This document shows, piece by piece, positions 1 to 50,072 of a stretch of DNA of 50,072 nt; position 1 is the first letter of the stretch, and every line of letters begins with the position of its first letter. The stretch is from positions 1-50,072 of IMG/VR virus record IMGVR_UViG_3300047546_002417; one strand, 5' to 3'. The notes beneath the pieces are model-generated. The model saw only the letters and a list, made by a program, of their open reading frames with translations. It made no database searches and had not been told where the DNA came from. This stretch comes from a virus. The translations under genes and the position numbers were made by a program.

Positions 1-272
1 GTGCCGGCGGCACCGGAGGTCTGGGCACAGATATTTTGGCTAGTATTGGTTCTGGGGGTGGCGGTGGCGGCGGTGGCGGTATTGCCGCTGCTGGAGGTGT
101 AGGTGGAAAGTACGGCGGTGGCGGCGGCGGTGGAGGCACCAGTAATTATCCTTCTAGTGGAACAGGAGTAGGAGCTAATGGCGGCCAAGGGGGAATTATC
201 ATTCAATATGTACCTGGGACTGCGCCCACACCACCGACAGGATCAGTAGCTGGTAGTTTTTTCCTGACTTAA
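1..272 (+). CDS. Glycine-rich virion/fibre protein, C-terminal fragment
   Basis: The reading frame is open from the left edge (first full codon at base 3) to a TAA at 270-272, so this is the C-terminal end of a gene whose start lies outside the window. The visible part is two long glycine runs, then a hydrophobic strand-like segment (GGIIIQYV) and a Pro/Thr-rich tail ending SFFLT. Glycine-rich ends of this kind are common in tail-fibre or adhesin-like proteins of environmental T4-like phages, where polyglycine-II-type folds have been proposed. Assignment to a fibre is an inference from composition only. Codon use (GGC/GGT) is phage-typical. Confidence 0.6.
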   Translation, partial: AGGTGGLGTDILASIGSGGGGGGGGGIAAAGGVGGKYGGGGGGGGTSNYPSSGTGVGANGGQGGIIIQYVPGTAPTPPTGSVAGSFFLT

Positions 273-280
273 AAACTACC
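252..280 (+). terminator. Stem-loop at end of the glycine-rich gene
   Basis: A perfect 10-bp inverted repeat (GGTAGTTTTT at 252-261, AAAAACTACC at 271-280) with a 9-nt loop spans the stop codon. There is no U-tract after it, so it is either a weak terminator or an mRNA 3'-end stabiliser. It separates the upstream gene from the late promoter at 287. Confidence 0.5.
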
Positions 281-286
281 GTTAAA

Positions 287-294
287 GATAAATA
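287..294 (+). promoter_or_regulatory. T4-like late promoter (GATAAATA)
   Basis: GATAAATA matches the T4 late octamer TATAAATA except at its first base. With T4 spacing the predicted start is near 300, which gives a leader of about 74 nt for the gene at 374. Confidence 0.65.
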
Positions 295-301
295 CACTTG
301 T

Positions 302-340
302 TCCCGAACAGGAGCTTCGGGACTTACGCCAGCCAGGCGT
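302..340 (+). promoter_or_regulatory. Two-hairpin structured 5' leader
   Basis: The leader of the 374 gene holds two adjacent stem-loops. The first is TCCCGAA (302-308) with TTCGGGA (316-322) and a 7-nt loop. The second is ACGCC (326-330) with GGCGT (336-340) and a 5-nt loop. A Shine-Dalgarno AAGGAG follows about 25 nt downstream. The structures are seen in the sequence; a role in mRNA stability or translation is inferred. Confidence 0.5.
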
Positions 341-373
341 ATGACCTAGAACGTCACACAAGGAGAATAAAAA

Positions 374-889
374 ATGGCAAAGTTAAAAATTCAGAAAACG
401 GGTAACGTTGACGTAGGATACCCCACAAATAATATCAACGTAGGTGTCACAGGCGGTGCCAACGGCCTGGGTGCAACCAGTGGTGCTAATACCATCCTGT
501 GTGTGGCCAACATTGAGTACAGCACTGGCAGTTATGATGCTGGTGATGCTTACATTGTGCGCCAGAAGGGCAAGCACAAGTACCTGGTGGCCAACCTGGC
601 AGACCCCACGCACCAGCAAATTTGTGTGCTGGTGAACGAAGCAGATGCCAATGCTGCCAACTTGACTAGTGGTCAAATGGCCATTCAGGCTGTGGATGCT
701 AGTGCAGGTAACATCGCTCTATTCAGTATCACAGACAAGCATGGCTGGGGCTTCCCCACTGATTATGTCAGTACAGCCGATCAGGGCAACCTGACCACTG
801 CTACCAGTTATCTTGTGAGTTTTGTGGCCGCCAACGCTACTGTACAATCAGGCAGTGTAGCCAATGTTGTGCTAGTAAGCAACAGTTAA
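374..889 (+). CDS. Small virion structural protein, unrecognised family
   Basis: A 171-aa protein with a good Shine-Dalgarno (AAGGAG) ahead of its ATG. It has its own late promoter, a long structured leader and a strong terminator, so it is a separate late transcription unit, as expected for an abundant virion protein. The sequence is rich in Ala, Asn, Ser, Thr, Gly and Val, with alternating polar/hydrophobic strands and no signal peptide or transmembrane segment. The N terminus (MAKLKIQKTGNVDVG) is basic and the body looks like a beta-rich decoration or fibre-associated protein. I do not recognise a specific T4 counterpart. A capsid decoration or major fibre accessory protein are both possible. 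Confidence 0.7.
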   Translation: MAKLKIQKTGNVDVGYPTNNINVGVTGGANGLGATSGANTILCVANIEYSTGSYDAGDAYIVRQKGKHKYLVANLADPTHQQICVLVNEADANAANLTSGQMAIQAVDASAGNIALFSITDKHGWGFPTDYVSTADQGNLTTATSYLVSFVAANATVQSGSVANVVLVSNS

Positions 890-905
890 TCAGCCGCAAC
901 ATAGT

Positions 906-931
906 AAAAAACCCGCTCAGGCGGGTTTTTT
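906..931. terminator. Bidirectional intrinsic terminator
   Basis: AAAAAACCCGC (906-916), loop TCAG, GCGGGTTTTTT (921-931). The symmetric A/U flanks make it work on both strands. It ends the plus-strand gene that stops at 889 and the minus-strand NUDIX gene, whose stop codon overlaps the right arm. Confidence 0.92.
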
Positions 932-1352
932 ATTGGATGCTTTCTAAGATGATGCCTATCTTTTCTTGTATGACCGTATAGTTCAAGGTATTGAACAGCC
1001 CACGGTGCAAGGGCCGGGGATATGTATTGTTGTCTATCCAGGCATATCCTATGTGTTCATCATTCAACACGGGCTTGAACTCATAGGGCACTGTAGTAAA
1101 AAATGTATGATAGCTGAACTTGTTGTCTGGGCTAGTAAATTGTTCTAGTGGAAACAGCTTCAGGTCGCTGGTCCAGAAATGTATTTCTTCCCGGCATTCA
1201 CGCTCAACTGCCGCTCGCAGGGTTTCACCACGCTCCACCTTACCACCCGGCAGTCCCCAGGTATGCACGTTACGGTCATTGCGTAACAGAAACAATTGTC
1301 TGTGGGTATCCACTGCATAAAACAGTAGCCCCACACTTTCTCGCTTGCTCAA
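930..1352 (-). CDS. NUDIX hydrolase
   Basis: A 140-aa protein with a Nudix box near residues 35-58: GGKVERGE followed by RECREEIHF, matching G-x5-E-x7-R-E-x2-E-E. The usual glycine after the last Glu is replaced. Nudix enzymes hydrolyse nucleoside diphosphates linked to another moiety; the substrate here cannot be read from sequence. T4 also has a Nudix protein (NudE), but close homology is not evident. The start codon is TTG, overlapping the stop of gp15 (TTGA), with GGAG about 9 nt upstream, so it is translationally coupled as the last gene of the minus-strand gp14-gp15 unit. Placing a metabolic enzyme behind neck genes is unusual. Confidence 0.88.
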   Translation of the reverse strand: MSKRESVGLLFYAVDTHRQLFLLRNDRNVHTWGLPGGKVERGETLRAAVERECREEIHFWTSDLKLFPLEQFTSPDNKFSYHTFFTTVPYEFKPVLNDEHIGYAWIDNNTYPRPLHRGLFNTLNYTVIQEKIGIILESIQ

Positions 1353-2722
1353 ATTATGATTCTCCAGTCACCCTGGCCATACCATCCCTCATAGGCCTTC
1401 ATCCAGTTTTCACCCATGACGTAGCGATATTGTATACCGGTGTTCAGGTTCATGACGTATTCTACATCGTGCGGCAGGGTACTGTCAAAGCTAATGGTCC
1501 AGTTACTGCCATCATACTCAATGATATCGTTGGCATTGGCCCCAGCAGTCAATCCAGTCCAAGGCTGCCAGACATCAACCTGCTGTGGAATCTGATTGAC
1601 TATGAGATATCGTTGACCTGCTGCTGCCGCTGGCAATCCGTTGCCTGGAGTCTTGACCAGTGGATCAATGACCATGTTCACTGGGCTCAGTGTGCTCACT
1701 GGTAGAGTATCACTGTCAACATTGAAAATCAGTAGGCGATCATCAGTGGGATTGTAGGCTATAGTACCCAGAATTTCAGTTTCCATGTAGGGATTTTCCA
1801 GTGCAATCATGCTGATACCCTCGCGGATCACGCCATAAGGGTTGAGTACAGCATGCCAGCCCAGAGTGGTATTGGGCGGGGGTGGGTTGGCTAAATCATT
1901 GTTGGCTGGGTCAAAGGGCTGGTCAGCTGGCAGTATCTGCAAACCACCATTCATGAACAGAATTTTGTAGCCATAAGGAGTGATCTTTTGTCTGGTGCCC
2001 AGCAGCAAGTCATCATCCTGTATGTCATCACGATACTTGCCCTTGAAGATGCTGGCAATAATCTTGTGTATGATGCCCAGTTTCTTGACCTTGATGGGAC
2101 TGCTGATCCAGATGGGAATAGTGAACTTCCAGCTTAGAATGTCTATGGGATTACCAGTGCCCACAGGTATGCTACGGCTGGTCCAGGTGATGCCCTCTTG
2201 ATACACCACACTCAAACTGGTCCAGTCTACAAAGTTATCTGTACTCTGTATTTCCATGCTGGGATTGAACAGTGTGGCCAGCTGTTCAAAAAACTCTAGT
2301 TTTTGCAAGTAGTTTGTGCTCCAGAAGTCCAGAGTTATGGTCAGCTTGTAGGGCACAGGCATGATACGCTCTACAGTGAAGGCATTGCCCTGACTGGTTT
2401 CGTATTCTCCTGTATCAGGGTTAAAAGCACGCTGGCGTACATTCAGTTTGTCAATGAAGTAGGGTTCCTGTGTGCGGTTCTGCTCAAACTGTATGTCACT
2501 GATGTAATAAGTGATCATGGGTGCGCTGGGCATGCTGCTGGCACTGTTGTTGGCCATGATGTTGGCAGCCTGACGGCTACTATCACCATACATAATGGGT
2601 ATGCGTTTGAGTATGGGATTGCCATTGGGATCGTAGCCGTCAGTGACCTCCCAGTTGCTAAAAATGCGAGCGAACTGTATCAAAAATCGTTTGATTTGTT
2701 CGTCATAAAAAAATTGAGCCAC
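1349..2722 (-). CDS. 15: Tail sheath stabiliser/terminator, gp15-like
   Basis: A 457-aa protein. The N-terminal 220 residues align by pattern with T4 gp15: an FYDEQIKRFLIQFARIFSN opening, then RIPIMYG, then PYKLTITLDFWSTN, then a FEQLATLFNPSMEIQST segment. Gp15 caps the tail tube and sheath and joins the tail to the head neck. T4 gp15 is about 270 aa, so this protein carries roughly 200 extra C-terminal residues of unknown role, as do cyanophage relatives. The start is GTG, chosen because AGGAG lies 7 nt upstream. It lies downstream of gp14 on the same strand, keeping the T4 order 14-15. Confidence 0.82.
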   Translation of the reverse strand: MAQFFYDEQIKRFLIQFARIFSNWEVTDGYDPNGNPILKRIPIMYGDSSRQAANIMANNSASSMPSAPMITYYISDIQFEQNRTQEPYFIDKLNVRQRAFNPDTGEYETSQGNAFTVERIMPVPYKLTITLDFWSTNYLQKLEFFEQLATLFNPSMEIQSTDNFVDWTSLSVVYQEGITWTSRSIPVGTGNPIDILSWKFTIPIWISSPIKVKKLGIIHKIIASIFKGKYRDDIQDDDLLLGTRQKITPYGYKILFMNGGLQILPADQPFDPANNDLANPPPPNTTLGWHAVLNPYGVIREGISMIALENPYMETEILGTIAYNPTDDRLLIFNVDSDTLPVSTLSPVNMVIDPLVKTPGNGLPAAAAGQRYLIVNQIPQQVDVWQPWTGLTAGANANDIIEYDGSNWTISFDSTLPHDVEYVMNLNTGIQYRYVMGENWMKAYEGWYGQGDWRIII

Positions 2723-2769
2723 GTACCTTCTCCTGTATTGTATTTAGTGACCCTGGGACCCGGGTCAAT

Positions 2770-4680
2770 TTAGTCAGGTTGTATGCGCAGGGCGTTGCTC
2801 AGGCTCTGACGGCTGGGCACTGTTTCACCTGTGGCAGTGGGTGTTTGTGCATCATTATTGATGAATGTGCTCAACTGACTGCGATCTGCCTCAGTCATAT
2901 AACCACCAGTGCGAACATTACGACTGATTTCTACCCACAAACGACCGTCCCAGCGGAACAATTTTTGCGGCAGATAATCCAGACGCAAGAAATAATCGCC
3001 CAATTGCGGATCAGCTGGGAACGCTATGCCAGCTCGCAATGGTTCTCCATTGGGAGCTTCTTGAGTGCCACTGTCGTACCCTGCAATATAGCCAAAACTT
3101 CTGGGGCTGAATCTGCGTATGTACTGGAACCTGGGGTCACAGTCTGCGCGGTAGTCCATGGTGTTAGGACCATAAGGTTCGGTTCCCGTAAAGTCTGCAT
3201 TAACTGTGATGGCTGTGCTGCTGGGCATGGCCCAGATGGTGGGGTTGCTGACAGTAATGGTACCAGCCACACGGTTTACGTTGGTCACTCGCGTGCCTGG
3301 AGGCCAGATGGACTGTACAATACCAGCCTCAGTGATCACGGTGGCTGTGACCAGCGCCTGAACTTGCAAGTCGGCAGGAATATCTATCAAACGTATGACG
3401 GACACCTGTGCTGCGGTTTCGTAGGCAGTCACAGTGAATCGTAAATACTGATCTGCAGTACTGTAAGTGTTGTCCGCAGTTCCATATGGCCCAGTGATGG
3501 TACCAGTGGGTGCACTCATCACACTGGCAGTAAGCACTCGGTCACCACGCACTGGCCCACTTCCTGTGTCAGTTCTTTCGGGTGCAGTTTCGGCCATTTG
3601 CAACACAGTGCTTCTGAAACTAGAGATGGTAAGATTGTTTTCTGCTGCCAGCGTGCGTAATCCAGCCATTTGGCTGCTGGATACTCGCAAGCCCATGCTA
3701 GCCGTTCTGAATGCAGGGTTGCTAAATGATGTGACTGTTCCAGTGGGCCAGATGGGAGTACCATTGCCTATGATCACATTCACCGGCGGAGCTGGCTCAT
3801 TGTTTTCGTATGTGGGCACCACATACAGTTGGCTGCGGTCATAACCCAGTTTGGGAACCAGTCGTTCGGCTTCTTCAATGACCTTCTGGTTCACGGCCAG
3901 GTTCTGATTGTAGCGACCTATGATGTTCTGTAGGGTCTTTTCGTTACTCACTTCCCAGAAGTTAGTGTCAGTGATGGGAGTACCAGCCGGCACTGATTGT
4001 TTGGGTGTGTAGATTTTGTCGCCGTACAGCACTGTATATCCTGGTTCGTAAGTTTTCAGTGGATCCCATTCACCAAGATAGTTGTCAGTGTTGATGGGCT
4101 CACGCAGAATGTTGGCAAACTCCTGACTGTCAACCAAAGGCTCGCACTTCACCCGCCAGAGATGCGGATACCAGGTCTGACTGAAGCCCTCGCTGGCATA
4201 GTTGGCATCTGTGATTTGATAGTAACGGCGTAGGCCAATGGGTATGGTTTCGTTCAGTGGGTGATAATCAGTCAGGTGTGGCAGTTCAAACACATCTCCC
4301 ACCATGAGTTTGCGTCCGATCACATCTATCATGTCATTGTAGTGCACTGTGATAAACACAATGTCATTGGTCAGGAACAGTCCGAACTGGCTCAAGTCAA
4401 AGTCCAGATTCTGCACATTGTAATGGCCGCGCAAACGATAGATATTGGGGTCATACTTGCGGTCACGGTTTTCCAAGAACAGCAAGTCCTGTATCTTGGT
4501 AGGATCTATGGCATCATAGTGTGGCAGAGTGGCATCTTTAGTGTTCTGTGGATTGTTGGCACCCAGATACTTGTGGATGTACATGTCTGTAGCGCCCACA
4601 GTAAACATCTCTGATATAGTTCTATCAAAGAAGCGATAGTCATTGGCTTTTTCGGGTTTCCAGAGGCTCAGGCGTGGCAT
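2770..4680 (-). CDS. 14: Neck protein gp14-like with carbohydrate-binding-module-like insert
   Basis: A 636-aa protein opening MPRLSLWKPEKANDYRFFDR, as I recall from cyanophage gp14 proteins. Residues about 92-190 follow the gp14 pattern (QFGLFLTNDIVF, GRKLMVGDVFELP, EGFSQTWYPHLWRVK). Residues about 203-244 form an aromatic repeat (GEWDPLKTYEPGYTVLYGDKIY ... FWEV) typical of CBM5/12-like modules. The C terminus has a GDYFLRLDYLPQKLFRWDG segment and ends ERQSLSKAL-like (SRQSLSNAL). T4 gp14 is 256 aa, so this version is greatly enlarged. It forms the head-tail neck with gp13. A late promoter on the minus strand places +1 within 1 nt of the ATG. Confidence 0.8.
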   Translation of the reverse strand: MPRLSLWKPEKANDYRFFDRTISEMFTVGATDMYIHKYLGANNPQNTKDATLPHYDAIDPTKIQDLLFLENRDRKYDPNIYRLRGHYNVQNLDFDLSQFGLFLTNDIVFITVHYNDMIDVIGRKLMVGDVFELPHLTDYHPLNETIPIGLRRYYQITDANYASEGFSQTWYPHLWRVKCEPLVDSQEFANILREPINTDNYLGEWDPLKTYEPGYTVLYGDKIYTPKQSVPAGTPITDTNFWEVSNEKTLQNIIGRYNQNLAVNQKVIEEAERLVPKLGYDRSQLYVVPTYENNEPAPPVNVIIGNGTPIWPTGTVTSFSNPAFRTASMGLRVSSSQMAGLRTLAAENNLTISSFRSTVLQMAETAPERTDTGSGPVRGDRVLTASVMSAPTGTITGPYGTADNTYSTADQYLRFTVTAYETAAQVSVIRLIDIPADLQVQALVTATVITEAGIVQSIWPPGTRVTNVNRVAGTITVSNPTIWAMPSSTAITVNADFTGTEPYGPNTMDYRADCDPRFQYIRRFSPRSFGYIAGYDSGTQEAPNGEPLRAGIAFPADPQLGDYFLRLDYLPQKLFRWDGRLWVEISRNVRTGGYMTEADRSQLSTFINNDAQTPTATGETVPSRQSLSNALRIQPD

Positions 4681-4684
4681 ATGG

Positions 4685-4692
4685 TATTTATC
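4685..4692 (-). promoter_or_regulatory. Late promoter for gp14 (GATAAATA, minus)
   Basis: GATAAATA on the minus strand, 5 nt from the A of the gp14 ATG at 4680. With T4 spacing the transcript would start at the ATG, so the mRNA would be leaderless. It is divergent from the sigma70 promoter at 4712. Confidence 0.75.
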
Positions 4693-4711
4693 TGCCTATT
4701 CAAGGACACTC

Positions 4712-4740
4712 TTGACAGTAAATAACTGTTCCCGTATACT
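4712..4740 (+). promoter_or_regulatory. Sigma70-like promoter, TTGACA-17-TATACT
   Basis: TTGACA 4712-4717, a 17-bp spacer, TATACT 4735-4740. The predicted start is near 4747, giving a 14-nt leader with GGAG before the ATG at 4761. Confidence 0.85.
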
Positions 4741-4760
4741 ACTACTTTAGTGGAGAATTT

Positions 4761-4913
4761 ATGTACAGAGTTGTCTACATGCCAGATTATCGCCAGGGTC
4801 GTCTGACCGTGAAGTTTGTGGGCAGCCGCCTGCAATGTCTGGAGTATGTGAACAGCCACTGTGACTGCGACATTCTGGACACTGAGGGCCGCTTGTGTTG
4901 CTGCACAGCCTAA
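4761..4913 (+). CDS. Cys-rich 50-aa microprotein
   Basis: The ATG has GGAG (4752-4755) at normal spacing and a near-consensus promoter directly upstream, so I regard this short frame as a real gene. The product is 50 aa. It opens MYRVVYMPDYRQGRLTV and carries six cysteines in the C-terminal half: one at residue 26, a CxC at 34-36 and a CCC at 46-48. This suggests metal binding or a small zinc fold, by inference only. No known family is recognised. It is the first plus-strand gene of an early/middle block and ends just before the next promoter. Confidence 0.7.
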   Translation: MYRVVYMPDYRQGRLTVKFVGSRLQCLEYVNSHCDCDILDTEGRLCCCTA

Positions 4914-4914
4914 T

Positions 4915-4943
4915 TTGACAATAAATCCAGAACCTGCTATACT
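4915..4943 (+). promoter_or_regulatory. Sigma70-like promoter giving a leaderless transcript
   Basis: TTGACA 4915-4920, 17 bp, TATACT 4938-4943, with TG one base upstream of the -10. The ATG at 4950 is exactly 7 nt past the -10, so it is the predicted +1. Confidence 0.88.
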
Positions 4944-4949
4944 GGAAGT

Positions 4950-5375
4950 ATGGAAATCAGAGTTCATGCCCGTTCCCGGGATCGTAGGGAATTGATTGAA
5001 GCTGCTGCTCGTTTTTATGCCCAGGAACTGGGCCTGGAACGCAGCAGGTACAGTCTGGATATCATCACACAACCGGGTCTGATCCGTGAGGAGAACAGCC
5101 GTGGTACCTGCAGCAAGCTGGGCCCCAACTGTCTGGTCATGTGTCTGGAAAGCCGCCTGGACATGGATACACTGTTACAAGTCTTGGCCCATGAAATGGT
5201 ACACGCCAAACAGTTTGCTCGTGGGCAGTTGAGGACCACTGTGAGCCGGGCTGGCAACACAGTACATTACTGGAAGGGCCGCAGAGTTCGTGCCAGTTAC
5301 TATGACCAGCCCTGGGAACAGGAGGCCTTCAGCCGCGAACGACTGCTGGCCAACAAGATTTACGGCATGATGTAA
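4950..5375 (+). CDS. SprT-like zinc metalloprotein
   Basis: A 141-aa protein with the zinc-metalloprotease helix LAHEMVHAKQ; HEMVH is at residues 81-85. A downstream acidic motif (PWEQEAF, about 121-127) is a candidate third ligand. Size and layout fit the small SprT-like/wedge metalloprotease proteins found in environmental T4-like phages. The substrate is unknown; in cells SprT/Spartan-type proteins act on DNA-bound proteins, but transfer of that role is speculative. The ATG coincides with the predicted +1 of the promoter at 4915. A GGAAG lies only 1 nt before the ATG, too close to serve as a Shine-Dalgarno. Confidence 0.85.
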   Translation: MEIRVHARSRDRRELIEAAARFYAQELGLERSRYSLDIITQPGLIREENSRGTCSKLGPNCLVMCLESRLDMDTLLQVLAHEMVHAKQFARGQLRTTVSRAGNTVHYWKGRRVRASYYDQPWEQEAFSRERLLANKIYGMM

Positions 5376-5384
5376 CATGCTGAT

Positions 5385-5413
5385 TTGACAACAACAGGTA
5401 AATAACTTATACT
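5385..5413 (+). promoter_or_regulatory. Sigma70-like promoter, TTGACA-17-TATACT
   Basis: TTGACA 5385-5390, 17-bp spacer, TATACT 5408-5413. The start is predicted near 5420, with GAAAGG in the leader before the ATG at 5436, so this transcript has a normal ribosome-binding site. It probably drives the 5436 and 6632 genes. Confidence 0.85.
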
Positions 5414-5435
5414 GCAGGATTACTGAAAGGACAAT

Positions 5436-6620
5436 ATGGCTACCAAGAATCGCAAAAGTCAGGTCATCGGCGACCGCGTGATTGCCCCTGAACTGAATCC
5501 GCGTGATCCTGATACCAAATACACTGGTGGGGAACCCCTGTTCGCCACTCAACCTGACCCTGATCGCCGTAGTGGCGCCATGGGCATGGCATTCAACTGG
5601 TACAGCCGCTTTTATGACCGCAAGCAGGCCAAAGAACAACTGGCCAACTATTGCGAATACCGCGACCAGCCCGACCTGGCCCGCAAACTTCGCCGCGTGG
5701 ATGACCGCGAAATTCATGCCACCATGGGCTGGCTGGCCCGTCTGTACTTGCGTGGTCTTAACCTCACTGAGGAAGAACAGGGCATTCTGGACAACGAAAT
5801 CAATCGCCTGATCGTGACTCTGGCCAAGCCTGAGGTAGTTGAAGCAGGGGCCATTGAAGTCAAAAGCAATCGTCCCAGCGTACAAGAAATCATGCGTGAA
5901 CGTGCGCACGAAGCCGCTGGTGAAATGGAAGGCTGGCTGGATGATTTCATTCTGGCTGGCGCCCGCGGCAATCTGGAACAAAACCCCGTGGGTCCCTTGA
6001 GCGAACGCAATATCTTGCCCCAGCACGTGAGCATCTTGGTTGAAGTCTGGAAGCGCAAGCGTGATCAGTTCCAGGAAGCCATGGACAGCCGTGATCCTCA
6101 GATCATTGAGGCATACAGCCATTATGGCAAACTGCAATTGCGGGCGCTGGTAAAATTCTGCGAAGCAGTGATTGCTGGTCTGGGCAGCTACGTGAACGTT
6201 AAAAAGGCCAGCAAGGCTCCGCGCAAGCGCAAGGCTGTTCCTGTAGAAAAAATCGTGTCCAAGGTCAAGTTCATGAAAACCTACAAGGACGACTCTGGCA
6301 AACTGGAACTGACCAGTGTGCATCCAGCCAAGATTGTGGGCGCTACAGAAGTCTGGGCCTACGATACTGCCAAACGCAAGTTGCACTATTATGTGGCAGA
6401 CAGTCATGTGGGCACTCTGGGCGTCAAGGGCACCACCATCATGGGCTTTGACAGTACCAAGAGTGGTGTTAAAACTGTGCGCAAGCCTGCCGATGTACTG
6501 AAAAAGTTCATGACGGCTGGCAAGCCCGCTGCCCGCAAACTGTTTGGAGATATCAATGCCGTTCAGGCCCAGCCCAACGGTCGCACCAATGAAAATCTGG
6601 TGATTTTGAAAGCATATTAA
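5436..6620 (+). CDS. Conserved T4-like phage protein of unknown function
   Basis: A 394-aa protein with a Shine-Dalgarno (GAAAGG). The N-terminal two-thirds is helical and charged (for example QAKEQLANYCEYRDQPDLAR), followed by a basic linker (KASKAPRKRKAVP, about residues 255-267) and a beta-rich C-terminal domain with the segments KIVGATEVWAYDTAKRKLHY and LGVKGTTIMGFD. I recall similar C-terminal domains in cyanophage hypothetical proteins. The basic linker suggests nucleic-acid or virion contact, but nothing catalytic is visible. It lies 11 nt upstream of MazG under the same promoter, so early/middle expression is likely. Confidence 0.75.
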   Translation: MATKNRKSQVIGDRVIAPELNPRDPDTKYTGGEPLFATQPDPDRRSGAMGMAFNWYSRFYDRKQAKEQLANYCEYRDQPDLARKLRRVDDREIHATMGWLARLYLRGLNLTEEEQGILDNEINRLIVTLAKPEVVEAGAIEVKSNRPSVQEIMRERAHEAAGEMEGWLDDFILAGARGNLEQNPVGPLSERNILPQHVSILVEVWKRKRDQFQEAMDSRDPQIIEAYSHYGKLQLRALVKFCEAVIAGLGSYVNVKKASKAPRKRKAVPVEKIVSKVKFMKTYKDDSGKLELTSVHPAKIVGATEVWAYDTAKRKLHYYVADSHVGTLGVKGTTIMGFDSTKSGVKTVRKPADVLKKFMTAGKPAARKLFGDINAVQAQPNGRTNENLVILKAY

Positions 6621-6631
6621 AAGGAACCACA

Positions 6632-7042
6632 ATGGCCAAAGTAGATTTGAACCGCTACAGTCAATTTGTAGAAGCAGTAACCAGTGATCCCAGCAACCAT
6701 ACCAGTGCCATGGTGGCACGACTGGCTGAACTGGATCGTGACCCCAATCTCAAGCCCAGCCTGTTGCTGACTGCGGCAGTGGGCCTGGCCAGTGAAACTG
6801 GCGAGTTCAGCGAGATTGTGAAGAAGATGGTGTTTCAGGGCAAGCCCTTCACTGAAGAAACCCGTTTTCACATGATGCGAGAACTGGGCGATGTGGCCTG
6901 GTACTGGGTCAATGCTTGTCGTGCACTGGGCTATGATCCCAACGAGGTGATCGCTGAGAATGTGCGCAAGCTGGAGGCCAGGTACCCTGGTGGACACTTT
7001 GATGTTAACCACAGCGAGCACCGTAGACCTGGTGATCTGTAA
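6632..7042 (+). CDS. mazG: MazG-like nucleotide pyrophosphohydrolase
   Basis: A 136-aa all-alpha NTP-PPase. The metal-binding ETGE motif is at residues 55-58 in GLASETGEFSE, and the second acidic helix is ELGDVAWYW at about 84-92, followed by YDPNEVIAEN. The length fits single-domain phage MazG proteins. These hydrolyse (d)NTPs to monophosphates; in marine phages a role in host nucleotide balance or alarmone control has been proposed. Shine-Dalgarno AAGGA; it shares the promoter at 5385. It sits close to the dNMP kinase gene, consistent with nucleotide metabolism. Confidence 0.9.
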   Translation: MAKVDLNRYSQFVEAVTSDPSNHTSAMVARLAELDRDPNLKPSLLLTAAVGLASETGEFSEIVKKMVFQGKPFTEETRFHMMRELGDVAWYWVNACRALGYDPNEVIAENVRKLEARYPGGHFDVNHSEHRRPGDL

Positions 7043-7047
7043 ATCCT

Positions 7048-7080
7048 GATAAATACCCTACTAGATAGGGTATTTTTATG
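7048..7080 (+). promoter_or_regulatory. Late promoter nested in a start-masking hairpin
   Basis: GATAAATA (7048-7055) overlaps the left arm of a perfect 9-bp repeat: AAATACCCT 7051-7059, AGGGTATTT 7067-7075, 7-nt loop. The right arm contains the likely Shine-Dalgarno AGGG, 7 nt before the ATG at 7078. The predicted late +1 (7061) is in the loop, so late RNA lacks the left arm. The T-run after the stem may also terminate upstream transcripts. Confidence 0.8.
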
Positions 7081-7833
7081 GCTGATTTACAACAACTGAA
7101 AAGCGCACTTTTTAATAATGTGAGATTGCGTCTGGGCGGTAACATCGTAGACCTGGAACTGGACCCGGAGCATTATGAAGCTGCCTTTAACTATGCTGTG
7201 GCCACGTATCGTCAAAGAGCAGCTAATGCCTACGAAGAAAGCTACATGCTCCTGACCATTGAAAATGACAAAAACAGCTATATCCTGCCCGAAGAAGTAA
7301 CCACTGTACGTCAAGTGTTCCGTCGCACAGTGGGTCTGGAAACTGGTCCCAGTGCCAGTAGCTTTGACCCATTCAGCAGCGCCATTCTGAACACCTACCT
7401 GTTGAACTATAACTATGCTGGTGGTCTGGCTACATACGATTTCTATGCTGGTTACATTGAGCTGGCTGCCCGTATGTTCGGTGGCTACGTAATCTACACC
7501 TTCAACCCAGTGACCAAAGAGATCAAGTTTGTGCGTGACTTCAAGGGCACAGGTGAACATCTGCTGCTCTGGTGCTACAATCTGAAACCAGAAATAACAC
7601 TGTTGCGTGATCCTGGCAGTACCAACTGGATAACCAGCTGGACACTGTGCCAGTGCAAGATGATCATAGGTGAAGCCCGTGAAAAATATAGTACAGTGGC
7701 TGGTCCTGGCGGCGGAACCACACTCAATGGTAGCCAGATGAAGGCCGAAGCCAAAGAAGGCTTTGCCCAACTGGAAGAAGAACTCAAGCGTTATCAGGAT
7801 TGGAGCCAGCCCTTGACCTGGGTCATAGGCTAA
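7078..7833 (+). CDS. 13: Neck protein gp13-like
   Basis: A 251-aa protein resembling gp13 neck proteins of cyanophages: a short N-terminal helix (LKSALFNNVRLRLGG), the VDLELDPEHYEAAFNYAVATYRQRA segment, a central beta region and an alpha-helical C terminus (QLEEELKRYQDWSQPLTWVIG). T4 gp13 is about 309 aa. Gp13 and gp14 form the collar on which the tail docks. Here gp13 is on the plus strand, about 2.4 kb from gp14 and divergent from it, unlike the adjacent T4 order. Expression is from the hairpin-embedded late promoter just upstream. Confidence 0.72.
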   Translation: MADLQQLKSALFNNVRLRLGGNIVDLELDPEHYEAAFNYAVATYRQRAANAYEESYMLLTIENDKNSYILPEEVTTVRQVFRRTVGLETGPSASSFDPFSSAILNTYLLNYNYAGGLATYDFYAGYIELAARMFGGYVIYTFNPVTKEIKFVRDFKGTGEHLLLWCYNLKPEITLLRDPGSTNWITSWTLCQCKMIIGEAREKYSTVAGPGGGTTLNGSQMKAEAKEGFAQLEEELKRYQDWSQPLTWVIG

Positions 7834-7836
7834 CTG

Positions 7837-7865
7837 TTGACATTCCCGTCGTAATCTGCTACACT
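7837..7865 (+). promoter_or_regulatory. Sigma70-like promoter giving a leaderless transcript
   Basis: TTGACA 7837-7842, 17 bp, TACACT 7860-7865, with an upstream TG. The ATG at 7872 is exactly 7 nt past the -10. Confidence 0.85.
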
Positions 7866-7871
7866 AGTAGC

Positions 7872-8504
7872 ATGATTATTGGAATTTCAGGCCTGATTGG
7901 TTCAGGCAAAGATACTATTGCTGATTATCTGGTTAATTTTCACGGATTCCGCCGCGAAAGCTGGGCTGGCAGTCTCAAAGATGCAGTGGCCAGTGTGTTT
8001 GGCTGGGATCGTACCCTGCTTGAGGGTCGTACACGAGAAGCCCGCGAATGGCGTGAACAAGTGGACACTTGGTGGGCATACCGTCTGGGCATAAACAATC
8101 TGACTCCGCGTTGGGTGCTGCAATATTGGGGCACTGAAGTTTGCCGGGCAGGATTTCATGATGACATTTGGGTTGCAAGTCTGGAATCACGCTTGCGCAA
8201 TGCCCGCGATAACGTAGTCATCAGTGACTGCAGATTTGCCAACGAGTTGCAAGCAGTCAAGCGACAGGGCGGCATCACCCTGAGAGTACAGCGAGGCTCA
8301 GACCCAGCATGGGTAGAGTTGGCTCGTACAGATTTTGTAGCATTTCAGCAGCAATATCCTGACGTACATGCCAGCGAATACAGCAGTGTGGTACTTCCCT
8401 ATGATCGGATCATAAGCAATAATGGATCTATAGATCAACTGTACAGCAGTATCAATGATCTACTTCAAGATCACCCGGACGCCAGGTCAAGTATCTCCGC
8501 TTGA
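7872..8504 (+). CDS. 1: Deoxynucleoside monophosphate kinase (T4 gp1-like)
   Basis: A 210-aa P-loop kinase: GLIGSGKDT at residues 7-15 directly after the first beta strand. LTPRWVLQYWGTEVCR and VVISDCRFANEL (Walker B-like, near residues 117-128) follow the pattern of phage dNMP kinases, which phosphorylate dNMPs to dNDPs for DNA synthesis. The frame stays open 72 nt further upstream, but the start at 7872 is preferred because it coincides with the predicted transcription start. The 3' end overlaps the convergent HNH-like gene by 53 bp. Confidence 0.87.
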   Translation: MIIGISGLIGSGKDTIADYLVNFHGFRRESWAGSLKDAVASVFGWDRTLLEGRTREAREWREQVDTWWAYRLGINNLTPRWVLQYWGTEVCRAGFHDDIWVASLESRLRNARDNVVISDCRFANELQAVKRQGGITLRVQRGSDPAWVELARTDFVAFQQQYPDVHASEYSSVVLPYDRIISNNGSIDQLYSSINDLLQDHPDARSSISA

Positions 8505-8802
8505 CCACTTCAACACAGCATAGGCATATGCTTCTGAGGTTATACAGTTCGTTGTTGTTTAAGTTGCCATCTATGTGGTAAACAACTATCTGACTGGGAT
8601 AGCTACTTCTGAAACCGCATATATCACATGCGGTTTTTTTCGTGTATCCAGCCTTCTTCCATTTGGGCACAGGCAAGGGCAGATTGCGGTTGCGACTACG
8701 ACAACCGCTGCAGCGGCTCCGATAATATCGGCGCCCGTTGCGATAATATGCAGGTGCCCGTGGATTTTTACCACATACCTTGCATAGTGGCCTGTCACTC
8801 AT
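8452..8802 (-). CDS. Zinc-ribbon/HNH-like protein, probably catalytically degenerate
   Basis: A 116-aa basic protein with four Cys pairs: CKVC (8-11), CSGC (31-34), CDIC (about 59-62) and CLCC near residue 93. The segment IVVYHIDGNLNNNELYNLRSICLCCV matches the HNH signature, but the usual leading D/H becomes YHID and the final His of the NCH motif becomes Val. It is therefore probably a DNA-binding zinc protein rather than an active nuclease. Similar short proteins occur in cyanophages, as I recall. The minus-strand late promoter places +1 within 1 nt of the ATG. It overlaps the end of the dNMP kinase gene. Confidence 0.75.
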   Translation of the reverse strand: MSDRPLCKVCGKNPRAPAYYRNGRRYYRSRCSGCRSRNRNLPLPVPKWKKAGYTKKTACDICGFRSSYPSQIVVYHIDGNLNNNELYNLRSICLCCVEVVKRRYLTWRPGDLEVDH

Positions 8803-8806
8803 GTGG

Positions 8807-8814
8807 TATTTATC
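8807..8814 (-). promoter_or_regulatory. Late promoter on minus strand (GATAAATA)
   Basis: GATAAATA on the minus strand ends 5 nt before the A of the ATG at 8802, so the predicted mRNA is leaderless. Confidence 0.7.
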
Positions 8815-8860
8815 TAGCTCTACTAGTAGAACCCATAACCAGCTGTTTTTTAGATTTTCT

Positions 8861-8868
8861 TATAAATA
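8861..8868 (+). promoter_or_regulatory. Late promoter for sheath gene (perfect TATAAATA)
   Basis: An exact match to the T4 late octamer. +1 is near 8874, giving a 47-nt leader with AAAGGA before the gp18 ATG at 8921. It is the only perfect T4 octamer I noted, in front of the most strongly needed tail gene. Confidence 0.85.
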
Positions 8869-8920
8869 ATGTTAGTGATCCTTGGAGTGGTCACAACATA
8901 ACAGATAAAGGAAAATAAAA

Positions 8921-11900
8921 ATGGCACTAGTTTCTCCTGGCGTAGAAGTTACAATCGTTGATGAAAGTCAGTATCTTCCAGCCGCACCAGCTTCAGTACC
9001 CATGATCGTACTGGCCACAGCACAAAACAAAGCCACCGCCAGCGGGCTCGGCGTAGCTCCGGGAACTACCGCGGCCAATGCCAACAAGTTGTATGCTATC
9101 ACCAGTCAGCGTGATCTGGTCAATATCTTTGGAAATCCGTTCTTCTACAAGACCACTAACGGCACACCCCTGCAGGGCTATGAACTCAATGAGTATGGCT
9201 TGCTGGCCGCTTATAGTGTTCTGGGCACTACAAACCTGATTTACGCAATTCGCGCCAATATTGATTTAGCCAGTCTAATTGGTCGTACTGGTCGCCCCAG
9301 CGGAGAGCCTGATGATGGAACCTACTGGGTAGATACCACAACTTCTACATGGGGTATTTTTGAGTTTAACTCCACTACTGGTCAGTTTACTCTGCAAACT
9401 CCCATCATCATAAATGATCCAGCTGATATTGCTGACAGTTATGGTACACCCAACCAAAGTATTGGTAATATCGGTGATTATGCAGTGACATTCCTGTGCG
9501 ACAGTGCAGGTTACATCACATCAAGTGCTGATGCCCCATCTACATATCACACTTACTGGTGCAAGGCACCTGATAACGTATGGCATGCACTAGGCAGTCA
9601 AGGCTGGCGTAGTAGCCTACCTGCAGTATTGGGCACCGCAGCTCCTGTGACCATCACTGCTGGTAGCATCGTTATCAATAGTACAACAGTGGCAGTGCCT
9701 GGCAGCCCCAGCAACACTGTGGCTGGATTGGCCAGCGCCATCAATGCAGCAAACATACCTCATATCACTGCTGCTGCAAATGCCAATGGACGACTGGAAA
9801 TATATTCCAGTCTACAGGGCACCGCTGTGAATATCGGTTCAGGTAGTACAGCTGGAGTACTGAATGATCTGGGCGTTGTTGCATCCACATATCGTGCACC
9901 TGCACTGTTCTACGGTACAAATGCTCAGCAACCCTTGTGGAGAAGCACTGACAGTCAGCCACGTCCCACTGGTAGTGTATGGGTAAAAACCAATGCCGCC
10001 AACAGTGGTAGCAATGTGGTATCCAGCCGTTATAGCGCAGCCAGTCAGACATTTACCAAGGTTAATACTCTATTTAGCCCCAGCGACTGGGTTCTGAACA
10101 ACACACTGGATCCCAGTGGTGGTGGTGCAAATCTGGCAGCTGGTCTGCTGTACATGCAATACAGTTTTGATGGTGAAACATTGGCTGCTCCACTGACACT
10201 ATTCCGTCGTGTGAGTTCAGGCGCATCAGCTTTTGTGGGCACCAATACTAGCCCCACATTCACAAACAACAAATCTTTTGATGTGTATGTGAGCGCACCC
10301 AATAGCAGCACACTTGACGGTCCTTACACAGTTACAATGCCTGCTAGTGGTTCATTAAATGCAGCTAGTTTTGTCACTGCTTGGACTGCCGCGGCCATTC
10401 CCAACACCATGGCTGAAGTAAGTGCTACTGGTGCCATAGTATTGACACAGACTGCTGGCGGCGTCATCATCATGGATGACAGCGGCACAAGCAACAGTCC
10501 TGTGACAAGCGCCGGATTCATTGTGGGCTCCACCAACAGCGCCAAATACGGTCCCTACAAAACACTGTCCTTCACTGGTGTATCTAGTAGTGGCGGTGGT
10601 ACAGGAGCCACATTCAATGTCAGTACATTTGGTTACTCAGCCACATTTACTGTGGCTGGTGGCGGTACTGGCTATGCGCTAAACGACATTTTGACAGTGA
10701 CTGGTGCCAACCCCTGGCAATCTGGTAATTACACACTCAAGGTAACTGGTGTAGCTGGCGGTGCTGTGACCAGCGTGGTATTAGTTGATGGTCTGGCTAC
10801 TCCTGCATTCAGTGTACAATTGAGCGCATGGGAGCCACTGACTTATGTACCTAACCCCATAGCACCCACACAGTATCCTGCCAACAACACCAATTGGTTC
10901 TATAGTGTGGTTAATCAAGTGGACATCATGACCAATAACAATGGTTCATGGGAAGGATATCGCAATGTCTGCTATGCCAGTAATGGTCTGCCACAGGCGA
11001 CAGGAACACCTTCTACAGACCCCAATGGTCCTATCACCAGTGCTAGTGCACCCACTACACAAAGTGACGGCACACCACTGGTATATGGTGATTTGTGGAT
11101 TGATACCAACGATCTGGAAAACTACCCAGTTATCAGCCGTTGGCAAGAAGTAAACGGTGTTGATCAGTGGGTCACCATTGATAACACTGATCAATTGACT
11201 GAAAACGGTATCGTGTTTGCTGATGCACGTTGGGATAGTGATGGCACTGCAGATCCAGTGTTTGATCCACTGCCCACCATCACCAGCTTGCTGACTAGCA
11301 ACTACACTGCACCTGATTGCCCAAGTCCTGATCTGTACCCACAGGGCACATTGCTGTTCAACACACGCCGCAGTGGCTATAATGTCAAGCAGTTCCGTCT
11401 GAATTACTTCAATGCAACTGACTTCCCTGATCAGGTTCTACCACAAGAAACCAGCACCTGGGTATCAGTGAGTGGATTGATGAGTAATGGTGCTCCCTAT
11501 ATGGGCCGTAAAGCTCAGCGCAACATGGTGGTACAAGCCATGCGCAGTACAGTGAGCACAAGTAGTGAGTTGCGTGAAGAAGAAACATTCTTCAACTTGA
11601 TGGCTTGCCCCAACTATCCTGAGTTGCAGCCCAACATGATCACCCTAAACAATGATCGCAATCAAACTGCTTACATCTTGGGCGACACACCCATGAGACT
11701 GGAAGACAATGCCAATGACATTATTGCCTGGTCTACCAATGCAGCTGGTGCTACAAGCACAGGCGAACAGGGTCTGGTCACACGTGACACATACATGGGA
11801 TTGTACTACCCCAGTGCTATCACTACGGACCTGACTGGCGCCGAAGTGGCAGTACCACCCAGTCACATGATCTTACGTACCATGATCTACAACGACACTG

Positions 11901-12457
11901 TTGCTTATCCCTGGTTCGCTCCTGCAGGTCAGCGCCGTGGTATAATTGACAACGCTACTAACATTGGATATATTGATTCAGCCAGTGGCGAGTTTGTTGT
12001 CACCAAGAACCGAGTGCAACTGCGTGATGTTCAGTACACCAACTTCATCAACCCCATTGCGTTCTTCCAGAACATCGGTCTGTTGAACTATGGCAACAAG
12101 AACAGTTTTGACGCACAAAGTGCACTGGACAGAACCAATGTGGCTCGTCTGGTTTGCTATCTGCGTTGGCAACTGCAACGTGCTCTGCGTCCGTTTATCT
12201 TTGAACCCAATGATAACATCACACGCAGTCAGGCACGTGGTGTAGTGGCTACACTGCTGGCTGATGTTCAGAGCAAGCGCGGTGTTTACGACTACCTGGT
12301 GGTATGTGACGAAAGCAACAACACACCAGCTCGTATTGATCGCAACGAACTCTGGGTTGATGTTGCAATTGAGCCCGTGAAGGCTGCCGAATTTATCTAT
12401 GTTCCAGTTCGTATCTTGAACACAGGTGAAATCGCTGGTTTAGGACAAAATGGATAA
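8921..12457 (+). CDS. 18: Tail sheath protein gp18, enlarged
   Basis: A 1178-aa protein. The N terminus (ALVSPGVEVTIVDES, then AITSQRDLVNIFGNPFF and YELNEYGLLAAYSVLGTTNLIYAIRA) and the C-terminal 300 residues (FINPIAFFQNIGLLNYGNKNS, ALRPFIFEPND, AEFIYVPVRIL) match contractile tail sheath proteins. T4 gp18 is 659 aa; the additional 500 or so residues lie in the middle. They include GDxWVDT-type repeats, a segment resembling the flagellin/hook IN motif (ITAGSIVINSTTVAVPGS ... ASAINAANI) and a GGTGYALNDILTVTGA module. The insertions probably project from the sheath surface. Shine-Dalgarno AAAGGA. Confidence 0.93.
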   Translation: MALVSPGVEVTIVDESQYLPAAPASVPMIVLATAQNKATASGLGVAPGTTAANANKLYAITSQRDLVNIFGNPFFYKTTNGTPLQGYELNEYGLLAAYSVLGTTNLIYAIRANIDLASLIGRTGRPSGEPDDGTYWVDTTTSTWGIFEFNSTTGQFTLQTPIIINDPADIADSYGTPNQSIGNIGDYAVTFLCDSAGYITSSADAPSTYHTYWCKAPDNVWHALGSQGWRSSLPAVLGTAAPVTITAGSIVINSTTVAVPGSPSNTVAGLASAINAANIPHITAAANANGRLEIYSSLQGTAVNIGSGSTAGVLNDLGVVASTYRAPALFYGTNAQQPLWRSTDSQPRPTGSVWVKTNAANSGSNVVSSRYSAASQTFTKVNTLFSPSDWVLNNTLDPSGGGANLAAGLLYMQYSFDGETLAAPLTLFRRVSSGASAFVGTNTSPTFTNNKSFDVYVSAPNSSTLDGPYTVTMPASGSLNAASFVTAWTAAAIPNTMAEVSATGAIVLTQTAGGVIIMDDSGTSNSPVTSAGFIVGSTNSAKYGPYKTLSFTGVSSSGGGTGATFNVSTFGYSATFTVAGGGTGYALNDILTVTGANPWQSGNYTLKVTGVAGGAVTSVVLVDGLATPAFSVQLSAWEPLTYVPNPIAPTQYPANNTNWFYSVVNQVDIMTNNNGSWEGYRNVCYASNGLPQATGTPSTDPNGPITSASAPTTQSDGTPLVYGDLWIDTNDLENYPVISRWQEVNGVDQWVTIDNTDQLTENGIVFADARWDSDGTADPVFDPLPTITSLLTSNYTAPDCPSPDLYPQGTLLFNTRRSGYNVKQFRLNYFNATDFPDQVLPQETSTWVSVSGLMSNGAPYMGRKAQRNMVVQAMRSTVSTSSELREEETFFNLMACPNYPELQPNMITLNNDRNQTAYILGDTPMRLEDNANDIIAWSTNAAGATSTGEQGLVTRDTYMGLYYPSAITTDLTGAEVAVPPSHMILRTMIYNDTVAYPWFAPAGQRRGIIDNATNIGYIDSASGEFVVTKNRVQLRDVQYTNFINPIAFFQNIGLLNYGNKNSFDAQSALDRTNVARLVCYLRWQLQRALRPFIFEPNDNITRSQARGVVATLLADVQSKRGVYDYLVVCDESNNTPARIDRNELWVDVAIEPVKAAEFIYVPVRILNTGEIAGLGQNG

Positions 12458-12461
12458 TTTT

Positions 12462-12489
12462 ACAGAGCGGAGGCACTGCCTCCGCCTGT
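12462..12489 (+). promoter_or_regulatory. GC-rich stem-loop between sheath and tube genes
   Basis: GCGGAGGC (12467-12474), loop ACT, GCCTCCGC (12478-12485). It extends by ACAG/CTGT across a single bulged A. There is no U-tract, so an mRNA-stabilising or processing hairpin is more likely than a terminator. The late promoter of gp19 follows immediately at 12490. Confidence 0.7.
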
Positions 12490-12497
12490 GATAAATA
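12490..12497 (+). promoter_or_regulatory. Late promoter for gp19 (GATAAATA)
   Basis: +1 is predicted near 12503; the leader contains AAGGAG before the ATG at 12516. It gives the tube gene independent expression from the sheath gene. Confidence 0.75.
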
Positions 12498-12515
12498 AAG
12501 ATAAGGAGATAAACA

Positions 12516-13172
12516 ATGGCTTTCAGTTCAATTGCAAGAATGTCAGTCCCAGCATCAAGTGATGGAACCACAGATGCTCAGGGCCTACTGATGCCCAAAC
12601 TTGCGTATAGATTCCGTGTGTTATTCAGTAATTTTGGTGTAAATCCCAATACCACTGAACTGACCCGACAGGTTGTGGATTTTACACGCCCCAACTTGAG
12701 TTTTCCTGAAATTCCTCTGGAAATTTATAACAGCAGAGTGTATCTGGCTGGTAAGCCCACCTGGGAAGCTCTGACACTGAATATTCGTGATGATGCGACT
12801 GGTAGTGTGGCTGCCCTGATTGGCGAACAAATTCAAAAGCAATTTGATTTCCAAGAACAAGCAAGTGCTGCCGCTGGTAGTGCATACAAGTTCAAAACTG
12901 TATGTCAGGTCCTAGACGGTGCTCGCGGAGTTGCCACTCCCAACATCCTGGAAAGTTGGGAATTCTATGGCTGCTATGTGGCCAGTGCCAACTACAACAC
13001 ACTGAACTACGGTGAAAATACAGCCATGCAGATCACTCTGAGCATCCGCTTTGACAATGCCACTCAGACTCCTCTGGATGGTGAAGGTCCTGCATACGGT
13101 ATCGGTGTTGCTGTGGGTCGCCGCGGTGCAGATCAGTCCGACAACGTAAGTGGTATTGGTCAGCAACCTTAA
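12516..13172 (+). CDS. 19: Tail tube protein gp19
   Basis: A 218-aa protein, slightly longer than T4 gp19 (163 aa). The tube fold is seen in YRFRVLFSNFG, TRQVVDFTRPNLSFPEIPLEIYNSRVYLAG, WEALTLNIRDD, then ILESWEFYGCYVASANYNTLNYGEN and a final strand MQITLSIRFDNA. It polymerises into the inner tube of the contractile tail. A strong Shine-Dalgarno AAGGAG and a position right after gp18 support the call. Confidence 0.93.
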   Translation: MAFSSIARMSVPASSDGTTDAQGLLMPKLAYRFRVLFSNFGVNPNTTELTRQVVDFTRPNLSFPEIPLEIYNSRVYLAGKPTWEALTLNIRDDATGSVAALIGEQIQKQFDFQEQASAAAGSAYKFKTVCQVLDGARGVATPNILESWEFYGCYVASANYNTLNYGENTAMQITLSIRFDNATQTPLDGEGPAYGIGVAVGRRGADQSDNVSGIGQQP

Positions 13173-13185
13173 CACTGGAGCGTAA

Positions 13186-14373
13186 ATGGCGCTAACTAAC
13201 CCATTTTTAAGGGGAGTCGTGAATGGTTTTCTCGGCTCCCCTAATGTTAAAGATTACAAGCACGCAGCTAAAACATTCAACACCAATTACTTCGGCAATG
13301 CGCCCAAGTTCAAGTGGTTGTTTCATGTTTATTTTGATCTAAGCACAGGTCTTAGTGTAAATCAACAGCAAGTATTATCACAGACTGTGAATCATGGCCT
13401 GCTGGTCAAGAACATTGACCTGCCCAAGTTCAATATCAGTCTGGCAGAAATGAATCAGTACAATCGCAAGCGATTGGTACAAACTAAAATTAACTACGAA
13501 CCCATACGTGTGGTGTTCCACGACGACAATGCCAATCAGATCAGGCATCTGTGGCACGCCTATTATTCTTATTACTATAATGATACGAACAATCCTGTGA
13601 GTGAAACCTCCAGTGGTAGTCCTCCGGATGTGGAAAAAGCGGCCAGCATTTTAACCAAGAAAAACACCTATTCTGCTGACATCAGTAATGAACAGGGTTA
13701 TGGTTATGTGGGTGAATACAACAACACTGCCGCTGGACTGTGGAATGGCAAGGCTCCATTCTTTAGAACCATCAGAATCTACGGCTTCAATCAGCATAAT
13801 TTTGCTGAATATCAGTTGATTAATCCAGTAATAGAAAGTTTTGCCCATGACCAGTACGATTACTATAGTCGTGATGGTACCATGGAACATCAGATGACCA
13901 TTCGTTTTGAAAATGTCAAGTATTACGAAGGATCCTTTAACGGTCAGAATCCTGGTTCACTGGTCAAGAGATTTGCTGAGCAGGGCGTGTATGATACTGA
14001 ACTCAGTCCTATCAATCGTCCGGGCAACAACAAGACCATTACTGGTCCTGGTGGCCTAGTAGATGCTGGGCTGGGTATTGTTAACGATTTGAGTAATAAT
14101 CCTCCCAACATACTGGGTGCACTGCAAAAGTCTGGTCGTCTTGCACGAACCTTTAAGAATCCTCAAGACATACTGCAAACTGCCAAGCGTGAAGTTGTGG
14201 GTGGCGTCATCGGTGCCATACAGAATCCAGCCAGCGCACGAAACATATTCAATTTCCCCACACCTGGTGGGCAGAGCAACACTGTCAGTCAGAATGTCAA
14301 TAACACCCGAATAGCCACACCCAATAGTGAGCCAGTGAGTGTACCTCCCAACGACCCCATATCAGGTCCATAA
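13186..14373 (+). CDS. Tube-fold protein, gp54/gp19-like tube initiator candidate
   Basis: A 395-aa protein. Residues about 45-250 show the tube-fold signature: FKWLFHVYFDL, LLVKNIDLPKFNISLAEMNQYN, RVVFHDDNANQIRHLWHAYYSYYY and a late MTIRFENVKYYEG strand. T4 gp54, the tube initiator on the baseplate, has the same order: a short N-terminal segment, a tube domain and a low-complexity C-terminal tail. The C-terminal 130 residues here are Asn/Gly/Pro-rich. I favour a baseplate-tube junction protein (gp54 or gp48 role) over a second tube subunit, without certainty. Shine-Dalgarno GGAG; it is 13 nt behind gp19 and probably cotranscribed. Confidence 0.6.
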   Translation: MALTNPFLRGVVNGFLGSPNVKDYKHAAKTFNTNYFGNAPKFKWLFHVYFDLSTGLSVNQQQVLSQTVNHGLLVKNIDLPKFNISLAEMNQYNRKRLVQTKINYEPIRVVFHDDNANQIRHLWHAYYSYYYNDTNNPVSETSSGSPPDVEKAASILTKKNTYSADISNEQGYGYVGEYNNTAAGLWNGKAPFFRTIRIYGFNQHNFAEYQLINPVIESFAHDQYDYYSRDGTMEHQMTIRFENVKYYEGSFNGQNPGSLVKRFAEQGVYDTELSPINRPGNNKTITGPGGLVDAGLGIVNDLSNNPPNILGALQKSGRLARTFKNPQDILQTAKREVVGGVIGAIQNPASARNIFNFPTPGGQSNTVSQNVNNTRIATPNSEPVSVPPNDPISGP

Positions 14374-14376
14374 ATA
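14369..14376 (+). promoter_or_regulatory. Late promoter (CATAAATA), near-leaderless
   Basis: The octamer ends 8 nt before the ATG at 14384; predicted +1 is about 2 nt ahead of the ATG. It lies within the last codons of the upstream gene. Confidence 0.65.
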
Positions 14377-14383
14377 CTGTATC

Positions 14384-14731
14384 ATGGCACAAAATCCCAG
14401 CATAGACTATACCGTCAGAATATTTGATCAGTTTTACAACCTTGATTTGGCTGTAAATGCTGATACTTATGAAGTGGTCCGCAGTTTTTTCACCGGTTAC
14501 ACTAGCAGTGAGCGAGTGGCCAAAAGTTTCACTGACACTCTATTCCGTATCAGTAATATAACACAAGTGCCAGTGCTTGATTTGTTGCAAACATTTGAGG
14601 GCAGTGACCGACTGAAAGTAAGCCTGACCATGGCCTACTACCTTAACAGTGTAAGTAACAAAACTGTGCTCTATGGTGTAAACCAGGTCAAAGCTCCCAA
14701 CCAAACTGTAGCACGCAACATCGTGCAATAA
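14384..14731 (+). CDS. Conserved T4-like phage protein, unknown function
   Basis: A 115-aa protein beginning MAQNPSIDYTVRIFDQFYNLDL. Helical, with motifs I recall from cyanophage hypothetical proteins near the tail/portal genes (YEVVRSFFTGYTSSERVAKSFTDTLFRISNITQVPVLDLL, MAYYLNSV). No catalytic motif or membrane segment. The start is chosen at 14384 rather than further upstream because the late promoter places +1 at 14382. The context between tail and head-completion genes suggests a minor morphogenesis or assembly role. Confidence 0.72.
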   Translation: MAQNPSIDYTVRIFDQFYNLDLAVNADTYEVVRSFFTGYTSSERVAKSFTDTLFRISNITQVPVLDLLQTFEGSDRLKVSLTMAYYLNSVSNKTVLYGVNQVKAPNQTVARNIVQ

Positions 14732-14735
14732 CATC

Positions 14736-15170
14736 ATGGCTAAGTGGGCACAGGGAATTTACGAAGTCCAAAACCCACAAAAATATGTGGGCAAGGGCAA
14801 GCCCAGATATCGTAGTGGTTGGGAACTGACGTTCATGCGGTTCTGTGACAGCAATGATAAAATAGTAAACTGGGCCAGCGAAGCCATCAGCATACCCTAT
14901 CGCAATCCCTTCACTGGCAAACAAACAGTTTATATACCTGATTTTTTCATAGTCTATCAAGACCGTACGGGACGAGTGGTCAGTGAAGTTGTAGAAATCA
15001 AACCTAAGAAACAAACTGTTATAGAAGAAAAAATCACCAGTGCACGTGATCGTATGGCAGTTGCGTTAAATCATGCCAAATGGCAGGCTGCACAAGCCTA
15101 TTGCAAAAGAATAGGCGTCACATTCAGAGTTATCACTGAAGATCAAATCTTTTACAACGGTCGTAGATAA
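14736..15170 (+). CDS. 4: Head completion protein gp4-like (nuclease-fold)
   Basis: A 144-aa protein matching the T4 gp4 head-completion family: YRSGWELTFMRFCDSNDKIVNWASE, IPYRNPFTGKQTVYIPDFFIVY, VEIKPKK and a C-terminal KWQAAQAYCKRIGVTFRVITED. The PDF...EIKPKK arrangement is that of PD-(D/E)xK nucleases (D near residue 69, E-x-K near 88-90). Gp4 acts on packaged heads before tail joining. There is no Shine-Dalgarno; the ATG is 4 nt past the upstream stop, and a small GCACG/CGTGC hairpin (14711-14726) spans the upstream 3' end, so translational coupling is likely. Confidence 0.85.
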   Translation: MAKWAQGIYEVQNPQKYVGKGKPRYRSGWELTFMRFCDSNDKIVNWASEAISIPYRNPFTGKQTVYIPDFFIVYQDRTGRVVSEVVEIKPKKQTVIEEKITSARDRMAVALNHAKWQAAQAYCKRIGVTFRVITEDQIFYNGRR

Positions 15171-15189
15171 CCAAAATAAATATCTACTA
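15163..15189 (+). promoter_or_regulatory. Late promoter inside an inverted repeat abutting the gp16 start
   Basis: The AATAAATA octamer (15175-15182) lies between GTAGATA (15163-15169) and TATCTAC (15181-15187), a perfect 7-bp repeat with an 11-nt loop. The left arm overlaps the gp4 stop codon. Predicted late +1 is 15188, one base before the ATG, so late RNA lacks both arms. Confidence 0.7.
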
Positions 15190-15698
15190 TGACTCGCAAA
15201 TTAGAAGAATTGTTTGGTCTTGATGGCGATGAGCCTGCAGAACAAATACTACCAGATCCAGTCCCTGATGCCGAAACAGGCATCATCAATCCTGAAACAC
15301 TGGCCACAATAGAGAAGGTAGAACTGGCACTGCCACAAGTAAAGGGGCTTGAGAGCACTGATCAGGAGATGGATGACCTCAGCAGTCTAGCCAAAGAGGC
15401 ATTCAACAATCTTATGGATTTGGGCATGCAGGTGGACAGCAGATTCAGTGCTGAAATATTCAACAGTGCTAGTAGCATGCTGGGACATGCCATCACAGCC
15501 AAGACAGCCAAAGTCAACAAGAAACTGCGCATGATTGACCTACAACTAAAGAAGGCTGAATTAGAACGCAAGTTGGCTCAAGCGGCAGAAAAAGCTGGTA
15601 CGGCTGAAACACCCCTGGGGCAAGCACAAGTTATAGATCGTAATGAACTATTGCGGCAGTTGGTGGCACAGGCCAAAAACGCTGAAAAAGATAAATAA
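15189..15698 (+). CDS. 16: Small terminase subunit gp16-like
   Basis: A 169-aa acidic, helical protein. The central helical hairpin (SSLAKEAFNNLMDLGMQVDSRFSAEIFNSASSMLGHAITAKTAKVNKKLRMIDLQLKK) follows the T4 gp16 pattern of two antiparallel helices that build the oligomeric ring. The C terminus ends with a helix (NELLRQLVAQAKNAEKDK). Gp16 recognises DNA and stimulates the gp17 motor. In T4 genes 16 and 17 are adjacent; here gp17 lies about 33 kb away. No Shine-Dalgarno; the transcript is predicted to be nearly leaderless. Confidence 0.75.
   Translation: MTRKLEELFGLDGDEPAEQILPDPVPDAETGIINPETLATIEKVELALPQVKGLESTDQEMDDLSSLAKEAFNNLMDLGMQVDSRFSAEIFNSASSMLGHAITAKTAKVNKKLRMIDLQLKKAELERKLAQAAEKAGTAETPLGQAQVIDRNELLRQLVAQAKNAEKDK
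15690..15697 (+). promoter_or_regulatory. Late promoter (GATAAATA)
   Basis: Inside the last codons of gp16; predicted +1 near 15703 gives a 15-nt leader with CGGGA before the ATG at 15718. Confidence 0.65.
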
Positions 15699-15717
15699 AT
15701 GTATCGGGAAAATACGT

Positions 15718-16329
15718 ATGAAACCATTTCGTCAATACCTAATGGAAAGTGTTCGCACTTACCACTATAAAATCAAGATTGCTGGCAACCCAGACAAGAA
15801 CTGGCTTGACATGTTCATGATGAACTTGCAAAAGTTTGATCCAGTCAAGATCAGTGCACCCAAGAGCACTCCCATTCAAAAAGAGCCCTATGGATTTCCA
15901 GGCCTTGAGAATCAGAGTGTGACCATCATTGATGCTGAATTCAAGTATCCAGCAGTTGAGCCCATGGTCAAACAACTGGCTCGTTTGCTGAATTATGATG
16001 AGAATCTGGTCAGAATGATTCAGGCAGACTATGATGACAGCATCAATCAGGAAACCGAAAAGTATGCCAATCAGGCTAGTCATACGCCAGTCCTGACACA
16101 CGAAGAACTGGAAGATAATGGCAAGGAAGCTGCTAAAGAATATGGCGAGCAATATTTGCCACGCATCATGAAAGATGCTGAAAAAGACAAGATAGACATG
16201 CCTTATGCTGCTCCCAAGACCAAGCCAGCAGTAGACATGCGTAAGATGCCGGGCAATGACAAGAGCCCTATGACTACGATCAACAGACCACCACGCCCAG
16301 AAACTGGCGCAAGTGCTGCTAGAAAATAA
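15718..16329 (+). CDS. Capsid-targeted protein candidate, conserved phage family
   Basis: A 203-aa protein. The N terminus MKPFRQYLMES resembles the T4 capsid-targeting sequence (MKTYQEFIAE) with a gp21-type (L/I)xE cleavage site after Glu10. The body (YHYKIKIAGNPDKNWLDMFMMNLQKFDPVKIS, VTIIDAEFKYPAVEPMVKQLARLLNYDENLVRM) matches a family I recall from cyanophages; the C-terminal third is charged and Pro/Lys-rich. It probably enters the prohead with the core, by inference. The frame is open further upstream, but 15718 has a ribosome-binding site and late promoter. Confidence 0.72.
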   Translation: MKPFRQYLMESVRTYHYKIKIAGNPDKNWLDMFMMNLQKFDPVKISAPKSTPIQKEPYGFPGLENQSVTIIDAEFKYPAVEPMVKQLARLLNYDENLVRMIQADYDDSINQETEKYANQASHTPVLTHEELEDNGKEAAKEYGEQYLPRIMKDAEKDKIDMPYAAPKTKPAVDMRKMPGNDKSPMTTINRPPRPETGASAARK

Positions 16330-16342
16330 TCAAGGACCCAAC

Positions 16343-19300
16343 ATGAAAATAGAAAGTATACTTGAATCAGTAAAGCATGTGGAAGAAGCCATTGTGCCAG
16401 CAAAAGATGCCAAGCCCACCGCCGCCCCTGCCAAGAGAACCATGAACCCACAGCCTGGTGTTCGCAGTCGCATAGAGCCCACTAAACCCGCTCCTAAGGT
16501 GCAAAAGAAAACTGGTGCCTTTGCAGATAAGAAAGAAGTTGAAGAAGCCCGAGACCTACCTGGCAATCAAGAGCGCATTGACGTAGCTGAACCCAAGGGC
16601 AAAATCACTGGTGCCGATTTCAAAGCACTGCGTGCCAAGAAAAAGGACAAGGTTGAAGAAGCCGAAATAGAAGAAGCAGTCAAGCACACTAAGACTGGTC
16701 GCATTCACAAGGCAGAACCCGGTGGTTATGGTCGCAAGGATGATGAAGATGATGAAGGCAAGAAAGTCAAAGCAGTGGTCAAGCGTGGCCGTGGTCGTCC
16801 CAAGAAGCACGCTGATAGCGAAACTGGTGATGTAAAGACCTATGACTTTGCCAAAGACTTGCAGAGTTTCATGATTGGTAACTTGCCCAGTGGCAAACTG
16901 CCTGGCAAGCCCGGCAAGAAGCACAAACTCAAGGACTGGATGGAACATGTTCAAGCCAACATGATTGCCGAGAGTGCCCAAATTGCTGAAGTGGCACTTG
17001 ATCCCAGCCAATTGGCAGTTCCCAAGGTTGCTGGAACTGGCACTTCTACTACAGCACAACCAGGTGCTGCTGGCACACAAGCCCGTCCTGGTCAACAAAT
17101 GGGCGCTGCTGTAGTAGATTTCAAGAACCCACAAGACCCACTCAAGGCTGCACTACAAAAAGCAGTACAACAAAAACAAGTGAGTGTGCTGGGCGAAGAT
17201 GACGCAAAGTTTGAGGACATGAGTGATGCTGAAATCATCAAGCATTGCAAGCAGCAAGGACTGGAAAAGAGTTGTGTTCGTGACGGCGAAGGCGGTTTGG
17301 CCAATCGTGAAGAATGCATTGAATTGCTCAAGCAGCACACCAAAGATGATGACAAAGTAGAAGAGGCTGCCCCCAAAGGTTGGGAAGGCACTGTGAAAGC
17401 CATGAAGAAGCACAAGGAGATTGACAACCCCTGGGCACTGGCACATTACATGAAAAACAAGGGCTACGAGAGTCACAAGAAAGAAAGCATTGAAGAAAGC
17501 GTTGAAAGTACAGGACAAACACTGTTAGAAGGCTACACTTTTGAAGAACTGATGGGACGTTTCCCACATGAGCACAAGATGTGTCAAGAAGGTTGGGGCA
17601 TGGATGAAAACATGTACGAAGCCCTGTGTGATCATTACTTCAAAGAAGGCCGTATCCCTTACAAAGTCTGGCACGGCCCACTGGAAGAATTGCGCAAGCA
17701 TGTAGAAGAATGCTACATGGAAGATGCTAGTGCCATGGAAGGCTTCAAACCCACAGACACCACTGGTGACCGCCATCGCCAGTTGTATCCAGATACAACC
17801 AAACCATTTGCTCATAAGCCAGCAGTTACACAAACTCCTGCTCCAACACCTTTCAGTGTTGACCCTATAGCCGCAGTCACTGACCGTGCCTACGATGCTG
17901 GTGCAAAACTGGCTGGTGCAGTAAAGAGTAAGTTAGGAATGCGAGAAGATGACATGGCAGAAAGTGCCCTAGAGCGCAGCCTGCGTCAAAGTTCAGAAGG
18001 AATGGCCGAAGGACTGGCCGAGGATGCAAACATGGACAACAAGAAACTAGATGAAAAATACATGGGCTTCAAGAAAACTGTAGCCGCAATCAAGAAGGGC
18101 GGCAGTGCTGAAGATCCAGAAGCAGTTGCAGCCGCTATCGGTCGCAAAAAGTACGGAAAAGAAAAGTTCCAGAAAGCAGCCGCAGCTGGTAAGAAGCTGG
18201 GTGAGAGTGACGTTCAGATGGAAAGCTGGGAAGCTCAGCTGGCCAGCATGTTGGTTGAAGGCGACATGCCACAACAGCACAAGCAACCCGAGAAGGTTGA
18301 AGAATGCGGGGATGAACCAGCTGGTATGGAAGGCAACGATATTGTCAAGGCACTGGCAGCTCTGCTGGGCATGGCTCCCAAGAGTAGCCCCATGAGTGTG
18401 GCTGGCGATGATGGTGCTCATGCCATTGAGGTGATTCCAGTAGCTCCTGGCGATGTTCAGGATCAACTGTCTCATGACCAACAGAGCGACACCAGTGGTG
18501 GCGATCTAGATTTCATCAAGCGCATGCTGGGTGCTCGTATGGGACCTGACTATGCCGAAGAGCGTGCCATGGAAGGTCAAACTGAAGCAGCCAGTTCCGG
18601 GGACAGCCATATGAGCCCACTGAGCAAGGTTGAAGAGGCGGACCTTGAAGAAGTGAGCCGCGGAGAGTGGATCAAACAACAGGACGCCAAAGCTGAAAAG
18701 TCTGGCAAAGATAAATTCCAGGCCTTTGGTCAAACATTTGACACAGATGATGTGAAAGAAGATGCCCAGAGTGAAGAAGATAGCATGGCACTGAGCAGTG
18801 AAGCCAATCGTGACGCTGCGCTTGCTACTGCATACGCCGCTGACAATCATACCAATGATGATGACAATGTGGCTGTGAGCGAGGGTTCAGATACATGCGA
18901 AAGTTGCGGCGCCATGATGGAAGCAGATCATGTGTGTGAAGCACATGATGAAGAACATCTAAGTGAGATTAGTTCGGCTCTAACAGGCAGAGCTTATGAT
19001 GCAGCACAAGCCAAAAGAGATGCAGCACTTCAGAGTGATGAGCTACCATCTGATATGAGATTATCACTTGCTAAAGCAGCATCAAAACAAATGGATAAAT
19101 TCAGAGATTATACTCAAAAAGCTAGAGATAGAGAGAAAACAGCAGCAGCACAAAAAGCCGCCTCTGGCATGGGCTTCAGTCAAGCGCAACTTAGAAAAAT
19201 ACAGGCTCAAAAAGCCGCACAAGGTGTTGCTGAGGGTGAAGAACTAAACGAATGGGCCAATAGCCCCGCAGGTCACAGTGAAGATGAGCAGTTCCAGACT

Positions 19301-19459
19301 GACATGGACTTCATGACCAAAGTTATCAGTGGTGGCTTGAACAATATCAAGCGTGATCAAACAGTGCTGCCCAGTACTGCAGTGGTCACTAAAGAAGAAA
19401 CCACTGACGCCGAGTTTAGCATAGCGGAACAACTAAGAAAACTGGCCGGTATAAACTAA
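16343..19459 (+). CDS. Giant acidic internal head/core polyprotein candidate
   Basis: A 1038-aa, Glu/Lys/Ala-rich, low-complexity protein starting MKIESILES, again with an (I/L)xE site after residue 8. Many further (I/L)xE sites followed by A, S or G recur, for example AEIEEA, MIAES, ESIEES, TLLEGY, KLGES and MLVEG. An AT-hook-like RGRGRPKK lies at residues 148-155. A GRKKYGKEKFQKAAAAGKK segment is a common phage internal-protein motif. A Cys/His cluster (CESCG ... HVCEAH) lies near residues 850-870. Codon use changes in 18960-19150, where Arg is AGA. T4 core proteins gp22, gp67 and gp68 are cut to peptides by gp21; this looks like a fused equivalent. Shine-Dalgarno AAGGA. Confidence 0.65.
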   Translation: MKIESILESVKHVEEAIVPAKDAKPTAAPAKRTMNPQPGVRSRIEPTKPAPKVQKKTGAFADKKEVEEARDLPGNQERIDVAEPKGKITGADFKALRAKKKDKVEEAEIEEAVKHTKTGRIHKAEPGGYGRKDDEDDEGKKVKAVVKRGRGRPKKHADSETGDVKTYDFAKDLQSFMIGNLPSGKLPGKPGKKHKLKDWMEHVQANMIAESAQIAEVALDPSQLAVPKVAGTGTSTTAQPGAAGTQARPGQQMGAAVVDFKNPQDPLKAALQKAVQQKQVSVLGEDDAKFEDMSDAEIIKHCKQQGLEKSCVRDGEGGLANREECIELLKQHTKDDDKVEEAAPKGWEGTVKAMKKHKEIDNPWALAHYMKNKGYESHKKESIEESVESTGQTLLEGYTFEELMGRFPHEHKMCQEGWGMDENMYEALCDHYFKEGRIPYKVWHGPLEELRKHVEECYMEDASAMEGFKPTDTTGDRHRQLYPDTTKPFAHKPAVTQTPAPTPFSVDPIAAVTDRAYDAGAKLAGAVKSKLGMREDDMAESALERSLRQSSEGMAEGLAEDANMDNKKLDEKYMGFKKTVAAIKKGGSAEDPEAVAAAIGRKKYGKEKFQKAAAAGKKLGESDVQMESWEAQLASMLVEGDMPQQHKQPEKVEECGDEPAGMEGNDIVKALAALLGMAPKSSPMSVAGDDGAHAIEVIPVAPGDVQDQLSHDQQSDTSGGDLDFIKRMLGARMGPDYAEERAMEGQTEAASSGDSHMSPLSKVEEADLEEVSRGEWIKQQDAKAEKSGKDKFQAFGQTFDTDDVKEDAQSEEDSMALSSEANRDAALATAYAADNHTNDDDNVAVSEGSDTCESCGAMMEADHVCEAHDEEHLSEISSALTGRAYDAAQAKRDAALQSDELPSDMRLSLAKAASKQMDKFRDYTQKARDREKTAAAQKAASGMGFSQAQLRKIQAQKAAQGVAEGEELNEWANSPAGHSEDEQFQTDMDFMTKVISGGLNNIKRDQTVLPSTAVVTKEETTDAEFSIAEQLRKLAGIN

Positions 19460-19482
19460 TAAGATCCAGCTGCTATGCCCTG

Positions 19483-19518
19483 TCCCAGGAGAATTCATTT
19501 CTCCTGGGATTTTTTTTA
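19483..19518 (+). terminator. Strong intrinsic terminator
   Basis: TCCCAGGAGAA (19483-19493), loop TTCAT, TTCTCCTGGGA (19499-19509), then a run of eight T. It ends the gp16/core transcription unit. Confidence 0.95.
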
Positions 19519-19560
19519 TTGGTAACGGTAGCCGTCTTAAATATTCTACAGGAGAAACAC

Positions 19561-19743
19561 ATGAACTTTAACATACAACTTACAGCAGATCAAATAGCTT
19601 ACATCGGGCGTTGCCTGGGTGAAAAGCCCTACCATGAAGTGGTGGCCATCATAAGCAGTATTCAGACACAGGTTGATCAGCAAATTGCAGCAGCACAGTC
19701 AGCACCCGCAGCATTAGAACCTGCTACGAAATCTAAAAAATAA
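19561..19743 (+). CDS. Small phage protein, unknown function
   Basis: A 60-aa protein with Shine-Dalgarno AGGAG. It reads MNFNIQLTADQIAYIGRCLGEKPYHEVVAIISSIQTQ, one helical unit, then an Ala/Pro-rich and lysine tail. Short proteins with a 'LT.DQ...I...LG..PY.EV..II..IQ' pattern are common in T4-like phages, but no function is known to me. It lies alone between a strong terminator and a late promoter; a TTAAATA sequence near 19536 could be a weak late promoter. Confidence 0.7.
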   Translation: MNFNIQLTADQIAYIGRCLGEKPYHEVVAIISSIQTQVDQQIAAAQSAPAALEPATKSKK

Positions 19744-19762
19744 CCCGCACCCAACAAATCCC

Positions 19763-19803
19763 AGCCATGATAAATACTGTAGAAACTGGAAAAAATCATG
19801 GCT
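19763..19803 (+). promoter_or_regulatory. Late promoter in a hairpin that covers the fibre start codon
   Basis: GATAAATA (19769-19776) starts within the left arm of a perfect 9-bp repeat: AGCCATGAT 19763-19771, ATCATGGCT 19795-19803, 23-nt loop. The right arm contains the ATG at 19798. Predicted late +1 (19782) is in the loop, so late RNA cannot form the stem. Confidence 0.75.
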
Positions 19804-21153
19804 CAAGAAAATATCAACTACGGCTCCTTTCCTGACGATCCGTTAGCAAACACCATTCGTGATGCGTTCGTCATCACACAGAATAATTTTACACAATTAT
19901 TTGCTGGTGCAGCAGCCAATGCCAATGTTGCTCAGATAGCAGCAGGTGCTGGCATTTCAGTGTCGCCAGCCAATGGAGTTGGTAATGTCACAGTCACCAA
20001 CACCTTTAACAGTCTACGAGTCAGAAGCAACACACTCAGTGTAAGTTCTATTGGTGGCACCATGGATGGCAGTACGGTAGTCATCCCCAATAGCACTGCT
20101 ACATTATTGCTAGAAATAAGCAGCAATACCAATGCAAATAGCAGTCTGTATAATCTTACTGTGGCCAATAGTTTAACTATAAATGGCAACAGTATTATTA
20201 GCGCCAATGCCAACATAACACTTACCAATGGTAACATTGTTCTGACTCATGGGCAGGTGAATGGCAACATCAATGCAGTGGGTGGTAATGGTGCCATACA
20301 GTTTAGTAACCCCAATGGCACCATCACTGGAACCAGTGTTTTTTATTATGACACGGCACTCAGCAAACTGATTGTGCCAGCAGTGAATTCAGCACAAATA
20401 AACAGTGCCGATAGTAACATTGCCAATGGTATTTTTACCAATCTGTCTGCTAACTCTACCACTGTGTCAACACTGACCGCATCTGGAAATATATCTGGCG
20501 CCAATGCCAGTTTCTCAGGCAATATTAGTGCCATACGAGTCACTGGTAATCTATCAGGTAACCTTATTGCTAACTCACTGGCTAACACAGTGATTTATTA
20601 TGCTGCTAACGGTGTCAGTACTGGTTCTAGTAATCTTAGTTACAATGGTACCAATCTTACATTTACTGGTGGTACCCTAATTTCCGCCAACATAGCAGGC
20701 AATCTTACTGGCACGGCTAGTTCGGCGTTGAATGTGGTCAACGGAACGCAGGCCAACATCACTGAACTAGGCAATTTGAATTTCTTGAACGTGTTCGGTA
20801 GCACTGTAGTTGGCAGCCTGGCAGCAAATACCACAGTGACTGGAGCTAGTGCAACTTTTACCAATGCCAATGTCAGTAACGCTCTAACTGTGACCAACAT
20901 TGAATCCAGTCGTGGAAATTTCAGCCTTGATGTTGTAGCTCGCACTGTAAATGCCAATGTGTCCCTAAATACACCTAGTCTGTCAGCCAACACAGGTTCA
21001 TTTGCCAATTATGCCACGGCTCCCAGAGTTTTATTTACTCCACAAACCAGTGCACCCACCAGTCCAGCTGGAGGCACTGTTTACTACAACAGTGTGACAG
21101 GCAAGCTGCAGGTTTATAATGGAGTATTGTCAGTCTGGCAGGATCTAAATTAA
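19798..21153 (+). CDS. Tail fibre protein
   Basis: A 451-aa protein. The N-terminal module ENINYGSFPDDPLANTIRDAFVITQNNFTQLF is the attachment-type domain shared with other fibres here and in related phages. The rest is a repetitive Asn/Ser/Thr/Val/Gly beta-rich shaft (SGNISG, ANASFSGNI and similar). The C terminus (TSPAGGTVYYNSVTGKLQVYNGVLSVWQDLN) is a common fibre-end motif. Expressed from the hairpin-embedded late promoter; the endolysin follows 9 nt downstream. Confidence 0.8.
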   Translation: MAQENINYGSFPDDPLANTIRDAFVITQNNFTQLFAGAAANANVAQIAAGAGISVSPANGVGNVTVTNTFNSLRVRSNTLSVSSIGGTMDGSTVVIPNSTATLLLEISSNTNANSSLYNLTVANSLTINGNSIISANANITLTNGNIVLTHGQVNGNINAVGGNGAIQFSNPNGTITGTSVFYYDTALSKLIVPAVNSAQINSADSNIANGIFTNLSANSTTVSTLTASGNISGANASFSGNISAIRVTGNLSGNLIANSLANTVIYYAANGVSTGSSNLSYNGTNLTFTGGTLISANIAGNLTGTASSALNVVNGTQANITELGNLNFLNVFGSTVVGSLAANTTVTGASATFTNANVSNALTVTNIESSRGNFSLDVVARTVNANVSLNTPSLSANTGSFANYATAPRVLFTPQTSAPTSPAGGTVYYNSVTGKLQVYNGVLSVWQDLN

Positions 21154-21162
21154 AGGAACATC

Positions 21163-21786
21163 ATGATTACAGTACAGTTATTGCAACAAATATGCCCCAA
21201 GACCAAAGCCAGTGTACTGGAAAAATTCATAGTACCCTTGAATGACACAGTGGAATACTACGAAATGACCAGTAACCCTGCCCGTCTGGCAGCTTTTCTT
21301 GCTCAGATTGCACATGAAAGTGGTGGGTTTAACTTTGTTCAAGAAAATCTCAATTACAGTGCCAAGGGCCTCATGGGCACCTTCAAGAAATATTTTCCTA
21401 CTGAAGACTTGGCCAAGCAGTATGAACGCAAACCCGAACGTATCGCCAACCGCGTGTATGCCAATCGTATGGGCAATGGAGATGAAAACAGTGGCGATGG
21501 CTGGAAATTCCGCGGTCGCGGCCTAATACAACTTACTGGACGTCACAATTACACCCGATTCGCTGAGGGCCTTGAAATGAGTATTGACGACACAGTAGCC
21601 TATTTAGAAACTCCCAGTGGTGCAGTCAGTAGTGCAGGTTGGTTCTGGGACATGAACGACCTGAACAAGTATTGTGACAGCGGTGATTTTGTTACCCTGA
21701 CCAAACGCATTAATGGTGGCACAATAGGCCTGGCTGATCGCCAACATCATTACGAACAGGCTCTACAAGCCTTGCGAGGATTATAA
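21163..21786 (+). CDS. Endolysin, glycoside hydrolase family 19
   Basis: A 207-aa chitinase-like lysozyme. The catalytic Glu is in AQIAHESGGF (Glu52), with a second acidic residue in VQENLNYSA (Glu61) and the GH19 signature WKFRGRGLIQLTGRHNY (about 114-130). No signal peptide or transmembrane segment is visible, so a holin is needed for access to peptidoglycan; the holin candidate is far away at 34029. Shine-Dalgarno AAGGA. It is placed among fibre genes, so late expression is likely. Confidence 0.93.
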   Translation: MITVQLLQQICPKTKASVLEKFIVPLNDTVEYYEMTSNPARLAAFLAQIAHESGGFNFVQENLNYSAKGLMGTFKKYFPTEDLAKQYERKPERIANRVYANRMGNGDENSGDGWKFRGRGLIQLTGRHNYTRFAEGLEMSIDDTVAYLETPSGAVSSAGWFWDMNDLNKYCDSGDFVTLTKRINGGTIGLADRQHHYEQALQALRGL

Positions 21787-24700
21787 ATGTCAGCATGGGT
21801 AACACCAGCAGGAAGTATTGGAACATATACTCAGCAGCAAACTTTTGTTTTTAATTTCCAAGCCACAACCACCCTGGGTGGTAAACTGGTATACCAGGTT
21901 GCGGGCGCATGGCCTCCAGGATCCTACCGTCTGACCACACTGGAACCCGTGCCAGGAACATTTGTGGGACAGTTAACTGCTACTCCTGATTTTGTTGCTG
22001 TTGCCACCGTTTATGGCTTTATAATCAGTGCCACCGAGATAACTGGCTCAGGTGCAACCACCAATCCCAGAGTATTCACCCTAACAGTTAATAATACTCA
22101 GTGGGTCACTGACAGCGGTCTGGGTGGATATGTAGAATTAAGCGCCTTGAGCATACAATTAGAAGCTGCTCCCAGCGTTATTGGCAATACTATTGTTTAT
22201 ACGTTGCTAAATGGTAACTTGCCTGCTAGCAACAATATAAACAGTCCTCTTACCCTGAGCAGCACTGGTTTAATTTCAGGAACTCCTGGACAAGTCAGTG
22301 AAATCACCACCAGCGAGTTCACAGTTCGTGCTCAGGAACTTGATGGTTTAGGTCAACAAGTAAGTTTCAGAGACCGAACATTCACGCTGAGCATAAGCGG
22401 CACCACGACTCCCAGTTTTATTGCCGCTAGCGGTTCAACATTACTGTCAATACTAGACAGCCGCTGGGTTGATTATCAAGTATTATATGCTAACCCGGAT
22501 CCTGGTACCAGTGCAGTAATAACACTGGCTGCAGGTAATTTGCCACCAGGCTTGGAAATCACCACAGATGGTGTAATACGTGGATACGCACAACCCCCAG
22601 TTACTGCTTCAGGCGCTCCCACCACCAAGATATACACATTTACACTGCGTGTGCGCAGCGCCAGCGGAGAAAGTTTGGGGCAGTTCAGCATTAGTGTGCA
22701 AAATCAGCAGACTATATCGGGTTTTGTGGGACGAGAACCCACAATCTTAAACACTCGGCCACTGACATTGTTCATTGACCCTGCTAATCCTGACTACAAT
22801 TACTACAATAATGGCGATCTAGGTAATATAACCAGTGACAATTATTTTGTGTTCCGATTTCTAGGTTATGATTTTGATGGAGATGCCATTGGCTATGATC
22901 TACTGCCTGCCAACACCTTCAGTAATATAGGATTGAGTTTTGATGCAGCCACTGGATGGGTCACTGGTACCATAGCCTCTAGCTCCATACCCAGCCTAGA
23001 CACATATAACTTTTTAATCAGTGCATATAAATTATCTAATCCCAGCGTTCGCAGTCAGAATTTTAAATTCAGTATAACCATTGTGAACAATATTGATGTT
23101 CGTATCAACTGGCTCACTGACAGTGATCTGGGTACCATCAATAACGGCGACACAAGTGTTTTCAATGTAAAAGCTGAAAGTGTGTCTGGTAAACCACTGC
23201 AATACAGAATAGTGGGCAATCAATTTACCAGTAATTTATATTCAATCGTGCGCACTGACAATCAGTTTTATAGCTTTGGTGAATTGGGTGGTTATGTTTA
23301 CAGCAACAGTTCAGGTTCTGAATGGCAGAGTAGCACACAAACATTGTTGACTGGTTTACAGTTCAGTATATGGGGTTCGGTTTACAATCCCTATACTACA
23401 CCAGGCACAACTGTGGTAGTGGGTCAGGATCCCAGTGGGCGTGGAGTGTTTGCTAGCAGTGGAGATGGCACCAGCTGGTTGTACAATTATGCACCTGGTC
23501 TACCCGATAATGTATACAGCGTCACATTCAATGACAGTGCAGTATCACCAGTGTACGTGGCTGTGGGCACTGCTGGATTCAGCATGCGATCACTGGATGG
23601 CGTAAACTGGACTCAGTATGCCACAGGTTCATCTGACGATTTATACAATGTCATCTATGCTGGCGCTCCGGGATCAGAACGTTTTGTTGCAGTGGGTGCA
23701 CGAGGAACAGTGTTATACAGTGCAGATGGCATCACCTGGACAGATGTATCTAATAGTATCGTAAATGATTTGAAATCCATTACCTATACTGGTTCTGCTT
23801 GGATAATAGTGGGAGACCTGGGAATAATTGTTCGTGCCACCAACATCACAAATAGTTCTGGCTGGACACAAAACAATGTTTTTACCAACTATGATTATGC
23901 CAGCGTGGCATACTCAACAGGCAATATTGTGATTGTGGGTAGCTCTGGTGCAATACTTACCAGTGCGAATGATGGCGTTAACTGGACTGTTCAAGACGGA
24001 CGCACAGTCAATGATTTGTACAACGTCATAGCCTATGGATCAGAATTCTGGGCATGCGGTGTGGCTGGCAGCATATTTACCACCGCCAATTTGATAAACT
24101 GGACCAGCCCCACTGTGAGCGATTTGCCCGATAATCTAGTGTTTAAATCCAGTGGCGATATCACTGGGCGCCTGGCATTTGAGCCTGCTGACACTGTGAC
24201 ACCTGTGGGAACCAGCACCCATTACAGTTTTACAGTACAAGCGTTTTGTCCAGAGCCAGGGTTTGAAGAAATCAATAGCACACGTACATTTAATCTTGTG
24301 ACCTATCAAAAGTGGCCGCTACCCTATGACAATTTGTATATCAAGGCTTTGGTGGAGCCCGTAGATCGTGATTTTGTGTTGGGCATGCTGGATGATACTA
24401 CTCTGGTACCACCTGATGCTGTTTACCGACCTACAGATCCTTACTTTGGCCGAGCTACTGCCATAGTGTATCAGCACATGTACGGTGTGCCCAGTGTGGC
24501 GGCAGCTGATTTTTATGCCGAATACATTGCTGCAGTGACTGAAAATCATTACTGGAGAAATATAACTCTGGGCCCCGTGACCTGGGCAGTGGCTCGTGAT
24601 GGCAATAACGAAATTGTGTATGAAGCAGTATACAGTGAAGTTATGGATAATTTGGTGAATAGCCAGGGTGTGAGCATCAGCAAGCAAATCACCTGGCCAC

Positions 24701-25443
24701 GCCCCATCAAGATTGACAATGTACCCTATTTTACTGCCAGTACCACACTGTACGACAGCCAAACTTATTATGATCCTGAACCCGTGGTCAAGATTGCTGT
24801 GAATGTGACAGGAACTACTATAGTGGTGAATAATGTCACAGGATTGGCAGTGGGCATGGTCATGACTGGCTCGGGCGTGTTACCTGATGTTAATGATGCG
24901 CCACCAGTGGTCACTGCTGTGGACACAGTGACCAACACGATTGAGGTAACAGTGTCACAAACTCTGTCGCCCAATGCCCAGTTGGTGTTCAGCCGCCCAG
25001 TCAATACTAGTTCAGCTACCCAAACTGCCAGAGTGCTGTATCCTAACAGTTTAACCAACATGAGATTACAAATTGGCCAGGCTATAGGATTTATCAATGA
25101 CAGCAGTTTGTTGCCATTATGGATGACTAGCCAACAAGCAGATGGTAGCACGCTGGGTTATAAGCAGGCTTTTGTGCTCTGCTATGTGAAACCAGGTTAC
25201 GGACAAACAGTAGCCGGCAATATAAATGCATACATGGCAGCACAGGGTCGTTATATAAATCAAGTGGATTTCCAGATAGACCGATTTGAAGTCAACCGTG
25301 CATTGACATCTGGATTTGAGGGCGGTACCAGTACAGCACCCATATGGACCACACTACCCAGTGGTGGTGTAGTGGGTGATAGTGAGAACAGTTACATTTA
25401 CTTCCCCAGGAAAACTATCCTACCCACTGTGGGCAACACATAA
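21787..25443 (+). CDS. Large virion protein with Ig-like repeats and YCF48/BNR-like propeller
   Basis: A 1218-aa protein opening SAWVTPAGSIGTYTQQQTFVF, typical of large structural proteins in marine T4-like phages. Residues about 1-440 contain repeated 'GxLPPGLxIxxxGxIxG' putative-Ig units (for example AAGNLPPGLEITTDGVIRG). Residues about 490-790 hold repeated 'FVAVGxxGTVLYSxDGITWT' units, a YCF48/BNR-like beta-propeller. The C-terminal third is a mixed domain with YQHMYGVPSVAAADFYAEYI. It is probably a baseplate- or fibre-associated adhesin. It starts directly after the endolysin stop with GAGGA upstream. Confidence 0.75.
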   Translation: MSAWVTPAGSIGTYTQQQTFVFNFQATTTLGGKLVYQVAGAWPPGSYRLTTLEPVPGTFVGQLTATPDFVAVATVYGFIISATEITGSGATTNPRVFTLTVNNTQWVTDSGLGGYVELSALSIQLEAAPSVIGNTIVYTLLNGNLPASNNINSPLTLSSTGLISGTPGQVSEITTSEFTVRAQELDGLGQQVSFRDRTFTLSISGTTTPSFIAASGSTLLSILDSRWVDYQVLYANPDPGTSAVITLAAGNLPPGLEITTDGVIRGYAQPPVTASGAPTTKIYTFTLRVRSASGESLGQFSISVQNQQTISGFVGREPTILNTRPLTLFIDPANPDYNYYNNGDLGNITSDNYFVFRFLGYDFDGDAIGYDLLPANTFSNIGLSFDAATGWVTGTIASSSIPSLDTYNFLISAYKLSNPSVRSQNFKFSITIVNNIDVRINWLTDSDLGTINNGDTSVFNVKAESVSGKPLQYRIVGNQFTSNLYSIVRTDNQFYSFGELGGYVYSNSSGSEWQSSTQTLLTGLQFSIWGSVYNPYTTPGTTVVVGQDPSGRGVFASSGDGTSWLYNYAPGLPDNVYSVTFNDSAVSPVYVAVGTAGFSMRSLDGVNWTQYATGSSDDLYNVIYAGAPGSERFVAVGARGTVLYSADGITWTDVSNSIVNDLKSITYTGSAWIIVGDLGIIVRATNITNSSGWTQNNVFTNYDYASVAYSTGNIVIVGSSGAILTSANDGVNWTVQDGRTVNDLYNVIAYGSEFWACGVAGSIFTTANLINWTSPTVSDLPDNLVFKSSGDITGRLAFEPADTVTPVGTSTHYSFTVQAFCPEPGFEEINSTRTFNLVTYQKWPLPYDNLYIKALVEPVDRDFVLGMLDDTTLVPPDAVYRPTDPYFGRATAIVYQHMYGVPSVAAADFYAEYIAAVTENHYWRNITLGPVTWAVARDGNNEIVYEAVYSEVMDNLVNSQGVSISKQITWPRPIKIDNVPYFTASTTLYDSQTYYDPEPVVKIAVNVTGTTIVVNNVTGLAVGMVMTGSGVLPDVNDAPPVVTAVDTVTNTIEVTVSQTLSPNAQLVFSRPVNTSSATQTARVLYPNSLTNMRLQIGQAIGFINDSSLLPLWMTSQQADGSTLGYKQAFVLCYVKPGYGQTVAGNINAYMAAQGRYINQVDFQIDRFEVNRALTSGFEGGTSTAPIWTTLPSGGVVGDSENSYIYFPRKTILPTVGNT

Positions 25444-25446
25444 ATA
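25439..25446 (+). promoter_or_regulatory. Late promoter (CATAAATA)
   Basis: Overlaps the stop codon of the 1218-aa gene. Predicted +1 is near 25452, giving an 11-nt leader ahead of the ATG at 25463. Confidence 0.65.
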
Positions 25447-25462
25447 CTAAACTGGATAAAAT

Positions 25463-26419
25463 ATGAGTGCAATAGATACAGGTTCCATTGATGTGGCGTT
25501 TCCCGTTCCTGGTGTTAACAACAACAGCCAGGGCTTTCGCGACAATTTCAGTGCAATCAAAACAAACCTAGACACTGCCGGTCAAGAAATAACTGATCTA
25601 CAACAAAAAGCTGTGGTAAAAAGCGCACTAGTAGATGTGCCGCTTAATAATGACATGGCCAATACTTTAATTAGTAATGCCCTGACTCAAAATTTCCGTG
25701 CTACTACCTACAATTTAGGCGACAATGTAACCGGAACCATAAACATTGATGTAACTGCAGGCGATGTACAGTACGCCAGTATTTCAGGCAATGTCAATTT
25801 AAATTTCAGCAAGTGGGCCCCAGCTGGCACACAGAGCAATGTTCAATTGATTCTGAGCGTAAGCAATAGTGCAGCAAACTGGAGCATAGGGTTTCCCAAC
25901 AATGTCACTGACGGCTTGACCACGCTGGAAAACTATACTGGCAGCGGTCAAGGTGGTTCAGCCACTGTGCCAGTGGGTGTAACCAGATTGCATTATAATT
26001 TCACTACCATAGATTGTGGCACCAACATTGAGGTGCAACCACTAGACCGCCCCAGAATTCCACAAGGACCCGGGTCAGGCACAGTAACAAGTGTTGCTGT
26101 AGCAGGTTCAGGTGCTGGCGTGTCCGTGACTGGCAGCCCCATAACCACCGCTGGCACCATTACCATACAAAACACTGGCGTAACCAGCCTGATCGCTGGG
26201 TCTGGCATCAGCTTGAATCAGAGTAATGGGGCAGTGGTCATAAGCAGCACTGGCTTGAGCACCAGAATAACTTATGGCAGTGCACCTAGTGCCAATGGCG
26301 CACCTGGAGATTTGCAAGGCGCCATTCGTGCAGATAGTAATTACGTGTACATCTGCACCGCCAATTACACCACGGGCACAGTGCCCATCTGGAAGAGAAT
26401 CAGCCTGGGTGCATACTGA
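25463..26419 (+). CDS. Tail fibre protein, copy 1 of a tandem pair
   Basis: A 318-aa protein. The N-terminal unit GSIDVAFPVPGVNNNSQGFRDNFSAIKTNLDTAGQEITDLQ is a fibre attachment/trimerisation-type module. A central beta domain (TLENYTGSGQGGSATVPVGVTRLHYNF, EVQPLDRPR) and a C-terminal GxSxxT-rich region ending APGDLQGAIRADSNYVYICTANY follow. It has the same length as the following gene and strong similarity to it, so the two arose by duplication. Its stop overlaps the next start (ATGA). Confidence 0.82.
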   Translation: MSAIDTGSIDVAFPVPGVNNNSQGFRDNFSAIKTNLDTAGQEITDLQQKAVVKSALVDVPLNNDMANTLISNALTQNFRATTYNLGDNVTGTINIDVTAGDVQYASISGNVNLNFSKWAPAGTQSNVQLILSVSNSAANWSIGFPNNVTDGLTTLENYTGSGQGGSATVPVGVTRLHYNFTTIDCGTNIEVQPLDRPRIPQGPGSGTVTSVAVAGSGAGVSVTGSPITTAGTITIQNTGVTSLIAGSGISLNQSNGAVVISSTGLSTRITYGSAPSANGAPGDLQGAIRADSNYVYICTANYTTGTVPIWKRISLGAY

Positions 26420-27375
26420 TGAGTAAAATCAACACTGGCGGCATAGACACAGACTACCCAGTAGTGGGGGTAGTAAACACCACTGAACAGTTTAGACTGA
26501 ACTGGCAAAATATGGTTCAAAATCTGGATCAAGCTGGCCAGGAAATTACTGATCTGCAGGACAAGACACTGGTCAAAGCTCCATTGGCCAACACCGCGCT
26601 GGACAACAACATGGCTGGCACACTGATCAGCAATGCACTAGTCAGCACCTTCAGACATACCACACGAAATTTAGGCAACAATCTTTCGGGCACAGTGGTG
26701 GTGGATGTCAGTGCAGCAGATGTGCAGTACATGACAGCTACTGGCCCCATAGAACTTAGCTTCACTGGGTGGCCCAGCGTCACCAGTAATCAGCAGTCTG
26801 TGCAAAGCAACGTACAAGTTATTGTGAACCAATCTCCAGATGTTGCACAAACTGCCATTTATTTCCCGCCTCAGGTGTGTTTTGGCACCCAGACACTGGA
26901 AAATTACAGTGGTTCGGGACAGGGCGGTTATGTGACATTTCCTGCAAATGTCTCGCAATTGCACTACAATTTTACCAGCACCACCCAGGGTGCCACAGTT
27001 GAAGTGCAGCCCCTGGACCGACCCAGAACCAGCAACGCATTCCGTTCAGGCACAGTAACCAGCGTGATTCTACAGGGCCAAGGCTTTGCTGTGTCAAACG
27101 GCACCATCGCCACCTCGGGCACTGCCACAGTGCGTAACACTGGTGTCACCAGTATCGCGGCCGGCAACAACATCTCAGTTTCGGGCAGTACTGGCGCAGT
27201 TACTGTCACCAACACACTGGCACTCAGTCAAGTACCACAGGGCGTACCCAATGCCACTGGCAGTCTGGGCGACACACCAGGGGCCATACGCACAGATGGA
27301 CAATATCTTTATGTGTGCACTGGCACATATGATGGATACACAGCCATCTGGAAAAGAGCCAACCTAACCAGTTAA
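26419..27375 (+). CDS. Tail fibre protein, copy 2 of a tandem pair
   Basis: A 318-aa paralogue of the preceding protein. Shared blocks include NLDQAGQEITDLQ, NNMAGTLISNALVSTFRHTTRNLG, TLENYSGSGQGG and GDTPGAIRTDGQYLYVCTG. Divergence is concentrated in the first strand pair and the loops of the central domain, where receptor or partner contacts could differ. Translation is coupled through the ATGA overlap. Confidence 0.82.
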   Translation: MSKINTGGIDTDYPVVGVVNTTEQFRLNWQNMVQNLDQAGQEITDLQDKTLVKAPLANTALDNNMAGTLISNALVSTFRHTTRNLGNNLSGTVVVDVSAADVQYMTATGPIELSFTGWPSVTSNQQSVQSNVQVIVNQSPDVAQTAIYFPPQVCFGTQTLENYSGSGQGGYVTFPANVSQLHYNFTSTTQGATVEVQPLDRPRTSNAFRSGTVTSVILQGQGFAVSNGTIATSGTATVRNTGVTSIAAGNNISVSGSTGAVTVTNTLALSQVPQGVPNATGSLGDTPGAIRTDGQYLYVCTGTYDGYTAIWKRANLTS

Positions 27376-27379
27376 TATC

Positions 27380-27616
27380 ATGCAACATCCATTTATTCCA
27401 GACCTAAGTCAAGAAACCACTGAAAACTTGAGTGAAAAAATCAGCACCATGAGCAATCGGTTGCAATGGGCTTTTCGCATGGGCAAACACGATATGGTTC
27501 GCCAGATGCAAATGGTTCTGGAGAGCTACCGTGGAGAGTACAGCCGCCGCATGGAAGAGCAATGGAATAAAAAGTCTGGCGGACAGAACATTGACAAGAA
27601 GATTGATATCAGCTAA
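27380..27616 (+). CDS. Conserved small T4-like phage protein
   Basis: A 78-aa helical, charged protein (HPFIPDLSQETTENLSEKISTMSNRLQWAFRMG ... MVLESYRGEYSRRMEEQ). Very similar short proteins are conserved in cyanophages as I recall, with no known role. It starts 4 nt after the upstream stop with no clear Shine-Dalgarno, implying coupling to the fibre gene. Its 3' end contains the -35 box of the next promoter. Confidence 0.72.
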   Translation: MQHPFIPDLSQETTENLSEKISTMSNRLQWAFRMGKHDMVRQMQMVLESYRGEYSRRMEEQWNKKSGGQNIDKKIDIS

Positions 27617-27619
27617 ACT
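27591..27619 (+). promoter_or_regulatory. Sigma70-like promoter giving a leaderless transcript
   Basis: TTGACA 27591-27596, 17 bp, TAAACT 27614-27619. The ATG at 27626 is exactly 7 nt past the -10. Confidence 0.8.
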
Positions 27620-27625
27620 GTGCCC

Positions 27626-28132
27626 ATGCGGCAAGATAATTTTGGTCAAATCATTCTGACAGAACAAGACCTGGTGGATCTTTACATGCAGGATCCTGAA
27701 CGCAGGATCTCGCAGGCACTGGTCAGCGACCAGATCAAGATTGATCTGGATCTGGAACTGGAGCAGGTACCTGATCTGGGTTATTATGAAGCGCCCACTG
27801 GTACAATTGAGGATTTTGACACGCAACAACAATCCAGCTGGTATATGCCAGCTGAGTATCAGCAGTTGGACATAGCAGTCTGGTTGCTGGATCAGTGTCA
27901 GACTGATGCCGAACGGCAGCGAGTGGGGCAAGAGTTGTTGCTGTATGCCGAACGCGACCTACTGCCGCTACTGCAATACCTTAAATATTTGGTTGATACC
28001 CTGAGAGTAAATAACATTGTATGGGGCGTGGGCCGCGGCAGTAGTGTTGCCAGCTATGCTTTGTACTTACTGGGAGTCCACAAGGTCAACAGCATGTACT
28101 ACGATCTGGATATCACAGAATTTCTCAAATAG
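27626..28132 (+). CDS. DNA polymerase III alpha-like fragment protein
   Basis: A 168-aa protein. The C-terminal 45 residues (VDTLRVNNIVWGVGRGSSVASYALYLLGVHKVNSMYYDLDITEFLK) reproduce the palm motif of C-family polymerases: G-x-GRGS-x2-S, LLGI, then YDL...FL. No other polymerase motif or PHP domain is present, and the family is 6-7 times longer. The N-terminal part is acidic with a YMPAEYQQLDIAVWLLDQC helix. I recall the same stand-alone fragment in cyanophages, so it is conserved rather than a decayed gene. It may bind nucleotides or DNA. The ATG at 27626 is chosen over the GTG at 27620 from promoter position. Confidence 0.78.
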   Translation: MRQDNFGQIILTEQDLVDLYMQDPERRISQALVSDQIKIDLDLELEQVPDLGYYEAPTGTIEDFDTQQQSSWYMPAEYQQLDIAVWLLDQCQTDAERQRVGQELLLYAERDLLPLLQYLKYLVDTLRVNNIVWGVGRGSSVASYALYLLGVHKVNSMYYDLDITEFLK

Positions 28133-28140
28133 GAGTTTTT

Positions 28141-28506
28141 ATGTCAAAATTATACCGTACCGCCCTGGGTCGTTCATTGGACATGGCTGCTTTACGAGCC
28201 AAAAATGAAAAAGTTCGTGCAGTGGGCAACATGAACGTGAATGCACGTGGTGATATCATTGATAGTAACAATGAAGTCATCAGTGATGTGAATCGCAGAG
28301 TGAATGTCATGTACGAGCGTACCATGCAGAATCCTGCCGCCAGTCGCCGCAGCCAACCAGGACCCAATGTCACTGCTAAACCTGCCACTGCCAGTGTCCC
28401 TGTGCCAGCTGAACCGCGTACATCCCCAGCCCCAGCCACAGTGGCCGATGAGGTTTACCATGCCAATCCAGACCTGGATGACGATTTGCCTAATCCTGAA
28501 AAATAA
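28141..28506 (+). CDS. Conserved environmental phage protein with disordered tail
   Basis: A 121-aa protein with Shine-Dalgarno AGGAG. The N-terminal half (LYRTALGRSLDMAALRAKNEKVRAVGNMNVNARGDIIDSNN) is a conserved pattern I recall from marine T4-like phages. The second half is a Pro/Ala/Val-rich linker with an acidic end (NPDLDDDLPNPEK). No function is known. It follows the PolIII-like gene by 8 nt and is probably cotranscribed with it. Confidence 0.72.
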   Translation: MSKLYRTALGRSLDMAALRAKNEKVRAVGNMNVNARGDIIDSNNEVISDVNRRVNVMYERTMQNPAASRRSQPGPNVTAKPATASVPVPAEPRTSPAPATVADEVYHANPDLDDDLPNPEK

Positions 28507-28515
28507 CCAAAACAA

Positions 28516-28544
28516 TTTACATAACTGTGTAACTGTTGTAGAAT
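28516..28544 (+). promoter_or_regulatory. Sigma70-like promoter, near-leaderless
   Basis: TTTACA 28516-28521, 17 bp, TAGAAT 28539-28544. The ATG at 28550 is 6 nt past the -10, within one base of the predicted +1. It probably drives the groES to gp44 run. Confidence 0.78.
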
Positions 28545-28549
28545 AACTT

Positions 28550-28933
28550 ATGGACATACAAAAAGTAAAGCGTGGCATTTTTGCCACCGAAGTCAAAGCA
28601 TTGCGCCCTCTGGGTACTACAGTTCTGGTCACTGACATGAACTTTGAGTTCCGCACTACAACCAGTGGTATTATCTTGCCTGGTGATGACGGTCGTGACA
28701 GCGGTATCCGTCCACGCTGGGCCCGAGTGTACGCTGTGGGTCCTGACCAGCAGGACGTGCAAGTGGATCAGTGGATCCTGATTGATCACGGTCGCTGGAC
28801 TCGTGGGATTGATATCATTGGCACAGACGGTGTGCGCCGAACCATCCGCAAGGTTGATAACAAAGACATTCTGATGGTCACGGACCAGCCGGTGAATGAT
28901 GACACCATGAGTGATAAGGTATATCAAAAATGA
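28550..28933 (+). CDS. GroES-like co-chaperonin
   Basis: A 127-aa Cpn10-fold protein: LRPLGTTVLVTDMNF as the first strand, a mobile-loop-like segment (RTTTSGIILPGDD, about residues 35-47), then RWARVYAVGPDQQDVQVDQWILIDHGRWTRG. T4 uses gp31 in this role with host GroEL to fold the capsid protein; environmental T4-like phages carry GroES-like versions instead. The loop ending in hydrophobic IIL matches the GroEL-contact tripeptide. It stands first in an operon that includes BI-1 and gp44. Confidence 0.87.
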   Translation: MDIQKVKRGIFATEVKALRPLGTTVLVTDMNFEFRTTTSGIILPGDDGRDSGIRPRWARVYAVGPDQQDVQVDQWILIDHGRWTRGIDIIGTDGVRRTIRKVDNKDILMVTDQPVNDDTMSDKVYQK

Positions 28934-29220
28934 GATTCGTGAAACGAATGCTGGCCCGCTGGGTGCGCGAAGCCAACAACTACGATGAGTGTGTGGTAGC
29001 TGATGTGCCCATTTCCAGCAAAATTACATCTGGACGCTCCTTGCGAAGCAACGGTCTGGACTTCAGCATGTATCCGGCCAACGGCGGTTACATTGTGGAA
29101 TACCACAGTTATGACCGCAAGCGGGATGAAACCAGTCACGCCCTACACGTGATCACTGAGGAACAAGACCTGGGCAAGCGTGTGGGTGAAATCGTAACCA
29201 TTGAAATGTTAAGGAGATAA
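28930..29220 (+). CDS. Conserved phage protein next to GroES
   Basis: A 96-aa protein overlapping the end of the GroES gene by 4 bp (ATGA). The pattern FVKRMLARWVREA, LDFSMYPANGGYIVEYHSYDRKRDETSHALHVITEEQDLG, then a final IEMLRR is shared with cyanophage proteins, as I recall. Alpha N terminus and beta core; no catalytic residues recognised. The conserved neighbourhood suggests a function in early/middle infection. Confidence 0.7.
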   Translation: MRFVKRMLARWVREANNYDECVVADVPISSKITSGRSLRSNGLDFSMYPANGGYIVEYHSYDRKRDETSHALHVITEEQDLGKRVGEIVTIEMLRR

Positions 29221-29221
29221 T

Positions 29222-29914
29222 ATGTATACACATTTTGATTCTGCTGTAGAGTATAGAACTGCTGGCGAAATCAACACTGCCATGGCCTGTGTCTACAAGC
29301 ACATGAGCCTGGCTGTAGTTGTGAGCATGCTGGTGAGCTATCTGGTGGGCACCAGCCCAGAAGCCATGAGTTTCTTTTTTGGTGGCTGGCAACGATGGCT
29401 GGTGATTTTCGCACCCCTGGTGTTTGTGTTTCTGGTTCCAGTTCTGATCAATAGTGGAATTGGTCGTACTGGTGCACAGCTGGTGTTGCACGCCTTTGCT
29501 GCCTTGATGGGCCTGAGTTTTGCCACCATTTTTGCAGTGTACCAGATGGGCAGCATCTTTAGTGCCTTCATGGGCGGTGCCGTGATTTTTGGTGTAATGA
29601 GCTTCTACGGCTACTTTACCAAAAGGGACTTGACCAGTTTGGGACAATTCTTGTTTATTGGCTTGATTGGTATTGTGATTGCTAGTATAATCAACATATT
29701 CATCGGCAGCAGTGTGTTCCAGATGGTGATCAGTGCTCTGGCCATCCTGATTTTTACTGGTTTGACTGCCTATGATACACAGCAGATCCGTGAAATGGTC
29801 AGTGTGCGTGACAGTGATGGTAAAGCCGAAGTACTGGGAGCATTGACATTGTACCTGGATTTTATTAATATCTTCTTGTCGTTGTTACAACTTTTTGGTG
29901 ATAAAAAAGAATGA
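29222..29914 (+). CDS. Bax inhibitor-1/YccA family membrane protein
   Basis: A 230-aa inner-membrane protein with about seven hydrophobic segments between residues 28 and 226. Family marks are the paired aspartates of the BI-1 pH/Ca-sensor: Asp185 in LTAYDTQQI and Asp213 in LTLYLDFINIFLSLLQLFG, which is the BI-1 C-terminal signature. Bacterial relatives include YccA, which inhibits the FtsH protease, and YetJ, a Ca channel. A phage copy could protect phage or membrane proteins from FtsH, or modulate ion flux before lysis; both are inferences. Shine-Dalgarno AAGGAG. It lies between GroES-linked genes and gp44. Confidence 0.88.
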   Translation: MYTHFDSAVEYRTAGEINTAMACVYKHMSLAVVVSMLVSYLVGTSPEAMSFFFGGWQRWLVIFAPLVFVFLVPVLINSGIGRTGAQLVLHAFAALMGLSFATIFAVYQMGSIFSAFMGGAVIFGVMSFYGYFTKRDLTSLGQFLFIGLIGIVIASIINIFIGSSVFQMVISALAILIFTGLTAYDTQQIREMVSVRDSDGKAEVLGALTLYLDFINIFLSLLQLFGDKKE

Positions 29915-30834
29915 AAAACCGTCTCTGGGTAGAAGCCTATCGCCCTCGTAGCGTCAGTGAATATGTGTTCGTTGACGACCGGCAGCGTGAACAAGTCATG
30001 GGCTGGATACGGGATGAAAGCATCCCTCACTTGCTCTTGAGTGGTGAAGCCGGAACTGGCAAGACCACTCTGGCCAAGGTCTTGATCAACGAGCTGGGCA
30101 TTGAGGACTATGATGTACTAGAAATCAACGCCAGTCGTGAAAACAGCGTGGATGTGGTGCGTGATCGCATCCTGGGCTTCGTACAGACCATGCCCTTTGG
30201 CAAGTTTAAGGTAGTGCTGCTGGACGAGGCTGACTATCTGAGTCCAGCCGCGCAAGCCAGTTTGCGCAATGACATGGAAGCCTATCACAGTACAGCCAGA
30301 TTCATTCTGACTTGCAACTATGCTCATCGCATTATTCCAGCACTAAAAAGTCGTTGTCATGAATTCAATGTGACCAAGACTGATCGCACTGAGTTCACAG
30401 CCCGTGCCGCCACTGTGCTGGTCAGTGAAAACGTAGAGTTTGATCTGGATGTGCTAGATACTTATGTGGCAGCGACCTATCCAGACTTGCGCAAATGTCT
30501 GAATCAATTGCAAGTGAACAGCAGCACTGGGCGCTTGCTGCCTGTGCAGAACAGTGTGAGCGACCAGGATGCCATGCTGGTTGAAATCACAGAGTTGTTT
30601 AAAGCTGGGCAGATCATGGCTGGCCGTCAACAACTGCTGCAATTCTTGAGCCTGAACCCCAGTCGCATTGAGGATATCTATCGCTGGATGTATCAGAATC
30701 TGGACTTGTGGGGGCAAGATGCAGCCCGTAAGGATGCTGCCATCATCACCATTCGCAACGGTTTGGCTAACCTGAGTCTGGTGGGCATCCCTGAAATCAG
30801 CCTGGCAGCAACATTAATTGAACTAACACAATGA
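29911..30834 (+). CDS. 44: Sliding-clamp loader ATPase gp44
   Basis: A 307-aa AAA+ ATPase: Walker A GEAGTGKT at 45-52, Walker B VVLLDEAD at 101-108, an arginine-finger SRC motif at 147-149, then a C-terminal helical collar. Opening WVEAYRPRSVSEYV is typical of RFC/gp44 small subunits. Gp44 with gp62 loads the gp45 clamp for DNA replication; in T4, gp45 also activates late promoters, which fits the late octamers here. No gp62 is visible adjacent. Overlaps the BI-1 stop by 4 bp. Confidence 0.94.
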   Translation: MKNRLWVEAYRPRSVSEYVFVDDRQREQVMGWIRDESIPHLLLSGEAGTGKTTLAKVLINELGIEDYDVLEINASRENSVDVVRDRILGFVQTMPFGKFKVVLLDEADYLSPAAQASLRNDMEAYHSTARFILTCNYAHRIIPALKSRCHEFNVTKTDRTEFTARAATVLVSENVEFDLDVLDTYVAATYPDLRKCLNQLQVNSSTGRLLPVQNSVSDQDAMLVEITELFKAGQIMAGRQQLLQFLSLNPSRIEDIYRWMYQNLDLWGQDAARKDAAIITIRNGLANLSLVGIPEISLAATLIELTQ

Positions 30835-30842
30835 GGAACAAA

Positions 30843-31052
30843 ATGGCAAAGAAAACACCCGTTACTAAAATCAGTGACAAACTGGTTAAGGTCAGTGACA
30901 ATTTTAATATCTATATGTACGACAATGGCTACATGCTGGAAATCAGCGGCCGCAACAAGGATGAGGATTGGAGTTCGGCTAAAATTCTAGTCACTTCACT
31001 AGATGACCTAGTGGCCCTGATCCGCGAAGCCAGTGACATGGACCGTGACTGA
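30843..31052 (+). CDS. Conserved small phage protein
   Basis: A 69-aa protein: basic start MAKKTPVTKI, then KVSDNFNIYMYDNGYMLEISGRNKDEDWSSAKILV and an acidic helix. I recall near-identical patterns in cyanophages next to clamp-loader genes. The ATG at 30843 is preferred over 30831 because GAGG lies at proper spacing. Function unknown. Confidence 0.72.
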   Translation: MAKKTPVTKISDKLVKVSDNFNIYMYDNGYMLEISGRNKDEDWSSAKILVTSLDDLVALIREASDMDRD

Positions 31053-31327
31053 TGCGATACTTACTGGTAACCTATTTCCGCAAGCCTGGCGGCCAGATTG
31101 ATGAGCAGGTGGGCATGAGCAAGCGCATTCGCACCAGCGACCAGCAGACCTGCAATGTGATCATTGATTACGCTGAACGGCAGGTGGTCAAGTGCATCAT
31201 TGAGGGCAAGGCAGTTGACACGGACTTTGACCGGTTGACTGAATACTATCGTGAAGTGTATCCCGAATTGATTGAAAATCTCATAAAGGTAAACGCCAGT
31301 CATGGAAAACAAAACAATCCTGGTTGA
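31052..31327 (+). CDS. Conserved small phage protein
   Basis: A 91-aa protein (MRYLLVTYFRKPGGQIDEQVGMSKRIRTSDQQTCNVIIDYAERQVVKCIIEG). Similar to a cyanophage family located near gp44; strand-helix-strand pattern, no known activity. Its ATG overlaps the previous stop (ATGCG after TGA context, 1 bp shared), so it is coupled. The 3' end overlaps the HAD gene by 26 bp. Confidence 0.72.
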   Translation: MRYLLVTYFRKPGGQIDEQVGMSKRIRTSDQQTCNVIIDYAERQVVKCIIEGKAVDTDFDRLTEYYREVYPELIENLIKVNASHGKQNNPG

Positions 31328-31886
31328 TTGCGACGGTGTCCTTTGCAACTGGGAATGGGCCTTTGATATCTGGGTTCAGGAACATGGGCACAAACCAGTA
31401 GAGCTGGGCAATCGCATCTACGATATTGGTCAGCGTTACAACATTGACCGAGAACAGGGCAAAAAACTCATCAAGTTGTTCAATGAAAGTGCAGCAATTG
31501 GTTTTCTGCCGCCCTTGCGTGATGCCATTCACTATGTGAAAAAACTGCACGAAGAACATGGCTACGTGTTCCACTGTATCACAAGCTTGAGCACCAATCG
31601 TAATGCTCAACGTCTGCGCGAAATGAACTTGAACAAACTGTTCGGAGAAACAGTGTTTGAGGAAATCGTGTGCTTGCCCACCGGTGCAGACAAAGACCGT
31701 GCACTGGAACCCTATCGTGATTCAGGCTTGTTCTGGATTGAGGACAAAGTTGAAAATGCTGAAACTGGTGCTCAGATGGGTCTGAAATCCATCATCATGG
31801 AACATGGGTTCAATATGCATTATAAAGGCCCAATTCCTCTAGTGAAAAATTGGGCCCAGATTTACGAGATTATTACCAGTGATTAA
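31302..31886 (+). CDS. HAD-superfamily nucleotidase/phosphatase
   Basis: A 194-aa protein with the HAD nucleophile motif DCDGVLCNW (catalytic Asp9, acid/base Asp11), motif II CITSLSTN near residue 91 and a downstream IEDKVENAETGAQMG acidic motif. Layout and length fit 5'(3')-deoxyribonucleotidase-like enzymes, which dephosphorylate (d)NMPs; the substrate is not proved. It sits in the replication/nucleotide block. AAAGG lies 11 nt upstream. Its end overlaps the convergent PhoH stop by 4 bp. Confidence 0.82.
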   Translation: MENKTILVDCDGVLCNWEWAFDIWVQEHGHKPVELGNRIYDIGQRYNIDREQGKKLIKLFNESAAIGFLPPLRDAIHYVKKLHEEHGYVFHCITSLSTNRNAQRLREMNLNKLFGETVFEEIVCLPTGADKDRALEPYRDSGLFWIEDKVENAETGAQMGLKSIIMEHGFNMHYKGPIPLVKNWAQIYEIITSD

Positions 31887-32668
31887 TCTCGGTATGCGCG
31901 AAGTACGTGTTCAATGATGCTGTGTCGTTGAATATCACGTTTGTCAAAGCGGCAAAGTTCAAGGCCAGGAACCTGGCTAGTTTCTAGTCTGTGTTCCAGG
32001 TCCATGAGACCGTTATCAGGGCGCTTTCTGTCGCCCTGTTCCACATCTCCAGTCACCACAATCTTGCTGCCCACTCCAATACGTGTGAGCAGCATTTTTA
32101 TTTGACTGGGTGTGGCATTCTGTGCCTCATCAAGTATGATCCAGCTGTGCTTGAAAGTACGTCCCCGCATGAATGCCAGGGGCGCAATCTCAATTATTTG
32201 TTCAGCCAGCATGTACTCAATTTCTTTGACTGTGTAAAATTCTCTTAACACATCAAGCAGGGGCCTGGTCCAGGGCTCCATCTTGGCATTTAGGTCTCCG
32301 GGCAGGAAACCGTGTTTCTCATCATCAACTCCCACTGCGGGTCTGGTGAGCACAATTCTGTCGCACTCACGGTTGCGCATGGCTTTTATGGCTGCCAACA
32401 TGGCCAGGTAGGTCTTACCTGTTCCAGCAGGGCCGCTAACCACCACAACATCCCGGTCAGGATTTTGCAGAGCTATGATGTAGCTTTCTTGGTTGATGGT
32501 TTTGGGGACTAGATCAACGGGTTTACGTTGTTTGGGAGGTGTAAAATTAATGGTGTTTGAGTCAGGTTTTGTCGTGTGTTTTTGATAGTATGTGTGGTTG
32601 TGTCTATTTGATATCATGGTGATTTCTTCTTGTTCTCTGCGTAACGCAGCGTTTTTTCTTCTACCCAA
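31883..32668 (-). CDS. phoH: PhoH-like ATPase
   Basis: A P-loop ATPase of about 261 aa: SGPAGTGKTYLAML (Walker A), LTRPAVGVDDEKHGFLPGDLNAKMEPW (the PhoH family block) and HSWIILDEAQNATPSQIKMLLTRIG (Walker B and sensor). PhoH proteins are widespread in marine phages; they are linked to phosphate starvation in host genomes and have RNA-helicase-like features. I place the start at a TTG (32668) because AGGAGG lies 5 nt upstream. An in-frame GTG at 32701 and ATG at 32617 are alternatives. It is the only minus-strand gene in the 27-48 kb block. Confidence 0.88.
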   Translation of the reverse strand: MGRRKNAALRREQEEITMISNRHNHTYYQKHTTKPDSNTINFTPPKQRKPVDLVPKTINQESYIIALQNPDRDVVVVSGPAGTGKTYLAMLAAIKAMRNRECDRIVLTRPAVGVDDEKHGFLPGDLNAKMEPWTRPLLDVLREFYTVKEIEYMLAEQIIEIAPLAFMRGRTFKHSWIILDEAQNATPSQIKMLLTRIGVGSKIVVTGDVEQGDRKRPDNGLMDLEHRLETSQVPGLELCRFDKRDIQRHSIIEHVLRAYRD

Positions 32669-32768
32669 GTTAACCTCCTGATTAAGTAGATGCCAGTTCA
32701 CTGGCTGGCAAACCTATTTACGGGTGCAATTAACGCCAGACAGCACTGCTTATTTCTCAGGAACTTTT

Positions 32769-32776
32769 GATAAATA
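32769..32776 (+). promoter_or_regulatory. Late promoter (GATAAATA), upstream member of a pair
   Basis: One of two late octamers 63 bp apart ahead of the gene at 32847. Predicted +1 is near 32782; its transcript would carry both the stem-loop at 32792 and the start-covering hairpin at 32829. Confidence 0.55.
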
Positions 32777-32791
32777 TTAGGCTCTGCTCCT

Positions 32792-32813
32792 GTTTTTGCT
32801 CTAGTGCAAAAAC
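32792..32813. repeat. Stem-loop between two late promoters
   Basis: GTTTTTGC (32792-32799), 6-nt loop, GCAAAAAC (32806-32813): a perfect 8-bp inverted repeat in the intergenic space between phoH (minus) and the 32847 gene. No U-tract, so terminator activity is doubtful. Confidence 0.55.
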
Positions 32814-32828
32814 ATATCTTCTGGGTAC

Positions 32829-32849
32829 CATGATAAATAAGATATCATG
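32829..32849 (+). promoter_or_regulatory. Late promoter in a hairpin that covers the ATG
   Basis: GATAAATA (32832-32839) overlaps the left arm of CATGATA (32829-32835) with TATCATG (32843-32849): a perfect 7-bp repeat with a 7-nt loop whose right arm ends in the start codon at 32847. Predicted +1 (32845) gives a transcript lacking the left arm and nearly leaderless. Confidence 0.75.
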
Positions 32850-33470
32850 ACCAAAAAGAATACATTCTTAGATAGTCCAGAGTGGACCGAAATAGTCAAC
32901 AATATCAAGGGCATCATGACCAGTGACGGTACCATGAGTACCCTGCTGGATTTTGAGCGTGTGCTGGATGAAGCTGATTTGTATGCTTTCAAGAACTGGA
33001 AGCTGGGTGAGTTGGTTGACGGACCTGTGGTCAAACGTTATCAAGTGGCCTGCACATTCATGTGGCCCGAGAAGCTGATGCCAGATCCACGTGGCGCCAA
33101 GAGATTGCTGCCTCTGGGTTGCAATGTTAAGTTTAAGAAAACTCGCATCAAAGTTCCCATACAGATTCAAGAGCCCAGTGATTACAAGCCCGGCACTCAC
33201 TATCCCAAGATGATCACCAGACACATCTGGCTGGTTAATATCAGCATGCCCAAGCAGTTGATGAATGACATACGCGAAGGCAGTGTGGACATTGCTGAAC
33301 AAACCATTGACCTGGAAGACCTAGACTCAGCATACGCCAAAGACTATGACAAGGCTGATCTGAAGGATAATGGTCAGCCTGCTCAGCAGCCAGGTGGTGC
33401 TCCCATGGGCGGACCCTTGCCGCCATTACCAGCTGGACCTGGGCCAGCAGGTGGATTACCACCAGTCTAA
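32847..33470 (+). CDS. Conserved T4-like phage protein (pair member A)
   Basis: A 207-aa protein with strong pattern similarity to a cyanophage family as I recall: VNNIKGIMTSDGTMSTLLDFERVLDEADLYAFKNWKLGELVDGP, VACTFMWPEKLMPDPRGAKRLLPLGC, ITRHIWLVNISMPKQLMNDIREGS. The last 40 residues are Gln/Gly/Pro-rich and probably disordered. It is nearly always followed by the family of the next gene, so the two probably act together, likely in virion assembly given late transcription. No enzyme motif is visible. Confidence 0.78.
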   Translation: MTKKNTFLDSPEWTEIVNNIKGIMTSDGTMSTLLDFERVLDEADLYAFKNWKLGELVDGPVVKRYQVACTFMWPEKLMPDPRGAKRLLPLGCNVKFKKTRIKVPIQIQEPSDYKPGTHYPKMITRHIWLVNISMPKQLMNDIREGSVDIAEQTIDLEDLDSAYAKDYDKADLKDNGQPAQQPGGAPMGGPLPPLPAGPGPAGGLPPV

Positions 33471-33480
33471 GGACAAGAAC

Positions 33481-34017
33481 ATGAAACAGTTGAATGAAAG
33501 TTTAGACCCTATGGACATGGAAAATCAAATTCTTCCAGTGGTCGCAGTAGACAAATACAAAAGCAAGATCGGTGATGATGACGGATTAGTAGTGCTGAGT
33601 TTCACAGTCAAACAAAAGGCTGTGGGTGAAGACCTGGTTGAATGGCTGGAAAAGGGCTATGACTGGGTTATTGATAGTGAAGTAAGTCCTGGTGAAATAG
33701 CCGATAGCAGATACCTAGTGTTCGTGGAAATTAATCGCCGCACCAGTGTTCCTGAGCGAGTGTGTGAAATTGTAGAAGATTTGGAAACACTTACTGGCCT
33801 GAACTTAAATGACTGGGAAGTGGATATTGACGGTGAAAATTATCCCCTGAGTCCTGAAGTTATCAAAAGCAAAGTTGTACTGAGCCCACATGACTATCGC
33901 ATGCAACGAGACGGCGTACTAAATGAGTGGCGAGAGAGAGCCGGCCTGAAAACCAAGAGCACTTACATTCTGGATGAAGACCTACTGGCCTGGCAAAGAC
34001 AAGCTGGAATACGATAA
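33481..34017 (+). CDS. Conserved T4-like phage protein (pair member B)
   Basis: A 178-aa acidic protein starting MKQLNESLDPMDMENQILPVVAVDKY. The family marks I recall are LVEWLEKGYDWVIDSEVSPGE, YLVFVEINRRTSVPERVCEIVEDLETLTGLNLNDWEV and a C-terminal NEWRERAGL helix. The early LNES could be an (L/I)xE processing site, though weaker than in the other candidates. The start at 33481 follows AAGGA with normal spacing; the frame is open further upstream inside gene A. Function unknown. Confidence 0.77.
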   Translation: MKQLNESLDPMDMENQILPVVAVDKYKSKIGDDDGLVVLSFTVKQKAVGEDLVEWLEKGYDWVIDSEVSPGEIADSRYLVFVEINRRTSVPERVCEIVEDLETLTGLNLNDWEVDIDGENYPLSPEVIKSKVVLSPHDYRMQRDGVLNEWRERAGLKTKSTYILDEDLLAWQRQAGIR

Positions 34018-34028
34018 GAGGAACAATC

Positions 34029-34556
34029 ATGCCCATACCATTAGCTAAAAAATCTGGAAGCAATCCCTTTGCCACCGACGATGAATCTCATGCTGCATTG
34101 GCTGCTGATCCTGCAGTGCCACAATTCCCCTCAGGTGGTACATTTGGCAGCACCACCATGACCATGACTCAGAGTACAACTAGTGCAGGTTTTGGCAATC
34201 CAGGCTTCAGTGGTGGAATGGGTGCTCCTGCACAGCAACAGCCCAATCTCACACAAGCTGGCGACAATGCTGCCACCGGCGCAGATGTACTGGTCAAGAA
34301 CGATAACACTGACTGGATCAACAAAAAATGGCGTCCAGCCATGGGTTGGTTATACATGCTGACCTGCTTCTTTGACTTTGTGGTTTTCCCTGTACTCTGG
34401 AGTGTGCTGCAAGCCATGAGCAAAGGACAAGTGACCAGTCAATGGCAGCCCTTGACGCTGCAGGGTGCTGGCCTGTACCACATTGCCATGGGTGCTGTTC
34501 TGGGTATCGCTGCATACGGCCGAACCAAAGAAAAGATAGAAGGCGCCGCCAAATAA
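34029..34556 (+). CDS. Holin (GTA-type, 3TM-holin family)
   Basis: A 175-aa protein. The C-terminal 80 residues carry the pattern of the gene-transfer-agent holin family: TDWINKKWRPAMGWLYMLTCFFDFVVFPVLWSVLQA, then QWQPLTLQGAGLYHIAMGAVLGIAAYGR, with hydrophobic spans at about 104-131 and 144-164. The first 90 residues are a Ser/Thr/Gly/Gln-rich extension not needed for pore formation. Holins time the release of the endolysin (here the GH19 enzyme 13 kb upstream). Shine-Dalgarno GAGGAA; it directly follows the 33481 gene. Confidence 0.85.
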   Translation: MPIPLAKKSGSNPFATDDESHAALAADPAVPQFPSGGTFGSTTMTMTQSTTSAGFGNPGFSGGMGAPAQQQPNLTQAGDNAATGADVLVKNDNTDWINKKWRPAMGWLYMLTCFFDFVVFPVLWSVLQAMSKGQVTSQWQPLTLQGAGLYHIAMGAVLGIAAYGRTKEKIEGAAK

Positions 34557-34558
34557 TA

Positions 34559-34587
34559 TTGACAGGGCACTAGTTTAGTGCTATGAT
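34559..34587 (+). promoter_or_regulatory. Sigma70-like promoter, leaderless, with palindromic spacer
   Basis: TTGACA 34559-34564, 17 bp, TATGAT 34582-34587, with an upstream TG. The ATG at 34594 is exactly 7 nt past the -10. The spacer contains a perfect repeat GCACTA-GTT-TAGTGC (34567-34581), a possible operator. Confidence 0.83.
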
Positions 34588-34593
34588 CACTTA

Positions 34594-35361
34594 ATGGACC
34601 ATTATGCCACATTGGGGGTAGCCAAAAACGCCACTCCCGAAGATATCAAACGAGCCTATCGTCGGCTAGCAGCCCAGCATCATCCAGACCGTGGTGGTGA
34701 TACGGCGCGTTTCCAGGAAATACAGCAGGCTTATGATGTGCTGGGTGACCCAGAAAAACGTGCTCAATATGACAATCCAGCACCACATGTGCACAATTTC
34801 CCCTTTGGCGCAGGCGCCGGATTCAGCCCATTTGACGATATCATCAGTCAGTTCATGCGTCAGCAGCGGCAAGCCATATACAGCACCACTGTGGCAGTGA
34901 CGCTGGAACAGATAGCCCAAAACCAACAAATAGACATCTACTTGAACACCCCCCAGGGCAGTCGTGTGGTACAATTGACACCGCCAGCTGCTGTGGACAC
35001 TGGGCAAAACATGCGTTATGAAGGCATCATTCCAGATGCCATATTGCAAGTGACCTTTGTAGTTCAACCACATCCAGAATTTCAGCGCCAGGGCCTGGAC
35101 ATATACAGCACCCAATGGGTCAATGTATTTCAGATAATACTGGGCACCAGCATTACTGTGCGAACCATTTTGGGTACTGAACTGGAAGTACGAGTTCCGC
35201 CCAGATTCCGTCCTGGAACCCACTTGCGCATACCTGGCCGCGGCCTCAGTGCACATGGTCAATCGGGCAACCATTTTGTGTTGATACAAGCACAAATACC
35301 TGATATGATCAGTGATGGGTTGCTGACAAGCATAGCCCAAGAATACAATGTTAACACCTAA
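34594..35361 (+). CDS. DnaJ/CbpA-type J-domain co-chaperone
   Basis: A 255-aa protein. Residues 1-67 are a J domain (YATLGVAKNATPEDIKRAYRRLAAQHHPDRGGD, HPD at 30-32; QQAYDVLGDPEKRAQYD). A short linker and a C-terminal substrate-binding domain (STTVAVTLEQIAQNQQIDIYL ... LRIPGRGLSAHG) follow. There is no zinc-finger domain, so it is of the type II/CbpA class. It stimulates Hsp70 ATPase activity, presumably of the host DnaK. Transcribed from its own strong promoter and followed 14 nt downstream by ClpA, so the two form an operon. Confidence 0.92.
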   Translation: MDHYATLGVAKNATPEDIKRAYRRLAAQHHPDRGGDTARFQEIQQAYDVLGDPEKRAQYDNPAPHVHNFPFGAGAGFSPFDDIISQFMRQQRQAIYSTTVAVTLEQIAQNQQIDIYLNTPQGSRVVQLTPPAAVDTGQNMRYEGIIPDAILQVTFVVQPHPEFQRQGLDIYSTQWVNVFQIILGTSITVRTILGTELEVRVPPRFRPGTHLRIPGRGLSAHGQSGNHFVLIQAQIPDMISDGLLTSIAQEYNVNT

Positions 35362-35375
35362 AACGGGAGAAAACC

Positions 35376-37655
35376 ATGATTAATAACCCTGAAGTTGATC
35401 AAATTATTGAGCAGGCCGTAAGTCTGGCTCGCGACCGCAATCACAAGTATGTGACACTGGAGCACACCTTGCTCAGCCTGATCACATACGATCCATTCAG
35501 GCGTCAGCTGGATACCTTTGGTGTAGACACTGACGGCATGATACTGGATGTGAGTGGTTATCTTGACACATTGACCACACTGGTGGTTGATGTGTCAGAA
35601 ACTGGCGAAACTGTACAACCGCGCAAGACCAACGCACTGGAGCGCATGTTCAATCGTGCAGTCACACAAGTGCTGTTCACAGGGCGCCGTCAGATTGAAG
35701 TCATTGACCTTTATCTGAGCATCATTGCCGAGACCAACAGTCACGCCCATTATTTCTTGCTCAAGTGGGGCGTGACTCGTAATGAGTTTATTGCTTTCTG
35801 GCAAAAACACCACAAGCCTGGTAAAACTGGCAGCCGCATGACTGACGAACAAGCCACAGAAATTCTGGAAGAATTCACCATCAACTTGACTCAACAGGCT
35901 CGTGACAATCGTGTAGAGCCTGTGATCGGTCGCGACCAAGAAATTGATGACATTATCAATGTGCTGGCCAAGCGGTTTAAGAGCAACGTGCTCATGGTGG
36001 GTGATCCGGGAGTGGGTAAAACTGCCATCGCTGAGGGCATTGCCCGCAAGATTGTGGCCGACCAGGTGCCTGAATTCCTGAAAGAACATGAACTGTACAG
36101 TCTGGAAGTGGGCAGCTTGCTGGCTGGCAGCAAGTATCGCGGTGACTTTGAAGAAAAAGTCAAGAATGTGCTGGATGCACTGAATGCCAAGCCCAACAGC
36201 ATCCTGTTCATTGACGAAGCTCATACCATGCGTGGTGCTGGCAGCAGCACCAGCAGCAGCGTTGACTTTGCCAACATGATCAAGCCCGCTATCACCAAGG
36301 GCACACTCAAGATCATTGCCAGCACCACCTGGGAAGAATTCTACGAAAGCTTTGAAAAGGATCGTGCACTCATGCGCCGATTCTATCGCGTGAGCGTGGA
36401 TGAGCCGGATCTGGCCACCACTGAGCGAATTCTCACTGGCTTGAGCAGTCGTTTGGAAGAATTCCATAAAGTAGTAATTGACGCCAGCGCCATCAAGGCT
36501 AGTGTGGAATTGAGCAATCGTTATATTCATGATCGTAAGAATCCTGACAAGAGCATTGATCTGCTGGATGCAGCATGCGCCAAACAGCGAGTGGCAGACG
36601 CAGCGGGGGCCCTGATTGACAGCGACAGCATTCGTGAACAGGTGAGCAAGAGTGCTGGGATTCCCGTAGACAAGATGAACACTGACACTAGTGATCGCTT
36701 GGTAAATCTAGAAAGCAATATCAAGCAAAAACTTTACGGTCAGGACACTACCGTGGATCAGGTGCTGGAACGTGTGTATGTGAGCTATGCTGGCATTGCC
36801 AGTGAGCGCAAGCCCATGGCCAGCTTCTTGTTCCTGGGCCCCACTGGCACTGGCAAAACAGAACTGGCTCGTTTGCTGAGTGACAACCTGGACATGCCCT
36901 TGCTCAAGTATGACATGAGTGAGTATCAGGAAAAGCACAGTGTGGCTGCCCTGATTGGCGCTCCTCCGGGCTATGTGGGCTACGGTGAGGGCAATCTGGG
37001 TGGCGGCAAGCTGATCAACGACCTGAGCAAAAATCCCTATGCTATCTTGTTGTTTGATGAGGTTGAAAAAGCACACCCAGATGTGTACAACCTGTTCTTG
37101 CAATTGCTGGATGAGGGTCGTATCACTGGTACTAACGGCAAGACTGTGAATGCCAAGAACACCATCGTGATCATGACCAGCAACCTGGGTGCCCGAGACA
37201 GCGAGCGCAGCAACATTGGTTTCGGAGAACAGCGCAAGAGTGGTGAGGATGACAAAGCAGTGAAGGAATACTTCAAGCCTGAACTGCGCAATCGTATTGA
37301 TCAGATTTGCAAGTTTGATCGTCTGGACAATCTGGCTATCAAGAAAATTGTCTGCAAGTTTGTGAATGAACTGCGCACTCAGTTGCAGAATCAGCATGAC
37401 ATTCACCTGAGCCTGACTGAGGATGCCATTGATCATCTGGCTCGCACGGGTTATGATGACAAGATGGGTGCCCGGCCCCTGGCCCGCAAGATTGATGAAA
37501 CTGTGCGTGTGCCCTTGAGCAAACGCATACTGTTTGAGCGTGTGCGAGCAGCCAACATTCAGGGTCGTCTGGAAAATGACGCCGTTGTGTTTGACATTGT
37601 GCCACGTGCAACTGAAGCAGAGGTGGGGCCTGATGGCATCATCACAGTCCGTTGA
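35376..37655 (+). CDS. clpA: ClpA-type AAA+ unfoldase
   Basis: A 759-aa, full-length ClpA. A Clp N-domain (two repeats) at residues 1-145; D1 with Walker A GDPGVGKT (209-216), Walker B ILFIDEAH (276-283) and pore loop KYRG (253-256); D2 with Walker A GPTGTGKT (488-495), pore loop GYVG (532-535) and Walker B ILLFDEVE (557-564). The tripeptide IGF at 614-616 sits where E. coli ClpA has its ClpP-docking IGL. No ClpB middle domain. It should unfold proteins and could feed host ClpP. Shine-Dalgarno GGGAG. Confidence 0.96.
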   Translation: MINNPEVDQIIEQAVSLARDRNHKYVTLEHTLLSLITYDPFRRQLDTFGVDTDGMILDVSGYLDTLTTLVVDVSETGETVQPRKTNALERMFNRAVTQVLFTGRRQIEVIDLYLSIIAETNSHAHYFLLKWGVTRNEFIAFWQKHHKPGKTGSRMTDEQATEILEEFTINLTQQARDNRVEPVIGRDQEIDDIINVLAKRFKSNVLMVGDPGVGKTAIAEGIARKIVADQVPEFLKEHELYSLEVGSLLAGSKYRGDFEEKVKNVLDALNAKPNSILFIDEAHTMRGAGSSTSSSVDFANMIKPAITKGTLKIIASTTWEEFYESFEKDRALMRRFYRVSVDEPDLATTERILTGLSSRLEEFHKVVIDASAIKASVELSNRYIHDRKNPDKSIDLLDAACAKQRVADAAGALIDSDSIREQVSKSAGIPVDKMNTDTSDRLVNLESNIKQKLYGQDTTVDQVLERVYVSYAGIASERKPMASFLFLGPTGTGKTELARLLSDNLDMPLLKYDMSEYQEKHSVAALIGAPPGYVGYGEGNLGGGKLINDLSKNPYAILLFDEVEKAHPDVYNLFLQLLDEGRITGTNGKTVNAKNTIVIMTSNLGARDSERSNIGFGEQRKSGEDDKAVKEYFKPELRNRIDQICKFDRLDNLAIKKIVCKFVNELRTQLQNQHDIHLSLTEDAIDHLARTGYDDKMGARPLARKIDETVRVPLSKRILFERVRAANIQGRLENDAVVFDIVPRATEAEVGPDGIITVR

Positions 37656-38349
37656 AATTCTCACAGACCCACATCGTGTGGGTCGTTATTTTGACACATA
37701 TGCTTACCGCATAACTGCCTATATTGATGGCATAGAATATTTCCGGCGCGTGAAATCTCATGCAGAATATCTGCTCAGGCTGGAACATCATGTGGCTTTG
37801 TACCGGAAAAGGTCATATGACCCAGTGTATGCTCCAGTCAAACAAGTGGTACAACATCAGTTGATGCTGCTAGATGGATTGTTTGTGTGGCTGGATCAGC
37901 TGGGTTCTCGTGAATTCAAACGTGCTGTCAGTTCTGGTCATCTGACTTTTTACACCAATGATCAGTCAATACTGCAGCAGTTGCATGACTTGTGCCGCAT
38001 ACATGATGTGAAGACCGCAGCCTATCAAGTGGTTACGCCAGCCAATTATGAGCGCGGAGTCATTTATCAACGTCAGCCCAAGCACGCACACAGAATATTT
38101 CTCACTAGCAGAACCTGGGAGCCACAAGAAACCACTGCGCTGGGAGAGTTTTTAGATGCCAATTCTGATAACTTTTTCCCTAGCCCCAGTCTGAGAGCCT
38201 GGTATTATCGTGGCCGTCACCTGGTGAACCGTCACAGATATAGCTATACTACGCTATTTTTTGATGTGGACGATGAACAATATCTGGTGTATTTTGCTCT
38301 GAAATTCAGCAACACAGTGGGAAAAGTCTGCCGCATAGAAAAAAGATAA
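37633..38349 (+). CDS. Unrecognised phage protein
   Basis: A 238-aa protein, Tyr/Arg/His-rich, mixed alpha/beta (VGRYFDTYAYRITAYIDGIEYFRRVKSHAEYLLRLEHHVALYRKRSYDPVY ... HRIFLTSRTWEPQET). I do not recognise a family. The start is placed at 37633 because AGGTGGGG precedes it; this overlaps the end of clpA by 23 bp, so it is coupled to clpA and may be an adaptor or regulator, by position only. Its end abuts a late-promoter hairpin. Confidence 0.68.
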   Translation: MASSQSVEILTDPHRVGRYFDTYAYRITAYIDGIEYFRRVKSHAEYLLRLEHHVALYRKRSYDPVYAPVKQVVQHQLMLLDGLFVWLDQLGSREFKRAVSSGHLTFYTNDQSILQQLHDLCRIHDVKTAAYQVVTPANYERGVIYQRQPKHAHRIFLTSRTWEPQETTALGEFLDANSDNFFPSPSLRAWYYRGRHLVNRHRYSYTTLFFDVDDEQYLVYFALKFSNTVGKVCRIEKR

Positions 38350-38380
38350 ATACTCCATATAACCTGGAGTATTTTTCATG
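38345..38380 (+). promoter_or_regulatory. Late promoter nested in a start-masking hairpin
   Basis: GATAAATA (38345-38352) overlaps the left arm of a perfect 10-bp repeat: AAATACTCCA 38348-38357, TGGAGTATTT 38365-38374, 7-nt loop. The right arm contains the Shine-Dalgarno GGAG, 8 nt before the ATG at 38378. Predicted late +1 (38358) is the first loop base. A T-run follows, so it may also terminate clpA-operon transcripts. Confidence 0.82.
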
Positions 38381-38542
38381 GCCAAGATACATGAAGAAGT
38401 CATTGTAATCAAGCTGAGCAAACTGGTCAAAGACCAGGAATCACCTGAAGTGGTTGCCACAGACGAGGTAATTGATGCTCTGAGCAGCGTAGCCGAAGAA
38501 CTGGCTGGCAGCGGCGTAGTTGTGGAAGTGGAAAGAGCATAA
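38378..38542 (+). CDS. 54-aa small phage protein
   Basis: A 54-aa frame with GGAG at good spacing and its own late promoter, ending TAATG so that its stop overlaps the next start. Product MAKIHEEVIVIKLSKLVKDQ, then an acidic helix (DEVIDALSSVAEELAGSG) and a final strand (VVVEVERA): a beta-alpha-beta miniature. No family is recognised. The tight coupling to the 38542 structural gene indicates a real, late-expressed gene. Confidence 0.72.
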   Translation: MAKIHEEVIVIKLSKLVKDQESPEVVATDEVIDALSSVAEELAGSGVVVEVERA

Positions 38543-38913
38543 TGCCACAGGTAACCACAGTTCAATTGCTGCCCCAACGTGCTTTCCCTGGTCCCACTGG
38601 TAGCACATACGAATGGTATGGCGACCGCCAGCAGGCTGCTGCCTACTATCTGGCCAATCGCGATTTGCAGACCATTGTCTGGGCCACTAGTAATTTGCAA
38701 AACAGCAATCCCAGCTACAATTTCATTGGTAACATCACCATACAAGCCAGCATAAGCACCGAACCCGGTGCCAGTGATTGGTTTGATGTTTATGACATAA
38801 ATACCAATCAATACTCTGGAACTCATAACCTGCAGGGAAATTATGTGTGGTTAAGAGCCCATGTTTACAACTGGACACAGGGTATCATCAATTCCGTTTA
38901 CGCAAGCTACTAA
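38542..38913 (+). CDS. Small beta-rich virion protein candidate
   Basis: A 123-aa protein, mostly beta (NFIGNITIQASISTEPGASDWFDVYDINTNQYSGTHNLQGNYVWLRAHVYNWTQGIINSVYASY), a pattern I recall from conserved marine-phage structural proteins with a beta-sandwich. It is expressed from the late promoter at 38345 through coupling to the 54-aa gene. A decoration or fibre-associated role is inferred. Confidence 0.7.
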   Translation: MPQVTTVQLLPQRAFPGPTGSTYEWYGDRQQAAAYYLANRDLQTIVWATSNLQNSNPSYNFIGNITIQASISTEPGASDWFDVYDINTNQYSGTHNLQGNYVWLRAHVYNWTQGIINSVYASY

Positions 38914-38914
38914 C

Positions 38915-39109
38915 ATGACCCGGCAGCAATTTTTACGATTATTGCGAGAAAGCAAACCCTTACTGCGAACAGCTACGCCTGCGCAGAAAGTAAAACTGTT
39001 GCAACTTATCCGTGAAAGTTATCGCAAGCTCAATGAACCCGCCCTGCCTCAAGTGTTAATTGAAAACGAGCAGCCTGAGACTGACACTGACTATCTACCA
39101 GAAAAATAA
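38915..39109 (+). CDS. Small basic protein, possible capsid-targeting N terminus
   Basis: A 64-aa protein beginning MTRQQFLRLLRESKPLL, with an LRE/S that could fit the (L/I)xE processing rule. The middle is basic-helical (AQKVKLLQLIRESYRKLNE) and the end acidic (ENEQPETDTDYLPEK). It starts 1 nt after the preceding stop without a clear Shine-Dalgarno, so it is coupled. Function unknown; an internal head peptide is one possibility. Confidence 0.62.
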   Translation: MTRQQFLRLLRESKPLLRTATPAQKVKLLQLIRESYRKLNEPALPQVLIENEQPETDTDYLPEK

Positions 39110-39110
39110 T

Positions 39111-39138
39111 TTGACCCCGGCATCTCCATGTAAATACT
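39111..39138 (+). promoter_or_regulatory. Possible sigma70-like promoter
   Basis: TTGACC 39111-39116, 16-bp spacer, AATACT 39133-39138; weaker than the others. A TAAATAC at 39131 overlaps and could be a poor late element. The leader contains GAGAGG before the ATG at 39165. Confidence 0.45.
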
Positions 39139-39164
39139 TTCACAATTTACATTGAGAGGCACAA

Positions 39165-40094
39165 ATGGCAACACGTAAAAGTAAAAAAGCAGTTCCTGTA
39201 GACGCAGTACAAGAACTGGCAGACAAGGCCGCACAAGCAGCAAGCATTGGCGGTACTGACAAAGCAGCAGAAACTGGTGTAGTTTCAGACGAAAAACCCA
39301 ACCCCAACCAGGTTCAAGTAAACGTAGATTATCTACGCACAACCAAAGCACATATTGCCATGCCCTGCTACGGTGGCATGTTGACTGAAAGTTGCTTCAT
39401 GAGTTTCATCAAGTTCGCCAACACGGCCCGTCAGCTGGGCATTGACTGGACTCTGGAAACCATGGTCAACGAAAGTCTAATCAGTCGTGCTCGTAATACC
39501 CTGACTGCAAAATTCCTGCATCAGAAGGAAAGCACTCACCTGATGTTCATTGATGCTGACATTGGCTGGGAACCCTGGCACCTGTTGGTGTTGTTGAACC
39601 GCGACAAGGACATGATCGGTGGCCTGTACCCCATGAAGACCATGCCCATCAAGTGGGTGGTCAACGGGTTTGAGGGCGCTGAAGAAGGTCCTGATGGCCT
39701 GCAAGAAGTCAGCAAGACTGGCACTGGCTTCCTGCTGACCAAGCGCAATGTGTTTGAGAAGATGGCCAGCCATCCTGCCGTCAAGCAGTACAAGAACGAT
39801 ATCGGTCTGGACCCTGTGTACGACCAATATCTGCGTACCTACTGGGACACTGCTGTCCGCCAGAACCGCTACTATAGCGAGGACTGGACTGCCTGTGAAA
39901 ACTGGCGTGACATGGGCGGCCGCATCTGGGTTGACAAGCGTGTGCTGCTGCGCCACACTGGCACTTATGTGTTCTGCATGGAGAACCAGGATCACCTGTA
40001 CAACCACATCGGTCCACAGTATCTGGAAAACATGAAGAATGCTGGTAAAGTTGTCATGGTAGACGACACGGCCGCAGAAAAGAAAGCTGCTTAA
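39165..40094 (+). CDS. GT-A-like glycosyltransferase
   Basis: A 309-aa protein. After a Lys/Ala-rich 55-residue N-terminal tail, the core reads HIAMPCYGGMLTESCFMSFIKFAN, SLISRARNTLTAKFL and HLMFIDADIGWEP, with the GT-A DxD at residues 130-132, then MIGGLYPMK and SKTGTGFLLTKRNVFEKM. This matches phage glycosyltransferases that decorate DNA bases, capsids or host surface sugars; the target here is unknown. Ends before a strong terminator, so it is a single-gene unit. Confidence 0.82.
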   Translation: MATRKSKKAVPVDAVQELADKAAQAASIGGTDKAAETGVVSDEKPNPNQVQVNVDYLRTTKAHIAMPCYGGMLTESCFMSFIKFANTARQLGIDWTLETMVNESLISRARNTLTAKFLHQKESTHLMFIDADIGWEPWHLLVLLNRDKDMIGGLYPMKTMPIKWVVNGFEGAEEGPDGLQEVSKTGTGFLLTKRNVFEKMASHPAVKQYKNDIGLDPVYDQYLRTYWDTAVRQNRYYSEDWTACENWRDMGGRIWVDKRVLLRHTGTYVFCMENQDHLYNHIGPQYLENMKNAGKVVMVDDTAAEKKAA

Positions 40095-40114
40095 AAGTAG
40101 CTTATTCCGGCCCC

Positions 40115-40143
40115 AGCCACAGGTGACCCCTGTGGCTTTTTTT
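40115..40143 (+). terminator. Intrinsic terminator
   Basis: AGCCACAGG (40115-40123), 5-nt loop, CCTGTGGCT (40129-40137), then a T-run that leads directly into the late octamer at 40144. Confidence 0.92.
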
Positions 40144-40151
40144 AATAAATA
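40144..40151 (+). promoter_or_regulatory. Late promoter (AATAAATA), leaderless
   Basis: Immediately after the terminator T-run. The ATG at 40156 is 5 nt past the octamer, within one base of the predicted +1. The sequence from octamer to ATG matches the gp14 promoter on the minus strand (ATAAATACCATATG). Confidence 0.75.
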
Positions 40152-40155
40152 CCAT

Positions 40156-41490
40156 ATGAACTTCCAAGACCTTGAAAACTTCCGCCTGGACCAAGCTGTG
40201 CGGTTCCATGATGAGTTGAATCCAGCCATATGGACTGATGATAAATTAAGTCCTGATGTTCGTCGGCAACTGCTAGACATTGCACAGGATTTCATTGACC
40301 ATCTGGGGCTTGATGATCTGGATGTACAGGACATAACCCTGAGTGGCAGTAATGCTGCCTACACCTACACTCCGCACAGTGATCTGGACCTGCACCTGAT
40401 TGTGGACATGAGCAAGCTAGACCCTGATGAGGTCTACCGTGAATTGTTTAACAGCAAGAAAGTTCTATACAATGATAGCCATGACATAAAAATTCATGGG
40501 TATGATGTGGAATTGTATGTACAAGATGCAGCAGAGCCAGTAAAGAGTCTGGGTGAATACAGTATCAAAAACGACCGCTGGATTAAATTTCCCAGAAAAA
40601 CACGAACAAACTTAGACGAGCGAGCCACCCGTGAGAAGTTTCGCAAGCTTGTGCAACTGGCGCAGTTAGCACTGGCCAACCGAGACCTGGAAAAGCTTGA
40701 CAGCTTAATAGATACACTCAAACGATATCGTCAGGCAGGTCTGGATGAGCACGGTGAGTTTGGTCCTGAAAATCTAGCCTACAAAGCCATGAGAACCCAG
40801 GGTATCATACAACAACTGTATGATCTGCGAGAAAAATTACACAGCCACCAGTTGAGCTTAGACGAGAGCGAAGATGATGAATATGCTCCTCCTGGAGCCC
40901 CCATGCGAGATGTATTCAGGATTAAGCGCCAGATGGCCCAGCAGCAACCTCAAAAACTAGTCACAGTCAGAGGCCGAGATATAGGCGGCAGTTTCACTGA
41001 TGCAGAGTTACAGTCTTACGGGTTAAGAAAAAATCAAGCCACTGGAAACTGGATGGGCACTCAAGTCCAGTGGGACACTTTCCGTCGCAGCCGGGGTCTC
41101 CGGGAAGCCAGTCCTCTAGATCGCGCCACCCTGACCCCACAGCAGATCATGCGCCGGCATGGTATAAGCTATGAGCAATTGATTGACCAGCTTACACAGG
41201 GCATAAAAGTAGAATTAGAACACACCACCAATAGTGAAGTAGCCTACAAGATTGCGCTGGCACATCTGGCTGAAGATCCAGATTATTATACCAAACTTTC
41301 CCGCGTGGGACTAGAAGAAGCATCAGGCTACATTCCCAGCGAAAGTGAGAAAAACGACCCCCGATTCAAAACAGCACTAACTGTGGACGTTCGGCCTGAC
41401 AGCATCAAACGGAATGCCCAGAAGCTGGGTTTGGGTCGCATACACCGCAGCGGTATACCTCCCATAGCCCGCCCAGACGGCAAGGTCTAG
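40156..41490 (+). CDS. Pol-beta-superfamily nucleotidyltransferase fused to phage C-terminal domains
   Basis: A 444-aa protein. Residues about 55-115 hold the nucleotidyltransferase motif TLSGSNAAYTYTPHSDLDLHLIVDM (Gly64-Ser65, Asp76 and Asp78) and a downstream acidic strand DVELYVQD. A helical region (about 150-245) follows. Residues about 335-395 match a DUF5661-like unit (RHGISYEQLIDQLTQGIKVELEHTTNSEVAYKIALAHLAEDPDYYTKL). The last 50 residues (ASGYIPSESEKNDPRFKTALTVDV ... GIPPIARPDGKV) look like a C-terminal tag I recall from freshwater phage proteins. Late, leaderless transcription argues for a virion or ejected role. The nucleotide and target are unknown. Confidence 0.77.
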   Translation: MNFQDLENFRLDQAVRFHDELNPAIWTDDKLSPDVRRQLLDIAQDFIDHLGLDDLDVQDITLSGSNAAYTYTPHSDLDLHLIVDMSKLDPDEVYRELFNSKKVLYNDSHDIKIHGYDVELYVQDAAEPVKSLGEYSIKNDRWIKFPRKTRTNLDERATREKFRKLVQLAQLALANRDLEKLDSLIDTLKRYRQAGLDEHGEFGPENLAYKAMRTQGIIQQLYDLREKLHSHQLSLDESEDDEYAPPGAPMRDVFRIKRQMAQQQPQKLVTVRGRDIGGSFTDAELQSYGLRKNQATGNWMGTQVQWDTFRRSRGLREASPLDRATLTPQQIMRRHGISYEQLIDQLTQGIKVELEHTTNSEVAYKIALAHLAEDPDYYTKLSRVGLEEASGYIPSESEKNDPRFKTALTVDVRPDSIKRNAQKLGLGRIHRSGIPPIARPDGKV

Positions 41491-41504
41491 CTGGTTTACC
41501 TTTG

Positions 41505-41525
41505 ATTCTGGATAAATACCAGAAT
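41505..41525 (+). promoter_or_regulatory. Late promoter forming the loop of an inverted repeat
   Basis: ATTCTGG (41505-41511) and CCAGAAT (41519-41525) form a perfect 7-bp repeat whose 7-nt loop is exactly ATAAATA, the promoter core. Unlike the other cases the right arm lies 20 nt before the ATG at 41545 and does not cover the AAGGA ribosome site. Confidence 0.7.
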
Positions 41526-41544
41526 AACTATAAGGAATTCTAGC

Positions 41545-44500
41545 ATGGCCACCCGTCCATTCACCATTGACACCAACACTGATCCAGCACTGCTGACCGC
41601 ACAGCAGCGTTCAGGATCTCAGATCATAGGCAATACCAGTGTAATCATAGCCAACAACACCCATACCATTGACGCTGGGGAAAACGTAGTAGTGGTCACT
41701 ACTGATCAAGAAGTTTTCGTCACGGTCAACGAAGAAAATTTTGATCAGAACTTTATTACCAATCAGGTTAATAACGTAGGCGGCGGAGATGGACAAGTAC
41801 AGTACAATGCCAATGGCAGTTTTGCTGGTGATAGTACATTCACTTTCAGCAATATTACCAAAGTTCTGACTGTGGGCGGTTTAAAAACAGATACCTTGCT
41901 CTACAGTAATGGACAACCCTGGAATACAGGCGGCGGTAATGCTGAACCTGGTGGCACCAACGGCCAATTGCAGTTCAATGATGCTGGTGCCTTCAATGGG
42001 GTGCCAGGAGTAACCTGGGCCAATGCCCGACTAAATTTAGGCGTATTAAGTAATCTGAGCATCAGCGGTGGCAGCTCGGGACAAGTGTTGACAACCAATG
42101 GCTCAGGCGTCCTAAGCTGGACCACACCCGCAGCACCATATGGTGATGCCAATGTGGCAGCATATTTGCCCACCTATACTGGCAATGTGGGAGCTAACTG
42201 GATCAAGGCAGATTATGTCATGGGCAATGCCAACCCCTTGTACTACATACCTGGTGCCAACGTTGTGGGTGCAGTGCCCAGTGCCACAGTTGCTGGCAGT
42301 GCCACAGTAGCCAGTTCAGCCAACAGTGTGGCCTTGGCCAACGTAGCAGGAGCTGGTAATATTGCCAGCATCAACCTGTCAGGCTCTAGCAGCAATGTAC
42401 TATACGGCAACGGCACATGGGCACCTGTAAGCGGCGGCAACAGTGCTAACGCTAACTACGCCAATTTTGCCGGCACTGCATATAGTGTTGATGGCGCCAA
42501 TGTTGATGGCGTAGTTGCTAACGCAGATTTCAGCGAAAGAATCGCAGTAGAAGCTGTGAACAATAACTATAGCTATCATGTGGTGCTGACCACTGGTCCT
42601 GGTGACAGTACCCTACACAATGACGTAGATGATAGCTTCCAGTACAACCCTGCCGACGGTATACTGACCGTAACCAGAGTTGACACTGATTACTTACAAG
42701 TATCTCAGAGTGTACTGTCCAATCTAGTACCCTTTGACAGTCTGCCCTTGAGCTTGGGTAATGTTACTAACCCATGGCAAAATATTCATGCTGGTAATGC
42801 TACACTTACTGGTACAGGAACGGCCCTAAATGTGTCATCGGGCAATATATTAACCAACCAGGTTACTGGCACAGCATTTAATTTTCTAAATGGACTTTAT
42901 ACTGCTTCCATAACTGGTCAGGGCGCCACAAGTAACTATACACTAAATTTGCCAGCGACTGCAGGGAGCAATGGCCAAGTATTGTCTACTGATGGTACTG
43001 GCAACCTCAGCTGGATAAATGCTGGTGGCGGTGGGAATACAGGCAATGTAACATTCAATGATATCAATATCATTGGTACAGGAAACTTACACTTACAGCC
43101 TGACCCTGCTAACACTAGTTCATACTTAGATATCTTCTTAACATCTGGTCCAGACCTTCACCTTGTAGCCAGTGCAGCCGCAAATCTTATATTAGGCAAG
43201 GACGATGCAGCCAATGTAATGACAAGTTGGGACGGCAATGTATATGTTCAGTCTTGGAATAATGGTAGTAACGCTCAAGGTGGCGTTTGGACATTCGGCG
43301 GAGATGGTACATTAACTGTACCACAAAATATACACGGTAACGGAGCATTACAGTTACAAGGACTTGCTAACGGTAATACTACTATCAACATAGGTTCGGG
43401 TGTTGGTGGTGATATTGATATGGTGTCTAACCTAGGTAATATCAATCTTTATACAGCAAGTAATCAACCTTGGATCTTTGATCAAGGTGGTAATCTTACA
43501 GCACCGGGAGCGATCAAGGTAGGCAATATGTCTATCGGTACGGTGCCCGGCGATATTACAGCAAACAATAATACAACAGTAGCGTTTAATGTTACCGGTA
43601 GTGACGGCGGATTCTTAGTAAATTATCTTGACGAAGTAGGCAATGCTAATACCAGCGGAGGCGAGTTAGCATTCAATTCAGAAACAGGCAATGCAACTTA
43701 TAGAATATCATTATCGGATGATTTAGGTGATGGTTTTGCTACAAAGATTTGGAGATTTGATGGCACTGGTAACTTAGTATTAGCAGGTGGCAACTCAGTC
43801 ATTCAAAGTATTGCTAATAGCAGTTTAGATCCAACTAATCCAAATGTAAGCACAATGACATTAATGCCTGATGCAAATTATGGTTCACAAGTATTAGTAT
43901 TAGATCCAACTGCTCCTGGTCATATTCACTTGCGAGCATATGCGTTCAGTAACATTGATGAACCATCAGCCAATATATTCTTAGGCGGTGAAGATACTGC
44001 GTTTGAGATTACATCAGGTCCTAACAATGAAGCAAGAATACATAGCAACAACTATACCTGGACCTTCAATAATGATGGCAATTTACAAGTAGCCGGTGAT
44101 GTGTTCGCTAACACCGGCGCAAGTCCTGCTCCGGCGTTATATGGCTTCAGTTCATTGCAAGTATATGATAGTATCAATGTTGGCGGTGTTACCATCAATA
44201 GCACTGATGGTACTAATGGACAAGTATTGACCACATATGGCAACGGTGTAACTTACTGGTCAACTGTATCAGGAGGCGGTGGCACACCAGCAGGCAGCAA
44301 CAATCAGATACAGTTCAACAGTAACGGTGCATTTGCTGCCAGTGGCAATTATACATTCGCTGACACTGTGGGTGGCGGTACAGTAACAGTTGGAAATGAG
44401 TTAGTATTGCTAGGTAATGGCACTATCGGTACTGCTAACAGTAATCTAAATATTCAACCAGCTGGCAATTTAATTGTAACTGCATCTGCTTCAAATTGGA

Positions 44501-45567
44501 AATTTGATACAGCAGGCAATTTGACATTGCCTGGAAATACATTTAGCGTAAACTATGCCAACGGCAGTCAAGCAAGCGCACCACTGGTTGATGTACTGAA
44601 CACGAACGGTTTGACCACAGTATACTATCCTACATTTGTGGAAAACAGAACCACTGGCCAGACGGTCCGAGCAGATCAGGATTTCACATATCGCACAGAC
44701 ACCAACACATTGACTGTGGGTAACATCACAGTAAACAGTCAATCCACCCTAATTGGAAACTCAACCACTGGTGCTAATGCCGTGATAGCAGGTATCACAA
44801 ATACCATACTGCCCAACTCAGTGGCTGCATTCAGTGCTAATGTCAATAATTACACACAGGTAACGCTACAAAACAAGAGCACAGGAGCTGACGCTACTGC
44901 TGACTTTGTGGCAACTGCTGATAACGGTAGTGATACCGTGAATTACCTGGATCTGGGTATAATCAACAGTGGATATGACAACAATACCCCAACCAACAGT
45001 TTGGGTAACATTGTGTTTGCTGCTGACAGTTACTTGTACGCACAGGGTAATGTAAGCAACACCAGCCAGGCTGGTGGTAATTTGGCAATCGGTACTACAG
45101 TTGCTGGCAAAACGGTCAAGATTTTTGCTGGTGGCACTAATAGTAGTAGCATCGTTGCCAACATTGCCAACACAGGCATCGCAGTCACTGGCAACTTGAG
45201 TGTGAGTGGCAATATTAGTGGTAATACAGCAGGATTTGCCATAGGTTACCGTGACATACCTCAGGTGGCAGCAAGTAACGCCACTATTGGTCTGAGTGAT
45301 GCCGGCAAGCATTTCTATAGCACCACAGCAGGTAACCTGACCCTGACCATACCCTTGAACTCAACAACTGCGTTCCCCACAGGTACTGCCATAAACATTG
45401 TGGTACAAGCGGCTGGTAATGTGCTGGTAAATGCTGCTAGCGGTGTGACACTATACCTGGCAGGTAACAGTACAGCAGCCAACCGAGTGGTGGGAACATA
45501 TGGCATGGCCACACTGTTGAAGGTAGCCACTGACACCTGGTTCATCAACGGAACAGGAGTAAGCTAA
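41545..45567 (+). CDS. Long tail fibre protein, mosaic
   Basis: A 1340-aa fibre. The N terminus ATRPFTIDTNTDPALLTAQQRSGSQIIGNTSV is followed by repeated 'GxxGQVLxTNGxGxLxWT' units. The middle holds repeated 'WxFxxDGNLTxPG' units (WTFGGDGTLTVPQ, WIFDQGGNLTAPG, WRFDGTGNLVLAG, WTFNNDGNLQVAG, WKFDTAGNLTLPG). The C-terminal 60 residues (TLTIPLNSTTAFPTGTAINIVVQAAGNVLVNAASGVTLYLAG) are a tip motif. Codon use changes between about 43030 and 44540 (Leu TTA/CTT instead of CTG), suggesting that this central block was acquired. The stop overlaps the next ATG. Confidence 0.88.
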   Translation: MATRPFTIDTNTDPALLTAQQRSGSQIIGNTSVIIANNTHTIDAGENVVVVTTDQEVFVTVNEENFDQNFITNQVNNVGGGDGQVQYNANGSFAGDSTFTFSNITKVLTVGGLKTDTLLYSNGQPWNTGGGNAEPGGTNGQLQFNDAGAFNGVPGVTWANARLNLGVLSNLSISGGSSGQVLTTNGSGVLSWTTPAAPYGDANVAAYLPTYTGNVGANWIKADYVMGNANPLYYIPGANVVGAVPSATVAGSATVASSANSVALANVAGAGNIASINLSGSSSNVLYGNGTWAPVSGGNSANANYANFAGTAYSVDGANVDGVVANADFSERIAVEAVNNNYSYHVVLTTGPGDSTLHNDVDDSFQYNPADGILTVTRVDTDYLQVSQSVLSNLVPFDSLPLSLGNVTNPWQNIHAGNATLTGTGTALNVSSGNILTNQVTGTAFNFLNGLYTASITGQGATSNYTLNLPATAGSNGQVLSTDGTGNLSWINAGGGGNTGNVTFNDINIIGTGNLHLQPDPANTSSYLDIFLTSGPDLHLVASAAANLILGKDDAANVMTSWDGNVYVQSWNNGSNAQGGVWTFGGDGTLTVPQNIHGNGALQLQGLANGNTTINIGSGVGGDIDMVSNLGNINLYTASNQPWIFDQGGNLTAPGAIKVGNMSIGTVPGDITANNNTTVAFNVTGSDGGFLVNYLDEVGNANTSGGELAFNSETGNATYRISLSDDLGDGFATKIWRFDGTGNLVLAGGNSVIQSIANSSLDPTNPNVSTMTLMPDANYGSQVLVLDPTAPGHIHLRAYAFSNIDEPSANIFLGGEDTAFEITSGPNNEARIHSNNYTWTFNNDGNLQVAGDVFANTGASPAPALYGFSSLQVYDSINVGGVTINSTDGTNGQVLTTYGNGVTYWSTVSGGGGTPAGSNNQIQFNSNGAFAASGNYTFADTVGGGTVTVGNELVLLGNGTIGTANSNLNIQPAGNLIVTASASNWKFDTAGNLTLPGNTFSVNYANGSQASAPLVDVLNTNGLTTVYYPTFVENRTTGQTVRADQDFTYRTDTNTLTVGNITVNSQSTLIGNSTTGANAVIAGITNTILPNSVAAFSANVNNYTQVTLQNKSTGADATADFVATADNGSDTVNYLDLGIINSGYDNNTPTNSLGNIVFAADSYLYAQGNVSNTSQAGGNLAIGTTVAGKTVKIFAGGTNSSSIVANIANTGIAVTGNLSVSGNISGNTAGFAIGYRDIPQVAASNATIGLSDAGKHFYSTTAGNLTLTIPLNSTTAFPTGTAINIVVQAAGNVLVNAASGVTLYLAGNSTAANRVVGTYGMATLLKVATDTWFINGTGVS

Positions 45568-46325
45568 TGGCTGTGATGCAAGTACTGACCAGTACTAGCG
45601 TGGTCACCAACCCCAATCAGTTGCCCAGTATCAGTCTCTGGTATAACGCAACTGATGGTAGCGCAGCGCAGTTCGGTTCACAACTGACTGACGGCGCTGT
45701 GGTCACACAATGGATTGACTTGACTGGCTCAGGCCATACTGCCAACAAATCTGGTGGCAGTACAGTAAAACCTAGTTGGCAAGCAAACGAACAGAACGGA
45801 AAAGGTGTTGTACAATTCACTGCGGCTGAAACAGACAGTCTGGATATAAATCCCATTGCCTGGGCCCAGAACTTGAGTGGCGCCACAGTGTATGTTGTGG
45901 CCCGGGCCCTGACGCTGGATGCCACCGTGCGAACTATCACAACCACAAATACTGGTGGATACAATATTAGCTGGGGTGGGACATACTGGAGAGTGGGCGC
46001 CGCCGGCGGCACCGGACAGGCCACCAGCCTGTCTGGCGATACATCCAACTATCATATATTTGGAAACATTTTTGATGGCACACAAACTGGTAACAATAAC
46101 AGGTTGAAATTCAGATATGATGGTGTCCAACAAACTTTGAACTTCGGAGCTACAACTGTGGGTACTGCAACTAATGCATCAGCGAGTTATATGTATTTTG
46201 GCACAGATAATACTACCTATTTCAATGGCTTCATTGGTACAGTCATGATCTGGACCCGAGCACTGAATACTGCTGAATGTCTGCAAGTCGAAAGTTATCT
46301 GAAAACTGTCTGGGCTACACCCTAA
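45567..46325 (+). CDS. Concanavalin-like lectin-domain protein, receptor-binding candidate
   Basis: A 252-aa protein with a LamG/concanavalin A-like jelly-roll pattern: WYNATDGSAAQFGSQLTDGAVVTQWIDLTGSGHTANKSGG, PSWQANEQNGKGVVQFTAAETDSLDI, and the end FNGFIGTVMIWTRALNTAECLQVESYLKTVW. Such domains bind glycans and often follow a fibre gene as its tip. Translation is coupled to the fibre (TAATG). Confidence 0.78.
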   Translation: MAVMQVLTSTSVVTNPNQLPSISLWYNATDGSAAQFGSQLTDGAVVTQWIDLTGSGHTANKSGGSTVKPSWQANEQNGKGVVQFTAAETDSLDINPIAWAQNLSGATVYVVARALTLDATVRTITTTNTGGYNISWGGTYWRVGAAGGTGQATSLSGDTSNYHIFGNIFDGTQTGNNNRLKFRYDGVQQTLNFGATTVGTATNASASYMYFGTDNTTYFNGFIGTVMIWTRALNTAECLQVESYLKTVWATP

Positions 46326-46333
46326 AGGATCGT

Positions 46334-47053
46334 ATGTCAGGTATAATATTGAGTGTTATGAACAATGTGGCGGCGGCAACAGTGTCACCAGTCAGTTCAG
46401 GACTAGAACTATATTACGATCCAAGCAATAGTACAAGTTATCCTGGTAGTGGCACAACCTTATATGACCTGTCTCCTAGCGGTATCAATGCTACAATATC
46501 TGGTAGTCCTACAGACGCCGGCAATTGGTTTACATTTACTGGCTCACAAAGTATTCAAACAGGTAATTTAGTCGGTTTGTTTAGTGGTTGGCAGCACAGT
46601 TTAGAAATATGGTTCAGCCCCAGTGCTGCTGGCGCAGTTTTCAGTGACACTGGTGCCGGTCCTACTAACACAAGTTATCACGCTACAGGACTAGAAATCT
46701 ATCAGACCGGACCATTCTATAACAGTAACGCTATGTTATGGAATGGCGCCGTTACCCGCGTGGGTGGCGGTGTTGTGAGTCTCAATAGTTGGTATCAACT
46801 GGTTAGGGTATATAATGGATCAAATACAGCCTATGCCTATTTGAACAAAGTAAAATCAGCAGATACAAGCATTACTTGGAGTACTCCAAATCCCGGATGG
46901 TATTTGAATTTTGGTAGCAGTGACGGTACATTTTTCGCCACAGGAGCAGCATTTCAAGGTAAACTTGGTGTCATAAGACTTTACAATAAAGTTCTATCAT
47001 TAGCAGAAGTTACACAAAACTACAACGCAGATAAAACCAAATATGGCTTATAA
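46334..47053 (+). CDS. Second lectin-like (LamG) protein with foreign codon use
   Basis: A 239-aa protein: SSGLELYYDPSNSTSYPGSGTTLYDLSPSGINATISG, SLEIWFSPSAAGAVF, SLNSWYQLVRVYNGSNTAYAYLNK and the end GKLGVIRLYNKVLSLAEVTQNYNADKTKYGL, the classical LamG ending. Codons are more AT-rich than in neighbouring genes, so the gene was probably acquired recently. Shine-Dalgarno AAAGGA. It probably provides an alternative or additional receptor-binding tip. Confidence 0.8.
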   Translation: MSGIILSVMNNVAAATVSPVSSGLELYYDPSNSTSYPGSGTTLYDLSPSGINATISGSPTDAGNWFTFTGSQSIQTGNLVGLFSGWQHSLEIWFSPSAAGAVFSDTGAGPTNTSYHATGLEIYQTGPFYNSNAMLWNGAVTRVGGGVVSLNSWYQLVRVYNGSNTAYAYLNKVKSADTSITWSTPNPGWYLNFGSSDGTFFATGAAFQGKLGVIRLYNKVLSLAEVTQNYNADKTKYGL

Positions 47054-47054
47054 C

Positions 47055-47062
47055 CATAAATA
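47055..47062 (+). promoter_or_regulatory. Late promoter (CATAAATA), leaderless
   Basis: The ATG at 47068 coincides with the predicted +1. A weaker 6-bp pairing including one G-U (CTTATA 47047-47052 with TATGAG 47067-47072) could cover the start codon in read-through RNA. Confidence 0.7.
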
Positions 47063-47067
47063 CACAT

Positions 47068-47442
47068 ATGAGAGCTAGAGAATTTATTACTGAAGCCGAG
47101 GGCAAGATTCACAAGGATCATGCCCAGGTTTCTACTGGCACCTATAAGGCCCGAGATGTAGGCGGATATGACCGCGTCTATCACATGAACCGTCTCTGGA
47201 TGGCCATGGCCTGTGCTGACGGCAAGAGTCAAGATGCTGTGACCATGGATGCTTCTAGCTTTGCTGAGAAATACAATACTGTTCATCCTTATACTGAAGA
47301 AGAATATAATATGTTCATTTCAGCAACCAAGACCGTGCCCACAGACAAGAAAGATGTGGTTCCCTACAGCAAGAGTGAAGAACCCCTAGATATCAACAAA
47401 AATAGCCTGACCAAGCCCTTCAAAGGTTACGGCAAACGATGA
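47068..47442 (+). CDS. Capsid-targeted protein candidate
   Basis: A 124-aa protein beginning MRAREFITEAEGK, very similar to the T4 internal-protein leader MKTYQEFIAEA with a predicted cut after Glu9. The body is basic/polar (KIHKDHAQVSTGTYKARDVGGYDRVYHMNRLWMAMACADG). I recall related short proteins in environmental phages without function. If processed, the mature product would be packaged and injected with DNA. Leaderless late transcription. It overlaps the next gene by 4 bp (ATGA). Confidence 0.72.
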   Translation: MRAREFITEAEGKIHKDHAQVSTGTYKARDVGGYDRVYHMNRLWMAMACADGKSQDAVTMDASSFAEKYNTVHPYTEEEYNMFISATKTVPTDKKDVVPYSKSEEPLDINKNSLTKPFKGYGKR

Positions 47443-47969
47443 AAATCATTGAACTGCTATTAGAAACTGGCGACAGGCCTTATCCACTACAGAAAAACTG
47501 GCGCCCTGTAAGCCCAGGTACAGATCAAATGAACATCAGGCTGCCTGATGGTAGAATCATGTCCATGTTTGTGGAATACGAACGAAACTGGGCTGTGTTT
47601 ACATTCTTGATTGATGATGAGCAATACACCACCGGTGGCGGTGATGAAATACGAATTTTCAGCACGGCCAGGCAAGCATTGATCAACTGGGTACAACTAC
47701 ATCATCCAGAATATATTGCTTTTACTGGCAGTGCCGAAGAAACAAAAGAACGACCTGATAAATCTGTAAGAATTGGAAGAATACCGTTCTATGATAGAAT
47801 ATCTCGCCGATTGGCTTCAATGCCAGAATTCACGGGTTGGACCAATATTACTGAACGACCAGACCTATGGCCCGCAGGATTTGACATTTACATGGATCAA
47901 CGAAATCCTGGTATAGACCTTAAAACATATGTGTTGGCAAAACCAGATGCCATAAAAACGACAAAATAA
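47439..47969 (+). CDS. Possible capsid-targeted protein, unknown function
   Basis: A 176-aa protein starting MKIIELLLETGDRPYPLQ; LLE/T fits the (L/I)xE prohead-protease rule after Glu9. The body has MSMFVEYERNWAVFTFLIDDEQYTTGGGDEIRIFSTARQALINWVQ and FYDRISRRLASMPEFTGW, a pattern seen in other phage hypothetical proteins; no enzymatic motif is recognised. Translation is coupled to the preceding capsid-targeting candidate. Confidence 0.7.
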   Translation: MKIIELLLETGDRPYPLQKNWRPVSPGTDQMNIRLPDGRIMSMFVEYERNWAVFTFLIDDEQYTTGGGDEIRIFSTARQALINWVQLHHPEYIAFTGSAEETKERPDKSVRIGRIPFYDRISRRLASMPEFTGWTNITERPDLWPAGFDIYMDQRNPGIDLKTYVLAKPDAIKTTK

Positions 47970-48018
47970 TTTTTTGGCATACTTGCTCCTCGTATAAGTA
48001 TTCCTAACGAGGACACAA

Positions 48019-48711
48019 ATGATTGACGCACAAAAAACCATTGACTTAGTAAAACTACGCTTTTATGTAGATTATCTGTACCAAGCTCACATCTATGACG
48101 AGGGTGAAAGTGGATTCCATAAAGACCTGACCAGTCAGGTAGTAAAGAGTTATATTGATCCACTGGACTTGCCCAAGGATGCCAACATTCTGGATCTGGG
48201 TTGTGGGCCAGGATATTTCCTGGATGAAATGAAGGATCGCGGCTATACCAATCTGACTGGTGTGACCCTGAGTCCTGGTGATGTGAAACTTTGTGAAAGC
48301 AAAGGTCACCGGATCAAAAAATATGACCTGAGTTTCCTGCCACAAAGCGATGGCTACAATGATGAAAGCATTGATTTTATTTTCTTACGACATGCTTTTG
48401 AGCACAGTCCCTACCCCATCATCAGCCTGATGGAGTACAACCGGGTACTCAAGCAAAACAGCAAGTTGTACATTGAAGTACCACAACCCAACTGTGACCG
48501 CAAGCACGAATGGAATCTCAACCACTACAGCATTTTTGGCGAACAGCAGCTGGCTGCATTGCTCAACCGTTGCGGTTTTGACATTGATAGCTTCAACACA
48601 ATTGAATTTGACCTACAAGTTCAGAAGGCTGATAGTGAAGAAAGCACCACTATCCGTGAAAAGTTCTACGCCATCATGGCAACCAAGCGCCGCCCGCTTG
48701 ATGTGAAATAA
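48019..48711 (+). CDS. SAM-dependent methyltransferase (class I)
   Basis: A 230-aa protein with motif I ILDLGCGPGYFLDEM (about residues 57-71), an acidic post-I strand (LTGVTLSP), SIDFIFLRHAFEHSPYP (motif IV/V region) and EYNRVLKQNSKLYIEVPQP. The fold is that of small-molecule or sugar methyltransferases rather than the DNA-specific type with DPPY. It may modify a surface glycan or a nucleotide sugar; the substrate is unknown. Shine-Dalgarno GAGGA. I see only a weak promoter (TATAAG near 47993). Confidence 0.85.
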   Translation: MIDAQKTIDLVKLRFYVDYLYQAHIYDEGESGFHKDLTSQVVKSYIDPLDLPKDANILDLGCGPGYFLDEMKDRGYTNLTGVTLSPGDVKLCESKGHRIKKYDLSFLPQSDGYNDESIDFIFLRHAFEHSPYPIISLMEYNRVLKQNSKLYIEVPQPNCDRKHEWNLNHYSIFGEQQLAALLNRCGFDIDSFNTIEFDLQVQKADSEESTTIREKFYAIMATKRRPLDVK

Positions 48712-48731
48712 TATTCATATATTTGGTTACT

Positions 48732-48747
48732 GTCCATAAATAATATT

Positions 48748-48753
<6 letters not shown>
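48732..48753 (+). promoter_or_regulatory. Late promoter in a hairpin that covers the ATG
   Basis: CATAAATA (48735-48742) lies across the left arm and loop of GTCCATAA (48732-48739) with TTATGGAC (48746-48753): a perfect 8-bp repeat with a 6-nt loop. The start codon at 48748 is inside the right arm and is also the predicted late +1. Confidence 0.78.

Positions 48754-50072
<1,319 letters not shown>

Follow-up and report, generated by a model that had tools for sequence, protein, structure and literature searches.

What does a perfect hairpin do when it stands immediately before a small phage gene, with an apparent late promoter in one arm and the Shine-Dalgarno (SD) sequence in the other? This is the question raised by positions 38345-38380 of the window, a 50,072-nt stretch covering positions 1 to 50,072 of the viral record IMGVR_UViG_3300047546_002417, in which tail sheath, tail tube, neck, endolysin, clamp loader and ClpA-like genes are found. 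Its nearest cultured kin, judged by the neck protein (33-40% identity), are the giant T4-like phages Atu_ph07, XaC1, RaK2, 121Q, CBB, and PA5oct. The gene behind the hairpin (38378..38542, +) codes for 54 aa and belongs to a family, P0001, with no assigned function; its relatives are encoded on 158 viral stretches, and the family had no PHROG match, no relative among cultured phages and no match in a DNA-level search of phages. The last gene 5' of the hairpin is an ORF (37633..38349, +) whose ATG at 37633 overlaps the end of a clpA-like ATPase gene (35376..37655, +; phrog_4871, E 2.8e-238); a longer upstream frame, 37534-38346, has no PHROG match. Both the upstream ORF, the presumed source of read-through RNA, and clpA share the strand of the 54-aa gene, and the TAA stop of this ORF (38347-38349) falls within the promoter.

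The element reads GATAAATACTCCATATAACCTGGAGTATTTTTCATG. It begins with a T4-type late promoter octamer, GATAAATA (38345..38352, +), which matches the T4 consensus at 7 of 8 positions, as its first position is a G. The left arm, AAATACTCCA (38348..38357, +), forms 10 perfect pairs with the right arm, TGGAGTATTT (38365..38374, +), enclosing a 7-nt loop (38358..38364, +); the right arm includes the SD, GGAG, at 38366-38369, with a spacing of 8 nt to the ATG at 38378. The T4 late octamer begins at -13 (PMC2988020), and with the octamer set at -13 to -6, the predicted +1 is 38358, the first base of the loop; the left arm then ends at -1, wholly 5' of the predicted start, and the entire arm would, therefore, be absent from late RNA. 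The TAAATA-to-ATG distances of leaderless sites, described below, peak at the same spacing. The original prediction of a 10-bp hairpin, octamer, GGAG, and +1 at 38358 is, thus, exact to the base. The role of TAAATA as a late promoter in this phage, although predicted, is well founded, since relatives carry a gp55-like sigma and ATAAATA is reported to precede structural genes in CBB (PMC5259590). Of 10 long relatives, 7 clearly have this sigma, as does every cultured one tested; the window, a 50-kb fragment, is without one.

Folding of 38348-38374 gives -10.6 kcal/mol (z -5.2), a value that none of 200 shuffles equalled. Across the window, perfect hairpins of at least 10 bp with a loop of 3-8 nt occur five times against 0.43 expected, and TAAATA occurs 34 times against 19 expected. 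The joint motif, TAAATA with a stem of at least 8 bp and an ATG, is found twice (at 7050 and 38347), compared with 7 occurrences in 200 shuffled windows combined.

TAAATA is present upstream of nearly all homologues of the 54-aa gene on the 158 viral-contig stretches. Among 80 distinct leaders, 43 are leadered, 31 are leaderless or nearly so, and 6 have no motif; the 31 distinct homologues have neither leader nor lock. A stem of at least 9 bp is kept in 27 of the 43 distinct leadered relatives, with loops of 3-7 nt and the consensus ATAAATACTCTA..TGGAGTATTT. Over 28 relatives, the named pairs are formed in 97.1% of cells, against 38-58% for slid structures. Loss of pairing in close relatives had been named beforehand as a point that would speak against a lock; pairing is kept, which favours it. 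Covariation at this hairpin is modest, with a score of 0.124 versus 0.088 when shuffled, above all shuffles, and with few double changes, because pairs inside the promoter hardly vary and both arms carry other signals; strong covariation is seen instead at the other two locked genes, considered below.

A hairpin followed by a T-run may also be mainly an intrinsic terminator, here of the clpA operon, with the overlap of promoter and SD being incidental. TTTTTC does come straight after the 38348 stem, and the original prediction had proposed that the element might also terminate the clpA operon. On a score of the d'Aubenton-Carafa type (our own approximate implementation, threshold 0), the 38348 element reaches only -13.3 and the 7050 element -5, whereas a hairpin at 40115 scores +35. 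None of the 43 leadered relatives of the 54-aa gene passes, nor does any of 46 members of the 39165-gene family, and at the 38348 element only 3 of 30 relatives retain a T-run of at least 5; separate T-counts from the strong-lock survey described below, which include extended pairing, were left aside. The SD lies in the right arms, where termination has no need of it. In favour of termination, 8 of 47 neck-gene hairpins score as terminators, and hairpins of CBB and 121Q overlap promoters and carry long T-runs. We consider this reading unlikely and, with a sub-threshold score and a U-tract that is not conserved, rejected termination as the main role of the 38348 element; the proposal for the clpA operon was not upheld, and a side role is possible only in some relatives, at their neck gene.

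Elsewhere in the window and in CBB, other hairpins accompany late promoters or stand apart from them. At 40115-40137, the strong terminator-like hairpin and its T-run are directly followed by a TAAATA late promoter, with an ATG 4 nt on. At position 214541 of the CBB record (loci L368-L386), a long hairpin encloses a late promoter and precedes a T-run, after which comes the SD; here a genuine terminator seems to share its sequence with a late promoter. At 41500-41545, before a 1340-aa gene, TTCTGG-ATAAATA-CCAGAA places the late promoter as the exact 7-nt loop of a 6-bp palindrome, in a fold that also engages the AAGGA region. Two more hairpins, at 905-932 and 19483-19509, are perfect over 12 and 11 bp; convergent ORFs flank one of them, and the other lies a short way 5' of the 19538 late promoter.

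We regard it as highly probable that the 38348-38374 element is a late-promoter-gated translational lock. Read-through RNA from the clpA-side genes would carry both arms, and the paired arms would hide GGAG and deny ribosomes access to the 54-aa gene. A gp55-like late sigma would use GATAAATA in the left arm, so that RNA would begin at about 38358; such late RNA, without the left arm, could not form the hairpin and would expose GGAG 8 nt before the AUG. Predicted folding gives an SD accessibility of 0.11 in the long RNA against 0.49 in the short one. It is from the DNA and its folding that we infer the position of +1, the existence of the read-through RNA, the effect on ribosomes, and every step in the cell. 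Several points speak against the lock, among them the modest covariation and the many homologues with neither leader nor lock. In addition, the stop of the upstream ORF lies inside the left arm, so that ribosomes terminating there could open the stem and bring about translational coupling, and the short RNA is itself predicted to fold around the AUG, at -7.8 kcal/mol.

The same arrangement is found at two further genes of the window. The neck, or head-tail adaptor, gene (7078..7833, +; phrog_211) is preceded by a second late promoter with the same octamer (7048..7055, +), within the left arm of a hairpin (7051..7075, +) with arms at 7051-7060 and 7066-7075, AGGG at 7067-7070, and a predicted +1 at 7061, again the first base of the loop. 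This hairpin had been described as having the same design with a 7-nt loop; the design is indeed shared, but the loop measures 5 nt. The third lock (39123..39157, +) has broken arms, 39123-39126 and 39128-39135 pairing with 39145-39152 and 39154-39157, with TAAATA at 39131-39136 and the SD GAGAGG at 39154-39159; it precedes a gene coding for 309 aa with no assigned function (39165..40094, +; phrog_1574).

Relatives of both genes show that the arms do not keep one position relative to the promoter. At the neck gene, the promoter lies in the left arm in one register (AAATACCCTA/TAGGGTATTT) and in the loop in another (TTCCGATAAATACA..AATCGGAA); at the 39165 gene, a left arm CCTC.. located 5' of the promoter pairs with ..GAGG. 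Among cultured phages, the neck-gene arms are CCTCTAAA/TTTAGAGG in XaC1; AGCACCTC/GAGGTGCT in K64-1, RaK2, PBECO4, and 121Q; CCCCTAAA/TTTAGGGG in CBB, XbC2, and SNUABM47; and GCACCCCTA/TAGGGGTGC in Munch. The SD in the right arm is constant across the registers of both genes. This bears on another reading, in which the symmetry of the arms serves the late promoter at the level of DNA or of protein binding, as an operator would, and does not make an RNA lock. T4 I-TevI does bind an operator overlapping its own late promoter, and the arms overlap the octamer in 38345-38380; nevertheless, families differ in the register of the arms against the octamer, with the promoter in the arm, in the loop, or between helices, but share an SD in the right arm, and no fixed operator sequence is seen, which makes an operator very unlikely. 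As for annotation, the neck-gene starts annotated in RaK2 (L258 208-220) and 121Q (L259 202-217), ATGAGGTGC..., fall within the lock's right arm, and those of K64-1 and Muenster lie 12-15 nt further 3', with a better SD spacing.

Choosing a control for arm matching required some care. A shuffle confined to the 50 nt 5' of TAAATA is uninformative, because the arm of the 38348 hairpin lies in the promoter itself and is left intact; we used natural swaps instead, in which each downstream part receives upstream parts from other members of its own family. Scanning viral contigs for the exact pattern gave 86 stretches, many of them reading symmetrically on either strand and doubtful in nature; a few of these at most entered the analysis. 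Swapping weakened folding from -17.9 to -11.7 kcal/mol at the neck gene (z -13.8) and from -16.0 to -10.9 kcal/mol at the 39165 gene (z -13.6). SD accessibility at the neck gene was 0.24 in the cognate long RNA, 0.39 after swapping, and 0.59 in the short RNA, with corresponding values of 0.31, 0.41, and 0.63 at the 39165 gene; for 94 leadered late sites, the long RNA gave 0.35, RNA with a swapped upstream part 0.45, and the short RNA 0.64. With a strong lock defined, over all distinct leadered sites, as an interaction of -8 kcal/mol or better, at least 3 of the 4 SD bases lie inside the right arm in 101 of 124 strong locks. One could still argue that promoter and SD, two short conserved motifs, happen to be complementary, AAATA being the complement of TATTT, and swapped controls do pair somewhat (13.5% strong locks). 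Such a coincidence seems to us extremely unlikely, as cognate pairing far exceeds that of natural swaps and the joint motif occurs twice in the window against 0.035 per shuffle.

Strong locks are associated with codirectional upstream genes: 97 of 159 sites with a codirectional neighbour have one against 2 of 12 with a divergent neighbour (p 0.004, kinship ignored). With a cruder threshold based on pair counts, the orientation effect is absent (80/159 codirectional, 6/12 divergent), and it is not significant in 121Q, CBB, or T4 taken singly. The cultured phages with a divergent gene upstream of the neck gene (Atu_ph07, Phosso, and Vibrio 2.275.O) have no clear lock; exceptions at this gene are SCTP-2, divergent with some pairing, and PA5oct, codirectional with none. 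In a sizeable minority of leadered sites, the SD is unlocked. The anatomy, the conservation, the matching of the arms, and the association with codirectional upstream genes are plain observations, and the original proposal of a late promoter combined with a translational lock draws good support from conservation, within-family arm swaps, upstream-gene orientation, and T4 positive controls.

Predicted leaderless sites form a separate mode. TAAATA-to-ATG distances are bimodal over 252 distinct sites: 97 fall at 4-8 nt, with a mode of 5 that corresponds to the predicted +1, and an SD is found in none of 91 such short-distance sites; the second mode lies at 18-30 nt, with an SD in about 80%. The short-distance (4-8 nt) mode is absent from T4. 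Whole records of several relatives also show an excess of short distances, and RaK2-like phages are without it; no cultured phage having genes with the AUG at +1 was identified. In the window, eight ORFs begin 4-7 nt after TAAATA with no SD (14384, 15189, 32847, 40156, 47068, and 48748 on the + strand; 8802 and 4680 on the - strand); they likely give leaderless late mRNAs with the AUG at the predicted late +1. Homologues of the 54-aa gene use either a leaderless start or a lock. It is, thus, conceivable, although we propose it only tentatively, that translation of late genes in this phage group is tied to the late start, either by an AUG at +1 (leaderless, no SD) or by an SD locked in read-through RNA. 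If true, late promoters would be translation switches genome-wide, compared with a few genes in T4.

Hairpins before such late genes may be misannotated as terminators, and a large share of the RNA carrying late genes may leave them silent, a point to consider in the interpretation of phage transcriptomes. Locks were found in many uncultivated giant phages and in some cultured ones; the neck-gene lock is present in the cultured E. coli phages 121Q and PBECO4 and is, therefore, directly testable. The breadth of the lock, its conservation at a virion gene, and its coexistence with leaderless starts are apparently undescribed in the open-licence papers searched.

The mechanism itself is already known from T4; what is new is its unusually broad use. 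In T4, used as a control, the largest predicted lock energies belong to genes 49, e, I-TevII, and segB, all of them published locks (PMC3014915, PMC2988022). The early RNA of gene e sequesters the SD and the late start drops the 5' arm, with about 100-fold repression (PMC3014915); for segB, a late promoter and a hairpin sequestering the ribosome-binding site are reported (PMC2988022). The segB element, ATAAATACTC...GGAG(A)TATTTATG, resembles that of the 54-aa gene almost letter for letter, with the promoter in the left arm and the SD in the right; segB, however, encodes a homing endonuclease and lies among tRNA genes, whereas the window gene is an unrelated 54-aa gene whose hairpin is conserved in many phages. 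Gene 49, the top score by our lock measure, likewise has its late promoter in the left arm and its SD region in the right (AATAAATACCC...GGGTTTATTATG), but it is another gene, with a longer loop. In T4 e, I-TevI/II/III, and Aeh1 mobE, as proposed here, early RNA hides the SD and the late start removes the 5' arm; the e and I-Tev cases are singular, whereas in the window's group the lock is found at 61% of the codirectional leadered late sites tested, a virion gene included. A classic T4 device known at a handful of genes, thus, appears widespread and conserved in distant T4-like phages, with the neck gene, for a part of the virion, among its sites.
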